Origin: Malania oleifera
Taxonomy: Eukaryota; Streptophyta; Magnoliopsida; Santalales; Ximeniaceae
NCBI RefSeq assembly: GCF_029873635.1
Contig: NC_080417.1
Coordinates: 25,864,182 to 25,928,181 of the forward strand
Reading direction: 5' to 3'
DNA: 64,000 nt
Shown here: in pieces, positions 1 through 64,000 of the stretch
Position numbering within the stretch: the stretch's first letter is position 1
Layout: the number at the start of each line of letters is the position of its first letter
Made by a program: the position numbers and the translations under genes
Notes under the pieces: model-generated
The model's database searches: none
What the model saw: the letters and a program-made list of their open reading frames with translations, nothing else
Told to the model about the DNA's origin: nothing

Positions 1-19
1 TTAAGACTGCGTGAGGATG

Positions 20-280
20 CATTTCATTTGCATTCAGGAAGAACATCAAATCAAATTCTATTTTTGTTTAAGAACACTTTTCCTCCTACATTAATGAAGC
101 CACTCAAACTGGAAAAAGGAATCATCATATATATGAATGGCTCTCTAAATTTCTACGCGTGGATCATCTACAACAGAAATGGGAATTCGGCAGGACTCGA
201 TGTGGATATGTTAGCAGAGGCCAGAGTAGCTAAAATACTAGCTGGGGCATTCACTCGAGATTTGCAAAGTGAAATTTGAA
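20..280 (+). repeat. Block A, copy 1 (five copies in window)
   Basis: A block of about 250 bp starting near GCATTTCATTTGCATTCAGG and running to GCAAAGTGAAATTTG. Near-identical copies lie at 1311-1565, 1644-1885 and 33797-34045, with a partial one at 33651-33762. It carries a short open frame (28-279) but shows no recognisable domain. The frame is interrupted or shifted between copies, so I read it as a repeat, not a gene. Confidence 0.8.
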
Positions 281-284
281 ATTG

Positions 285-700
285 ATATTAAAATAAAACA
301 AATAAATTCAACGACTTTTCAATAGTGGTACCGCTGCCGAAGCTACAGTATAAAAAAAAAAAAAATGTGCATTAATTAATTAATGGTGAGGATTATTAAA
401 CAAAAATATCATCATTATACACATTTAAAAATATTAAAAATCATAGCTACAATCAATATAATTGTTTAATTTTGAAAATTCATAAACATCTTATTTGAAT
501 GAATTAAATTGACTCAAATTTTATATCAAATACCCAAAGCTTTCAATGATAACTAATCATATCAACACTAAATACTCTTATAATAAGTCATCTAACTTCA
601 ATATTAATCTATATATTTATACATTAAGTTAAGATAGTTTGATGATTCCTATACTTTTTTTTTTGTCAATTTGTCTTTTTTTTTTATTACATAGGAACTT
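285..700 (+). repeat. Block B, copy 1 (AT-rich, matches 34048-34440)
   Basis: AT-rich sequence beginning AAATTGATATTAAAATAAAA. It matches 34048-34440 almost base for base, including an ATTAATTAATTAATGG stretch. No coding content. In both copies it follows block A directly. In this copy it is followed by sequence (about 700-1080) that the other copy lacks. Confidence 0.75.
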
Positions 701-867
701 TAACCACCAACAAGCCCTTAGGATCCTCTAATGCGGCACCAAATCTACAGATCAGTGTCCTCCCCCCTCAGGTCTTATTGATTAGGGTAAAGTCCGGATG
801 CGAATACGATTTCTGTGCATTAGTTGAACGTTCGGCCAACTCGATCCTCGGGACACATCTTCATTAC

Positions 868-990
868 CATCCACGGTTCCTGCTAGCTCACAGAGAACTC
901 TCACCATCTACGGTCTCCGCTGGTTCACAGAGCAAACTCTCATCATCAACGGTCCCCGCTAGCTCATAGAGTAAACTCTCATCATCCACA
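868..990 (+). repeat. Tandem repeat, three 37-39-bp units plus a partial
   Basis: Units start at 868, 905, 944 and 983 (partial). Each begins CATCNACGGT and contains a GCTNGNTCACAGAG-like core followed by CTCTCA. The tandem array lies in the only part of the first kilobase that is absent from the 33-kb copy. The short open frame 778-969 is a by-product of it. Confidence 0.7.
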
Positions 991-1079
991 GGTACCGTTT
1001 GCTTCGTGAGTGTATCTACCTAAAATTGAACTTTCGATGTTCCTATTTACGTGCTGATATCTTTCCACTGCGTACAAGG

Positions 1080-1290
1080 GTTTTAGAGAACATGGAGTAC
1101 GTTGTCTTTTTTTCCGTAAGATTCCGAAGCTCTCTTCTTGGGTATACAGAGGAGGAGTTAAAGCGAGCGCTAAGGGAGCTCAATCTCTGCAGGAGCAATG
1201 ATCTTGGGGGGGGGGGGGTGTTCCTCATCTCCATCTTATATGGTAGCTATGGAAAATGGAGCGTGTTGTCTTCTTCTTCTTATTGTCAAT
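1080..1290 (+). repeat. Block C, copy 1 (matches 33400-33610)
   Basis: Contains ATGGAGTACGTTGTCTTTTT, then GAAGCTCTCTTCTTGGGTAT, then a G-run and TTCCTCATCTCCATCTT. The same order is found at 33400-33610. The G-run is 13 long here (1206-1218) and 7 in the other copy. Open frames run on both strands, but no protein family is recognisable. Confidence 0.7.
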
Positions 1291-1302
1291 GTTAAGATTG
1301 CG

Positions 1303-1610
1303 TGAGGATGCATTTCATTTGCATTCAGGAAGAACATCAAATCAAATTCTATTTTTGTTTAAGAACACTTTTCCTCCTACATTAATAAAGCCACTCAAAC
1401 TGGAAAAAGGAATCATCATATATATGAATGGCTCTCTGAATTTCTACGCGTGGATCATCTACAACAGAAATGGGAATTCGGCAGGACTCGATGTGGATAT
1501 GTTAGTAGGGGCCAGAGTAGCTATCTAGCTAGGGCATTCACTCGAGATTTGCAAAGTGAAATTTGAAATTGATATTAAAATAAAACAAATAAATTCAACG
1601 ACTTTCAATA
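1303..1610 (+). repeat. Block A, copy 2, with the start of block B
   Basis: Repeats 12-320, including the preceding GCGTGAGGATGCATTTC and the following AAATTGATATTAAAA. One deletion removes part of the T-run at the end. It is separated from block A copy 3 by only about 30 bp. Confidence 0.8.
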
Positions 1611-1643
1611 CTTAAGAGTTGGAGCGAGCGTGATCATATCGGG

Positions 1644-1885
1644 GATGCATTTCATTTGCATTCAGGAAGAACATCAAATCAAATCCTATTTTTGTTTAAG
1701 AACACTTTTCCTCCTACATTAATGAAGCCACTCAAACTGGAAAAAGGAATCATATATATGAATGGCTCTCTGAATTTCTACGCGTGGATCATCTACAACA
1801 GAAATGGGAATTCGGCAGGACTCGATGTGGATATGTTAGCAGTGGCCAGAGTAGCTATCTAACTAGGGCATTCACTCACATTTGC
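1644..1885 (+). repeat. Block A, copy 3, truncated
   Basis: Third copy of block A. It breaks off at GGGCATTCACTCACATTTGC, where a fragment of a SIRE-like LTR takes over. The companion copy at 33797-34045 continues normally into block B, so the break is specific to this copy. Confidence 0.8.
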
Positions 1886-1890
1886 AAAAT

Positions 1891-2075
1891 TTCGAATTTT
1901 TATATTTATTTTTTATCCTCTCTTTATTATTACTTTGAAAAACCTATTTTGGGAGCATTATATTTATCTTGGGCATTTGTTTTTACAAATCATATTGTTA
2001 ACTTTCATATCTTGTTTATTCTTTCAAATCATATTTCTAAAAGTAAATCCAAATTTTCTCTATATGTATATTCAT

Positions 2076-2133
<58 letters not shown>

Positions 2134-2270
2134 TTAGAGAAAATCCATTTCTTTGCTTGTGGATCTTGCACATCCATTGCAAGATTCAAAAGCTCACATA
2201 CTTGTACTTGTAAAAATATTTTGAGTCATAACCCTAAATTCTCCAGCACTTCATTTGGAAAAATATTTTT
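1891..2270 (+). mobile_element. Internal fragment of SIRE-like LTR B
   Basis: About 380 bp matching 4575-4915 and 39838-40110, the downstream (R/U5-side) part of LTR B. Shared landmarks are TATTTATTTTTTATCCTCTC, CTTGTGGATCTTGCACATCC and CCAGCACTTCATTTGG. It has neither LTR terminus and no visible target-site duplication, so it arose by rearrangement or template switching, not by transposition. A (TA)n tract interrupts it. Confidence 0.75.
2078..2131. repeat. (TA)n microsatellite
   Basis: About 27 TA units inside the LTR B fragment. The tract is 20 bp at the equivalent place in LTR B copy 1 (4757-4776) and nearly absent in copy 2 (about 39976). Confidence 0.95.
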
Positions 2271-3470
2271 GGATATGCATGAATTCACATTCGGCACCGT
2301 CCAAGCTGCCTTCCAGCTCTGCTCGGCCCAAACTTGAGCCACTTCTTGTTTTTGTTCGGCATCATTCGAGCCGTATGAACTCACATTTGGCTCCGTCGGA
2401 GCCGTGTTGCGGCTCCACTCAACTTCATCCAAACCGCCTTGCAGCCATGCTCGACTCAATTAGAGCCACTTCAATTTGTATCTTGAATATGGAAATTCAA
2501 AAGCCCATGTTTTTAAGAAAATAAAATTGAGAAGTTGAAAATCTAATTTTGTAAATACTTTTCAAATGCACCTATTTCTACATTTTTTAGGGCTATGTAT
2601 AATTGATGAACTGATTTGGAGTAAGGAATACACTCCATCTTTTTAGATGAGCAAGTATAGTGCACTTTATTAATTACATTATATGTCTTTTATTATCGAT
2701 TTTGGCCCTTTACAATATGCAATAATATGAAAATTAATAATTTAGATAACTTTTTTGTTAGTTTTTTAATAACAACATTACACTAATATGTGCATTAAAT
2801 GAATATTAATTAATTTTAAATACAATGTGACATTTATTTAATTTAAAAATAAAATAAAATTAAGTGCTTTTATTGATATAGCTAATCAATTATTAAAGAT
2901 AGTGGGTTAGCATGCATGCACAAATTAATTCGCATGCTTAAATATGGAACAAGTGGGAGGGGAGGCGTCATGGAAAGGCTAGCTAGCCACAGAAGCATAA
3001 TTGTAAATTCTAATTATAACTTTTAACAAGGACGGATGCGGCTACAAAAGGTAAGTCTAGCTTTTCTAGATGCCATATCAACTAATATATTGAGCAATAC
3101 CACTTTAATTACGAGGACGAAATTGGGGATCTTTCCCCTTGGCATGTTTATGGACTTATTTTTTAAATGCCAAATATTGATCTGTATTTATTAATGTCAC
3201 ATATATAAAGAGAAAAAATTATTTTTAATATATACTTACAAGGAGAGATCTCCTGTATAATTTTATTTTGATTAGATGGTCTCACGGCTAAACACGGATA
3301 CATCTCACATGCACTTATCTCACATAGCCACGCTTCCAATCATACTAGGACAGACATCACTCAAAATTAATGCATTTTCCCATTCCTTAATATTACATTT
3401 GATCCTTAAAATGATTTCTCTTGGAAATAGACATATTTATTATAGAAGAATTTGACAATTTATATGTGTA
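2271..3470 (+). repeat. Segmental duplication, copy 1 (matches 34556-35717)
   Basis: About 1.2 kb of AT-rich non-coding DNA whose partner lies at 34556-35717. Shared marks are GATGAACT near 2606, GCATGCACAAATTAATTCGC near 2913, and AACAAGGACGGATGCGG near 3027. By eye the copies are roughly 90 percent alike with small indels. The first 250 bp hold two rough 100-bp units rich in GGCTCCGTC and GAGCC. No gene is visible. Confidence 0.75.
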
Positions 3471-3534
3471 TGTGGCTCATATCGAGTAGAACACATGTAC
3501 GGAGAAAGCAATTGGAAGAAAACAAAGAACATGG
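3471..3534 (+). mobile_element. First 64 bp of a copia LTR (same family as 35718)
   Basis: TGTGGCTCATATCGAG begins the same 64-bp LTR end that is found at 35718-35781. It is cut off by LTR B, and the last five bases (CATGG) are LTR B's target site. The rest of this copia LTR is not present downstream in this copy. Confidence 0.6.
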
Positions 3535-5181
3535 TATTGACTTTTTTGAGTCTGATCCCTATTTTGATGCTGACAAAGCATCTGTGTCTTATGTGTGTAT
3601 TTAGTTTTTGAACATGTTTATATTTCAGCACACACATAAGGATTAAGAGAAATGAAAGCCAAGCACAAACACGTGGCGTACTCCATGAAGTGAAGAGCAA
3701 AAGATCAAGAAGAAGACATTTAATTTTATTGTATTGCATTTAGTTTATATTTTGGTTTGTAATAATGCATGGCATGCATGATATGGATGATAAGTTTAGG
3801 ATGGTCGTAGACTGACCCTAGAAACTATCACTTTTCACAGAAACTCTTTTCTTAAATAACAAGTTGGTTAGGGTCGAAGATTAAGGCCAAAACGAAGTTT
3901 CCAAAAACTTGGTCGACCAACGTTGGACTTTTTGGCTTAATTCAAAAGCCTCGACTGTAGAGAACCGAACAAGGACCTTAGCTAACCTTACGACACAAAA
4001 TCTTACAGACCATACTCATACATTTAAGGGAAAATTTTGTTAAAGGTCAAAATCAAGAGAAAAATAGGAATTTCACTTACCTCGGTCGACTGACCATTGC
4101 AAGGTCATTTGACCTTGGCCGATCCAACTAAGAAGTTGACCAAAGTCAAAGATTCGGTCTACCGGCCCAAATTGAACTAACCTTCCTTGGTTGACTGAAC
4201 TATAAAAATTCACTTTTCCACCAACTTGATCGACCGAATTCATAGTTCAAAATAGCCTTGGATGACCGAACCTCAAAGATGGTCAACTGAACTTAAGCCA
4301 TGGTCAACCGAACCTACGAAGGGTTCAAAATCGCCCTTAGACGGTCAACTAAATCCATAGTTCAAATTTGCCTTGGTCGACCGAACTTAGTAATGTAGCT
4401 GACTAAACCTCTTGAGTCAGCCATTTTTTTAAATGCCTAAACATGCTTAAAAATTAATTAATCTTTTCTAAAAATTTTCAACATGTCCCTAATGGTTAAA
4501 TTTTTGCCCAACTCTATATATACCCTCTCATTATTCATAATTAGGAAGTTGACTAACCCAAAAACTCTCTTGAATTGTTATATTTATTTTTTATCCTCTC
4601 TTTATTATTACTCTGAAAAATATATTTTCAATAGAGCATTATATTTATCTTGAGCATTTGTTTTTACAAATCATATTGTTTACTTTTATATCTTGTTTAT
4701 CCTTTCAAATCATATTTCTGAGAGTAAATCCAAGTTTTCTCCATATATATTCATTGATATATATATATATATATATCCTTAGAGAAAAATCCATTTTTTT
4801 GTTTGTGGATCTTGCACATCCATTGCAAGATTCAAAGGCTCACATGCTTGTGCTTGTAAAAATATTTTGAGTCAAAACCCTAGATTCTCCAGCACTTCAT
4901 TTGGAAAAATAATTTTGGAGAAAAAGTTTTATTTTGGCATAAAATCTTTGAGCACTCATCATACACATTTTTATTCAAAGATTATTTTTGTGAAAGTCAC
5001 ACTCTCACATTGAGCATATTTGCATATCATACGTGAGTATATTTGTGCTTGTTGTTATACACATCTTCTTGCTTAGAAGCATATTTTCATTGTACAAAAA
5101 TATTCATTTGTTGTGTTCCCGACGGGATGTCGGAAGAGGGAGACTAGCCTTGTGAATAGTCTCGGACTTGCTCAAACCCAG
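3535..5181 (+). mobile_element. SIRE-like LTR B, copy 1, 3' end replaced
   Basis: Corresponds to the solo LTR at 35782-40891 without that copy's later insertions. It begins TATTGACTTTTTTGAGTC, carries a GGTCGACC-type palindrome array (about 3905-4395), a TATATATA box at 4515-4522 and a long leader. Near 5181, at CTAAAGGAG, it switches to the LTR of the next element, so its own end is missing. Assignment to a SIRE/Maximus-like copia lineage rests on LTR length and on the gag-pol of the neighbouring element. Confidence 0.75.
3905..4395 (+). promoter_or_regulatory. GGTCGACC palindrome array upstream of LTR B TATA box
   Basis: Eleven or so variants of GGTCGACCGAAC (GGTCAACCGAACC, GATCGACCGAATTC, GGTCGACTGACC and similar) recur every 30-45 bp. 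The array ends about 120 bp before the TATATATA box at 4515. Several sites have decayed by C-to-T type changes. In copy 2 (37000-37412 and 39583-39675) more of them are intact. Confidence 0.65.
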
Positions 5182-5332
5182 CTAAAGGAGCAGGGATTTA
5201 GTGGAATCCTTGAGTGGGTTGCTCAAGGCGAGGACGTAGGCTAGGTTAGCTGAACCTCGTAAAAATTGTGTTTGCCTTCTCTCTTCCCTTACTCTTTTTA
5301 TTTTCCGCAATGCATTTCATTACCTATCACAA
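5182..5332 (+). mobile_element. 5' LTR remnant of element 1
   Basis: AGGAGCAGGGATTTAGTGG to TTTCATTACCTATC matches 12216-12358 in the 3' LTR with few changes. It is preceded by LTR B sequence and followed by gag-side DNA. It is the only surviving part of the 5' LTR. Confidence 0.8.
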
Positions 5333-5373
5333 ATTCTTTAAATGCTCTTGGTAAATCTTACCCTACTTATTAG

Positions 5374-6440
5374 TTGATCAGGAAAATACTCAGGGGACTA
5401 CCTCTAGTTTGGGAAGCTAAAGCTACTGTAATAGCAAAAGGGAGAAATCTCAAGGAGATGTCGGTTGACGGACTAATTGGATCGCTCATCACCTATGAGC
5501 TTGCAATAAATGAGAGAAAGAATGAGCAAATTAAGCAAAGAAAGCCATGGCACTTAAGGCCTCATCTCACTGCTCCAGTGAGGGAAGTGATTTAGAATCA
5601 GATGATAACATGGCACTCATCACTAAGAAATTTGGAGAGTTCATGAGAAATAACAAGAAATACACCAGAAAATTCAAGGGGTCAAAAGCAGAAAATGGAG
5701 AGTCTAGTAGAAGGAAGCAAAAAGATGACCCTCCCATGTGTTATAACTATAGAGAATTTGGACACATCAAGCCGGATTGTCCCCAGCTAAAGAAAGGGTC
5801 TAAGAAGAAGAAGAAGAAGGCTCTAAAAGTGGGTTGGGACACACACAATTCCAGTAGTTTAGAATTTGAATTTAGTGATGACGAGATTGTGAATCTATGT
5901 CTGATGCCTCACGATGATCACGAGGTACAATCTTTTTGTTCTGCTTCATCTTACTATTCAAGTGATTCAGAAAATGAAAATAGCATGCTTTCTTATGATG
6001 AATTGCATCAATAATATTTGTATACCCTTAAAATGCTTGAGAAAAAGAATAAGAAAAATTCTGGTGTGAAATTAAAATTGAAATAATTTTCAAAGTTAGT
6101 TGAACGCCAAAATAAATCTCATGCATCTCTCATAAAAGACAAGGATTTGAAAATTGAGGAGTTGTAAAAGAATTTGAAAGATAAGTCTGAGATTATTTGT
6201 AAATTTACTGAAAGTCAAATAATTTTGAAAACCTCCTAGGAGCTCAAAGAAATTCCCTAAAGAAGGAAGGTCTTGATTTTAATGGGAAGGAGAATCTAAA
6301 ACAGAAACATCTCTATATGGGATATTTTGTAAGAGAGTCAAAATCGTATATTCCAACTAAAGACTATCATAGAAATATTACATGTTTTAAATGTAGTAGG
6401 TTGGGTCACATAAAATTTGATTGTCCTTTCAAAAATAAAG
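5374..6440 (+). pseudogene. Element 1 gag (nucleocapsid) remnant
   Basis: The frame from 5374 starts inside the capsid-like UBN2 region (ILRGLPLVWEAKATVI). The frame then shifts near 5550. A first zinc knuckle at about 5736-5780 has lost a cysteine (C-Y-N-Y in place of C-x2-C). A second CCHC knuckle at 6383-6424 (CFKCSRLGHIKFDC) is intact but lies in another frame. Between them is a Lys-rich and acidic linker. Gag would form the cytoplasmic particle, but this copy cannot. Confidence 0.8.
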
Positions 6441-8060
6441 ATGTCAAGTTTAAGAAAGTCTGAAAAGTCAAAGGAGAATCTAGTGCTAACCCCCATGGAC
6501 CCAAGAAAATCAGGGTACCAAAAGCAGTTATCTAATTATGTCCTGCATATGTGCTTGAGATCATCCTCCTCAAAGGACAAGTGGTATATGAACAACGGAT
6601 GCTCACGACACATGATAGGAGATAAAGCTAAATTCGCATCTATCATATCTAAAGATGAAGGATTCGTTACATTTGGGGATAACCCTAAAGGTAAAATCAT
6701 TGGAGTTGGTAAAGTTGGTAAGGAACCTTCACTTGTTATTGATAATGTGTTGTTAGTTGATGAATTAAAACGTAACTTATTGAGTATAAGTCAACTATAT
6801 GATAAAGGTTATAAAGTCTCATTTGAACATGACAAACGCACTGTAGAGAACAAATCTGAAAACAAAATATTGTTTACTACTGATCGTTGTGAAAATGTAT
6901 ACACCACTAGCCTGGGTAACCTTGCTTCTCAAAATGTTACTTGTTTTTATGCTATAAATGAGATTAGTTGGATTTGGCATAGGAGACTAGGACACGCAAA
7001 TATGAACTTAATATCTAAACTTGGTAAGGAAGAATTAGCTAAGGGATTTCCTAAGACTAAATTCATGAAAGATAAAATTTGTGATGCATGCCAACTAGGA
7101 AAACAAGCAAGAACGAGTTTTACGAAGAAGAAAGTAATCTCTACTAATAGGCCACTTCAAATGCTACACTTAGATTTATTTGGCCCAAACCCATCTCAAA
7201 GTTTATGAGGAAAATCATACGCATTCGTCATAGTTGATGGTTATTCATGATACACATGGGTACTCTTTTTAAGTCACAAAGATGAAGCATGTGAACAATT
7301 CATAAATCTATGTAAGAAAATTCAAAATGAAAAGGGGTTATACTGCCACTAAAATCCAAAGTGATAGGGGTAGAGAACTAAAAAATCAAAGCATGGAAGA
7401 TTATTGCAATTCATTAGAAATACCTCATAACTTTTCAACTCCTAAAACCCCACAGTAGAATAATGTAGTTGAAAGGAAGAATAGGTCTATACAAGAAATG
7501 GCCAGAACTATGCTTAACAAACATAAATTACCTAAGTACTTCTGTGCTGAGGTGGTGAATACTACCTGCCATGTTCTAAATAGAGTTTTGATTAGACCAT
7601 CTCTAAATAAGACTCCTTACGAGTTATGAAATGATCGTAGACCAAATATATTATATTTTCATGTCTTTGGGTGTAAATGTTTTGTGCTTAGAGACAATGA
7701 ACATTTAGGAAATTTTGATGTGAAATCAAATGAAGGTATCTTCCTAGGGTATGCCTTAAATAGTAAAGCCTACAGAGTATATAATAAACGAACATTAACC
7801 TTTATAGAAACAATTCATGTATAGTTCAATGAGTCAAATCCCTTCTCTAAGAGGACTGATGAAGTTGAAATTGAGATAAATAAAAAATTTGAAAAACTAT
7901 CCATTAAAGATTATTCAGAAAAGAGAAATGAAATTAAGAAATCATCTGCTGAAACAAATCAAATTGAAAATGAGGTTAATGAACTACCTAGAGAATGGAA
8001 GTACATAAAGAATCATCTCATTGATCAAATAATAGGTAAACCATTACGTGGAGTAGCCAC
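6417..8060 (+). pseudogene. Element 1 protease and integrase remnant
   Basis: The frame 6417-7208 holds the protease start WYMNNGCSRHMIGD, where the catalytic Asp of the usual D-[ST]-G is Asn. It then runs through the GAG-pre-integrase HRRLGHANMNLISKL and C-x2-C (CDACQLGKQAR). After a stop at 7206 the integrase core continues in pieces (SDRG near 7360, VERKNRSIQEMARTML near 7470, then FGCKCFVLR). Stops occur at 7206, 7456, 7627 and 7822. Integration and polyprotein cleavage are both dead. Confidence 0.8.
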
Positions 8061-8099
8061 TCAATCCTGACTTAGGAATATAATTAGTCATTTTGCCTT

Positions 8100-9647
8100 T
8101 CTATCTCAAGAAGAACCTAGGAAGTGAGTGAAGCAATTGAGGATGAATCATGGGTGTTGTCCATGCAAGAAGAGTTAAACTAATTTGAGAGAAATAAAGT
8201 ATAGACATTAGTTCCTAGACCTGAGGATAAGACAATTATAAAAAAAAAAAAAATGGATATATAAAAACAAGAAAGATTAACATGGGATAGGTGTTAGAAA
8301 TAAGGCAAGACTAGTAGCTCGAGGATATAACCAGAAAGAAGGAAAAGATTTTGAAGAAACCTTTGCACTTGTAGCAAGAATGGAAGCAATTCGAATATTT
8401 TTAGCCTATGTTGCCTTTAAGGATTTCAAGCTATATCAAATGAATGCCAAAAGCGCGTTTTTAAATGGCTATATAAGTGAAGAGGAATATATAGAACAAC
8501 CCCAATGCTTTGAAAACCATAAGAATCCAAATCACGTTTATAAACTAACAAAAGTCTTGTACGGTTTAAAGCAAGCTCCTAGAGCTCGGTATGAGAGATT
8601 AAGTGGCTTTCTTCTGGACAATGGATTTATTAGAGGAAGGATAGACATAACACTTTTCATATAGTCTAAGAAAGATGACATGCTCCTAGTTCAAGTATAT
8701 ACGTAAATGATATCATATTTGGAGCTACAAATAAAGACTTGTGCAATGAGTTTGCTAGCACTATGCAAAATGAATTTGATATAAGCATGATGGGTGAACT
8801 AAATTTCTTCCTAGGAATTCAGATCAAACAAGCGAAACATGAAATTTTTATAAATCAATCGAAGTATATTAGAGATCTGCTAAAAAATTTTAACTTGGAA
8901 GATGGAAAAATACTAGGAACACCTATGAGCTCTTCTTTGAAATTAGACAAAGATGAATAAGGTTTATCGTGGAATGATTAATAGCTTACTATATCTGACT
9001 GTCAGTAGACCTGACATAATGTTTAGCATATGTTTATGCGCAAGATTTCAGGCTGCACCAAAAGAGTCACATTTGTTAGCTGTCAAATGAATACTTGAAT
9101 ACCTAATAGGAACCGTTGAACTTTGGTTATCGTATTCTAAGTATACATCTTTTGAGATTTTCAGCTATTCAGATGTTGATTTTGCGGGTAGCAAAATAGA
9201 TAGAAAGAGCACGAGTGGTGCATGTCATTTATTAGTACATTCGCTAGTCTCTTGGTTTTCCAAGAAGCAAATTTAATAGCTCTTTCCACAACTGAGGTTG
9301 AATACACAGTGGCAAGAAGTTGTTGTGATCAAACACTATACATGAAGCAACAACTGACGGATTTTGGATTAAGTTATGACATAATTCCTATAAGATGTGA
9401 CAATACGAGTGCAATAAACATCTCAAAGAGTCATATATTACATTCACGAACTAAACATATAGAAATAAAACATCATTTCCTTCGTGATCATGTGCAAAAA
9501 GGAGATGTGACACTTGAGTTTGTATGTATAGATGAACAATGGGCATACATATTCACGAAACCACTTGCGGAGGATAGGTTTATCCAAATTAGGCTTGAAT
9601 TAGGTCTAATGCATAGTCGAGAGGTTGCCAAGAATTATATTAGATAA
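8100..9647 (+). pseudogene. Element 1 reverse transcriptase and RNase H remnant
   Basis: RT motifs: MNAKSAFLNGYISEEEYIEQP, VLYGLKQAPRA (8558-8590), and a broken YxDD box near 8697 that reads Y-V-N-D across a frameshift. It then has FFLGIQIKQAKHEIFINQSK (8800-8870), and the RNase H end LSTTEVEY and HSRTKHIEIKHHFLRDHV (9285-9500), closing with FTKPLAEDRF. Stops and frameshifts separate the parts. The missing Asp pair alone would abolish polymerase activity. Confidence 0.85.
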
Positions 9648-10291
9648 CATAATTCAAGGGGAGCAACGTCACTCAATATTCACAATTGGTTAAAATTTCA
9701 AATTCAACTCATTTGTTTCCATTTGGTATCACATTTGTTCATATGTGGCATTACACTCATATCATGATAAGAGCATATTGACTTACACATGTTAATCCTC
9801 ACATAATCATTGAAATTTAGTGACTGTGGTTGCTAATACATGTCTATGAAATTTGCCACACTGTATATGTTCCCATTGCAATTTACAAGTCAACAACACA
9901 ACTTTCTGCATTAGTAAGGGGGGAAGTAAATTGAATTAACACGGGGAGACACATTTCACAATACAATTTTTAAAATCTGATGATTGAACAAGTTTAAAAC
10001 TTTAAGCTTTAAAAAGGGAGAAGAATATAAGGTTATGTCCACTCATGCATTATTATACACCTTTTTTTTTTATGTCAAAAGGGGGAGAAGAATCAGGCTA
10101 TAACAAAAATGGGTAAAATGGGCAAAAATGGTTTAGCATAACTAATTGTGTATAAACATGTGCATATTTTATTTGGCATGAGCATATTTTATTTGTTGAA
10201 TATTTGTGCATTATTTGAAGGGGAGTCTTGTTAGGCGTAACCCATTCTATATTTTTGCTCATGTATTTGTTATCATAAAAAATGGGAAGAT
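9648..10291 (+). mobile_element. Element 1: 3' untranslated region and polypurine tract
   Basis: About 640 bp between the RNase H stop and the 3' LTR. It contains purine blocks (AAGGGGGAGAAG near 10078, AAATGGGAAGAT directly before the LTR at 10281-10291). The second is the likely primer for plus-strand synthesis. No extra reading frame, and so no envelope-like ORF, is visible. Confidence 0.6.
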
Positions 10292-10733
10292 TGTTGACTC
10301 TATGAGTCCAATCCTATTTTGATAATGACAAATCACTTGGTATTTGATCTTTGCATTGAGATTGTGAATAGGAACAATATTTAACATGCACGGAAGGTTA
10401 GAAAGGCGTGGAAACCATGAAGATGAAAGTATATACATCTTGGAAAAATCCATGGAACTAAAAGAGTTGAAGAATGAAGATGTAAGCGGCAAGTTCAAGA
10501 TCGTCATGGGAATGGGTATTTAGAACTGAATGTATTTACATATTTCATATGATTTAATTCGAAACTCAAAACATACCCTACCTTAGGACTCATGCATCTT
10601 ATGAAGATCTTTAAGGGATATTTATGGACTTAGAAATTGTTTTTGAAACCCCAAAAAATATTTTATCAAAGAGCAAAGAAAGAGAGCAAAACAGATTTTT
10701 GAAACTAAAAATAAAAATCCAAAAAATGCACTA

Positions 10734-11039
10734 TTCAGAAGACTGAACTCACTGTTTAGTCATCTGAAGTGTCAACTTCAAAAGACCGAAGTTAAGCTCG
10801 GTCATCTGAAAAATTTCTTCAGAAGACCGAAGATTAAGTTCAGTTGTCTAAAGAATTATTGGAGAAACATAGAAACAGGCAGAAGCGCACCAGAAGGCTG
10901 AACCCTGACTTCAGTCGTTTGAACCCGCAACTTCAGAAGACTAAACCCCAATTTCAGTTGTCTAATCCTGTGTTTAGGCTAATTTTTCGAAGCTCTAAGG
11001 AACTTCAGTCATCTGAGCTTTAACCCCCAGTCGTCTGAA
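10734..11039 (+). promoter_or_regulatory. Phased TTCAG-n4-CTGAA palindrome array
   Basis: Twelve 14-bp near-palindromes of the form TTCAGAAGACTGAA or TTCAGTCATCTGAA. Centres by hand are 10740.5, 10761.5, 10783.5, 10803.5, 10824.5, 10845.5, 10895.5, 10916.5, 10938.5, 10959.5, 11010.5 and 11032.5. Spacings are 20-22 bp with two gaps of 50-51, i.e. two or about five helical turns. The 4-bp core mostly alternates AAGA and TCAT/TTGT/TCGT, as if orientation alternates. The array ends about 97 bp before the TATA box. Confidence 0.8.
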
Positions 11040-11735
11040 CCTGCGGGAAAGATTAAAAATTTATTTTTTTATGAAATAACACGCGAGTTATTTTTTTATC
11101 CAACGGTTAAGATTCAATCTAAGGGGAAGGTTACCTATATAATCAACATCTAAACCCTTGTACCCCCAACAAGAGAAAAAGAAAAACAATCTTTGGCATA
11201 CGATTGAGCATATTGTACGTTTAGCACAACTTGGGAGAACTTTGAACACACTACTAAAGTTTTTGCTTGGGATTTCAAAGTTTATACGTCAAATCTGAGT
11301 CAAGGTTATCTTGATCTTCAAAAGGCAATCTAGCAATCATTGTGCTTTCATTTTGGTATTGAGGTTTGGTAAATCAATTTGCTTGTTAATATTTATTCTT
11401 ATAGAGCTCTTCATCTAAATCGATTTGTTTGTTAATACTTATTCTCAAAGAGTTTTTCATCTCAACATCTATTATTGAATATCATTAGAGAGATTGATCT
11501 TGAGTTTATTTATATACTTATATTAAATTGTTTTGACAAGATCACTATTTGAGAAAAGTTTTCTCCATTGGTTAAACAGTTTGATTCAAGTGTGTATTCA
11601 ATTAAAGTTTCAATATTTTTTATATTACAAAACTACTTGATTAAATATCCTTAGTGTTCATAACTATATATGTTATTGAGGGATATTTTCTAAAAAATAT
11701 TATATTAGGTTTGTTGATCTTTGGAACTCATATCG

Positions 11736-11739
<4 letters not shown>

Positions 11740-11778
<39 letters not shown>
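11740..11778. repeat. (TA)n microsatellite
   Basis: About 19 TA units within the transcribed part of the element 1 LTR. Confidence 0.95.
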
Positions 11779-11781
<3 letters not shown>

Positions 11782-13262
11782 TATTACAAAGATCATATTG
11801 TATTTGGATACTTGGAAGAAAACTTATTGATTTAGATCTTTATTATATCAAAGACAAATTTTTTAATAAGATCACACTTGGTATTCGTGCATCTAATAAG
11901 TTGAACTAGAATCTTAATTTCTCCAAAAATTTTACTTATACCATTATTTTGGGAGATTTGATAAAAGGGAAATCGTGTGAAGCATATCATTCATATAACG
12001 ATTATATTGTTACATATATATTGAGCTTCAAGTTTCATCATATGCATATGTATTAGGATTTCAATTGCACTCACTAGCTTTGTTAGAAGCAATATTGAGT
12101 TGTTTTGCAGAGTTGAAATTCTATATTATAATCATGGTTTGGTTTGTGAACCAGGTGAGGAGGAAGTTGTGCCTCTTGCAAGTAGCGGATGTAAGAGAAG
12201 CTCCGTCCCAATTAAAGGAGCAGGGATTTAGTGGAATCCTTGAGTGGGTTGCTGAAGGCGAGGACGTAGGCTGGGTTGGCTGAACCTCATAAAAATTATG
12301 TTTGTCTTCTCTCTTCCTTTACTTTTTTTATTTTCCGTAATGCATTTCATTACCTATCTTGCATGTGTATGTTGAATAACTCCACTCGTACTTGACAATT
12401 AATTAGGTAAAAAGAATTGGTTGATATAATAATTTAAATCAGTCTTAAACCCCTGCAACTAATTTGTTAAATATAAAAATAGGGATTAAGTGGTAAATAA
12501 TATTAACGGTTTTTAAAAATACCCAATTCACCCCCCCCCTCTTGGGATTACACCTAAATTAACAATTAAAATTGCAAAATTTCAAATCCAAAATTTTGTG
12601 ATTTGAATGTAAGTAGGAATTTTTTAATCTAGATTGATTACCCATATCCAAATTCAATAATCCAGATTTTGATCCAGCTACCCTCATTTGATTACCTGAG
12701 ACCCGACCCAAAAACTCAAGTCAACTTGCCCCAAGTCTAGGTCAACTATCCCAAATACCTAACCTAGGCCCAAAGACACGGGTCTTACCTAGACACTTGG
12801 ACCCAAATCAATGTTAATTTGGGTTAGCTTACCTCAATTAGCCCATTTCTTCTATCCCGACCCAAATGGGCCTGATCCAATTAAAAATCAAACCCATTTT
12901 AAGCCTAATACCCTAACACCCAGTTAGGCTTGACCCAATTAAGCCTTGTCAACCTAATTAAGTTTGAAACCTAACATAAACCCAAATAAGAGCCTAATCT
13001 AACACAGCTGTGGTAATCAAACCCTAGTTTGGACCAACTTTGGTTTTCCCTCATTTGTTTACCTAGAAAAGGGAATAAAATTGAAACAAAATACGAAATG
13101 GAAAGAGAAATCGAAAGAAAGTTGTTACCTCTTGATGATTCGAACTTAGATCTACAGTTCTTTTGCCTTCTTCTGATCTAAATCTACAAAATAAAAGAAA
13201 GAGAGAGTGTGAGATCTGAGGTGAATAAGGAGAAATGATAGAGAAAGAATGAGGTGAAGGAT

Positions 13263-13285
13263 GAGAGAGAGAGAGAGAGAGAGAG
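13263..13285. repeat. (GA)n microsatellite
   Basis: GA tract followed by GTGAGTGA units and a second GA block near 13306-13318. Confidence 0.9.
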
Positions 13286-13375
13286 TGAGTGATTGAGTGA
13301 GTGAAAGAGAGAGAGAGGAAAAGAGGGCATTCTACAAGAGAGGAGAGAGAATAGCAGGGGAGCAAAGAAAGGAGA

Positions 13376-13378
<3 letters not shown>

Positions 13379-13413
<35 letters not shown>
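13379..13413. repeat. (TA)n microsatellite
   Basis: About 17 TA units. Confidence 0.95.
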
Positions 13414-13417
<4 letters not shown>

Positions 13418-13626
13418 GTGGGACACATGTCATCGTATAGATGGTGACATGTGGCACAATCAAGGCTGCTCATCCGGAATGCGATGTGGCGTAATCCTAG
13501 CTGTTCAATGTGTGTTTTCTCCGAATGGTAGAATCGCTACCAAGTCAGTGATCCGTGTCAAATTCCTAAAACTAACTAAGTTTTATCACGTGACAAGTGA
13601 CATCATGAGGATGTCACCTTGCTGTA

Positions 13627-13627
<1 letters not shown>

Positions 13628-13692
<65 letters not shown>
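13628..13692. repeat. (AAT)n microsatellite
   Basis: About 21 AAT units. Read in frame it gives a poly-isoleucine open frame that is not a gene. Confidence 0.95.
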
Positions 13693-13695
<3 letters not shown>

Positions 13696-14225
13696 TGCAG
13701 TCGCATGTGTCGCCACCCTAGCTGACACATGGCCATTCTTCCCAATCGAGTCAAACTCGATTCAGTTTGGTTGAACCGGTCTAACTTTTCCGAATTGCTG
13801 GTTCATTTATTTAGTTTTAAATTTTATTTTTTATTTTTAGAAATTGGAAAAAAGAGTAAAAAAATTATAAAAATTTAGAAAAAAAATAATTTTAAATCAT
13901 TATAAAATAACAATTATTTGAGTTATTTTGACTAAGAAAAAAAAAGAAAAAGGAAAATAAAAATACCAAAAATGAAGAAAATATTCTTCAAAAATCCCTG
14001 AAAATTAGAGAAAAATTTTGGAAAATTTTTCAAAAAATTAGAAAAATCTAAGAATGTTTTAAAAACTATTTTTGATCAAATTTATTAAATTTATTATCTA
14101 TATTTATTTTATTTTTAAGTGTGTGCGTTTCAATGACTAAACAAAGGTAAAAAGGTATTTCAAACCCCACTTATGTTATTTCTAAGGGGTCTCATCTAAC
14201 AATATCCCCTCCTTTGGAGATCATA

Positions 14226-15180
14226 TTAGACATTCTTAAATCGCACCTTATTTCACATTTCCTTTTTAAATTTTAAACAATTATTTTTTTTAAAGAGGTA
14301 ATTAAAAACTATTAAATTTAGTTTGGGGATAATTCATAGTCAATTAGGTATAGTTTGTAGAACGTGTGTGTAAAGTGTGTTAGTACATTTCCCTCGCATA
14401 ATTGAACTCCCGATCCCAATTCTAGTAAAAGCAGACTGAGACTACTAGTTCTTGGCTTAGGATTAGTCTAAAGACTAACCAACAAGTAGTAATTAGGTGA
14501 GTTGACCGCACTTAAGAAAATAACAGGTTAGTAGCGACCTTATCAAACTTATATTATTATCCCTCGCCATTTTGGACCTTTCTTCGAGACATTACGACGG
14601 CTTCTGGAGTTATTTCATCATTTCCCAAGAATTGGAGTCTTCTGAAAGATTTGATTTTCCTCTGATAAAGTTGCCTAATAGGCAGAATTGGATCCTTCCT
14701 CGAGATTATTTGTCTTTTCCTACAATGATCTTGAAATCTAGTGGAATTGTTTCGCATCCATTAAAATCTTCTTCCATCCAATAAATAAAAACTTGGATTG
14801 ACCTCTCGGACTTAAGTAATGTCAGTATCCTTAAACCTGAAAAAGAAACACAACACAATACAAGTAGTGTCAACACTGGGCTTAGGTGGCCAGTTTTAAT
14901 TGCCAACATTTTGGTGACCGTTTAAAATCAAACAAGTATAGGCAACCAAACCAATGGTTTTCTAACCTGTCTGTTTATTTTTTAGAAAAACAAACCCAAA
15001 AAAAAAAAACAAAAGAGTCGCCACTTTATTTTAGTTTTGAATATGCAGGAAAACCTTTTTGAAAAAAGATTAGGTTTGGGAGTATCATTGTGAATAGGGA
15101 AGGTAATTCCTCAAATTTCTTGTTAATAGAATTTAAAGAACTATCATCCTATGGCACCCATTCTATGAATGGTTACCATA
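14226..15180. other. Unassigned AT-rich DNA, probably retroelement interior
   Basis: No coding domain recognised. Contains GAGTCGCCACTTTATTTTAG near 15016 followed by GAAAAAAGATTAGGTTTGGG, a phrase I associate with non-coding parts of large plant LTR elements (recollection, not a search). Small open frames at 14557-14909 on both strands have no family features. It ends at the target site of the solo LTR at 15181. Confidence 0.4.
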
Positions 15181-17071
15181 TGTTGACCTAATCGGTCATA
15201 TCCCGTTTTGATAATGAAAAATACACATAATACTAATGTTTGCACCGAGGCTTGCATGTAGGTTCACCCTACGTGTGGAATCGAACAGAACGCTAAATCA
15301 TGATGGCATATGGTGATTACATAGAAGACTGAAGAATATTGTGTTGTATTTTGTATTTGTTTTATTATATTCTTCATTATGGGCTGTAAATTAGTTATGG
15401 ACTGTACCTCAATATGGCATGTAATAATCTGCATCATGCATGGTAAGTAGATATGCTCAAAAGACCTTAGATGGACCTTAGGTTCCTACACATAGTGTAC
15501 AAAGTCCTCAATATCACATAAATTGTCAGGGAAATTAATTAAAGTAAAATTAGAATGAAAGGGCAAATTTTGTGATTGGTCGGGCGACCAAACCCTTGGT
15601 GTTCAAAACACCTCGGGCGACCGAACCGTGGACCAAGTCAAAAAGTTGACCTGAGTTTGGAAAACCAAACTAAAATGAACACATCTTCCTCAGTCAACCG
15701 AATGTCCAAACTACTTTTTCTAAATAGCCTCGGGCGACCGAACTTCAGACCGAGCACCCGAAACATGGTCTTTTTAAGGAATCGCCTCACTCAGCAAACC
15801 AAAATGAAATTCAGGCACTCGAACCATGAAAATAACTTTTCCTGCTGTGTTTGTTCGATCGGCTGAACTTCAGCTTGGTCATCCGAAACTCTCGAGTTGA
15901 TTTTACTTTTACCTCGGTAATTAGGGGTTAAATTGGGTTAAAATATTAAACTCATTTAAAATCTTTTTAATAATACCCATAGAGTCCCCAACGGTCATAA
16001 TTTTGCCTATGCCTATATATACAAGTTCATTTACAAAAATTAGTAAGGATTAGCAAGATCATTCAGCCAATACACTCTCAAACTTCCAAATCATATTTTT
16101 GTTTATACTACTCACATACACTCAAAAGCTTCAATTTCTTTGATTATCCAAGTGTCGTGAGTGTGCTAAGAGTGTTTGTGCTTCATTCCATTTACTCAAT
16201 ACTCTCATAGTTGTTGTTTATTGATTGATTTTATTATTGAGAGTTAAGCATAAGTTTTCCCACTAATTTAATCTAATAAATCTTGTGTGGGGAAAAATTA
16301 GTGGCTCGTGGGTGTTTGCATTGATATTGCAAGTTACCTTAGCCTGTATTTTTTTGTGTAAAAATATTTTTTAAGCTTGCATTCAAACATCTCTTGTGCT
16401 TAGTATATTGAGAACATATTTTTGAGCTTGTTTGAATCATCTTGTTAGCATTTTGAAACCGTAAACTAATATTGAGATATTTCATATTGTGGCTCAAAGT
16501 CTGCTTAGATATACACTCCAGATCTTGATTGCTTATCTACATTAGATTGAGTGTTTAGCACACATTATTAAGCACTAAGCATATTTGCTATCATCTGTGC
16601 TTGCATTATTATTTGCGCTATATTGTGGTACATATCTGTTTGTTGAGAAGCATATTTCTGTGTATGCAAATTTTCACATCATTTGTATTCCAAGCGTGGG
16701 CCTAAAGAGGGAGACTAGCCCTATTGAATAGTCCCGGATTGGTTTTGACCCGGTTAGGAAAGTTAGGTGCATCATCCTGGTAAGGTGTATGTAAATGGTG
16801 CCGCTCCACTCGTTAAGTGAGCCGTAGTGGAATCCTTCTACTAGTAAGCCAAGGCGGGGACGTAGGCAAGAGTGGTCGAACCCCGATATCATATCGTGTG
16901 TGCAATTTATTTTTTCGAAATTTATTTATCGCACGTGTATGTTTTACTTATAATTGTATAGACGGACCCTAGGTTGCTTAATACTACTGATAGATTGGTT
17001 GACCTAGGGATAAATTTTTAAATGTTCAATTCACCCCCCTCCCCCCTCTTGGGATTGTACCAAAGCTAACA
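15181..17071 (+). mobile_element. Solo LTR C, SIRE-like (1.89 kb)
   Basis: Runs from TGTTGACCTAATCGGTC to GGGATTGTACCAAAGCTAACA. Exact 5-bp target-site duplication CCATA at 15176-15180 and 17072-17076. No internal region is attached, so it is a solo LTR formed by LTR-LTR recombination. It carries a GGGCGACC/GGTCAACC array (15580-15885) and a TATATATAC box at 16014-16022. The leader contains the AGAGGGAGACTAGCCC phrase common to all related LTRs here. Confidence 0.92.
15580..15885 (+). promoter_or_regulatory. GGGCGACC-type palindrome array of LTR C
   Basis: Sites centred near 15585, 15618, 15642, 15662, 15695, 15735, 15756, 15796, 15816, 15858 and 15880. They are variants of TCGGGCGACCGAAC, with two intervening degenerate palindromes (GTCAAAAAGTTGAC and GTTTGGAAAACCAAAC). 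Steps are about 20-24, 33 or 40-42 bp. The centre base has shifted from GTCGAC to GGCGAC, so symmetry is weaker than in other LTRs. Confidence 0.55.
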
Positions 17072-17076
17072 CCATA

Positions 17077-18559
17077 CTTATCTTGTGTGTTTGTGTGTCT
17101 CTCCTTTCTTTGAAAGCATTTTATAAAAAATAGTTGGAAAAAAAAAAAAAAAAATCAGTTGCAAGATCAATTGATCAATCACCTATAGACCACTTGCAAC
17201 AATTTTTCTTCTCTTTTATTTGTCTTTTTCATAAATCTTCCATTTCTAAACCCATTTGGAAAAGAATTTTGTGGGATTTATACAAAGGACTTAATCTCAT
17301 GAAAACCCTATATCAATGCCCAATTTTGACCCAAGGGCCTATTTATAGTGGTCATTGAGCTTAAGAGAGGTTTAACCCCTTCTAGGAAACTTTCTCTATG
17401 ATTTGGAGTCTTTTATAGTCTCTTAGGGCTCCTTAGAGTCTCTCAGGACTTTACATGGCCTCTTTGGACTCTTTCCAGCTTAACTTTGCTTCGTTGAGTC
17501 TACAAGGCTTCTCAAGGCCTCTATGGGCTTCTCCAGGCCTCAATGAGGATCATAGGAGGACTTCTTGCGAATTAATTTATTCTATTGCAACTATCTTTCT
17601 ATTATAATTAATAATTAGTATAAGTTATTATAAACTAATTCAAATCTAAGAGATTTGTTTAATTTGAGAAGTGAATTACTCAAATTTTGATTCATAATGA
17701 ATATTTTTTTTCTAATATATTATGAACATATTTAATGACGATACAAGAATTATATTGAAGCATGACTGTAATTTTTGTATTTGACATGTAGAATCAGGAA
17801 TTTGAATTTAGATTTGTGGGTTTGGACAAAACATGGTGTGAAATTATATTGAATATTTTTTCATAAAGTATTTTCATATTTAATGTGCGTTTATTTTGAT
17901 TTTCAATTAATTAAAAAATAAATGTACAATTTTGTCGCAATACAAAATCTATAGCTTGTCCTCTCAAAATAAAAAGCATGTACAATTTTGTCGCAATACA
18001 AAATCTATAGCTTGTCCTTTCAAAATAAAAAACACATTTATTTTTCCTAGTAATGACTATACCTGTAACATTTATAATATTAAATATATATATCAAATTA
18101 ACTAAATGATTGAATCTTAAGGTCTGTATAAATGACTAAATCTTGAATGAAAAATAACATCTAAAATTTGAACTCACTAATATGGGAATCAAACAATTCA
18201 AGAATTTGGCTCTCTTCTTTGTTCTTTGTTCTTTGTTGAAGGCTGTAAGTGCATGTACGAGTTATCATGTGATGCTTTTAAAGGGGGCTAACAAGGTTTA
18301 GTTAGTGAAATTTGGACTTTTGAGTAATGTTATATAGAATTGATACATTTGAATTCATCCAAAGCCACATTGAAGTCCTATACTCTCTCATTAAATTGGT
18401 CCTGCCCAATCCCAGACCCATTGTTTTTGGGCTGCTTGAATGAAATCAGGCTTTGACCTAACTTGACAGGTTTAGCCCAAAAATTGAAGACTCGTTTGAT
18501 ATTACTATAAAAAATTTATAAAAATAAAAATAATAATAAACATAGTTACCATACACGAG

Positions 18560-18560
<1 letters not shown>
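17077..18560. other. Unassigned DNA between LTR C and the CASPL5-like gene
   Basis: No gene recognised. The stretch 17340-17560 is rich in short variants of GGACTC, GGCCTC and AAGGCTTCTC that resemble decayed tandem units. The open frames at 17134-17358 and 17911-18096 lack protein features. A 56-bp duplication lies at 17922. The last kilobase before the gene may hold its 3' flank. Confidence 0.4.
17922..18033. repeat. Two tandem 56-bp units
   Basis: Units 17922-17977 and 17978-18033 each start ATGTACAATTTTGTCGCAAT and differ at about two positions. A recent tandem duplication or replication slip. Confidence 0.9.

Positions 18561-18563
<3 letters not shown>

Positions 18564-18599
<36 letters not shown>
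18564..18599. repeat. (GA)n microsatellite
   Basis: About 18 GA units, roughly 60 bp beyond the stop codon of the CASPL5-like gene, perhaps inside its 3' untranslated region. Confidence 0.95.
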
Positions 18600-18602
<3 letters not shown>

Positions 18603-18661
18603 CAAACCATATATGCTTAGAAGTATATATAACCAATTTTCCAATTTGAGAGATCATTCAT

Positions 18662-18841
18662 CTAGAAATTTAACACAGCAGGCACAAACAAAAAGAACCA
18701 TGAAAAGAAACCTAGAATGCAAGATAACAAATATGCTGTACACAAAGTAGAAGGACACGGGGGGCTCCTTGTAGTCCGCGACAGAAAAGCAACCACAGAG
18801 ATGGTTTGACCAGCTGCTGCCATTGATATATGCGCCAATAT
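18662..18841 (-). CDS. CASPL5: CASPL5-like exon 3
   Basis: Begins after GGGACAG and encodes the rest of the third helix, a Ser/Arg/Pro-rich loop with two Cys, and the fourth helix. Stop TAG at 18664-18662. The intron before it is 110 bp. Confidence 0.72.
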   Translation of the reverse strand: MLAHISMAAAGQTISVVAFLSRTTRSPPCPSTLCTAYLLSCILGFFSWFFLFVPAVLNF

Positions 18842-21800
18842 CTGTCCCAAATTTAATAACAATCTTTACAATTTGTTCTCTAGTAAATAATTATTTATCT
18901 AAGATAAACAATGATGATGACAATAATATAAGTAGATATGTGTTTACTTACCCAATCCAATGCAACGGTAAGAATCACAACTTTTCTTGGACGAGGTAAC
19001 TGCCAAATGAACAAAGAAAATCCTTCGGCAAGAAGTAAAATGAAACTCCAAACAGCCACCATAGACATGGATGCAATCGCGAACCTGCAGAATGTAAAAT
19101 TATATATTGTTTTAAGTTAAAAAGTACAAATCAAAATAATGTTGAATAAATTAATAGCAACAAATGTGTTTTATTTTCTACCTATTTTGTAGGAGTCAGT
19201 TAGCATGATGTTAGTGGTGCCTAAAAGTTGTTTAACATGATGTTAGTGGTGCCTAGGAGTTGGTAGCATGATGTTAGTGATGCCTATTTTTGTACTTGTA
19301 ACCGTTTGTTTTTAACTTATATAATGATCATTTCTTTACCAATAAAGTAGGAGAGTTTTCAATCCAACTTTCTTTCCCCTTGTTTTTAAATTTATCATTT
19401 TCTTCTTCCATTTTACATCAGTGGTATCAGAGCCAAGTTAGAGTTCCACAATGGCTTCTCAAACTTTTGTACAGCCAGCCATTCCACGCTTTGATGGTCA
19501 CTATGACCAATGGAGCATGTTCATGGAAAATTTTTTGAGATCCAAAGAATAGGGGATAGTTGTTTCTGGAGTAGCAGAACCAGCAGCAGGTGTTGTACTA
19601 ACAGATGTACAAAAGGTAGAGCTTGCAGGACAGAAGTTGAAGGATCTCAAAGCAAAGGATTATTTCTTCCAGGAAATTGATCGTTCCATCCTGGAAACCA
19701 TTCTTTGTAAAGAAACTTCCAAGCAAATCTGGGACTCTATAAAGAAGAAGTATGAGGGGACAGCAAAGGCAAAGAGGGCATAACTGCAAGCATTTCGAGG
19801 CGAATTCAAAACTTCACACATGATATCTGGAAAATCGGTGACAGATTACTTCTCCAGGACGATGGCAATCGCAAATAAGATGAGAATCCATGGCGACCAC
19901 ATGACAGATGTCACTATCATTGAGAAGATTCTTCGTTCGATGACAACAAAATTCAACTATGTTGTTTGTTTGATTGAGGAATCCAAAGACGCTAACATCA
20001 TGTCCATTGATGAATTGCAAAGTTCTTTGTTGGTTCATGAGTAGAAAATGAATCGGCAAGACAAGGATGAGCAAGCGTTACAAGCCTCGGCATCAAAAGG
20101 AGGAGGTCATGGACGAGGAAGAGGCAGAGGCAGAGGTGGTATTGATGGTAGACACTAAAATCAGAAATCTAAAGATTCTGATTCTCAAAGGAGAGGAAAA
20201 GGCCATGACACCAACAACAATCATTCAACGCCTTCCAAGTCAAAGTCAGCAAACAAATCAAGAGTTGAATGCTATAGGTGTCACAAGTTTGGCCACTGCA
20301 AGTTAGAGTGTTGTACTAATCTAAGCAGAGATGGTGGAAAGCAGTCTTATTTTGCTCAAAAGGAAGAAGAAGTGTCTTTGTTGATGAATTGTCACGTGAA
20401 GGAGGAAACCCACAAGAAATTCTTGTGGTACTTAGACACTAGTTGCAGCAACCACATGAGTGGAGAGAAGTCTGTATTCTCTAAATTGGATGAAGCTTTT
20501 CGTGATGTTGTGAAGTTCGGTGATGGCTCTACAATCTCTGCTATGGGTAAGGGAAAGGTAGCAATTCAAAAAATTCTATTCAAACTATTTCTAACGTTCT
20601 CTTTGTTCCATATTTGAGAACAAACTTACTCAGTGTTGGTCAGTTACAAGAAAAGGGATATGGAATCTCTATCAAAAATGGAGTCTACAGAATTGAAGAT
20701 GAGAAGTTGGGCTTGATAGCTTAAATCAACATAACAGTCAACCGAATGTTTCCATTGTATCTTCATGACACCGCTCACTCATGTCTTCCTGCAAGATTGG
20801 GAGAGAAGGAATGGCTATGGCATTTTTGCTATGGGCATCTTAGCTTTGGTGGGTTGAAGACTATACAACAGAAGAATATGGTGACATGTCTTCTTCGAAT
20901 TACAACTCCTTCTGAAGTTTGTGAAGAATGCGTTGTTAGCAAACAACACCGTAATCAATTCCCACAAGGGAAATCATGGAAGGTGAAGGTTGCACTGGAG
21001 CTTGTTCATTCCGACATTTGCGAGCCAATAACTCCATGCTCTAATGGAGGTAAGACCGTAAAAGATATATATTTACTTTCATTGATCATTTTAGTCGTAA
21101 AAGCTGGGTTTTATTTTTTGCAAGAGAAGTCTGAAGCCTTTCTAGCATTTAAAAGCTATAAAGCACTGGTTGAAAAAAAAGTTGGCAGTCCCATAAAAAT
21201 TCTTTGCATAGATAGTGGTGGAGAATATAACTCACATGAATTTGCAAGTTTCTGTGAGACTCATGGAATCACGAGGCAGCTTACAGCAGCTTATACGCCC
21301 CAAAAAAATGGGGTTTGTGAAAGGAAGAATCGTACTATTCTAAATATGGTGCTGAGTCTTTTAATAAGGAGTTGTATTCCAAATAGCTTCTGGCTTGAAG
21401 CAATTAACTAGAGCATTCATATATTGAAAAGAAGTCCCACACTTGCTGTTCAAAATAAGACACCAAAGGAAGCATGGAGCGAACGGAAACCAGTTGTTGA
21501 TCACTTTAGAATTTTTGGGTGTTGCATATGCCCATATTCCAAATCAAAAGAGGAAGAAGCTGGATGATAAGGGAAAAAAATGTATTTTTCTTGGGGTTAG
21601 TGATCAGTCAAAAGCTTATAAGCTTTACAATCCTAACACTAAGAAAATACTTATCAGTCGAAACATTGTTTTTTATGAAGATCAAATCTGGGAAACGGGC
21701 AAAAATGTAGCTGGAGAGCCAATTCCAACTAGTTTTGATGGAGAAGATGGTGATGAAGCAAACCAGCCGCAGCAACACCTTGCTCCAGCAACTGATGCAT

Positions 21801-24800
21801 TTGAGAATCCTCAAAATGAAACTCTTGCAGCCTCTGAAGTCACTCCAATAGCACCAGAAGCAGTAGTTGAATCACGTTCTCATCATATTTAAAGGAGGCC
21901 AGCATAGATGTCAGATTATGAGGTAACTGGAATTGATCAATCTGAAAACCAAATCACTCATTTTGCTCTATTTTCAGATTGTGATCCTACAATGTTTGAA
22001 AGTGTTGTCAAAGAATCAAAATGGCAGAAGGCTATGGATGTTGAAATTGTAGCCATCGAAAAGAATGACACTTGGGAGTTATCTAATCTTCCAAAAGGGC
22101 ACAAAACAATTGGCGTGAAATAGATTTACAAGACAAAGATGAAGGAGAATGGTGAAGTAGACAACTACAAGGCACGCTTGGTGGCCAAGGGCTATAAGCA
22201 AGAGTGCGGTGTTGATTATAAAGAAGTCTCTACTCCAGTTGCAAGGCATGACACAATCGGATTGGTGATTGCATTAGCAGCTCAAAACTCATGGCCTATC
22301 TTTCAGCTGGACGTGAAGTCGACGTTCCTCCAAGGAGATTTAAAGGAATTTTTATTTATCGACCAACCTCCTAGTTATGTGAAATCTAGAAATGAGCATA
22401 AAGTGTATAGACTAAAGAAGGCTCTATATGGAGTAAAACAAGCCCCACGGGCTTGGTATAATCGTATAGAAACTTATTTTTTGAAGGAAGGATTTAAAAA
22501 ATGTCCTTATGAACATACACTTTTCATAAAAGTTGAGGATGGAGGGAAAATGCTCATTGTTTGCTTATATGTAGATGATCTAATTTATACTGGAAGTAAT
22601 ACAGCCATGTTTGAAAGCTTTAAGAAATCATGATGGTTGAATTTGAAATGTCTGATCTTGGCATGATGCATTACTTTCTTGGCATAGAAGTGTTACAATC
22701 TTATATCGGCATTCTTATTTCTCCAAAGAAATATGTGGGAGAAATTTTGGACAGGTTTCAAATGAAGGAACGTAATCCTATGAATACACCATCTGAGTTT
22801 GGTTTGAAGCTAAACAAAGATGATGGAGGAAGGAAGGTTAACAGTACTCTTTACAAGCAGATTATGGGGAGCTTAATGTATTTGATTGCAACAAGGTCTG
22901 ATATAATGCATGCTATAAGTGTCATTAGTAGATACATGGAGTGTCCAACAGAGATTCATCTTTTGGCTGCAAAAAGAATTCTTAGGTACTTGCAAGGTAC
23001 TAAGCAATTTGAGTTGTTCTTCAAATAGGGAGAAAAGTCGAATTTATTTAACTTTACAAATAGTGATTATACAGGAGATTCTGATGATCGTAAAAGTACA
23101 TCTGGGTATGTTTTCATGTTGGGAACAGGAGTTGTTTCATGGTCATCAAAAAAGCTGTCAATCGTCACATTATCAACCACTAAAGTTGAATTCGTTGCAG
23201 CAACAGTTCTTGTCAAGCTATTTGACCGAAGAAGATTCTTGAAGAGCTGCAGTTCAAAGAAGATGGGTCTACTCTCATTTACTCTGACAACAATTTAGCA
23301 ATAACGCTCTCAAAGAATTCTGTTCTACATGGTCGAAGCAAGCATATAGATGTGAAGTATCATTTCTTGAGAGATCTCACAAATGATGAAGTTATTAATC
23401 TGGTTTACTGTAGAAGTGAAGACTAGATTGCTGATATTCTAACAAAGCCTCTCAAATTTCCACCATTTCAGAAGCTCAGGGAGTTACTTGGTGTTTGCAT
23501 TTCAAAGGACTTTATCTAAGGGATGACACTTTAAAGTTTAAGTCTTATTAAACTGATGTTATGTATGGAACATCAGTTTAAGAGAGGGTTTGTTGAATAA
23601 ATTAATAGCAACAAATGTGTTTTATTTTTTACCTAGTTTGTAGGAGTTAGTTAGCATAATATTAGTAGTGCTTAGAAGTTATTTAGCATGATGTTAGTAG
23701 TACCTAGGAGTTGGCAGCATGCTGTTAGTGGTGCTTATTTTTGTGCTTGTAACCGTTTGTTTTTAACTTATATAATAGCCATTACATTATCAATGAAGTA
23801 TGAGAGTTTTCAATCCAACTTTGTTTCCCCATATTTTTAAATTTATCGTTTTTTTTCATCCATTTTACATCAAATAATGTTTAGTATGCAAAAAACAAAA
23901 AAACAAAATGAAACAAAACAAAACAAAAGAGAATGGAATCAAATTTCTAAGATAGTGTTTGAATGTATAAATTTAAAATTAAACTAGAACTACAAATTGA
24001 TAGATTTATTTTGAAAATTTATAAATTTTCAAATTTATAATTCAACTAGACTATAAGATGGAAATGACGTTCCAAAATGAATTTCCAAAGAAAACTTAAA
24101 TGTACTATTTGGATCAACTTAAGTATGGATTATAAATTTTGAAATGTATAATTTAATTTTATATATCTCAAATAACAATGTACGTATAAATATTCTTACC
24201 ATTGATGTTAGTATGAGATTATTCGATATCCCCATCCATCATTAGCCTGGTAATGCAACTTTTTACATATGTGACGTTCAACTTGGTACATAATTGTAAG
24301 AAACAATCTCAATTTTCAAAATATTGCAATTTTTATAATCAAAATGGCCTAAACAGTGTCAGTTGTCAACTTCATTCGAAATTGGAGAATGCCATGGATC
24401 TCATCTAAGTTATGATCAATGGAGGCCACTTAAATGAACAAAGGAAATACAATTTCTGTTGCAGAATAAATTTTTTGCTGCTACTTTATAGAGTGGCAAG
24501 GCCGTGATAAATTTAAGAAATTTTCGGTACCTAGGTTTGACACAGCACAACATAAAACTATTTTGTTATATGGAACTTTCAAATTTAGTAACTACGGGAC
24601 GTTAGGTCTGAACTGAGATAGCTACAAAGTTTAATAAAATTCTCTGCAAGGTGGAAATTTTATGTCATTCAAAAAAGAAAATACCAAAGCAACATCACAA
24701 TGTCATAACATTTTTGAATTTTCACGAGAGATTTTATCTTTTTATCAAAGAAGGTGAATGTCTTTTATCCTAAAGTTAATAATTTAACAGAAAGTCGCAT

Positions 24801-25434
24801 TTACAAAAGTCAACAATACCAGTGTCAAGTAAAAATTTTCAATCCTCAATTCCCAATTCTATTCATGGGAGCATAATCTATAATTTTTTGAATTTTACAA
24901 TTCCGAAAATCCGTTGGATCAGTACTAATCCATCAGGAATACTAATTAATAATCTACAAGCAAAGGCACAAATATTTTCAAAATAACAGCACCGATCAAT
25001 GGAGCACTCTGAAATGAAGAAATTATTATATACATACATTACCCCTTGTGAACAGTGGTAGAAGGTTCTGTCCCCACTACCATACAGACACACATGGTAA
25101 GAATCCATCTTGGAAACTCACAAAACTTAAATTAATTGGATAGTGGTGGGAGATTTTGTCCCAACTACCATTAAATTGTGTGTAATTGAACTAGCTGGAT
25201 GATGAGCCACTGTAATTAATAATTTACATTAATTGTAAAAATTAATGGTCTGCAATTTTATTAGGGAAAAAATAATAGCAAGAATCTAAGATGAAGAAAT
25301 ACCTTAGATTTAGTGACATACCTTACACAGAAGAGTTGTGGATTTGCTTGTGATGCCATGAAGTACAACGATGAGGAGGAACACAGCATTGACATAATCC
25401 TCAAAACCAAACCCTTTGGCGTACCAAACGTCAT
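18662..25434 (-). CDS. CASPL5: CASP-like protein, group 5 (CASPL5-like), three coding exons
   Basis: Coding segments join(25434-25322, 19084-18952, 18841-18662) on the minus strand, predicted 141 residues. Splice sites are AAG|GTATGT with CTGCAG|G, and TGG|GTAAGT with GACAG|AT, and the reading phase is kept. Features match CASPL5 proteins: N-terminal GTPKGLVLR, an aromatic-rich first loop, FAIASMSMVAVWSF as the second membrane segment, LDWILAHISMAAAG (family: GDWxxxxLxxAAA) as the third, and a C-terminal FFSWFFLFVPAVLNF. Four membrane helices, MARVEL-like fold, plasma membrane. Group 5 members are 150-160 residues, so this one is slightly short at the N-terminus. Function of group 5 is poorly known. 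The family assignment is by motif memory. Confidence 0.72.
18952..19084 (-). CDS. CASPL5: CASPL5-like exon 2
   Basis: 133 bp between acceptor CATTCTGCAG and donor GTAAGT. Encodes the second membrane segment, the QLPRPRKV loop and the start of the third. Two bases from exon 1 complete its first codon (Arg). Confidence 0.72.
19140..19420 (+). mobile_element. Element 2 5' LTR
   Basis: 281 bp from TGTTGAATAAATTAATAGC to CATTTTACATCA. Contains three GCATGATGTTAGTGGTGCCTA-like tandem units (about 19201-19290) and a TATATAA box near 19320. Confidence 0.95.
19422..19433 (+). other. Element 2 primer binding site
   Basis: TGGTATCAGAGC, complementary to the 3' end of initiator tRNA-Met, two bases after the 5' LTR. 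Confidence 0.95.
19451..20330 (+). pseudogene. Element 2 gag remnant
   Basis: Starts MASQTFVQPAIPRFDG at 19451, a typical copia gag N-terminus, followed by a W-rich capsid region (UBN2 type). Stop codons at about 19550, 19782 and 20042 break it. A Gly/Arg-rich linker precedes an intact CCHC zinc knuckle, CYRCHKFGHCKLEC, at 20270-20311. The knuckle is in a different frame from the neighbouring open frame. Confidence 0.85.
20372..21892 (+). pseudogene. Element 2 protease and integrase remnant
   Basis: Protease start FLWYLDTSCSNHMSG (D-T-S where D-[ST]-G is usual). GAG-pre-integrase WHFCYGHLSFGGL with C-x2-C (CEECVVSKQHRN). Integrase core has HSDI near 21006, CIDSGGEYNSHEF (D-S-G, normally D-N/R-G) and TPQKNGVCERKNRTI with the catalytic Glu. 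A stop interrupts the core at 21409, and frames shift near 20610 and 21440. The C-terminal region includes CIFLGVSDQSKAYKLY. Confidence 0.85.
21908..23520 (+). pseudogene. Element 2 reverse transcriptase and RNase H remnant
   Basis: RT motifs are well kept: YKARLVAKGYKQECGVDY, LDVKSTFLQGDL, ALYGVKQAPRAWYNR and an intact YVDD at 22568-22579. The frame is broken by a TAG near 22122, a shift near 22630 and stops near 23026 and 23424. RNase H keeps LSTTKVEF and the terminal ADILTKPLKF. This is the best preserved pol in the window. Confidence 0.88.
23579..23590 (+). other. Element 2 polypurine tract
   Basis: AAGAGAGGGTT immediately before the 3' LTR, the plus-strand primer. Confidence 0.85.
23591..23872 (+). 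mobile_element. Element 2 3' LTR
   Basis: 282 bp, TGTTGAATAAATTAATAGC to CATTTTACATCA, partner of 19140-19420. Confidence 0.95.
23955..24185. mobile_element. Possible MITE in intron 1
   Basis: About 230 bp flanked by AT-rich inverted ends: GTGTTTGAATGTATAAATTT on the left, and on the right a sequence whose complement reads TTATTTGAGATATATAAAAT. The pairing is imperfect and no convincing target-site duplication is visible. Confidence 0.25.
24186..25321 (-). other. Remainder of CASPL5-like intron 1
   Basis: AT-rich intronic DNA with no gene. Two related short hairpin-like units, GGTAGAAGGTTCTGTCCCC near 25056 and GTGGGAGATTTTGTCCC near 25145, lie close to exon 1. Small open frames here have no support. 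Confidence 0.5.
25322..25434 (-). CDS. CASPL5: CASPL5-like exon 1 (coding part)
   Basis: ATG at 25434-25432, then MTFGTPKGLVLR and the first membrane segment. It ends AAG before the donor GTATGT, leaving two bases of an Arg codon. A plausible acceptor (TTAATTCAG) at 25492 suggests the exon starts at 25491 with 57 untranslated bases. A second frame across the same exon is also open. Confidence 0.7.
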
Positions 25435-25491
25435 TCTGTTGAGGTTCAAATATTGAGAGACAAACAGGGTAGCGGCCAGCCTCCTCCTCTC

Positions 25492-27186
25492 CTGAATTAA
25501 TAATTAAAAAAACATGAAAGTAAAAACAAAGACGGTGATGTTATAAAATTCATGCTCCAAAACATAGGGTAAAAATTATTAATATAGAAATGAGAATAGA
25601 ACCAATAAGTTATGCAATTTGGACTTCTAAAAATAATTCAATAGTTTGTTCAAATTCTCAAATTTCATCCCCTATTTGTATTACAAACTGTTGAGCTTTG
25701 TATTTTATCAATTCAAAATTAGTATAAACTATATATTATAAAATCCTGCTCCAACTCAGTTTCTCTCCACAGCTCAAAACTTAAATTGAAGAACAAGCCA
25801 TGACATGGAGATACTGCCCAAGTTTTCTATGAGATGGATACAGTTAAAAATATTCTCAGTTTTAACAAATGGCTCTGCATGAAAATTGTCAAATTAAATA
25901 TATACTACCATACAAACATAAATTTTATGATCTGAAGCCTTGTCAAATAAATTACTGACGGCACAGTTTTAAGAAATGGCTACGCATGATGAGCTCTCTA
26001 GAAGAGAGAGTATAAAAATTCACAGATTTTGGGAAGCAATTAAGCAACTAATGATCAAGATTCCAAATCAACGCTGTGGCTTGCGCTGCTATTGCAGGAA
26101 CTAAAACTCAATTTTTTCCGATGCATATAAACAAACAATTTTTCCCATCTAAGACTAAGTCATTGGCTCATCCCACATTCAAAATCATTTATCTTCTTGG
26201 ATCAAGAGAAACGAAGACATGATCAAAATCTAGTTGCTTGAAAATTAAATCCATGATAAAACTGAAAATTCCAATGAACATGTAAACTCTACTACATTTT
26301 GATTTACTTGACAAAATAAATATTTCAGTTTTGGTGATTGCCGAACTGGATTGATGGGAAGTTGCGGAGACAATTCTCAAACAGTCTTGATCGAATCAAT
26401 TTGTGATTCTGCTTGCATTTTGTGTTTGCTTTGCAGTAGAAGTGTCATTATTTGCTTATCCCAACAGATTTATACTATCTTCATCTAAAATTTGCTTACT
26501 GCATCTAGTTTTCATCGGCATCATCAACACATCATGTTGTGAAAGAAATCAAAAGATAAGAAAGCAATGCAACTTACTTGTGTAGGAAGATTCTTCAATA
26601 AAAACTTTGACACGTTGTTCACCACCAGCGAAGTCAATCAAATGAGTCTCTTCTTGATTTGCAAAAAATTTGACACGTATCGGTGCAGAGGGAAGTGCAT
26701 GCAAATTCAGAAGTAGATACACTTTAAAAGTTGGTTCTGCTATAATAGTAATAATTTTAAGTAGGACCTTTCAAAAGTGATCATTTAATTGATCATTTAT
26801 TTGTTTAGAATTTACATATACATAAATTTCCATTTGGTCTCATTTTGAGATTCTCAAGCAGTTGAAGACATAGGAAGGACTCTGTTAGCGAAGGACAATG
26901 ATTTTGATTGAAAACCAAAATGCAAGAGCAGAGAACATGCAAAAAGGCCCAGAACTGATCTCTTGGTGTAAGCTAATGAAAAAGAGTTCATACATGTGAA
27001 TAATTTCAAGTTCTCATACAAGAGGGAGAAATAAACACAAAACATCTGTTATCTGTCAAAATTCAAAATAAAAAACAAAAGAATGATTAGGACTTTTAGG
27101 ACCCTTCACTGCCATATGCAAACAAAGAGACAATTCGGACAAGTTATAGTATTGGTTTTCATTGAATCTAAAAAAATGTTTTTAAG
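25492..27186 (-). other. CASPL5-like upstream region with possible 5' exon
   Basis: Mostly AT-rich. On the minus strand a block ending at 26578 with donor CAA|GTAAGT could splice to the acceptor at 25492. In the gene's frame it has a TGA and then no ATG before 25434, which supports the chosen start and an untranslated exon. A second frame is open through both blocks. No conserved domain recognised. Transcript data would be needed to fix the start of the gene. Confidence 0.35.
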
Positions 27187-27191
27187 TGCAC

Positions 27192-27476
27192 TGTTAAGAG
27201 ACTAGAATTGAAGAAGGGTAGCAGGAATGGCCGAATGAAAGATACTGAATATCTGGAACTGTTCTTGCACAGTTCTCATTGATAATTGAAGGTATATATA
27301 TACAGCAAAAGGAATATTGAATAACAGAAAACAATTTGTAACAGATTGGTCATATAAAACAGAAAAAAGGAATAATACAATGAACAGCCATAACTAATTA
27401 CAGAGATGTTGATTCCTGTGCACCAACTGTTTGTGAAAAGGCCTCCTTGTGTGCAGCTGGGTTATATAGCTTAGTA
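27192..27476 (-). mobile_element. Element 3 3' LTR
   Basis: 285 bp. On the minus strand it starts TACTAAGCTATATAACCC, right after the purine run GAAGGGGCG, and ends CTAGTCTCTTAACA. A TATATATA box lies near 27292. Confidence 0.9.
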
Positions 27477-28325
27477 CGCCCCTTCGAGTTCAACGATGTA
27501 TCAATAACATAGAGACTCGATTTGAACCGAAGAAATTTGTCAGAAACCAATGGTTTTGTCAAGACAACTGCAATTTGATCTTGGGAGCTAATGAAAGAAA
27601 CTTTAAGCGAGTTCGCAGCCACCCGAACTCGAACAAAATGAAAAACAATATCCATGTGTTTTGTTCTTGAGTGAAAAACTGGATTAGATGATAGATATGT
27701 TGCCCCTAGGTTGTCACACCATAAAGTGGGAGCTTGAAAGAGCTTAATGCCAAGCTCACACAACACAATTAGTAACCAAATAAGTTTAGCTGCTGAGGAA
27801 GCTATGGACTTGTACTCAGCTTCCATTGAAGACCTAGCAACCGTCTAATGCTTTTTGGAACTCCAAGATATGAAGTGTTTGCCAAGATAGATGCAAAATC
27901 CCCCTCGTGGAACGACGATCATCAGGACAACCTCCGCAATTGGCATCCAAGAAAGCTCGGAGCCTGAGACGTGAGTTGGAGGCAAAGAAGAGACCATCAT
28001 TTATGGTGGCTTTCAAGTATCTGAGTATGCGCTTTATTGCACTCCAATGAGATGATTTTGGGGAACTCATGAATTGAAAGACCTTGTTGACAGAGAAGGA
28101 AATATCTCGTTGTGCAACCGAGAGATATTGCAAGCCTCCTACAATGCTGCGATATAGAGTAACATCCTCAAAATTTGGGGTATCGGTTTTGGACAATTTT
28201 AGGGAGGCAACCATTGGTGACGAAATTGGTTTGGCATGAAGCATATTGCTGCGGCTGAGAAGTTGCTTGATGTATTTTCTTAGATAAGACAAGACCATCA
28301 GTGGTGTAGTCAACTTCAATGCCAA
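27398..28325 (-). pseudogene. Element 3 RT C-terminus and RNase H remnant
   Basis: Two frames: 28325-27834 with YIKQLLSRSNMLHAKPISSPM, WSAIKRILRYLKATINDGL and an altered connection domain, then 27826-27398 with [38 protein letters not shown] and [11 protein letters not shown]. The normally adjoining S-R-S-S-x-E-A-E-Y motif is split by a frameshift. The final frame runs on into the LTR. Confidence 0.85.
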
Positions 28326-28399
28326 AAAAGAAAGATAAGAGTACCAAGATCTTTTACTGGAAAGGCAAGTCCCAAATCATGAATGAGATCAACGATGGC

Positions 28400-28860
28400 G
28401 GACTGTTTGGAAAATGTGATGACTATATCTTCCACATAGATAAGCAAGTACATATGAAGATCATTGCAATTGAGAATAAAAAGAGATGGGTCAGCTCTAG
28501 AAGCAATAAAGCCGTAATCAAGGAACTAGGAACTTAACTGAGCAAACCATGCACGTGGGGCTTGCTTAAGCCCATATATAGCTCTCTCAAGTTTGCAGAC
28601 GTGGGAAGGCCGAGAGGGATCCACAAAACCTTGAGGTTGCTGCATATAGACATCATCAGTGAGCACACCATGTAAGAATGCATTTTCAATGTCAATTTGA
28701 TGCAAGCACCAGCCATGAGATACAACAATAGATATAATAAGCTGGATGATTGAGGGTTTTACTACAGGGCTGAATGTGTCATGGAAGTCTAACAACTGGT
28801 CGATGAAACCCTTTCGCAACAAGACGTGCCTTCCGTCTCTTAAAAGAACCACCAGCTAGG
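28400..28860 (-). pseudogene. Element 3 reverse transcriptase remnant
   Basis: Contains DIENAFLHGVLTDDVYMQQP and AIYGLKQAPRAWFAQLSS, then a stop. The polymerase box at about 28430 reads Y-V-E-D, so the first catalytic Asp is Glu. Frameshifts separate it from the preceding linker. Confidence 0.85.
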
Positions 28861-29243
28861 GTTTTGGTGCGAAAGATCCAACGGCATCCCAATACATTCA
28901 TGTGAGGTACAGGTGGTACCAAAGTCCATGTCTAATTCCGAATGAGAGCATCGTATTCTTTGGACATGGCCTCCTTCCATTCAGTGTGTTTGTTAGCCTC
29001 GGAAAAACTTGAAGGATCATCTGGTACACCTGCATAGACAGTAAGACAATTGCGAGTGGGGTATAGCATGGTTCCATCAGTAAAATTCCATGGACGATAT
29101 GAATTGGGGTGGGATCGAGTGACGATAGGGGAACAAGGTGGGATAAGACAAGGATTAGGATTAGACAAAGCGGGGGATGGAGGGGGTGCAGGAGAAGAAT
29201 CAGAGGAAAGGGATAATGTTGGTGAGAGGATTGGGGTGGAGAT

Positions 29244-29261
29244 GGGGGGGGGGGGGGGGGG
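29244..29261. repeat. G18 homopolymer
   Basis: Eighteen consecutive G within a proline-coding tract of element 3 (minus strand). Length may be uncertain for sequencing reasons. Confidence 0.9.
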
Positions 29262-29335
29262 ATTGGGATTAGCTGGGGTGATAGGAGATAAAGGTAAACG
29301 GGTGCTTGGATGTGGGCCTAAGATGGAGGAGGGAA

Positions 29336-29645
29336 GGACAGGTAGAGGGGCTGGCCGGGAGGTAGATGGGTTAGAAATTGGTGTGGTCCTGGTTTTGAAG
29401 ATAGGGAATGAATATTCATTGAATATGACATCACATGAAATGTACATGCAATTTGAGTTGAGATCAAGACACTTGTAGCCTTTATGTGTTGGACAGGTAG
29501 AGGGGCTGGCCGGGAGGTAGATGGGTTAGAAATTGGTGTGGTCCTGGTTTTGAAGATAGGGAATGAATATTCATTGAATATGACATCACATGAAATGTAC
29601 ATGCAATTTGAGTTGAGATCAAGACACTTGTAGCCTTTATGTGTT
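29336..29645. repeat. 155-bp tandem duplication inside element 3
   Basis: Units 29336-29490 and 29491-29645 look identical by eye, both starting GGACAGGTAGAGGGGCTGGC. 155 is not a multiple of three, so the duplication breaks the reading frame. The lack of differences suggests it is much younger than the element's other damage. Confidence 0.92.
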
Positions 29646-29764
29646 GGACTGTAGCCTAAGAAGAGACATGACGTGGACCGGAACTTTAATTTGTGAGAGG
29701 AATATGGTCGAAAGTTGGGCCAACATTCACACCCAAAAACTTTAAGAAACTTGTAATCAGACTC

Positions 29765-30605
29765 TTAATGATAGACCAAGGAGTAGGGAGATTTGTTCTT
29801 CGGAACAGGAGTGGGTAAGAGATTGATCAGGAAAACCGCAGTTTCAAAAGCCTCGGGCCAATATGAGAACGGGAGAGATGAGTGAGCAAGGAGGGCTAGG
29901 CCCGTTTCTACAATGTGACGATGTTTTCTTTCTATGTGGCCATTTTGTTGGTGTGTATGAGGACATGAGAATCTGTGAGTAATGCAAAGTTGTTTGCAAA
30001 AGGTGGTGAGAGGTTGAAACTCACCTCCCCCATGAGTTTGTAAGGTAATGAGTTTGGTGTTAAAGAGTTGTTCAATGAATGTTAAAAAAGTGGTGAAAAT
30101 ATGGAAGACATCAGACTTTGACTTGATGGGAAAAATCCAAGTGAAGCATGTGAAGGAGTCCACAAATTAAAGATAATATTTATAAACATTTCTTGAGACA
30201 TGGTGGGCTGGACCCCATAGGTTAGCATATAATGATTGTAAGGGCCTAGTATAATGGGCCTGTTTTGAGGAAAAGGAAAACTGATGACATTTTTCTAGGG
30301 GATATTCAGAACATTGAAACACATAATCAGTGGGAGATAATGGAAGGCTCTTGGATCGCAGGACTTAGAGACCAAGGTTAAAAAAAATGACCAAGCCTTC
30401 GATGCCATTGATCCATGGAGGTTCGTTCGCCAATATGGGTTGATGGAGATGACAGAATGGTTGTAGTCAATGGAAATTGGTGGAGACCATCACGAGTTGG
30501 ACCAATGAGGAGAATTTTCCTGGTTGCCTTGTCCTTCACACAAAAATGAGTGGAGTGAAACTCAAAATAATAGGAATTATCAACACAGAATTGAAGAACA
30601 GACAC
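29765..30605 (-). pseudogene. Element 3 integrase remnant
   Basis: GAG-pre-integrase end WHRRLGHFF, then the core frame 30163-29765 with THGGGEF where D-[NG]-G-x-E-F is expected (Asp lost), and HTHQQNGHIERKHRHIVETG keeping the catalytic Glu. A stop separates the two frames and the zinc-binding H-C-C part is decayed. Confidence 0.82.
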
Positions 30606-30960
30606 TAAATTTTAGTAATTGACGAAACATGCAGAATATTCTGAAGAAGAAATGAAGAGGAGTTGTAGGAGAGGGAGGTATCACCAGAGTTTTTCATTGG
30701 AAGGCCATTGCCATCACCCAACCGTATGGTCTCACCACCTTCATATGCTTCAGAAGATAAGTTCAAGTTACAGAGATCATTTGTGAGATGATGAGTGGCT
30801 GCAGAATCAGGGTACCAAACCGATTCATAAAATGGAGTATGAGCGGTGTAGTGAACAGAGAAATTGCTAGGAGGTTCAAATTGATATGCATGGTTGAATT
30901 GTTGACAGCACTAAAGAGCTACATGGCCTGCCTTGTTGCAGACCTGACAAATCGGTCGAT
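30606..30960 (-). pseudogene. Element 3 zinc knuckle and protease remnant
   Basis: Minus-strand reading gives CQVCNKAGHVAL followed by a stop where the last Cys of the knuckle should be near, then WYPDSAATHHLTND, the D-S-A protease active site of copia elements (near 30820), followed by the IRLGDGNGLPM segment. Confidence 0.7.
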
Positions 30961-31837
30961 GGGCGTTGTAATGTTGAGAAGACTGAGACGGAGATGACGA
31001 TCAGCCACCACGAGCAGAGTCGGAGAACCGACCCCTGCCACGACCATGGCGTCCCCCACAATTGGGACCACGGCCTCGTTGGTCTCGTGCAGACGAAGTG
31101 AAATGTGCAGCTGGTTCGATAGATGCAGGGATGGGTCAATTTGTGAGAGCAAGCCAAGATTCATCGATAAGTAGTAGTTGGTAGAGCTCGTGGAAGGAAA
31201 CAGGGGTGGATCTGGTGGTGATGGAGGTGACGAGGTGTTCGTACGTGGAGCCAAGGCCATTCAACAGGTATGTGACTAGCTCTTTGTTGGAGAGAGGGTT
31301 ACCGGTGGCAACGATGGAGTCGGCAAGAAGACAGACTCAACCAACGTAATCGGAGATGGATTGATCACCTTGGGAGAGATTTGTGAGTTGGAAACGAGTT
31401 TGGAATTATTTGGCATAAGCTTGAGAGGAGAACATGGACGAAATTGCAGACCATAGCTGATGGGAAGTTTTGGAGGCCAAAACATGACCTAAAATGGAGT
31501 ATGAGAGAAAGGAGAAAAGGATGTTGAGAACCAATTGATCAATACACCTCCAAGAATGATAGTCGGGATTGGGTTTCAGGTTCGATTGGGAAGAATCGGG
31601 AAGAAATTCCAAGGGAGGGATGGACAAGCCGTCAACAAAAGAGAAGAGGTCATGTCCACGAAGATAAGCTGAGATTTGGGCATTCCACAATAGGTAGTTA
31701 TCGGTGGAGAGTTTGGTGGTGATGATGTGCGAGAAGGATGGAGCAGCCAAGAAGTGAGAGGAAGAGGGAGATGACAGACTCGCTGCCATTGAGGGGGGAT
31801 CAGAGAGACTGGAGGTCTGAGAAGGCTCTAATACCAT
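30961..31837 (-). pseudogene. Element 3 gag remnant
   Basis: The open frame (31837-31406) holds a Ser-rich leader, then ITTKLSTDNYLLWNAQISAYL, a capsid N-terminus seen in many plant copia Gag proteins, and HQLWSAISSMFSSQAYAK. A stop at 31408 and further shifts break the rest. Confidence 0.82.
31824..31836 (-). other. Element 3 primer binding site
   Basis: Minus strand TGGTATTAGAGCC, one mismatch from the initiator tRNA-Met complement, directly after the 5' LTR. Confidence 0.92.
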
Positions 31838-32097
31838 GCTAAGAGACTAGAATTGGAGTAGCAGGAATGGACGAATGAAGGATACTGAATATCTGGAATT
31901 GTTCTCACACAGTTCTCATTGATAATTGAAGGTATATATATACAGCAAAAGGAATATTGAATAACAGAAAACAATTTTTTACAGATTGATTATATAAAAC
32001 AGAAAAAGCCATAACTAATTACAGAGACGCTGATTCCTGCACACCAACTGTTTGGGAAAAGGCCTCCTTGTGTGCAGCTGAGTTATATAGCATATTA
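31837..32097 (-). mobile_element. Element 3 5' LTR
   Basis: 261 bp, minus-strand start TAATATGCTATATAACTC and end CTAGTCTCTTAGCA. Shorter than its partner because of a roughly 20-bp indel near the AATAATACAATGAACA segment. Confidence 0.9.
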
Positions 32098-32102
32098 TGC
32101 AC

Positions 32103-33395
32103 TGTTACAGAAAAGTTATAGACCTTAATGCTCATTATTGCAGTGTGCAGTTACGATTCACCAATGCAATTTATTATTTTGGTTTTAGTTCTTAATTTTT
32201 CGTAGGAAAACGAACACAAGTGGCATACGCTGCAGCTCAAGACAGGCATGAATTATGAATATATATTGAAGTTTGCACTTGTGGTCGCAAAATGTAGATA
32301 CCTTATGAAACATAACAAAACATATGCCTGGCAAAGGCTTTTGTGAAAGCACCCTGTTTGTTTAAATTTGAATTTTGGGGCTCTTTCAGCATATATGTTG
32401 GCAAAGTCCATAACAGAATCCTCTCCCAAACATAAATATATATATTTTTTTGGACAGCTATGAGGAGAAATTGTGTGCTGATAGCAGCTCTGTTCCAAAC
32501 ATAAAATAAAGTTGTTCTGTTAACTAGAAACATGAAAACACTGCAGAGTACTCAAATGTAAATTATAGCACACTTAATCCATTTCCACCTAGGATTTTAA
32601 ATCAAAACTCATTTTACTAATAGAGTAGAACACACAAGGTTTGGTGAGACTCGAAATGGAGTAGTTTACGTCATATCTTAAAAGATAGTTAATCAAAGCT
32701 TGCTTTCAGCTACCATAGTTAATTCAGATTTGTTTTTGAGTAATGATTTTTCTACTGATGAAATATATAGAATATATATACCTTTGAATCCACCCAGAGC
32801 CACACTGAGTACAAGATGGCTAAAATCACGAATCAAATCTCACCTGGTAGAAGCTTCAGTAGCAGAATCTGGAAAGAAACGCTTAATCTTCTTCCCGTTT
32901 TAAAAATCACCTGTCAAACAAACATCTAGAAATCAAACCTTCAAAATTTGGGCAGAGATTCCTAGAGATGGGGAAGGGAGAAATTCACACCTTAGCAACG
33001 GATCCTGCATTTTTAACAAAATAGGCCACCGCAGAAAGATAGTCGAGGGTGGCCGGAGGGAAATAAACTCTGAATCAAAATTCTTGAGAATTTAAAATCT
33101 AAATTTTCATATCTGAGTTTATCTAAAACATTTGGAAAATAGCGAAAGAACCCGAAGTTCAGAAAACATTAACTCATCTGAAAATTTATAAAAGCATAAA
33201 TTCTATAAAACTCGCCATTTTGAACCTGACATATTTGTAAAAAAAAAAAAACTCCGCATAAAATTTAAAATTTACCAATTACAAGGGTTTTAAAGAGTTG
33301 GATGAGATGCAATCGGGAGGGTGACGAGCGGCACTAACAGGGTTACCTAGACTAGGACTCTGTCTGGCTTCCTCATCTCCATCTTCTCTGGTAGC
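32103..33395. other. Flank between element 3 and block C
   Basis: AT-rich, no gene confirmed. The minus strand near 33070-32990 has a short open stretch (FPPATLDYLSAVAYFVKNAG) ending at a donor-like AAG|GTGTGA, followed by further possible exon ends at 32918 and 32850. They could be upstream exons of the CASPL5-like gene or of another gene. I cannot recognise a family. Confidence 0.3.
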
Positions 33396-33399
33396 TATG

Positions 33400-33610
33400 G
33401 AAAATGGAGTACGTTGTCTTCTTTTCCGTAAGATTCCGAAGCTCTCTTCTTGGGTATACAGAAGAAGAGTTAGAGCGAGCGCTAAGGGAGCTCAATCTCT
33501 GCAGGAGCAATGATCTTGGGGGGGGTTCCTCATCTCCATCTTCTATGGTGGCAATGGAAAATGGAGTGTATTGTCTTCTTCTTCTTATTGCTAAGATTCC
33601 GAAAGCTCTC
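33400..33610 (+). repeat. Block C, copy 2
   Basis: Partner of 1080-1290, with the G-run 7 long here. Preceded by CCTCATCTCCATCTTCTCTGG, a second smaller echo of the same unit. Confidence 0.75.
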
Positions 33611-33650
33611 TTCTTGAGAATAAGAGTTGGAGCGAGCGTGATCATATTGG

Positions 33651-34045
33651 GGCTGCATTTCATTTGCATTCAGGAAGAACATCAAATCAAATTCTATTTT
33701 TATTTAAGAACACTTTTCCTCCTACATTAATGAAGCCACTCAAACTGGAAAAGGAATCATATATATGAATGACTCTCCGAGATTTACTTCTTCGGATGCA
33801 TTTCATTTGCATTCAGGAAGAACATCAAATCAAATCCTATTTTTGTTTAAGAACACTTTTCCTCCTACATTAATGAAGCCACTCAAACTGGAAAAAGGAA
33901 TCATATATATGAATGGCTCTCTGAATTTCTACGCGTGGATCATCTACAACAGAAATGGGAATTCGGCAAGACTCGATGTGGATATGTTAGCAGTGGCCAG
34001 AGTAGCCATCTAGCTAGGGCATTCACTCGAGATTTGCAAAGTGAA
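33651..34045 (+). repeat. Block A, copies 4 (partial) and 5
   Basis: A 112-bp partial copy (33651-33762) is followed by a short spacer and a complete copy (33797-34045). The partial copy ends at GAATCATATATATGAATG, where a near-identical start resumes. Confidence 0.8.
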
Positions 34046-34047
34046 AT

Positions 34048-34440
34048 TTGAAATTGATATTAAAATAAAACAAATAAATTCAACGACTTTTCAATAGTGG
34101 TACACCTGCCGAAGCTACAGTATAAAAAAAAAAATGTGCATTAATTAATTAATGGTGAGGATTATTAAACAAAAATATTTTCATTATACACATTTAAAAA
34201 TATTAAAAATCATAGCTACAATCAATATAATTGTTTAATTTTGAAAATTCATAAACATCTTATTTGAATGAATTAAATTGACTTAAATTTTATATCAAAT
34301 ACTCAAAGCATTCAATGATAACTAATCATATCAACACAAAATACTCTTATAATAAGTCATCTAATTTCAATATTAATCTATATATTTATACATTAAGTTA
34401 AGATAGTTTAATGATTCCTACAATTTTTTTTTGTCAAATT
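34048..34440 (+). repeat. Block B, copy 2
   Basis: Partner of 285-700. Directly continuous with block A copy 5 and with the duplicated segment downstream. Confidence 0.75.
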
Positions 34441-35717
34441 GATTATTTACAAAATTTCATCTTAATAATTTAAATTGACTTATTAATGCACAAATTAATT
34501 TTGATTTTTTTTTAGCTTATTCCTAGCCCAATTCTTCATCCTTTGGCTCAATCCAAGCTGATGAATTCACATTTGGCACCATCCAAGCCGCCTTCTGGCT
34601 TTGCTCGGCTCAAACTTGAGCCGCTTCTTATTTTTGTTCGGCTTCATCCGAATCATATGAACTTACATTTGGCTCCGTCCAAGCCGTGCTGCAGCTCCAC
34701 TCAACTTCATCCGCATCGCCTTGCAGCCCTACTCGACTCAATCTAAGCCGCTTCAATTTGTATCTTGAATATGGAAATTTAAAAGCCCATATTTTTAAGA
34801 AAATAAAATTAAGAAGCTAAAAATCTAATTTTTTAGGGCTATATATAATTGATGAACTTATATTTGAAACTAGGAACACACTCCATCTTTTCATATGAGC
34901 AAGTATAGTGTCCTTTATTAATTACGTTATATGTCTTTTATTATCTACTTTGGTCCTTTACAATATGCAATAATATGGAAATTAATAATTTAGATAACTT
35001 TTTTGTTAATTTTTTGATATCAAATATTACACTAATGTGTACATTAAATGAATACTAATTAATTTTTAAATACAACGTGACATTTATTTAATTTAAAAAT
35101 AAAATAAAATTAAGTGCTTTTATTGATATAGCTAATCAATTATTAAAGATAGTGTGTAGGCGTGCATGCACAAATTAATTCGCATGCTTAAATATGGAAG
35201 AGGGAAGGGGTCATGGAAGGGCGAGCTAGCCAGGGAAGCATAATTGTAAATTCTAATTATAACTTTTAACAAGGACGGATGCGGCCACAAAAGGTAAGGC
35301 TAGCTTTTCTAGATGCCATACCAACTAAAATAGGGAGCAATGCCACTTTAATTACGAGGACAAAATTGGGAATCTTTTCCCTTGGCATGTTCATGGACTT
35401 ATTTTTTAAATGCCAATCTATATTTATTAATGTCAAATATATAAAGAGAAAAAAATCATTTTTAGTATATAATTACAAGGAAAGATCTTCTATATAATTT
35501 TCTTTTGATTAGATGGTCACAAGGCTAAACACTGATACACATCTCACATGCACTCATTTCACATAGTTACACTTTCAATCATACTTTATTAGGACAGACA
35601 TCACTCAAAATTAATACATTTTCCCATTCATTAATGTTACATTTGATCCTTAAATGATTTCTCTTGGAAATAAACATAGTTATAATATAAGAATTTGACA
35701 ATTTATGTGTTGTAGAA
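34441..35717 (+). repeat. Segmental duplication, copy 2
   Basis: Partner of 2271-3470, from GCTGATGAATTCACATTTGGC to the start of the copia LTR at 35718. Includes AACAAGGACGGATGCGGCC near 35266. Non-coding. Confidence 0.75.
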
Positions 35718-35781
35718 TGTGACTCATATCGAGTAGAACACATGTACGGAGAAAGCAGGTTGAAGAAAACAAAGAAGATGG
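35718..35781 (+). mobile_element. Element 4 5' LTR, part 1
   Basis: TGTGACTCATATCGAGTAG to GATGG. The last five bases are the target site of LTR B. Confidence 0.7.
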
Positions 35782-35887
35782 TGTCGATTTTTTTTAGTCT
35801 GATCTCTGTTTTGATGCTGACAAAGCATCTGTATATTATGTGTGTATTTAGTTTGTGAACATATTCATATTTCAGCACAAACATAAG

Positions 35888-36712
35888 CAGGGACGACTCT
35901 TTCTTTAGGCGGCTGAGGTGCTCGCCTCCCAAATTTTTTTTAATATAATAATATATTTTTGGGGCCCCAAATTTTTTTTTAATTAAATAATGTTAACATT
36001 ATTTATTATGCTATCTTCCCATACATTGACTTTCCAACTAACAAATAAATGAAATTGTATTTTAAAATGTAAAATAAATGTAATTTAATTCTTTTCTTTT
36101 TTTCAAGTTTCATTAACTTCTCAACTAACAACTCTATTATATTTCTAACTATCTATTACTCTCATCTCTCTCTCTTAGCCTCTCTAAAAAAATCTTTTCA
36201 TCTCTCACACTCTCTCACTCTCATCTCTCGGTCTTTCTATGATTTTTGCTTCGGCTCTTGTGTTCATCATCTAAGACTTCCAATTCTCTGTAATTTTCAT
36301 CAACCCTAATTTTGATTTCAATGTTTGTGCATTATTTTTATATTATTTTCACTTTGGATTTTTTTTTTTCTATTTTTTCTTAGATTTTGGAAGCTTTGAG
36401 GTTAGAGCGTTGTATCCGACAAGAATCTGATATCTCTAAAGTCTCGCTCGCTGATCGATTTGCAATAATAATAATAATAATCAGGTTATATTGTTTCAAC
36501 CTATTATTTCTATAAATTTAATAAATTTATTTTTATTTGTTTACATAATTTGTCAATTTATAGTTAGTGTACTTTTGAAATTTAATTATGTCAACGAGAA
36601 AATATGAATCTGGATATGAAAAACGAAGAAAGAAAAAAAAATATTAAACAAATTATTAAGGGTCCCTAATTAAATCTCGCCTAGGGCCCCATAATGTAAA
36701 GAGCCGGCCCTG
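35888..36712 (+). mobile_element. hAT-superfamily element, internally deleted
   Basis: 825 bp with terminal inverted repeats CAGGGACGACTCTTT and CAGGGCCGGCTCTTT (15 bp, two differences). Eight-base target-site duplication AACATAAG/CACATAAG (one difference) at 35880-35887 and 36713-36720. The empty site CACATAAG is seen at 3633-3640 in the sister LTR. It keeps a short transposase start codon region. The size and lack of a dimerisation domain make it non-autonomous. Confidence 0.9.
36588..36647 (+). pseudogene. hAT transposase N-terminal remnant
   Basis: An ATG followed by STRKYESGYEKRRKKKK and a stop after 19 codons. The basic Y-E-S-G-x-x-K-R-x-K-K-K start is typical, as I recall, of plant TTF-type zinc-finger hAT transposases. 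The sequence jumps directly to the 3' terminal region, so the zinc finger, DDE core and dimerisation domain are deleted. Confidence 0.6.
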
Positions 36713-37542
36713 CACATAAGGATTAAGAGAAATGGTGGTCAAGACGGATCTTAATACACACACACTTGGTGTACTCCATGAAGTAAAGAGTAAAAGATCA
36801 AGAAGAAATCATTTAATTTTATCATATTGCATTTAGTTTATATTTTGATCTGTAATAATGCATGACATACATGATATGGATGATAAGCTCAAGATGACCG
36901 TAGACTGACCCTAGGGACCAACACTTTTCATAGAAACTCTTTTTTTAAATAACTAATTGGTTATAGTCAAAGATTAGGAATAAAACGAAGTCAACCGATG
37001 TTGGATTGTTTGGCATAATTCAAAAGCCTCGATCGTAGAGAACCAGACAAGGACCATAGCTAACCTTAGGACACAAAATCTTTCATTGAAAAATCACTCA
37101 CTTAAAAATCATACTAATACATTTAAGGGAAAATTTTGTTAAAGGTCAAAATTAGGGGCAAAAAAGGAATTTCACTTACCTCAGTCGACCGACCATCGCA
37201 AGGTCATTTGACCTTGGTCGACCGAACTGAGAAGTTGACCAAAGTCAAAGATTCGGTTGACCAACCCAAATTGAACTAACCTTCCTCGGTCGACCGAACT
37301 ATAAAAATTCACTTTTCCACCAACTTGATCGACAGAACTCATAGTTCAAAATAGCCTTGGTCAATCGAACCTCAAAGATGGTCAACCGAACCTAAGCCAT
37401 GGTCGACCGAACCTACGATGTGATGACCTGAAGAATACTGGTATTTAAATAATAAAAGAGAGGGAGTGAAAATCGGAAACAGAAGGAGGCAGTCAACAAC
37501 GTTGCATTTTGGGAAGGATAAACCTAAGAAATTTTTCAGCTA

Positions 37543-37731
37543 TTCGTTGACGAATACAGGGGACTCATCAACGAAATTTCTACAAGACTCGTCGACGAGG
37601 TGACGTGTCTCGTGGACGAGGAAATGCCGAGAGGGAATCTGGGGTAGACTGAATTTCGTCGACGAGGAGTGGGTTTCATCGACGAAATTATTGAAGGACT
37701 CATCGACGAGATGACGTGGCTTGTCGACGAA
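37543..37731 (+). promoter_or_regulatory. Phased CTCGTCGACGAG palindrome array and TATA box
   Basis: Eight 12-bp palindromes of the form [CT]T[CT]GTCGACGA[AG]. Centres are 37548.5, 37569.5, 37593.5, 37614.5, then 37660.5, 37680.5, 37704.5 and 37725.5. Steps are 21, 24, 21, 46, 20, 24 and 21, i.e. two groups of four with the same internal rhythm. TATAAATAG starts 15 bp after the last centre. Confidence 0.82.
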
Positions 37732-38350
37732 TCCAGCCTTATAAATAGTGAAGAACTCAGATTTTTTATGGAAATTAAGTGCAGAAACCCTCTCTCTCTC
37801 ATCCTACAGCCCTTCTCCCTTCTTTCTTCGATTTCGGGCCGGATCTTAGTCGGATCGACAATCTAAAGCCACCACAACGCTCCTGGGAAAGTTCTCTGCA
37901 AGTTTGCCGGAGTGAATCGTCAGTGGGGCTAAAGTGGAAACCATCCCAAATCCAGGGTAAGATTTTCTACTCAATATTTGGATTTTTGGTAGTTGTAGAA
38001 AGTGTTATACGTGTAGAAATACTGAACTTTAGTTCTGAGGAATGCTGTTTCCAGGGTGTTGACCAGGGAACCCTGCGAGGGCAGGACAGATTTTCTTAGG
38101 ACCTTTTCAGGAATCAGGTAAGTGGATAAACTAAGCTAGTTCTTTTTAAGAAAATGTATATATATATAACATTTGATTTCAAAAAAGTAAATATGTTCAT
38201 ATATATGATTTATATTTAGGAGAATACTGTTAAAATGATGGTATGTTGAATATAAGAAAAACCTGTTTGGTGTGGCATGAGTAGAAATTGCTTTAAAATA
38301 CTGTTTCTGGGAATGTGTTAGTGATACGAATTTTTATAATGGAAAACCGG

Positions 38351-38560
38351 CGTACGGACTGAGATTTTTATATGTTTGCCGCCGTACGGGCCGTGCTATG
38401 TGTATGATTTGCTAGTGTACAGGCTGAGCTATGGATATATTTTGTCGGCATACGGGCCGTGCTATGGATGTGATTTGCCAGCATACAAGCTGTGCTATGA
38501 TATGATTTGTCGGCGTACGGGCCGAGCTATGATAAAATATGTAATACCAGCGTACGGGCC
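38351..38560 (+). repeat. 33-bp tandem repeat in gypsy-type LTR
   Basis: Seven units with core CGTACGGGCCG (variants TGTACAGGCTG and CATACAAGCTG) at 38351, 38383, 38416, 38449, 38482, 38514 and 38551. Steps are 32-33 bp, the last 37. Each core is followed by AGCTATG or TGCTATG and an AT-rich spacer. The CGTACG core is itself palindromic. It lies about 600 bp after the TATA box. Confidence 0.82.
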
Positions 38561-40896
38561 GATGATTTTTCATGATATACATATATATGTAAAATGATAT
38601 GATTGATTTGATAATTAATGATATGAAATATCCATGTATCACAGTTTTAGTATATGTTATATGATATCAAAACCTGGTTAGCTTGGTTTAGGCTAGCACT
38701 TGCACGGTACAGTTGCTATGTGTCCATGGTCTTCGTGATCATGATATTTGTGTTAATGCCGTTATACGAAGTGGTGTGAGATTGGATGGTCGATGTGGTT
38801 TTTAAGAAGTGCGTGAGCGCCCCTGGTGTACGGACCAGGTCAAGCAGACCCATCAGACTTATAGACTGTACTTTTGACTCGGCAGTGGTCGGCCAACCAT
38901 TGTCAGGTCCTGCCTTAGGGCCACACAACCCAGTCATGTGGGGGTAATACATGACAACAACCAACCAACCTATCATGAATGTTTTTATATTATTATTATA
39001 TGAGATAAGATATGTTTATGAAAATACAGTATGTTCTGCCATGTTTTGATGATATATATGTTTTCCCAGATTCGACAAAACAGTTACTAGATATGTTCTA
39101 TATGGTATATGTATAACATGGAATACTCATGTTGTCACACACTGGTATTAGTTTATTTCCCTTACTGAGAGGTGTCTCACCCCGAATTTTATAAACTTTT
39201 CAGGAACCCCTGATAGGAGAGTGAGTAAAGCCCCACTGATCTAGTACGATAGATCTGCCCTTCCAGAAGGGTAAGTATTTTGATAAGGTCGGTTGTATTT
39301 TGTGGAAATGGCCCTAAGACATCTTTTTGGGTTAAGTGTTATGTATATATATACACAGTGATTGTAGTAACTCTGGTATTGTGGTGTATGGCATAATGAG
39401 ATGCATATGATTGTATGTTTTCTGCTGCTTAGGCTTCCATTTTGTGTTCTGATGTATCCTTGGTACCCACAGGTCTAGGTGGATTATGATATGCTAAGCT
39501 GGGATTTGTGATATTGATTTTATTAAAAAAAATGTGAAAAATAAGCAGGTCGTCACATACGAAGGGTTCAAAATCGCCCTTAGACGGTCGACCAAATCCA
39601 TAGTTCAAATTTGCCTTCGTCGACCGAACTTAGTAATGTAGTCAACCAAATCTTAAACACGGTCGACTGAACCTCTCGGGTCAGCCATTTTTTCAAATGT
39701 CTAAACATGCTTAAAAATTAATTAATCTTTTCTAAAAATTTCCAGCGTGTCCCCAGCGGTTATATTTTTGTCCAACTCTATATATACCCCCTCATTATTC
39801 ATAATTAGGAAGTTGATTAGCCCAAAAACTCTCTCGAATTCTCATATTTATTTTTTATCCTCTCTTTATTATTACTTTGAAAAATCTATTTTCAAGAGAG
39901 CATTATATTTATCTTGGGCATTTGTTTTTACAAATCATATTGTTTACTTTCATATCTTGTTTATCCTTTCAAATTATATATATCCGTAGAGAAAATCCAT
40001 TTCTTTGCTTGTGGATCTTGCACATCCATTGTAAGATTCAAAAGCTTACATGCTTGTGCTTGCAAAAATATTTTGAGTCATAACTCTAGATTCACCAGCA
40101 CTTCATTATATTTTTGGAGAAAAAGTTTTATTTGGGCATAAAATCTTTGAACACTCATCATACACATTTTTATTCAAAGATTATTTTTGTGAAAGTCACA
40201 CTCTCACATTGAGCTTATTTGCATATCATACGTGAGTGTATTTGTGCTTATTGTTGTACACATCTGCTTGCTTAGAAGCATATTTTCGCTGTACAAAAAT
40301 ATTCATTTGTGTATTCCCGACGGGTTGTTGGAAGAGGGAGACTAGCCCTGTGAATAGTCCCGGACATGCTCAAACCCGGTTAGGAGAGCACCGGACTAGT
40401 TCAGACCTGATTAAGAGAACCAAGTGCACCATCCTGTTAAGGTGCTGTAAAGGTTGAGGTCATCCCTATTGATCTAACCTAGGGTATTCCCTTGCCCAGT
40501 AAAGAGAGGGGGGTTGTAAACGGTGTCGCTCCAATCGTAAGTGAGCAAATTTAGTGAATCCCCTTGCTTGTGAACTTGAGGCAGGGACGTAGGCAGTATT
40601 GGCCGAACCCTAATAACATATTTGGTGCAGCTTATACTTTTTCGCAATTTTTTTTTCTACACCTAGATGTTATTATTTATTGCTCTAATCGTTTTACATA
40701 TATGCATTAAATGAATGATAATACTGAGATTGGTTTATTAGGTTAAATATTTGCTCAGTAGTTTATCTGTGTTATTGATGAATGCTTAGATGACTCTAGG
40801 TTGAGTTATACTATTGCTGGTTTCTTGATCTAAGAAGAAAATTTTAAAATGCTCAATTCACCCCCCTCTTGGGAATGCACCAATTCCAACAGATGG

Positions 40897-41137
40897 TCTG
40901 AAGCAAAACCGGTGAAGGTTTGCATAGTACATTGACGGTTTCTTCTAAAAACAAATTAGCAAGAAAACCATCGATGGTTTGATGTTGGTACATTGTCGGT
41001 TTCTTCTAGTGAAGGAAAACTCTCGACGATTTGATGAAACCGTCATCGGTTTCGTTCAACATTGTTTTTGAAATTTGAACTGGGATAGTTAATAGATTGT
41101 GGATGTGGAGGAAAATCCTCTGCAGATTGATATAGGG
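40897..41137 (+). mobile_element. Element 4 5' LTR, part 2
   Basis: Between LTR B and LTR F. Contains the ACCATCGATGGT-type array and ends with TAGGG, the target site of LTR F. Confidence 0.75.
40906..41050 (+). promoter_or_regulatory. ACCATCGATGGT palindrome array of element 4 LTR
   Basis: Sites centred near 40913.5 (AAACCGGTGAAGGTTT), 40933.5, 40972.5 (AAACCATCGATGGTTT, a perfect 16-mer), 40994.5, 41024.5 and 41044.5. Steps are 20, 39, 22, 30 and 20. The TATAAATAC box of this LTR lies beyond the LTR F insertion near 43250. Confidence 0.6.
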
Positions 41138-43195
41138 TGTTAGCTTTGGTGCAATCCCAAGAGGGGGGTGAATTGGTTTTTAAAAATTCTTCCTAAGTTT
41201 AGCTAATCCAACAGGCAGTATTTCACAAACCTAGGGTCTTTCTACGAATTCACAATCCCAAAAAAATATTCAAATAATAAACATAAACATACAGGTGCAG
41301 AATGTAAATTGTCAAACATAAAATCAACACCAGATATGATATCGGGGTTCGTCCAATACTGCCTACATCTTCGCCTTGGCATACCTGCACAAGGATTACA
41401 CTATAAGCTCACTTAACGGGTGGAGCGACACCGTTTACAATCAGGTCAATTAGTGGGGTTGACCTCAACCTGCACCTTACCAGGATAGTGCACCTAACTT
41501 TTCTAGCCGGGTCTAAGCCAATCCAGGACTATTTACCAGGGCTAATCTCCCTCTTTAGGCTCATGCCTGGAATACAACAAATATAAAAATTTTGCGTACA
41601 AAGAAAGTGCTTCTTACACTAAGCAGGTATGTATTACAATATGCACAGTATAATCAATGCACAACCAAAAGATAGGATCTGATTAGCTTAGTGTAGTCTT
41701 AATGTCTACTCTCAAAGATTAATGCAAATATGACAATCAGTACGTGAGAGTGTAAGTGATAGGATCTTTGTGTCAAAATAATAGTCTCAATCACAATGCA
41801 ACAACAAAGATCATAAGCACACTTCAAATATCTCAATAAATATTTTTCTCAAAATAAACCACAAGAGAAATTTAAAAATGGTTTGTAAAAATTTATTTGA
41901 TCTTTGTATTAAAATGATAATCTCAATCAAAAGGTATAGCAACAAAAATCTTTTAGCACTTAACCATACATCTCAAAATATATATTTCTCAAATATAAGC
42001 ATAAGAGATATTTTGAAAATGATTTATAAAATCTTTTAGCAATCAAAATCCAAAGTGAACTCCTTAAGTATTGCAATGACAATGCAAAACTCAAAGGCTC
42101 AATGAACTATTCCTAAGGAAGACTTATTAACAAAGTCTTCTAAGAAAACTTGAAGCTTAGTGAGATTAACACAAGAAAACTCTTACAAGAAAGTATTTGT
42201 AATATGAATGAGTAAGAGGAGTAGTATATGGCTTGAATATGAGATTTTGGCTTTTTGAAAAACAGAGGATATTTGCTAATATCTCCCTAATTTTTGCAAA
42301 TGAGAGGGTATATATAGAGTTCCCCAAAATTATAATCGTTCAGGACATGTAGGGTATTATTAGGATTGTTTTAAAATATTTTAGTAAAGTTAACCCCGTT
42401 TATAAAATTTAACCTTGTTAAAAATAATGTCCAACTTGAGAGCATCGGTCAACCGAACTTAAGGTTCGGTTGACCGAGTGACAGAGTTCGGTCGACCGAG
42501 CAAAAAATGAACTAAGAGTTCGGTCGACCGAACTTATATGGTTCAATGGCAATTTTCTAATTCCGCGTGATTCGGTCAACCGGAGCGTTGAAGCTCATTT
42601 TCTGGTCAATTGATCGAAGAGTCAATTGTTAACCCCAGGGAGGTTTGGTCGACTAGGACTTGCCTATATGTTTTTGGTCGGTCGACCGAGAGGTCAACAT
42701 GTCGACCCGGTGGAGGTTCGGTCGACCGAAGATTTCTGCGTGCAGAAGTTTGGTTGACCGAACATGCCCTTTTGTGCATTTCGGTCTTTTTCTACTTATA
42801 AAGTTACCTCTATTCACATGATAATCAACACTAAGATTATGGGGGCCATTTTAATGCAATTATGTGGGTCATATGGTCGATCTAAGGCCTTTGAGTATAT
42901 ACCCTAAAAATCTGGCGCCGGTCGACCTTCTAAGGTCCAACTATGGTCATCAGCTTATCTATCCTACCATGCAGGTAAGACATTAATTATAACAGTTCCT
43001 ATGTTACTATTACATACCCAAAATGATAAATATAAATTACAACAAACAAATATGTTGGGGTCTTCATATTTCTTCAAGTTGTCGCATGCCATCATTATAA
43101 TCCAATTAGTATGATCCTGCACACAAACTTGAGAGCCATCAAATATTAAGAGTATTTGTCATTATCAAAATTGGGTATGACCCATAGGGTCAACA
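41138..43195 (-). mobile_element. Solo LTR F, SIRE-like, minus strand
   Basis: On the plus strand it starts TGTTAGCTTTGGTGCAATCC and ends CCCATAGGGTCAACA. Target-site duplication TAGGG/TAGGA at 41133-41137 and 43196-43200 (4 of 5). No internal region. In its own orientation the palindrome array (42445-42760) lies upstream of CTATATATACC (about 42309-42318). It interrupts the element 4 LTR. Confidence 0.9.
42445..42760 (-). promoter_or_regulatory. Phased GGTCGACCGAAC array of LTR F
   Basis: Centres 42450.5, 42471.5, 42493.5, 42525.5, 42577.5, 42609.5, 42650.5, 42683.5, 42703.5, 42723.5 and 42755.5. Steps are 21, 22, 32, 52, 32, 41, 33, 20, 20 and 32, all close to whole multiples of 10.5. Several sites are the full TTCGGTCGACCGA. 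Confidence 0.78.
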
Positions 43196-43200
43196 TAGGA

Positions 43201-43462
43201 GTATTTAAGGGGTCCTCTAATACCTCTGTACGTTTAGGGTTAGTATAAATACAATGATGTAACCCTTGTTTCTAACGATATAGTGAATTTCAGCCGTCGC
43301 TTGCTCCTGTGGGCGTATGTATTCTACCGAACCACGTTAAATTTGTGTGTGTGATTCTATTACTTTCCTTATCTGTGTGTGTTTCCGTATTATTCATCGT
43401 GATTGCCGCACAACACGATCATTCTACATTCCGAGTTTTTGCACAACAATTGGTATCAAAGC
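43201..43462 (+). mobile_element. Element 4 5' LTR, part 3, and primer site
   Basis: From GTATTTAAGGGGTCC through TATAAATAC (about 43250) to the LTR end TTTTTGCACAACA at 43448, then TGGTATCAAAGC at 43451-43462, two mismatches or fewer from the tRNA-Met complement. Confidence 0.78.
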
Positions 43463-43469
43463 ATAGGTT

Positions 43470-44270
43470 ATGATGATTGGGATTTCTTTTGCAAAATTTG
43501 ACATTGTCAAGTTCGACGTATCTGAAAATTTCAGATTAAGGCAAAGGAGGGTCAAGGATTTGTTAGTGCAACAGGGTATGGTGAAGGTGTTATACGGAAA
43601 GCAGTCAGAAGGCATGGACAACATGAATTGGAAGGAACTGGAAGCAAAGCCTGTGGCAACTATCGAACTTTGTTTGGCTGACGACGTGATGTTTCACTTC
43701 ATGGATGAGGAATCACTGGCAACAATTTGGTTGAAACTGGAAAGTTGGTATATGTACAAGTCGTTGAGAAACAAGCTTTATCTTAAGTATAACTGTATGG
43801 TCTTACGATGTCATAGGGTGCAAATATGAACTGCTACATCAACATGTTTAATCAAATCATCAGTGATTTGAAACGAGTTGATGAGAAGTTAAAGACGAAG
43901 ACAAGATGTTGATGTTACTGAATTCCCTACTTATTTCTCCTACATATGAAAATTTGGTTATAACTCTTATGTGGGGAAGAGAAACTCTCGAATTAGAGGA
44001 GATCATAAGTGCTCTTTTAGGTTTTCATCGAAGGAAGAAAGCAAACAATGAGAATTTACAAGGTGAAGGGCTTGTGGTAAGGAGTAAATAGGAAAGTAGG
44101 AGAAGCAAGTCCCAGAGTAGACTGAGAAACAATAAATCTTGGTCCAATTCCAGGAAAAAGAAGGACATACGGTCTTTTAAGTGTGGGAAAAGGGGCATAA
44201 AAAAAAAGATTGTCTAGAGAGAAAGAAGGGGAATACATAGAATAAATAGGGTCCATCAAAGTCTTCGAAT
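43470..44270 (+). pseudogene. Element 4 gag remnant
   Basis: Starts near ATGATTGGGATTTCTTTTGC with FAKFDIVKFDVSENF, then ATIELCLADDVMFHFMDEES, TIWLKLESWYMYKSL and MLLNSLLISPTYENLVITLMWG, the UBN2-type gag of this copia lineage. The frame shifts near 43830 and 44090. The zinc knuckle (FKCGKRG near 44175) is shortened. Confidence 0.83.
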
Positions 44271-44273
44271 GTA

Positions 44274-45640
44274 ATGGAAGAAGGAGACTTAGAGAGTGGT
44301 GATAAGGATATGTTTTCTGTTTCATCTGGTTTAGATCGTCTCGCGGATTATTGGATCTTGGATTCGGCATGCTCCTATCACATAACACCCAATAAAGATT
44401 GGTTTGACATCTACAGGTTAGTAAATCATGGTTTTATTTCTATGGGTAATGATGCATCGTGCAAAATTGTTAGAATATGGAATATCAGAATTAAAATGTT
44501 TGATGGTGTTGTTAGAACGTTGTGTGATGTTAGAAATATATCGATTTAAGGAATATTTTGATTTCATTGAGCACTTTAGATTGTAATGGACTTAATTACA
44601 AGTTTGCAAGTGGAGTAATGAAGGTGAGTAAAGGTGTTTTAACGGTGATGAAGGGGCAAAAATTAGTAGGAAATATCTATACACTGCTAGGTACCATAGT
44701 TGTAGGTAGAGCTATAATTGCAAAGTCTGAGTCAGATAGTAATGTCTTGTGGTATATGCGATTAGCGCATATGGGTAAGCGTGGGATGATGGAGCTTCAT
44801 AAGAGGAATCTATTGAAGGGTGTAAAAACATGCAAGCATAATTTTTTGTAGGTATTGTGTTCTTGGAAAGAAGAATAGGGTGCAGTTCAAGACAGCCACA
44901 CACAATATGAAGGGAATTCTTGACTATGTTCATACAGAAGTTTGAGGGCCGCCCAGTAAGGGTAGCATCACCGGGAGGATATACGTATTTCGTGATTTTT
45001 ATTGATAATTACTCATAAAAGGTTTGGGTGTACTTCATGCGGCACAAGTCAGAAACGTTTGCCAAGTTCAAGCTATGGAAAGCTGAAGTGGAAAACAAGA
45101 TAGGGAGGAATACCAAATGCCTTAGGTCCGACAATGGTACTAAGTACACAGATTTAAAGTTCACGGAGTTGTGCGAGCAGCATGACATTAAGAAACACTT
45201 CACAGTACACAAGATACCATAACAGAATGGTGTGGTGGAAAGGATGAACAAAACAATACTTGAAAGAGCTAGGTGTCTTAGGTTAAATAATAAGGCTTGC
45301 AAAGAACTTCTGGATAAAGGCAGTTAGTATGTCATGTTTTGTGATCAATAGGTCACCAAGGGCAGCACTAGATGGAAAAGTATCAAAGGAGGTGTGGACA
45401 AGCAGTGCGGTAGACTACTCTGGTTTAAGAGTGTTTGGATGTCCAGTCTATATGCATGCTTCTAGGGAGGAGAGATTGAAGTTTGATGCAAAGTCTAGAC
45501 AATGCATCTTTCTGAGGTATTAGAAAGGTGTGAAATGTTTCAAGTTGTACGATCTGAAGGTAAATAAGGTGGTGATCGGTATAGATTTAGTTTTTAAAGA
45601 GAAAGCCATGTTGCGGTGTACTCAAGAATAAAAGAAATAG
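44274..45640 (+). pseudogene. Element 4 protease and integrase remnant
   Basis: Protease site WILDSACSYHITPNKDW keeps D-S-A. GAG-pre-integrase LWYMRLAHMGKRGM is followed by a shift in the C-x2-C region. Integrase pieces: YFMRHKSETFAKFKLWKAEV and CLRSDNGTKYTDLKF, keeping the second Asp, then a stop near 45221 just before the conserved Q-N-G-V-V-E-R, and FGCPVYMHASREERLKFD. Several shifts. Confidence 0.83.
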
Positions 45641-47157
45641 ATGCTAGAAAATTGTTGCAGCAATGAGCATGTAGTGCAGGTGGAGCTAGATACTAAAGGT
45701 AGAGATGACAATGTTCAGAATACAAGGAGTTCCAGCTTAGGAAATCAGCAACATCACCACGGTATAGCTATAGACAAGCCCATATGCACTATTAGGCCAC
45801 CACCAAGTATGGTTTTGATGATCTGGTTTCTTATGCACTCCTTACTATTAGCAGGGATCCTACTACTTTTTAAGAGGCAGTGCATAGCCAAGAAAAGAGT
45901 AGATGGATGGGTGCTAAGGTGGAGGAGATGGAGTCTCTGTATAAAAACTAGACATGGGAGTTAGTGGAGCTTCTAGAGGGGAAGAGAGTGATAGGATGCA
46001 AATGGGTGTATAGGAAGAAAGAAGCAGTATCAGAAAAAGAGGAAGAAAAAATTCAAGGCTCGTCTAGTAGCAAAAGGTTACTCACAAAGGAAAGGGGTTG
46101 ATTATGATAATATCTTCTCCCTTGTGGTCAGACGCACTTCCATTAGGGCAATGTTTGGATTGGTAGTACATGTTGATATGCATTTAGAGTAAATAGATGT
46201 AAAGATAGCGTTTCTTCATGGTGATTTAGAGGAGTTGATTTCATGGTACAACCAGAAGGGTTCAATCAGCCTAGAAAAGAACACTTGGTCTGTAAATTAA
46301 GGAACTCACTTTATAGGCTAAAGCATTCTTCAAGGTAGTGGTACAAGAGATTTAACTCCTACATGAATCGGATTGGCTATAAGAGAAGTGAGTATGATTG
46401 TTGTGTTTATGTGAAGAGCATTGATGATGATTCATTTATTTTTCTGTTGCTTTATGGGGATGATATGTTGATTGTTGCGAAGAGTATAAGTGAGGTCAAC
46501 AAGTTGAAAACTCTATTGAGAAAATAATTTTACATGAAGGATTTGGGTGCGGCCAAGAAGATTATTGGGATGGAGATTCACAGGGATAGGGCTTCCAAGA
46601 GATTGTGGCTGTCTCAACGTAGCTATGTTGAGAGGGTGTTAGAGAGGTTCAACAATGGATAATGCAAAACTAGTGAGTACACCTTTAGCGAATCATTTTA
46701 GATTGTCTATCACTCAGTGCCCAAAGACAAATGATGAAGTTCAAGTCATGTCAAAGATTCCATATGAGAGTGTAGTGGAGTGTTTGATGTATGTTATAGT
46801 TTGTGCAAGGCTGGATCTGGCACAATCTGTCAGTGTAGTGAGCAAGTTTCTTTCAAATCTGGGTCCACAACATTGGAATTCAGTCAAGTGGATTTTCATA
46901 TACTTGAGGGGTACTGCAGACTATGACATTTTGTTTGCCAAACAACAGGGTGATCCTTTAGTTATAGGATATGTTGATGCAGACTATGCAGGGGACTTGG
47001 ATAACAAGAGGTCGGGGCTATTTATTGGAGGTCAATGGTTCAGTATCTAGTCACACTATCTACTACTAAGTCAGAATATATGGCAGTGGTTGAGGCTGTC
47101 AAGGAAGCTTTGTGGCTTATAGGGTTGGTCGAGGAGTTGGGTATTCAATATGTTCCT
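45641..47157 (+). pseudogene. Element 4 reverse transcriptase and RNase H remnant
   Basis: Recognisable parts: the KKFKARLVAKGYSQRKG region near 46050, HSSRxWYKRF near 46330, a polymerase box Y-G-D-D near 46455, VSTPLANHFRLSITQCP (46674-46725), VKWIFIYLRGTADYDILF, YVDADYAGDLDNKRSG and LSTTKSEYMAVVEAVKEALWL. It breaks off after EELGIQY at about 47157. The remaining frame to 47244 is antisense to element 5. Confidence 0.85.
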
Positions 47158-47716
47158 CCAAGTCACCGTGAAGAAACGTCGTCTTCACATCCATTTGTTC
47201 CAAATGAAGATCATAATGGACTACCAACCCCAACACAATCCTGATAGAAGTATGTCAGACTACAGGTGAAAAGATCTCATCATAATTTATTCCTTTCTTT
47301 TGTGAGTATCCTTTTACCACCAATCTTGCCTTGAATTTTTCTCCTTCATTTTCTAAAATTTCTTCCTTTTTCTTATATACCCATTTTCAAGCTAGCGTTC
47401 TCTTCCCATCTGGAAGCTCCACCAAATCCCAAGTTTGATTTTTATGTAGTGATTCCATCTCCTCAATAATTGCTCCCATCCACCTACCTTTCTCCTGACC
47501 TTGCACTACCTCTTGAAATGTAGTTGGATCGTTGCAACTAGTAAGAAAAGCATAAGACACTAAATCTTCAAACCCATACCTTGGCGGAGGCCTAATAGTG
47601 CGTCTGGATCTCCATATAAGAAGATCTTCAACTTGTTGATTTCTCAAACTAGAACTCCTTACAACCATAGGACTATGATCATTTCCATTGTCTTGAGCTT
47701 CCAACTCCACCTGCAC
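47158..47716 (-). pseudogene. Element 5 reverse transcriptase N-terminal remnant
   Basis: Minus strand: SRRTIRPPPRYGFEDLVSYA, NQTWDLVELPDGKRTLA then a stop, FKARLVVKGYSQKKGINYDE and MDVKTTFLHGDLEE at the break. The catalytic YxDD region is beyond the junction and absent. Confidence 0.85.
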
Positions 47717-47729
47717 AACATGTTTATCA

Positions 47730-48763
47730 CTACCCCAATTTTCTAGCTCCTATTTTCTGTTCATCACTATCTTGAGTATGCTTCACTATAGCCTTCTCAT
47801 CAAAGACTACATCCCTACTGATCACCACCTTGTTTGCCACTGGATCCCACAACTTGTACCCCTTTACACCTTTCGGATATCCCAAAAAAATGCAATGACG
47901 AGATTTTGGGTCAAGCTTAGACCTCTCCTCACTAGACATGTGAACATAGGCTGAACACCCAAATACTTTCAATCCAGAGTAGTCTACTGCATTTTCCATC
48001 CATACCTCTTCTGCCACGTTACCCTCTAGTGACTCTCTTGGTGATCGGTTTATCAGAAAATAAGTCATACTAACTGCCTCGACCCAGAAGTTCTTCGGTA
48101 GCCATGCATTAAACATGAGACACCGAGTTCTCTTAACTAGAGTCCGATTCATCCTTTTCGCCACACCATTTTGTTGAGGTGTCCGACAAATGGTAAGTTT
48201 CACTTAATGCCCTACTGCTCATAAAACTCTATAAATTGAGAATCAGCGTACTCGGTCCCATTATTCGACCTCAAGCATTTGATTATCCTCCCCGTTTGGT
48301 TTTCCACTTCAGCCTTCCAAATCTTGAACCTAGAAAATGCATCAGACTTATGCCGCATGAAGTATACGCAAACTTTCGATGAGTAATCATCAATAAAACT
48401 CACATAATACACATGTACACCCTTTGACTCAGCTCTAACCGGGCCCCAAACATCGAAATGCACATAATCAAGAATACCTTTCGTCTTGTGAACAACTGAC
48501 TTGAATTTTGCCCTGTTTTGTTTTCCAAGTACACAAATCTTGCAAAAGTCCAACTGACATGATTTCAAACCTTTCAAGAGTTTCCTCTTTTGTAATTCTT
48601 TCATATCATGTTCCTCCATATGCCCAAGACACATATGCCACAAGACGGTCTCATCAGATTCAGCATCTACGACTGCAGCTCCACCTATAATAGTAGTTCC
48701 CTGCAATGTGTAGATATTCCCATCTAACTTTTGCCCTTTCATCACCGTCAGATTCCTTTCCAT
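47730..48763 (-). pseudogene. Element 5 integrase remnant
   Basis: LWHMCLGHMEEHDMKELQKR with C-x2-C (CKICVLGKQNRAKF), then HFDVWGPV, CLRSNNGTEYADSQF (the second catalytic Asp is Asn), a stop-shift at about 48207, then TPQQNGVAKRMNRTL (the catalytic Glu of V-x-E-R is Lys) and CIFLGYPKGVKGYKLWDP. Two of three catalytic acids are lost. Confidence 0.87.
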
Positions 48764-48994
48764 ACCTTCATAACTCCACCTTTGGACTTGTAATTGAAAC
48801 CATTACAATCCAAAGTGTCAAGTGATATCAAACTTTTCCTCAACTCCGGTATATGTATTACATTGCTCAAGATTCTCACAACACCATCAAACATTTTTTT
48901 TATCTTAACTTCCTATGTCAATGATCTTACAAGAAAAATCATTACCCATAAGAATTGAACCTGAATTCACTAACCAGTAAGTACTGAACCACTA

Positions 48995-51047
48995 TGAAAA
49001 AGGTAGGTGTACTCCCAAGAGGGGTGGTGAATTGAGATTTTAAAATTTTCTTTAAATCCTTTTTAATAAACTCTTTCTCAATCCTCTTTAGTTTTAACAA
49101 TTACATATATAAGATTGATTATCAATAATAAGTACATTGGAAGATTAAATTAGTTATCAACCTTAATGAATGAGTATGCTTACTTTGAATGCTTTATGGA
49201 TTATTCAAGAAATCTTTCAGCAATTATCCAACAAACCAATCCAACCAAGGTAACCAAGATAAGATTCACAATATGAAATAATAACACAATCTCAGCAATG
49301 CTTCCAAGATTCAGCTTTTATGTATGTAGCTGACAAAAGCCTTGTTATTAATACACAAGATACACTTGATTTTTTAATATGAAACACAATAGAAATTTTC
49401 AACCACTCTTCCAAAACTCAAATTTCAAACCAATCACTTTCAAGATTAAAGATCGTTGTTGATTTTCTTTTAATGCTTTTTGAGTATTGGGTGTTAATCA
49501 ATCAATGTACTCTCTTATGGTTTCCACAATAAGATTTGATCATCCAACGTACTCCCTTTTGATTTCTGCAATCCCAATATCAAATTAATTTTCAGCTTTG
49601 TTTATTTTCAAACCACACAGTGTATAAGAACTGAAAAATAAACAATCAACCACGCAGTTAATATGACCAAAAAATTAAAGAGAGTAGGGAAGAGAGTGAG
49701 ACACGAGTTTTACGAGGTTCGGCTATACCCACTTACATCCTCGCCTAGGCAAACACACTCAAGGATTCCACTATACCACTCCTTTACGGGTAGGAGCAAC
49801 CTTACACACTTCTTTGACGGGCAGGAGCAACCTTTTACAATCCTTTATTCAACTAGGGTGGAGCCCTCTCTCCAAGCTATACCCCACGCTTAGTCCAACA
49901 ACAATTCAAGAACCTGAACCATCTACAAAACAAGAACAAATTTTAGTGTACAAATACACTCTCAACAAAAGCAGATTAGTACAATAATTAAGCACTAGAA
50001 TGTACTTTAATTCAAAATAACAATTGAAAGAATTTGAAGCCTTTAGAAGTATATCACCGTAATCTTTCTTTCTAGATTGAAAGAATTCAGTATAGGCTCA
50101 GAATTGTGTAAGAGATTCCCAGAAAACCTCACTAGAGAATTTCAGAAAGTAATTGCACAAGAGAGCTTTTGAGAGTTTTGAAAGTTTTGAGAGCAAGAAA
50201 GTTTGATTGTTGTAATTGCTTGGTGTGTTTGAATCCTTAGCCTTGGGGAGGTATTTATAGATGATTAATCAAGAGTATTTCGTATTCCCTAAGTGACTTG
50301 GAGTGTTTCCCTAGTTTTTATAACAGTTAGAATTTAAAAAATCAAATTTGGAAAGTACCTGTTATGTTTAAAATTAAAATCTCGAAGAGTTAATCGACTG
50401 GGAAATAGGAGTACATCGCCTAGATCCATTTAAAACACTGATATTTTCAAACAAAGAATGAGTCGGTCGACTGGAAACACACGAGTTAGTCGACTGGGTC
50501 CTTTAGGGTTGTTTCAAATATTTGTCAGTTGACTGGGATAACCTTGTCCGTTGCTTGGAAAGACCAAAACTGATTTTTCAATTTTGTTATCAAATTCTTT
50601 TTGCTCTTTTGCTTTCCCCAAAATAATTGAAGACTTTTGAAAAGTATTTTCTGGGGTTTTTCAAAACATGGTCTCTAAGTCACTGAGATTCCTAATGAGC
50701 TTCAAATCCAATCAAATTGTCATTTGAATGAAGTACTTATATAGAGACTCTCTTAAGACATTAAAACATTTTAAGCTTTTAGTCTTCATGCTTGTCTTTT
50801 GTTTTGTCCATCTTGACTTTGAGCTTCAAATTCTCTAAGCTTTTAGCAGTTCCTCTTTATTCATGCTGTCATGATCTTCAAGATTTCATATTCCTTTTCC
50901 ATGGAGTCTTGTAATCAGCTTTTGTATTCATTTGAGCTTGAGCTTAATGACTTGATTCCTGAAGTTTCATCACTTGCAACAAAACATGTTAAGTGACCTT
51001 ATATTTGTTATCATCAAAATAAAATTTTAAGCCTTGTAAGGCCAACA
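48995..51047 (-). mobile_element. Solo LTR G, SIRE-like, minus strand
   Basis: On the minus strand it starts TGTTGGCCTTACAAGGC and ends CTTGGGAGTACACCTACCTTTTTCA. Target-site duplication CACTA/CACTC at 48990-48994 and 51048-51052 (4 of 5). It lies inside the protease region of element 5, just after the D-S-A motif. A CTATAAATAC box lies at about 50251-50260 with an array at 50388-50557. Confidence 0.87.
50388..50557 (-). promoter_or_regulatory. GTCGACTGG-type array of LTR G
   Basis: Sites centred near 50395.5, 50417.5, 50468.5, 50491.5, 50530.5 and 50552. Steps are about 22, 51, 23, 39 and 21. Best copy AGTCGGTCGACTGG at 50461-50474. The array sits about 130 bp upstream of the LTR's TATA box. 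Confidence 0.6.
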
Positions 51048-51052
51048 CACTC

Positions 51053-51760
51053 CTTGTTTGGAGTCATGTGATAAGAATATGCCGAATCAAGTATCCAAGA
51101 GTCCGTAAGATTATCTGACCCCGACGAAACTAAAAGAATATCACCATCGCTGAAAATTAAACCTCCTTCTTGATCGACATTCGCTGACTTTGAAATCCTT
51201 TCATGCTATTCAGCATTTGCCTTCTTCTACTACGGAAACTCTGGTTTAACATGCCCACCTTTTATCGCATTTATAACACCGAATTTTCTTTTTCTTCTTG
51301 GATTGATTACGTTATTTCTGACTTGACCCACTTTTAAACTTTCCTTTGCCATGCTCATTATTACCTTTCACCACAAGTCATTCTCCTTCATCACATATTT
51401 TCAACCTTTGATGAAAATTCAGAAAAACACTTGTTACTTCTTCTAGATCAAGAGTCTTTTTCCCCACGTAAAGGTGGTAACTAGATTTTCATAGGTATGA
51501 ATCGACAACAAGGAGTTTAGCAACATCAACGCCTTATCATCTTCATCAATCTTAACATCAACACTCATCAAATCACTTATGATTTGATTAAATGCATTAA
51601 TGTTTTGATCTAAGTTTGATCCTTCAACCATCTTAGGCCAATAAAGACGATGCTTAAGAAAAATTTTATTGTTAAGTGATTTGGACATGTACCAACTTTC
51701 TAACTTTTGCCATATAGCCGCTGAAGAATCCTCCTCCATTACATGATAGAGAACTTCATT
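51053..51760 (-). pseudogene. Element 5 gag (second part), zinc knuckle and protease start
   Basis: Frame 51739-51443: MEEDSSAAIWQKLESWYMSKSL and MLLNSLLSIHTYENLVTTFTWG. The knuckle near 51270 has CYKC and then a one-base shift before G-H-V-K-P-E. Protease WILDSAYSYHMTPNK at about 51060-51110 is intact up to the LTR G insertion. Confidence 0.83.
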
Positions 51761-53190
51761 GGCTATGCCACGCTTTGAACTCGGTAATGGTACCCAGGGG
51801 TGAATAAGTAACCTATCTTGTCCCTATATCATACAAAACATCCATGATACACCATAATGAATGAGGGTCCGACCCCGTGGGGTTCCCATACACCCTATAC
51901 ACATTCATATACATAATAGATACACAGCGAAAAAAGGTCTTTCTATACATATTTTGTACCATACCAGAGGCTATACAAAAGAAATCTAGGTTCCATAATA
52001 CAAAACATAAACCCGGGTGTCAGCCAAAACCACAAAGACAACTCGATACAGTCCTAATACTTACCCAAGTACCTCCCGCAGTACACCGACCACTACGCTC
52101 CCAACACAAGGACGCTAGTTTCGGTTACTTGAAGGACCTGAAAAATATGTACGTACGATAGGGGTGAGACACCTCTCAGTAAGGTAGATCCAAGTTATAT
52201 CGGTGTGTGGCATATGAGTGTTATCATGACATAATACATACAGAGTTAAAATGCAATTCCAGTATTTTCACAAAACAGTTCCAGTATAGTGCATATCACG
52301 CACACACTGATTAAGTAACCCGGTATCGTCACACCCTTTGGCCCAAAGTCAGCTCGCATTAGACGGCGTCCTGGCACATGGCGTAGCCCCATGCTCCTAT
52401 GGCATCGTACCGGTATAACTGGTGGATCCACACCCTTCGATGATCAGCCGGTAAGGCTCACGCCCTCGGATATAGAGTCGAACACTCTTGCCAAACATGG
52501 TAAGTGATATTTCACACCCTCGGATATAGAGTCGGACACTCTTTCACAACTTGGAACAATTCGGAACCCCGTTCCTATTGCATTTCAACAAAGCACAACC
52601 ATGCATGCTCATATAACCAAACAAATCACACCTATTTGGTAATCTAAAATCATGATTTTCCAAAAATACACAGTTTAAACAAGTCAAGGCACGACCATCC
52701 CTATAACATAATATATATCATAATATATTCACAATTTTCCAAAAAAACCAGAGATGCGACCCAATGCCCCCTTTTCCCCAAAACTGTAACATGAAAAACT
52801 CATTATTTTGCCCGTTAGATTTCCTCAAATGAGTAACCAAAACGCACACAGGACCGTGAATCACAGTTCTACCGAATCCGATTTCAAAAATAACCGACAT
52901 AAACAGAATCTCCTTACCTTCCCTCGAAAATCCAAACCCGAACTCTATAGCCCCTAAACAGTGAACCGAGTTCTCAAAACCTATAAATCACAGTATTGAA
53001 CATACTCACAATTCTATTTCCTACACAACTACGGAAACAAAATTGAAAATCGATCCTTACCTCGATTTTGAGCCAAAACCCGAAAACACCCGAAACAAAG
53101 ATTCGTTTCGTAAATCTTGAAGAGAATCCTTCCCTGATCCTCGTGGTAACATCGGATCGATGATTCTAGCAATGTACGATGAAGAAATAT

Positions 53191-53192
<2 letters not shown>

Positions 53193-53240
<48 letters not shown>
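53193..53240. repeat. (GA)n microsatellite
   Basis: About 24 GA units, with a second shorter tract at 53255-53271, in the transcribed leader of the gypsy-type LTR. Confidence 0.95.
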
Positions 53241-53243
<3 letters not shown>

Positions 53244-53335
53244 TTAGTGTTCCTAGAGAGAGAGAGAGAGGTTTTCTTGATTTCTTAGTTGTTAAGCAAT
53301 AGAACATATATTTATAGCCCTTTGACTCGACCAAC

Positions 53336-53506
53336 CTCGTCGACGAGATGGCGTCTTCGTCGATGAGTCACTGAAGAAAGTTTATCGACGAGCTTGAGAT
53401 TTTTGGACTCCCGAAACCTCTCGGCTTCTCCTCGTCGACGATCTCCTGCATTTCGTCGCAGAGCAACATAAGGCCTTCGTCGACGAACTCTGGCTTTGTC
53501 GACGAA
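53336..53506 (-). promoter_or_regulatory. Phased CTCGTCGACGAG array of the minus-strand gypsy-type LTR
   Basis: Seven palindromes, centres 53341.5, 53361.5, 53386.5, 53436.5, 53457.5, 53481.5 and 53500.5. Steps are 20, 25, 50, 21, 24 and 19, close to the rhythm in 37543-37731. In the LTR's orientation they lie directly upstream of its TATA box. Confidence 0.78.
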
Positions 53507-53582
53507 GCTTGCTCAATTTACCATTTGATCCTTCTCTTTATTAATTTATTCCATATATCACGGTTCGAGTTCTTACAGGCCA

Positions 53583-53800
53583 AACACGAGCGTATTGTAG
53601 AAGCGGCCTTCACTTTCAAATCTCCCCATGTTGCCTCATCCATTCCTTTTGATTGTACCTCAAGTAAAGCTTTAGCCATTCCTTATTGCACAAGACTATT
53701 CTTGACTCTCCTCTACCACAAACCAAAATTTACGGTTCCATCGAATTTGATAATGTTAAATCTTGCAAAAGATGATCCTGATGCCATGATAACAATCGAT
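53583..53800 (-). pseudogene. Element 5 gag N-terminal part
   Basis: Minus strand MASGSSFARFNIIKFDGTVNFGLW, then a shift and stop, GMAKALLEVQSKGMDEATW and AASTIRSCLA, where the gypsy-type LTR cuts in. Matches FAKFDIVKFDVSENF of element 4. Confidence 0.8.
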
Positions 53801-53813
53801 CTAATACCAATTT

Positions 53814-54366
53814 GTTGTAAATAAGAATCGGATATAGGATGCACAGTGGAATAAAAACACAACAAGCAAACTAAACTCAACCAGTAAATAAGAAACAATA
53901 AGGACAACAACAAGATTTACTTGGTTCTGCAAAGCCTACATCCACAGAAGTAATGACACAAGAATTTCACTAAGGAAATATCAAAGTACACAATACACTT
54001 CACAAATAATCACCCTCACTGTCAATACACGCTCAGAATGACATATATAACGGTTCCTCGGAGGTTTCCCTTTAATTACCCAACCACCCCAACGTTCAAA
54101 TTCAAAATTCAAAAAATTGCTGGCAGTCCAAAAACACTCATCGATGAGAATAGGGGATTCGTCGACGAGACAAAGAAGGACACTCATTGACGAGTTTGGC
54201 TAATTATCGATGATCCTTTAAATCTGCTTTCGGTATCTCAGAAACTATGAGTTTTCCTTGCTCTCAGGATCTACTCGTTGACGAGCACAGGGCACTCACC
54301 GACGAGTCCCTGCTGTGCAACCCCCTTCCTTCCTTTGTTTATTAAACTCCAAGTATAAGAGCCACA
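53814..54366 (-). mobile_element. Element 5 5' LTR (553 bp)
   Basis: Minus strand TGTGGCTCTTATACTTGG to CTTATTTACAACA, followed by primer-site-like TTGGTATTAGATC (plus 53800-53812). TATATAT box at 54042-54050. The start matches the element 4 LTR start and the length equals that LTR's reassembled 553 bp. Confidence 0.78.
54137..54306 (-). promoter_or_regulatory. CTCGTCGACGAG-type array of element 5 (copia) LTR
   Basis: Six palindromes: CTCATCGATGAG (54142.5), TTCGTCGACGAG (54163.5), CTCATTGACGAG (54188.5), ATTATCGATGAT (54208.5), CTCGTTGACGAG (54279.5) and CTCACCGACGAG (54300.5). Steps are 21, 25, 20, 71 and 21. Same motif and rhythm as the gypsy-type LTRs, about 90 bp upstream of this LTR's TATA box. 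Confidence 0.75.
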
Positions 54367-54479
54367 CCTTAAACAACAAGATTTTATCTACATGCCCAAC
54401 ATTCAAAATTTTCCTTTATCACCACAACAAATCAACATTTCACAAATTTTTCATATTTCATAAAATAGCAAAATATATG

Positions 54480-54483
<4 letters not shown>

Positions 54484-54512
<29 letters not shown>
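54484..54512. repeat. (TA)n microsatellite
   Basis: About 14 TA units beyond the element 5 LTR. Confidence 0.95.
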
Positions 54513-54516
<4 letters not shown>

Positions 54517-54663
54517 CATATATTTTAAGGGAAACGTAAAAAAACAAGTTTAAGAATAACTTAATCCCTTATTTAAGATAAAATATTAGGAAAAATACAA
54601 TTTATTTTGAAAAAATGCTAAAAGATTTGAAAAAACCCAAGTTTCATTTTTCAAGAAAAAGAA

Positions 54664-55473
54664 CTAAGTTCCAAATTTAATTGTATTAAGCAATTCATCT
54701 TGAAAATTTTTATTCAAGGAGATGGAGCTTACCTTATCTTTGTCCTCAATAGCCATGAGGCAAAGGTTTGTCATTTCTTTGTTGAAGTCAAACTCAAAGT
54801 CGCTATCCTTCCAAATGGCATTGGAAATCTTCTCTCCTCCTCTCCTTCTTGAGATATGGGTATTCAATTCGAGGGTGTGCTGACTTCTTGCATAGCAAGT
54901 TACCTTCTCTTGTTTTCATACTTTTTCATTCTTTTTATCCTTTTTTTTTAGGAGTCTCTTAAACTTTTTGATGATGATGACTATTTCTTGATCACTATCT
55001 TCTTCTTCTTTCTTTTCTTTTGTTGAGTCCAATGCTAATGTTTTCTTCTTGTCTTTTGCATCCATCATCCTTTTTAACTTCCATTTCATGCACAAAAGGT
55101 GATCCAAGCAACTCCTCAAGTGGAAGTTCTTCTAGGTCCTTTGACTCGCCAATTGTAGTTTTCTTGGCCTTCCACTCTTTTGGCAAGCATCTAAGTATTC
55201 TTTGTATAAGTTAAAAACTAGTATAATTCTTGCCAAATATTTTAAAGTATTGATGATATTAAAGAACATAGTAAACATATCATTAATTTTCTCATTTTTA
55301 TGAATTTCAAATATTTCATATTTTGTGGCAAACATGTTTATCCTGGACAATTTTACCTTAACGATTCCCTCATGGATCACATGAAGTGTGTGCTGAATTT
55401 GATGAATGGAAGTACATACAATGACACAATTAAATTCTCTGCCGTCTAGTATACTACAAAGTAAGATAAACAA
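54664..55473 (-). pseudogene. SIRE-like gag remnant
   Basis: Minus-strand pieces: HEGIVKVKLSRINMFATKYEIF, NEKINDMFTMFFNIINTLKYL, then KEWKAKKTTIGESKDLEELPLEELLGSPFVHE and an acidic, Lys-rich stretch ending near FEFDFNKEMTNLCLMA. Compare ILRGLPLVWEAKATVIAKG and EFEFSDDEIVNLCLM in element 1. Split by shifts, with no protease or integrase after it and no LTR recognised next to it. Element 5 may have inserted into this older element. Confidence 0.72.
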
Positions 55474-55683
55474 TTAAAACCATTCTTAACTCTATAAACC
55501 CAATAATACTATACCATTTGAAGAAGAATGTTTAACCTATGCAAAAAATAAATATAAGTACGAAATTCTATTGATGTTTTGAAATCTAAGATCCAATGTA
55601 CACATTGTAGTTCAAATCAAATTTGGCATGTAGAGTTATCAAACACTTACACAATCGATATAATAGCCAAAAGTATTAATTTG

Positions 55684-56457
55684 AAGTGTTAATATTATAG
55701 AATTAGCAACTTTTATTCAAAAAATATGTAATAAACTTCGTTTAATAGTCTAAAAAGGAAATGCTTTTTTATTTATATGGTTAAAAATACAATTCATTAC
55801 AATTTTTAGCAAAATAACACTACCCTCTTTGTTCATTAGATAACCCTCTTACTTGTTTCCTTTTTGTTAATTATTGATTTTTTAGCTTATAAATATACAA
55901 AAGATGAGAAGGTTGGCTATCCCATTCATATTTCATTTTAACTACAATCAAATAATGTTCTGTACACCATTTAATTTTAGCTATGATGATATTATATGTG
56001 CTGAGTTCAACCTTATCGTTGTTTCTCTTGGTGCCACAATAAATCTCTATTTTTTTCTTACAAAATCATGTAACATTAATAAAAAAGAAATAAAGATTCA
56101 CTTTTAGTACCAAGGAATACAAGTATAAGGATGAACTCAACAGTGACAAGATCCTTATAACGAAACTAAATGGCACACTAAACAGTATTTGATTGTAGTT
56201 AAAATGAAATATGAATGGGATAACCAATCTCCTTATCGCTTGTATATTTATAGGCTAAGAGATCAATAATTAACCAAAAAGAAATGCAAGTAAGGATGAA
56301 CAAAGGTGGTGCTGTTTGTTTGCATAAAAAGTGTAATGAAATTAAACTTTTAACCATATAACTAAAAAAAATTGAGTATTTCTTTCTGAAACTATTAGAC
56401 CAAGTCTATTAGATATTGTTTTGAAGAAAAGTTACTAGTTTTGTAATATTAACACTT
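55684..56457. mobile_element. 774-bp foldback (long inverted repeat) element
   Basis: Outer ends AAGTGTTAATATTA and TAATATTAACACTT. The two arms pair almost to the centre near 56070. For example CCCATTCATATTTCATTTTA at 55921-55940 faces TAAAATGAAATATGAATGGG at 56201-56220, and ATTATTGATTTTTTAGC faces GGCTAAGAGATCAATAAT. By eye about 80 percent paired overall, loop about 20-60 nt. No coding capacity. A target-site duplication is unclear because the flanks are AT-rich. A MULE- or foldback-type MITE is possible. Confidence 0.85.
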
Positions 56458-56748
56458 AATATTAATAGTGTTTGCCAAATTATGTCAATTTTGTAATTGT
56501 TTGATAATTCTATATCGCATGTTAACATGTACAATGGCTATGAGATTTCAAAATATTAATGGTATTTCCTACTATATATTTTTTGCACAAGTCAAGCATT
56601 CTTCTTTTAAGTGGCATGATATGATTGATTTTATAGGATCATGCACGGTTTTAATTTTTTATTATTTTTTTAATAAAAGGCAACTCGGTGTACAAAGCTC
56701 CTACATTCCAAGAAAGTGATGGATCATGATAGTTCTATAGTACACAAC

Positions 56749-58875
56749 TGTTGACCTTATAGGTCACGCCTGGTTTTGATAATGAAAAATACTCCTGTAT
56801 TTAATGAATATCCAGTTCATGTGCAGGTCTATATTAGCAGATACATTGATGGCACATGAAAGCTTAAGGCTTGAAGACCAATCCATGTTTTTCAATTGTA
56901 ATATATTTTAAGTGGTGAAATTAGTCTGTAATAGTAATTAGGATATTTGGGTTGTAATAAGCACACACATCATATGCATGGTTTATTTTGTAAGCTCAAA
57001 CTAGATACAAACTAAAAGTGACCGTAGAAAGATCTTAGGGTTTGGTCGACCAACACTGGACTTTTTCGGTGTATTCATTGTTGGACATAAATGACCCTAT
57101 GACACACACATTTGCATCTATGTTTGTTAGGCACTTCATTAGGATTTGTGTGTATTAAAACGGGACCGAAATGCACACTTTGTGCACTTTCGGTCTACCG
57201 AACTAGGCAGTTCATTCTGCCTTGGTCGACCGAACCAGGCCTAGGTCAACAGTTGACCACGGCCCTAGTCGACTGGACCAAGTAGTTCAAAAAGCCCCGG
57301 TCGACCGAAACTTGCCTGGGTCAACATTTTGACCATCTGGTCGACCGAGCCACTTTTGTTCTCCAACTACCTGGTCGACCGAGAGTCCTCGGGAGAAATC
57401 CCAACGGTCTGGTCGACTGAACCAACCAGTTCAAAATGGCTCGATCGACCGAACCTTAGAGATTTGAAAAATCGTCTTCTCTTGGTCGACCGAGCCTTTA
57501 GTTCAAAATTCCCTTGGTCGACTGAACAATATAAGACCTGGTTGACCGAAACATTTCTGGTCGACCAGACCTCTCAGGTTGCCCTGATTTTTGCCGTAGT
57601 TAAATATTTTTTAAATAGGGTTAAAATGTTTTAAACGTCATTAAACTTTTCTATCAATCCCTAATAGGTTCCCAACGGTCAAAAATTCTGGTATGTTTAT
57701 ATATACCCTCTCATTTGGGAAAATTAAGATGAGATTAGAAAATCAAATTCTCTCTCAAGCAAAATATTTCTCATTGCTCATACTCTTCCAAATACACTCT
57801 AGCTTACCTTTAAAAGTTGTAAAATCATCTGTAAGTGTTCTTGACTGTTTAGTTTGAAAGGTTTGCTCTCTCTCTGCTATGAGATTGATTCATTTTGTTG
57901 AGAGCCAAACCTAAAAGGATTCATAGGGGACTTTGCTTATAAGTTCATCCTAAGAAGACTTTATTAGATCTTCTGAGATTGCATATTCGTTGCAACATCT
58001 TAAGAAGCTTATATCTGCTTTTGGTTGCGAAATATTTTCAAAATCATTTACAAATATCTAGTGTTCTTTACTTGAAAACCATTTAAGTAGATATTTGATT
58101 TTGAGGTGAAACATCTTTGTTGCAATATTTATTCACTCATACATTATTTGCTGAGAACAAAGATTATATATATTTTGCAGTCCAAGCATACACATATTTA
58201 TATGATTGAGATATTCTGCTGATCGATACTCTTGAGGCTTGCTTGATATTCTGTGTGAGCACGTTTGATTGAATATTTTGAAATACACAGATTGTCATTG
58301 ACACTCTCCCGTACGTACTACACTAATAGAAAATATATTTAAGAGTTGAACTATTAAGACCATACTGAGCTTACATTTAAATCATCTGTGGTGTTTGTGA
58401 TTGTGCGCATTTGGGGTACAAATCTGCTTTACGTGAAAGCATCCTTATATTGTACCTTTTAATTGTATATCTGAGAGATTCTAGGCGTGGCCTGAGGGGG
58501 CGGTAATCCAGCCCGATAAGGATTGGTGTAAAGGTTGAGTTTAGCCTTTTGCTAATTGACTTGGTTTGTATAGGTGCCGCTCCACTCGTTTAAGTGAGCA
58601 AGTTATTGTGATAATTCTTGTGCTGGTTAGTCAAGGCAGGGACGTAGGCAGTTGGTCAAACCTCAATAACATATTTGCGTGTCACACTCTCTTTATTGCT
58701 TTCTGGTGCTTGTGTGAGTAATTAAACTACTTTACTTAATTTCTGATATATTTATATTACTATCACTAGATTGACCATAGGTTTGTGAACATACTGCTAT
58801 TAGGAGAAATACCTAGGGGATAAATTTTAAAAATACCAATTGACCCCCCCTCTTGGGATCACGGTAAAGCTAACA
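56749..58875 (+). mobile_element. Solo LTR D, SIRE-like (2.13 kb)
   Basis: TGTTGACCTTATAGGTCACG to GGGATCACGGTAAAGCTAACA, with an exact target-site duplication ACAAC at 56744-56748 and 58876-58880. Array 57041-57568, TATATATA at 57699-57706. Same family as the LTR starting at 62527. Confidence 0.93.
57041..57568 (+). promoter_or_regulatory. Phased GGTCGACCGAAC array of LTR D
   Basis: Main centres 57047.5 then 57195.5, 57227.5, 57270.5, 57302.5, 57342.5, 57376.5, 57414.5, 57446.5, 57487.5, 57519.5, 57543.5 and 57562.5. Steps after the first two are 32, 43, 32, 40, 34, 38, 32, 41, 32, 24 and 19. At least two of the 40-43 steps contain a weaker palindrome (GGTCAACAGTTGACC near 57251, GGTCAACATTTTGACC near 57326). 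Confidence 0.75.
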
Positions 58876-58880
58876 ACAAC

Positions 58881-60472
58881 CTTACCTTGCATGATTTTAA
58901 TTGTTTATCTTAATTATTATTTTATTTATTTTATTATTTATCATTTTGAAAATAAGCAGTGGGCTAGGGAACTGAGTAAATAGGTAAATGGGTCAATGGA
59001 CCCAGGTCGTGGGGAGTCTGGGTCAATGGGGTAGGTCAATGGGTCGAATCAACCCACAAGTCATGTCAATGGGTCGGGTCAATAGGTCTAGTCAATGGGA
59101 CGGCTCAGGGTCAGATCCAGACCCACGGGTCGGATTCGATTGATTTCAGAGTGCTTTTGTTCCTGTTTTTTGAATGAATATTGAATAAATAACCAAGAAC
59201 AATTAGAAATACTTGCCTTCTGTCTTCCACTCCTTTAATTTTAAATAGAATACTGATGCCCCTTTCAATCGTATGCTTTTATTTGTGAATTGCTCTACTC
59301 TGTGAATTGCTCTACTTTTGTGAATTGATCTACCTCTTTAAATTGCTCTGCTTCTATGAATTGTTCTTCCTCTTTGAATTACTCTATACTACTATTGTTG
59401 TTACTCTCCGTCACTGTCTCTGTCTCTATCTCTGTCTCTTTATGTCTCCCTTTGAACCTCAATTCATAGGCCGCGGGATGCATTTAATTCTCAAATAACT
59501 AACCCTCAATTTTCTCTATGCAGGAGTGCAAGCGCCAGTAGTGTTCCAAGGCTCCTGTCTCTTTTCTTCTTCTTCTTCTTCTTCTTCTTCTTCTTTTGCA
59601 TTTATTTCTTGTTTTACTATATTGCATTCCATTTTTTGTACCTTTTTTGAAGTATTTTTTTTTTTTTGTATTTTTCTTTGTTGTATTTGTCCAAACAGTG
59701 TAATAATAAAAATGTATTCTTGTTATATTTGGCCATTGGATAGAATGAGGTGTATACAGAAATTTTAGTTTATCTTTTTTTAACATTATGGTTGATAAGT
59801 TGTTTCAATTTAAAATATTGAACTATGTTTTATTTATTTTATGATGTACTTAAATTTATACGAAAATTACATCTTATAAATACTTTTCTAGTATTATAAT
59901 TTCTAAGTATTTTTATGATTTATCAGTATTTTTATTTTTCATATATATTTTTTAAAAATTTCAAACAATAATAGATTTTTTTTGTTATGCTGATTTCAAT
60001 TAGTAGTTTTAAATCAGTTAATTTGAGATCAATTAAGTCTTCAAGCCACTTAAATTTTGATAATTAAACTCTTTCACTTACACTTTTACTCTTAAACTTT
60101 TCTAAAGATTGTCTTAGTTCTACTCAAGTCCTTTCTATCACTCATATGGACAATATATATATTCCTTTTCTGCACTCTTGCAAAAATTTCACTAAATATA
60201 ACATTTTTTAGTTAATTACAGAATTAAAAAATTAAGTTATATATAATAATAAAAAAAAGGAAACATTCATTCATATTCTTACCTCATTTGGAAAGTTTTT
60301 GAATTTACAATTGTATTGAATTTAAATAAAAAAAATAAAATTATATAAAAATTTACTTAAATTCATCCAAATTCAAATTTAACATCTGAAATTTATACCT
60401 CAAACATATTTTCATTATAAGAATAAAACATAGAATAGTTCCCATAAACACATTTTCATCATAACAATAAAG
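58881..60472. other. AT-rich DNA with short repeats, no gene
   Basis: At 58965-59135, GGGTCAATGGGTC-like phrases recur about ten times. At 59284-59390 six units of GAATTGCTCTACT-like 17-20-bp sequence are in tandem. A (CTT)n tract follows at 59567-59595. The rest is AT-rich with no coding signal. Open frames at 59499-59786 on either strand are simple-repeat products. Confidence 0.55.
59284..59390. repeat. Tandem repeat of GAATTGCTCTACT-like units
   Basis: Six degenerate units of 17-20 bp, starting TGTGAATTGCTCTACTC. Confidence 0.75.
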
Positions 60473-60482
60473 CATTGAATTG

Positions 60483-60747
60483 GCCCCCATGGGCATGGCG
60501 CAGTGGAAAGGAGTCGAGCAATCAAGTAGGAGCATCGGGGGTTCGAATCCTGGTAGAAGCATTCAGTGTAGACTTAATTGTGTCTTGGGAGGCGAGTTGG
60601 CCGAACGTCTAACCCGAGCTATGATTACGTGTGACCGCATCCGATTTACATGGGTGGCGAATCAGGGGGGGAAGGTTGTCGCCCCCCGTGGGTTTGGTGC
60701 CGCACTAGGGGATCCGAAAGGGCTTGTCGGTGGCAAAAGTCCCCATG

Positions 60748-60815
<68 letters not shown>
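60483..60815 (+). mobile_element. tRNA-derived SINE, first part
   Basis: RNA polymerase III A box TGGCGCAGTGG at 60496-60506 and B box GGTTCGAATCC at 60540-60550, 33 bp apart. A tRNA-unrelated body runs to about 60745 and an (AAT)n tail to 60815. Ten-base target-site duplication CATTGAATTG at 60473-60482. Its partner is at 62349-62358, beyond a copia insertion. Family not identified. Confidence 0.85.
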
Positions 60816-60931
60816 TGTTAAGATTAATAAAACTTTATTATTCCTTTTTGTACATATAAAATTGTACAAGGCCATCCTTTTATAGGGGAAGGAGGTAGAC
60901 TACAAGGGTCAATTAGGGAGATATGCTAACA
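60816..60931 (-). mobile_element. Element 6 3' LTR (116 bp)
   Basis: Minus strand TGTTAGCATATCTCCC to TTAATCTTAACA, with CTATAAAAGG as a TATA box (plus about 60874-60883). Very short for a copia LTR. Confidence 0.8.
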
Positions 60932-60959
60932 TCCCTCCTTAAATTCAAGGGGGTATCAA

Positions 60960-62285
60960 AGATGTCATCTGGAGTTTGCAGACTATAGCACGATGACGAC
61001 TAGGTGGATGAGTTTTCCTGAAGATATCAACCAACTAATCAACCGAAGGAACTGAAAAGAGGTGAAGAATAGTGATGCCAATAGTAGTGTGACGGGTAAA
61101 AAGGGCAGAATCATAGAGGCTAGAAGCAAATCCAAGCTATGCAATAGTGGAGCTGAACTTGGCAAACCAAGCACGAGGAGCTTGCTTAAGCCCATATAAA
61201 GCACGGCGGAGACGACAGACCTTACTAGGAGAATAAGGATACCCAAGAGGGGGCTGCATATATACCTCTCAGCCAAATCACCATGTAAGAAGGCATTCTT
61301 GACATCCATCTAAAAATAAAGGCCACCGTCGGGTAGAGGCAACAGCCAAAAGGGAGCAAACGGAGGTAATACGAGCAACAGGGGCAAATGTCTCCTCATT
61401 ATTAATGTCATATTCCTGAGTAAAGCCCTTTGCCACTAAACGAGCTTTATGTCTTACTTCAGAACCGTTGGAGTTTGTTTTCCGTTTATACACCCATTTG
61501 ATCCCAACTACAGTCTTACCAGGAGGCACGTCAACCAGGTCCCAAGTATGAGTTTTGTGAAGTGCGTCAAGTTCTTCAGACATAGCTTGCTGCCAAACAG
61601 GAACATAACAAGTTTCGCGATAACTGCGAGGCTCGTGAAGGGAGTCAAGAGTAGAAAAATAGTGATAATCACTAAGATAGGTAGGAGGTGCCCTTACCCA
61701 ACTAGAACGATAGACATCCAAATCAGAGGACTCGGACGGAGTGGAAGCGATGACATGATCATCAGACGATCTAAGTTCGAGAGAGGTAGAAACGGAGGGA
61801 TCACCTGATGAGCTGTCATGACCTGCATTAGAAGAGAAAGCGGGAGAGGGATCTATGGCAAGATCAATGAAAATAGGAGAGTATGAGGGACAATCGAAAG
61901 AAAATGGAGAGATACTAGTGAACATTTTGTGTTCCCAAAATTGAACATGCTGAGAGACTCAAAGATGCTTGGCTATGGGGTCGTAGCACCGATAACCCTT
62001 GTGTTCAATGCCATAACCAAGAAAGCAATAGAGACGAAAGCGAGGTTCAAGTTTTGTATGTTCATGAGGTGGGAGCAAAACAAAGCAAGCACAACCAATT
62101 ACTTTGAGAAGAGAATAATCAGGTACCTTTCCATAGAGAGCCTCATATGGAGATTTATTGGAAAGAGTAGGGGTTGGAACCCGATTAATAGTGTAAACAG
62201 CGGTAAGAGCAGTTTCACCCCAAAAGGATTCTGGGAGGGATGTAGAGAAGAGTTGAGAGCGAATAGTGTCAAGAATGTGACGAAG
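60960..62285 (-). pseudogene. Element 6 pol remnant (integrase tail and RT)
   Basis: Minus strand: LDTIRSQLFSTSLPESFWG, VYTINRVPTPTLSNKSPYEA and GCACFVLLPPHEHTKLEP of the integrase C-terminal half, a stop near 61963, a Ser-rich linker, QQAMSEELDALHKTHTWDLV, VGIKWVYKRKTNSNG, KARLVAKGFTQEYDINNEE, then MDVKNAFLHGDLAE in a shifted frame and GLSK (from YGLKQAPR). The polymerase active site is deleted. Confidence 0.85.
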
Positions 62286-62330
62286 GAAGTAGACTATAAG
62301 GGTAAATTAGGGAGATAATATAAGGGAGAT

Positions 62331-62348
62331 ATGCTAATAATAATACAT
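62331..62348 (+). mobile_element. SINE tail, second part
   Basis: TAATAATAATACAT-like remnant between element 6 and the second target-site copy CATTGAATTG at 62349-62358. Confidence 0.7.
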
Positions 62349-62358
62349 CATTGAATTG

Positions 62359-62526
62359 TTCCTATATTCTAAAAATAAAAAGTAAGTCTAAGATGACCAT
62401 AATTGAGATTTGGCTTATTGGATGCATTGATAAAAGGAGATGGATAAACCTTCATGGAAGGAAAAGATGAGTGGGCCGATCGGCTCTTCATAATTCAAAA
62501 AATGCCCACAATTATAGCAACCCTAC
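62359..62526. other. Short flank before LTR E
   Basis: No feature recognised. Confidence 0.5.
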
Positions 62527-64000
62527 TGTTGACCTTATAGGTCATGCCCTGGTTTTGATAATGACAAATACTCTTGTATTTAATAAATATCTAGTTCATG
62601 TGCAGGTCCATATTAGCAGATCATTAATGGCACGTAACAGATCAAAAAGCTTGAAGACAATTTCATATTCCAAATTGTAATATCTCTAAGTGAAATTGGT
62701 CTGTAATAGTAATTGGGGCATTTGGTTTGTAATAAGCTCACACACATCACATGCATGATTTATTTTGTAAGCTCAAACCGAACCATGAATGAGAAAGGAC
62801 CATAGAAAGACCTTAGGGTGCACCTTCGGTCACCGGACTTTTTTGGCGTTTCCAAATTAGACCCCAAGTGACCTTAGGAAACACACATATTCACATACAT
62901 TTGTTAGGCACTTGATTAGGACTTGTTTGATTCAATACGGGACCGAAATGCACACATGGTATACTTTCGATCGACCAAAACCTGTAGTTCAAAAGGCCCT
63001 GATCGACCGAACCAGCCCTGAGTCAATAGTTTGACCAAGGCCCGGTCGACCGAGACCTTAAAGTTCATTTGACCCTGGTCGACCAAACCACCAAGGAGTC
63101 AACATTTTGACCTCCTGGTCGACCGACCAACTTTATACTCCAACAACCTGGTCGACCGAAGGGTCTCGGGAAAATTTCCAGTGGTATGGTCGACCGAACC
63201 ACACAGTTCAAAAAGGCCCGGTCGATCGAACCTCGGAAAAATTGGAAAATCGCCTTGCCTCGGTCGACCGACCACTCAGTTCAAAATACCCCTAGTCGAC
63301 CGAGCTACTTGAGTCCTGGTCGACCGAACCATTTCTGGTCGACCAGACCTCTCGGGTTGCTCCTATTTTTACCGCGGTTAATAATTTTTTAAACAGGGTT
63401 AAATTGTTTTAAGTTTCATTAAACTTTTCCAATAATCCCTAATAAGTCCCCAACGGTCAAAATTTTCAGTATGTCTATATATACTCCTTCATTTGGTGGA
63501 TTAAGCACGGATTAGCAAAAAGAATTAGGAAAATCTCTTTCAAGCAAAAATACCTTCGTTTGATTCCTATTTGCTCATATCTTTCCAAAAAGCACTCTTG
63601 CTCACTTCTTCAAGTTCAAAATCATTTAAGTGCTTTGAGTATATATTTAAATAGGTTTTGCTCTCATTGTTTAGAGTGTTTGAATCGATTTTTCTCTCGA
63701 GAGCATAACCTAAGTTTTCTTAGGAGGCTTTGCTAATAAGCCTACTCTAAGAAGACTTGTGGTAAACTTATGAGTGTTGCATTATTATTGCAATATCTTT
63801 GGAAGTTTGTATTTGTCTGGATTTGCAAAAACATATTTCAAGCTTACTCAAATATCTTGTGAAATTTATTGAACAATTTGTGAAAAGATATTTGTGCTTG
63901 TTGCACTAATCTTTGTGGTATTATTTATACAAGTATATATATCATTTGCCGAAAACAAAGATTATCTATTTTGCAATCCAAGCATATACACATTCGTATG
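62527..64000 (+). mobile_element. LTR E, SIRE-like, runs past the window end
   Basis: Begins TGTTGACCTTATAGGTCATG and is collinear with LTR D. The array is at 62966-63346 and the TATATATAC box at about 63475-63484. Whether it is solo or the 5' LTR of a full element cannot be told from this window. Confidence 0.9.
62966..63346 (+). promoter_or_regulatory. Phased GGTCGACCGAAC array of LTR E
   Basis: Twelve sites: 62972, 63004, 63047.5, 63080.5, 63120.5, 63153.5, 63191.5, 63223.5, 63265.5, 63297.5, 63321.5 and 63340.5. Steps are 32, 43, 33, 40, 33, 38, 32, 42, 32, 24 and 19, almost the same as LTR D. Most copies still read GGTCGACCGA in full. Confidence 0.8.

Follow-up and report, generated by a model that had tools for sequence, protein, structure and literature searches.

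Palindrome arrays with recurrent dyad spacing upstream of TATA-like boxes in three long terminal repeats of Malania oleifera

Sireviruses are called plant-specific in the literature. To our knowledge, arrays of palindromes in front of long terminal repeat (LTR) promoters have been regarded as a trait of this group, and we know of no established binder for them. In the relevant parts of the study of Bousios et al. (2010, PMC2829016), Sirevirus LTRs are described as carrying palindromic repeated motifs (RM boxes) that form CpG islands ahead of the TATA box; there, the RMs are called Sirevirus-specific as compared with classic Ty1/copia elements, the RM of a Vitis element is given as CGGTCGACCG, and the listed RMs, with the exception of that of Tnd-1, share a CGG-CCG core. 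No rule for the placement of the motifs is given in those passages of this paper that deal with spacing, interval or distance. Other transposable elements are also known to have repeated cis-regions, some of them palindromic, and one maize palindrome is common to Copia elements and Helitrons (both according to passages of PMC10760457), which makes an array of the kind described here less novel; passages of PMC6911290 concern insertion targets.

The window analyzed here, i.e., the whole stretch of 64,000 nucleotides, is packed with nested LTR retroelements, and its Sirevirus-like LTRs would by themselves suggest plant DNA. A Pfam scan (10 of the 38 ORFs of the window) identifies solely copia-type or unspecific retroelement domains. 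Near the middle of the window, an array of eight palindromes precedes a candidate TATA box, and the same motif recurs in two other LTRs.

The palindrome array of a solo LTR

The array is located in a solo LTR (hereafter LTR1) that has no internal or coding part and shows TG...CA ends, inverted termini and a target site duplication, the features by which LTRs are recognized. The components of this locus are the following:

37414-37418 and 39558-39562: target site duplication TACGA of LTR1
37419-39557, plus strand: LTR1, 2139 bp, starts with TGTGATGACCTG and ends with CAGGTCGTCACA
37543-37620, plus strand: tetrad 1, palindromes at 37543, 37564, 37588 and 37609 (steps of 21, 24 and 21 bp)
37655-37731, plus strand: tetrad 2, palindromes at 37655, 37675, 37699 and 37720 (steps of 20, 24 and 21 bp)
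37740-37748, plus strand: candidate TATA box TATAAATAG, 8 bp past the end of the last palindrome (20 bp start to start)

The label 'gypsy-type' that the initial annotation gives to LTR1 is putative, there being no internal region in which gene order or reverse transcriptase could be read, and the ends of LTR1 may resemble those of gypsy LTRs. The LTR into which LTR1 inserted, its host, is Sirevirus-like and has an uninterrupted relative at 3633-5192; in the alignment, both flanks of LTR1 match this relative (4180-4420) up to the insertion point. The insertion site itself (37414-37418/39558-39562) falls within the palindrome array of the host LTR. Downstream of its TATA box, LTR1 also contains an inner tandem repeat (38352-38531, unit of ~65 bp, 79% identity) that is rich in GGCGTACGGGCCG.

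The eight TCGTCGACGA-like palindromes (37543-37731) occupy positions 125-313 of the 2139 bp of LTR1, with the TATA box at position 322, and tetrad 2 starts 46 bp after the start of the last palindrome of tetrad 1. The ratio of observed to expected CpG is 1.69 in the array, compared with 0.66 for the remainder of LTR1 and 0.56 for the window. The initial annotation of this DNA is supported in part: the array and its steps are borne out, and several of the details and arguments attached to them are not. Thus, the coordinates of the eight palindromes, with steps of 21, 24, 21, 46, 20, 24 and 21 bp, are confirmed, and so is the claim that these are not chance repeats. Allowing at most one mismatch, YTYGTCGACRAR occurs 15 times in the window, including seven of the eight array sites, versus a mean of 1.11 and a maximum of 5 in 100 shuffled sequences, which rules out a chance origin of the array. 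The motif is best given as YTCGTCGACGAR, to which the eighth site (37564) has two mismatches. The pattern [CT]T[CT]GTCGACGA[AG], which had been assigned to all eight sites, fits exactly in only three (37588, 37655 and 37720); of the supposed 12-bp palindromes, only one of the eight is perfect; and the gap between the last palindrome and the TATA box, given before as 15 bp, measures 8 bp.

The two tetrads had also been described as sharing an identical rhythm while their spacers were not conserved, and this combination was presented as an argument for selection. The rhythms are close rather than identical (21-24-21 vs 20-24-21), and the spacers are alike: an alignment of the spacers of tetrads 1 and 2 has a score of 17 over 30 positions, compared with a shuffled mean of 10.0 (p about 0.001). 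Taken singly, the spacer pairs yield p values of 0.54 (the first pair), 0.036 and 0.005, and the strongest likeness is that between GTGACGTGT and ATGACGTGG and between ATTTCTACAAGA and ATTATTGAAGGA. The tetrads look like duplicates, so that their equal rhythm is no independent evidence of selection, and the argument, in this form, has to be abandoned.

Recurrence of the motif in two other LTRs

The window contains two further LTRs with the same motif, here denoted LTR2 and LTR3:

51766-53577, minus strand: LTR2, a diverged solo LTR of 1812 bp, with the target site duplication TGGCC/TAGCC (4 of 5 positions match)
53336-53506, minus strand: LTR2 array, seven palindromes with steps of 19, 24, 21, 50, 25 and 20 bp
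starting at 53316, minus strand: TATA-like box of LTR2, TATAAATA
54137-54306, minus strand: array of LTR3 (the 5' LTR of a Ty1/copia element), six palindromes with steps of 21, 71, 20, 25 and 21 bp
about 54049, minus strand: TATA-like box of LTR3, TATATATG
51446-51823, minus strand: Retrotran_gag_2 domain of the LTR3 element (Pfam, E value 3e-21)
48215-48802, minus strand: GAG-pre-integrase and integrase core domains (Pfam), tied to LTR3 by strand and order

The element that bears LTR3 is assigned to Ty1/copia given the copia-type gag and integrase-region domains located behind the LTR on the same strand; LTR2 is inserted in the gag region of this element. One of the LTR3 sites, ATCATCGATAAT at 54214-54203, is degenerate and was found after the fact. 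LTR2 appears to be related to LTR1 but diverged because the two have in common the 15-mer GAGAGGTGTCTCACC, which occurs twice in the window at two or fewer mismatches, and the spacer between the tetrads. A motif-free test, in which 12-mers with at least 5 of 6 self-pairs are counted and compared with 1000 shuffles, detects 6 in LTR1 (p below 0.001), 4 in LTR2 (p 0.035) and 4 in LTR3 (p 0.008), and reveals no excess in three copia LTR controls (p 0.45, 0.20 and 0.43).

The spacing of the sites was compared by applying step bins derived from LTR1 (its steps +/-1) to LTR2 and LTR3, with 10000 random placements of an equal number of sites over the same span as the null model. With these bins, LTR2 shows three adjacent short-long alternations (p 0.0013) and LTR3 shows two (p 0.0043), or one (p 0.029) when the degenerate site is left out. 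In a separate spacing test, the bins were chosen after the steps had been seen, above all for LTR1. Compared with those of LTR1, the intra-tetrad spacers are no more similar than expected by chance in LTR2 (p 0.68 and 0.14) or in LTR3 (p 0.59), and the similarity of the LTR2 and LTR3 spacers has a p value of 0.076. Between LTR1 and LTR2, the longer spacer that separates the tetrads is conserved (p 0.002), so that shared descent accounts for part of the likeness, which weighs against a pure 'spacing only' reading. Palindrome positions are kept in 67 of 84 cases between LTR1 and LTR2 and in 32 of 48 between LTR1 and LTR3, a retention that is partly built in because the sites were chosen by their likeness to the motif. 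In this sample of three LTRs, two of them related, the motif and the length of the spacers persist between families, whereas the sequence of the intra-tetrad spacers does not. The initial proposal that palindromes and spacing are kept while the spacers drift is thus largely supported, for the intra-tetrad spacers and by evidence other than that on which it was based, whereas the inter-tetrad spacer common to LTR1 and LTR2 counts against its pure form.

In all three motif-bearing LTRs, a TATA-like box is found downstream of the palindromes, at 20 bp (LTR1), 31 bp (LTR2) and 99 bp (LTR3) from the last palindrome, start to start. A fixed distance is rejected by these values, and the contact between the palindromes and the TATA box that was noted for LTR1 is not general. 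Across the 21 sites in the three LTRs, the 10-bp core shows 23 departures, 19 of which are CpG transitions, and the T and A positions of the core are changed in only 2 of 84 cells. Judging by the kind of change, a CpG-rich palindrome appears to be undergoing methylation-type decay at these sites.

Outside the window, 237 records were matched by motif in viral and prokaryotic contigs (97 and 22 viral pattern matches, plus at least 118 from prokaryotic contigs). With a cutoff of 1e-5, neither blastn nor tblastx relates any of them to the window, and two further pattern scans of viral contigs returned 0 matches each; we regard the 237 records as fortuitous hits of the pattern in viral and prokaryotic DNA.

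A different array, consisting of five weak AAACC-NTCGAN-GGTTT sites (40906-41052, steps of 20, 39, 52 and 20 bp), is located upstream of TATAAATAC (43244), which belongs to a plus-strand copia element; one more LTR separates the array from this element:

41138-43195: solo Sirevirus-like LTR, 2058 bp, with flanks TAGGG/TAGGA

The five sites compare with at most 4 in 500 shuffles, for a motif chosen after the fact, and the array is weak because the motif-free test finds 1 (p 0.67). Elsewhere, a 159-bp stretch of a minus-strand retroelement is present in two copies (29336-29649) that are 100% identical and overlap by 4 bases.

Possible roles of the array

With moderate confidence, we interpret the array as an upstream regulatory module of the LTR promoter that provides sites for a host factor binding TCGTCGACGA as a symmetric dimer. 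This interpretation builds on the presence of sites far above chance upstream of a TATA-like box in three of three LTRs, on the alternation of steps in LTR2 (p 0.0013) and LTR3 (p 0.0043) with the palindromes kept and the intra-tetrad spacers at the chance level, and on the preponderance of CpG transitions (19 of 23) among the departures from the core, with T and A changed in 2 of 84 cells. The unit would be a dyad, that is, two palindromes 20-21 bp or about two helical turns apart, on which two dimers could be seated on one face of the DNA. Dyads placed 24-25 bp apart upstream of the core promoter would act as an enhancer, and the octad of LTR1 would have originated by duplication of a tetrad. 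The binding of a protein, its dimerisation, the activation of the TATA box and the host origin of the factor are what we infer from these patterns. Counting against the platform are the set of three LTRs, two of them related, the p value of 0.029 for LTR3 without the degenerate site, the conserved inter-tetrad spacer of LTR1 and LTR2, the variable distance to the TATA box, and the status of LTR1 itself as a relic; furthermore, the RNA fold of LTR1, which is above that of shuffled sequences, suits a rival explanation.

In this rival explanation, the palindromes would matter through the structure that they adopt in RNA or in single strands. The transcript of a full element would include the array of its 3' LTR, neighboring palindromes could pair to form 12-bp stems with loops of 7-9 nt, and the hairpins would be a signal or a source of small RNAs that triggers silencing. 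The LTR1 array indeed folds better than 200 of 200 shuffles (z -3.37), its 20-21-bp dyads show a mean Watson-Crick pairing of 10.0 of 12 versus a self-symmetry of 9.5, and the palindrome clusters of maize Sireviruses are small-RNA hotspots according to parts of PMC10760457 and PMC5311732. The folds of LTR2 (z -1.38) and LTR3 (z -1.49), however, are equaled by 18 and 16 of 200 shuffles, respectively, and in LTR3 self-symmetry (9.67) exceeds the pairing within dyads (9, 7 and 9); overall, pairing between neighbors has no clear advantage over self-symmetry. Moreover, the fold is not independent evidence, since any tandem palindrome folds. Formation of functional hairpins appears unlikely.

The duplicated appearance of the LTR1 tetrads (p about 0.001) and the 19 CpG transitions among 23 departures would be expected also if the array were a functionless repeat expansion, from dyad to tetrad to octad, now eroded by CpG decay. 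Such an origin is improbable given that LTR2 and LTR3 display the same motif and alternation with intra-tetrad spacers at chance, and that a TATA-like box is found downstream in each of the three LTRs. Transfer of a single module between families by recombination, with the rhythm inherited and not a selected spacing rule, is compatible with the nesting of LTR2 within the LTR3-bearing element, the 25, 20-21 end pattern common to LTR2 and LTR3 (spacer similarity p 0.076) and the inter-tetrad spacer common to LTR1 and LTR2, but is quite improbable, as the chance-level similarity of the LTR1 and LTR3 spacers (p 0.59) implies that any exchange is old, and the retained motif and spacing would still require constraint.

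The preferred interpretation, binding of a dimeric host factor, can be extended to the suggestion, possible but on the whole doubtful, that unrelated LTR families outside Sireviruses (Ty1/copia and a family with long LTRs, perhaps Ty3/gypsy) share, by convergence or old exchange, one host-read TCGTCGACGA dyad code of 20-21/24-25 bp, in which the length of the spacers is fixed and their sequence free. If a fixed dyad spacing is indeed common to LTRs of different lineages, a single host factor could read several retrotransposon families, and the shared motif with this spacing would offer a simple test of a binding platform against hairpins that feed small RNAs.

Sirevirus-type arrays and other known systems

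Six Sirevirus-like LTRs in the window bear CGGTCGACCG-type palindromes followed by TATATATAC at a distance of 121-143 bp (start to start):

4081-4385: CGGTCGACCG-type array
15579-15887: CGGTCGACCG-type array
37180-39671: CGGTCGACCG-type array, split by LTR1
42444-42762, minus strand: CGGTCGACCG-type array
57189-57570: CGGTCGACCG-type array
62966-63348: CGGTCGACCG-type array

Pairs of these LTRs are 52 to 90% identical, and the arrays have a rhythm of their own, with recurrent steps of 32-34 and about 40 bp, in a spacing test that set aside distant single sites of five arrays (S_a, S_b, S_d, S_e and S_f) and the right half of S_c. At five or fewer mismatches, CGGTCGACCG has 65 sites also outside the six LTRs, and some of the listed sites may be chance matches. 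A polyC signal is present near the ends of three of the six LTRs, and a fourth signal of the Sirevirus type (12527-12547) is tied to none of the described arrays. The Sirevirus polyC pattern is absent from the final 150 bp of each of LTR1, LTR2 and LTR3 and has four matches elsewhere in the window.

The LTR1 array resembles the RM arrays, as these are characterized in the relevant parts of PMC2829016, in that many short, CpG-rich palindromes are found in the upstream half of the LTR shortly before the TATA box, and the GTCGAC center is common to TCGTCGACGA and the Vitis motif CGGTCGACCG. At least eight copies of one palindromic motif are taken here as a mark of an RM array; LTR1 has eight, whereas LTR2 with seven and LTR3 with six fall short, and LTR1 also displays the CpG-rich cluster (by the observed/expected ratio) in the upper half of the LTR and upstream of the TATA box. 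The difference is that TCGTCGACGA lacks the CGG-CCG core, as does the RM of Tnd-1. By analogy, the LTR1 array would work like an RM array, yet it misses both the CGG-CCG core and Sirevirus membership. The system of a 2016 study, as related in passages of PMC10760457 and PMC5311732, likewise is a palindrome-rich cis-region of an LTR but has a different motif, CACCGGACNNNGTCCGGTG, and the small-RNA data belong to that system. A search of the open-access literature found no account of the TCGTCGACGA motif or its dyad spacing in LTRs, and, among the matches listed, none of the open-access papers containing TCGTCGACGA is on retrotransposons by its title. Palindrome arrays before LTR TATA boxes are already known from Sireviruses; what is new here is a motif common to LTRs outside that group, and its dyad spacing.
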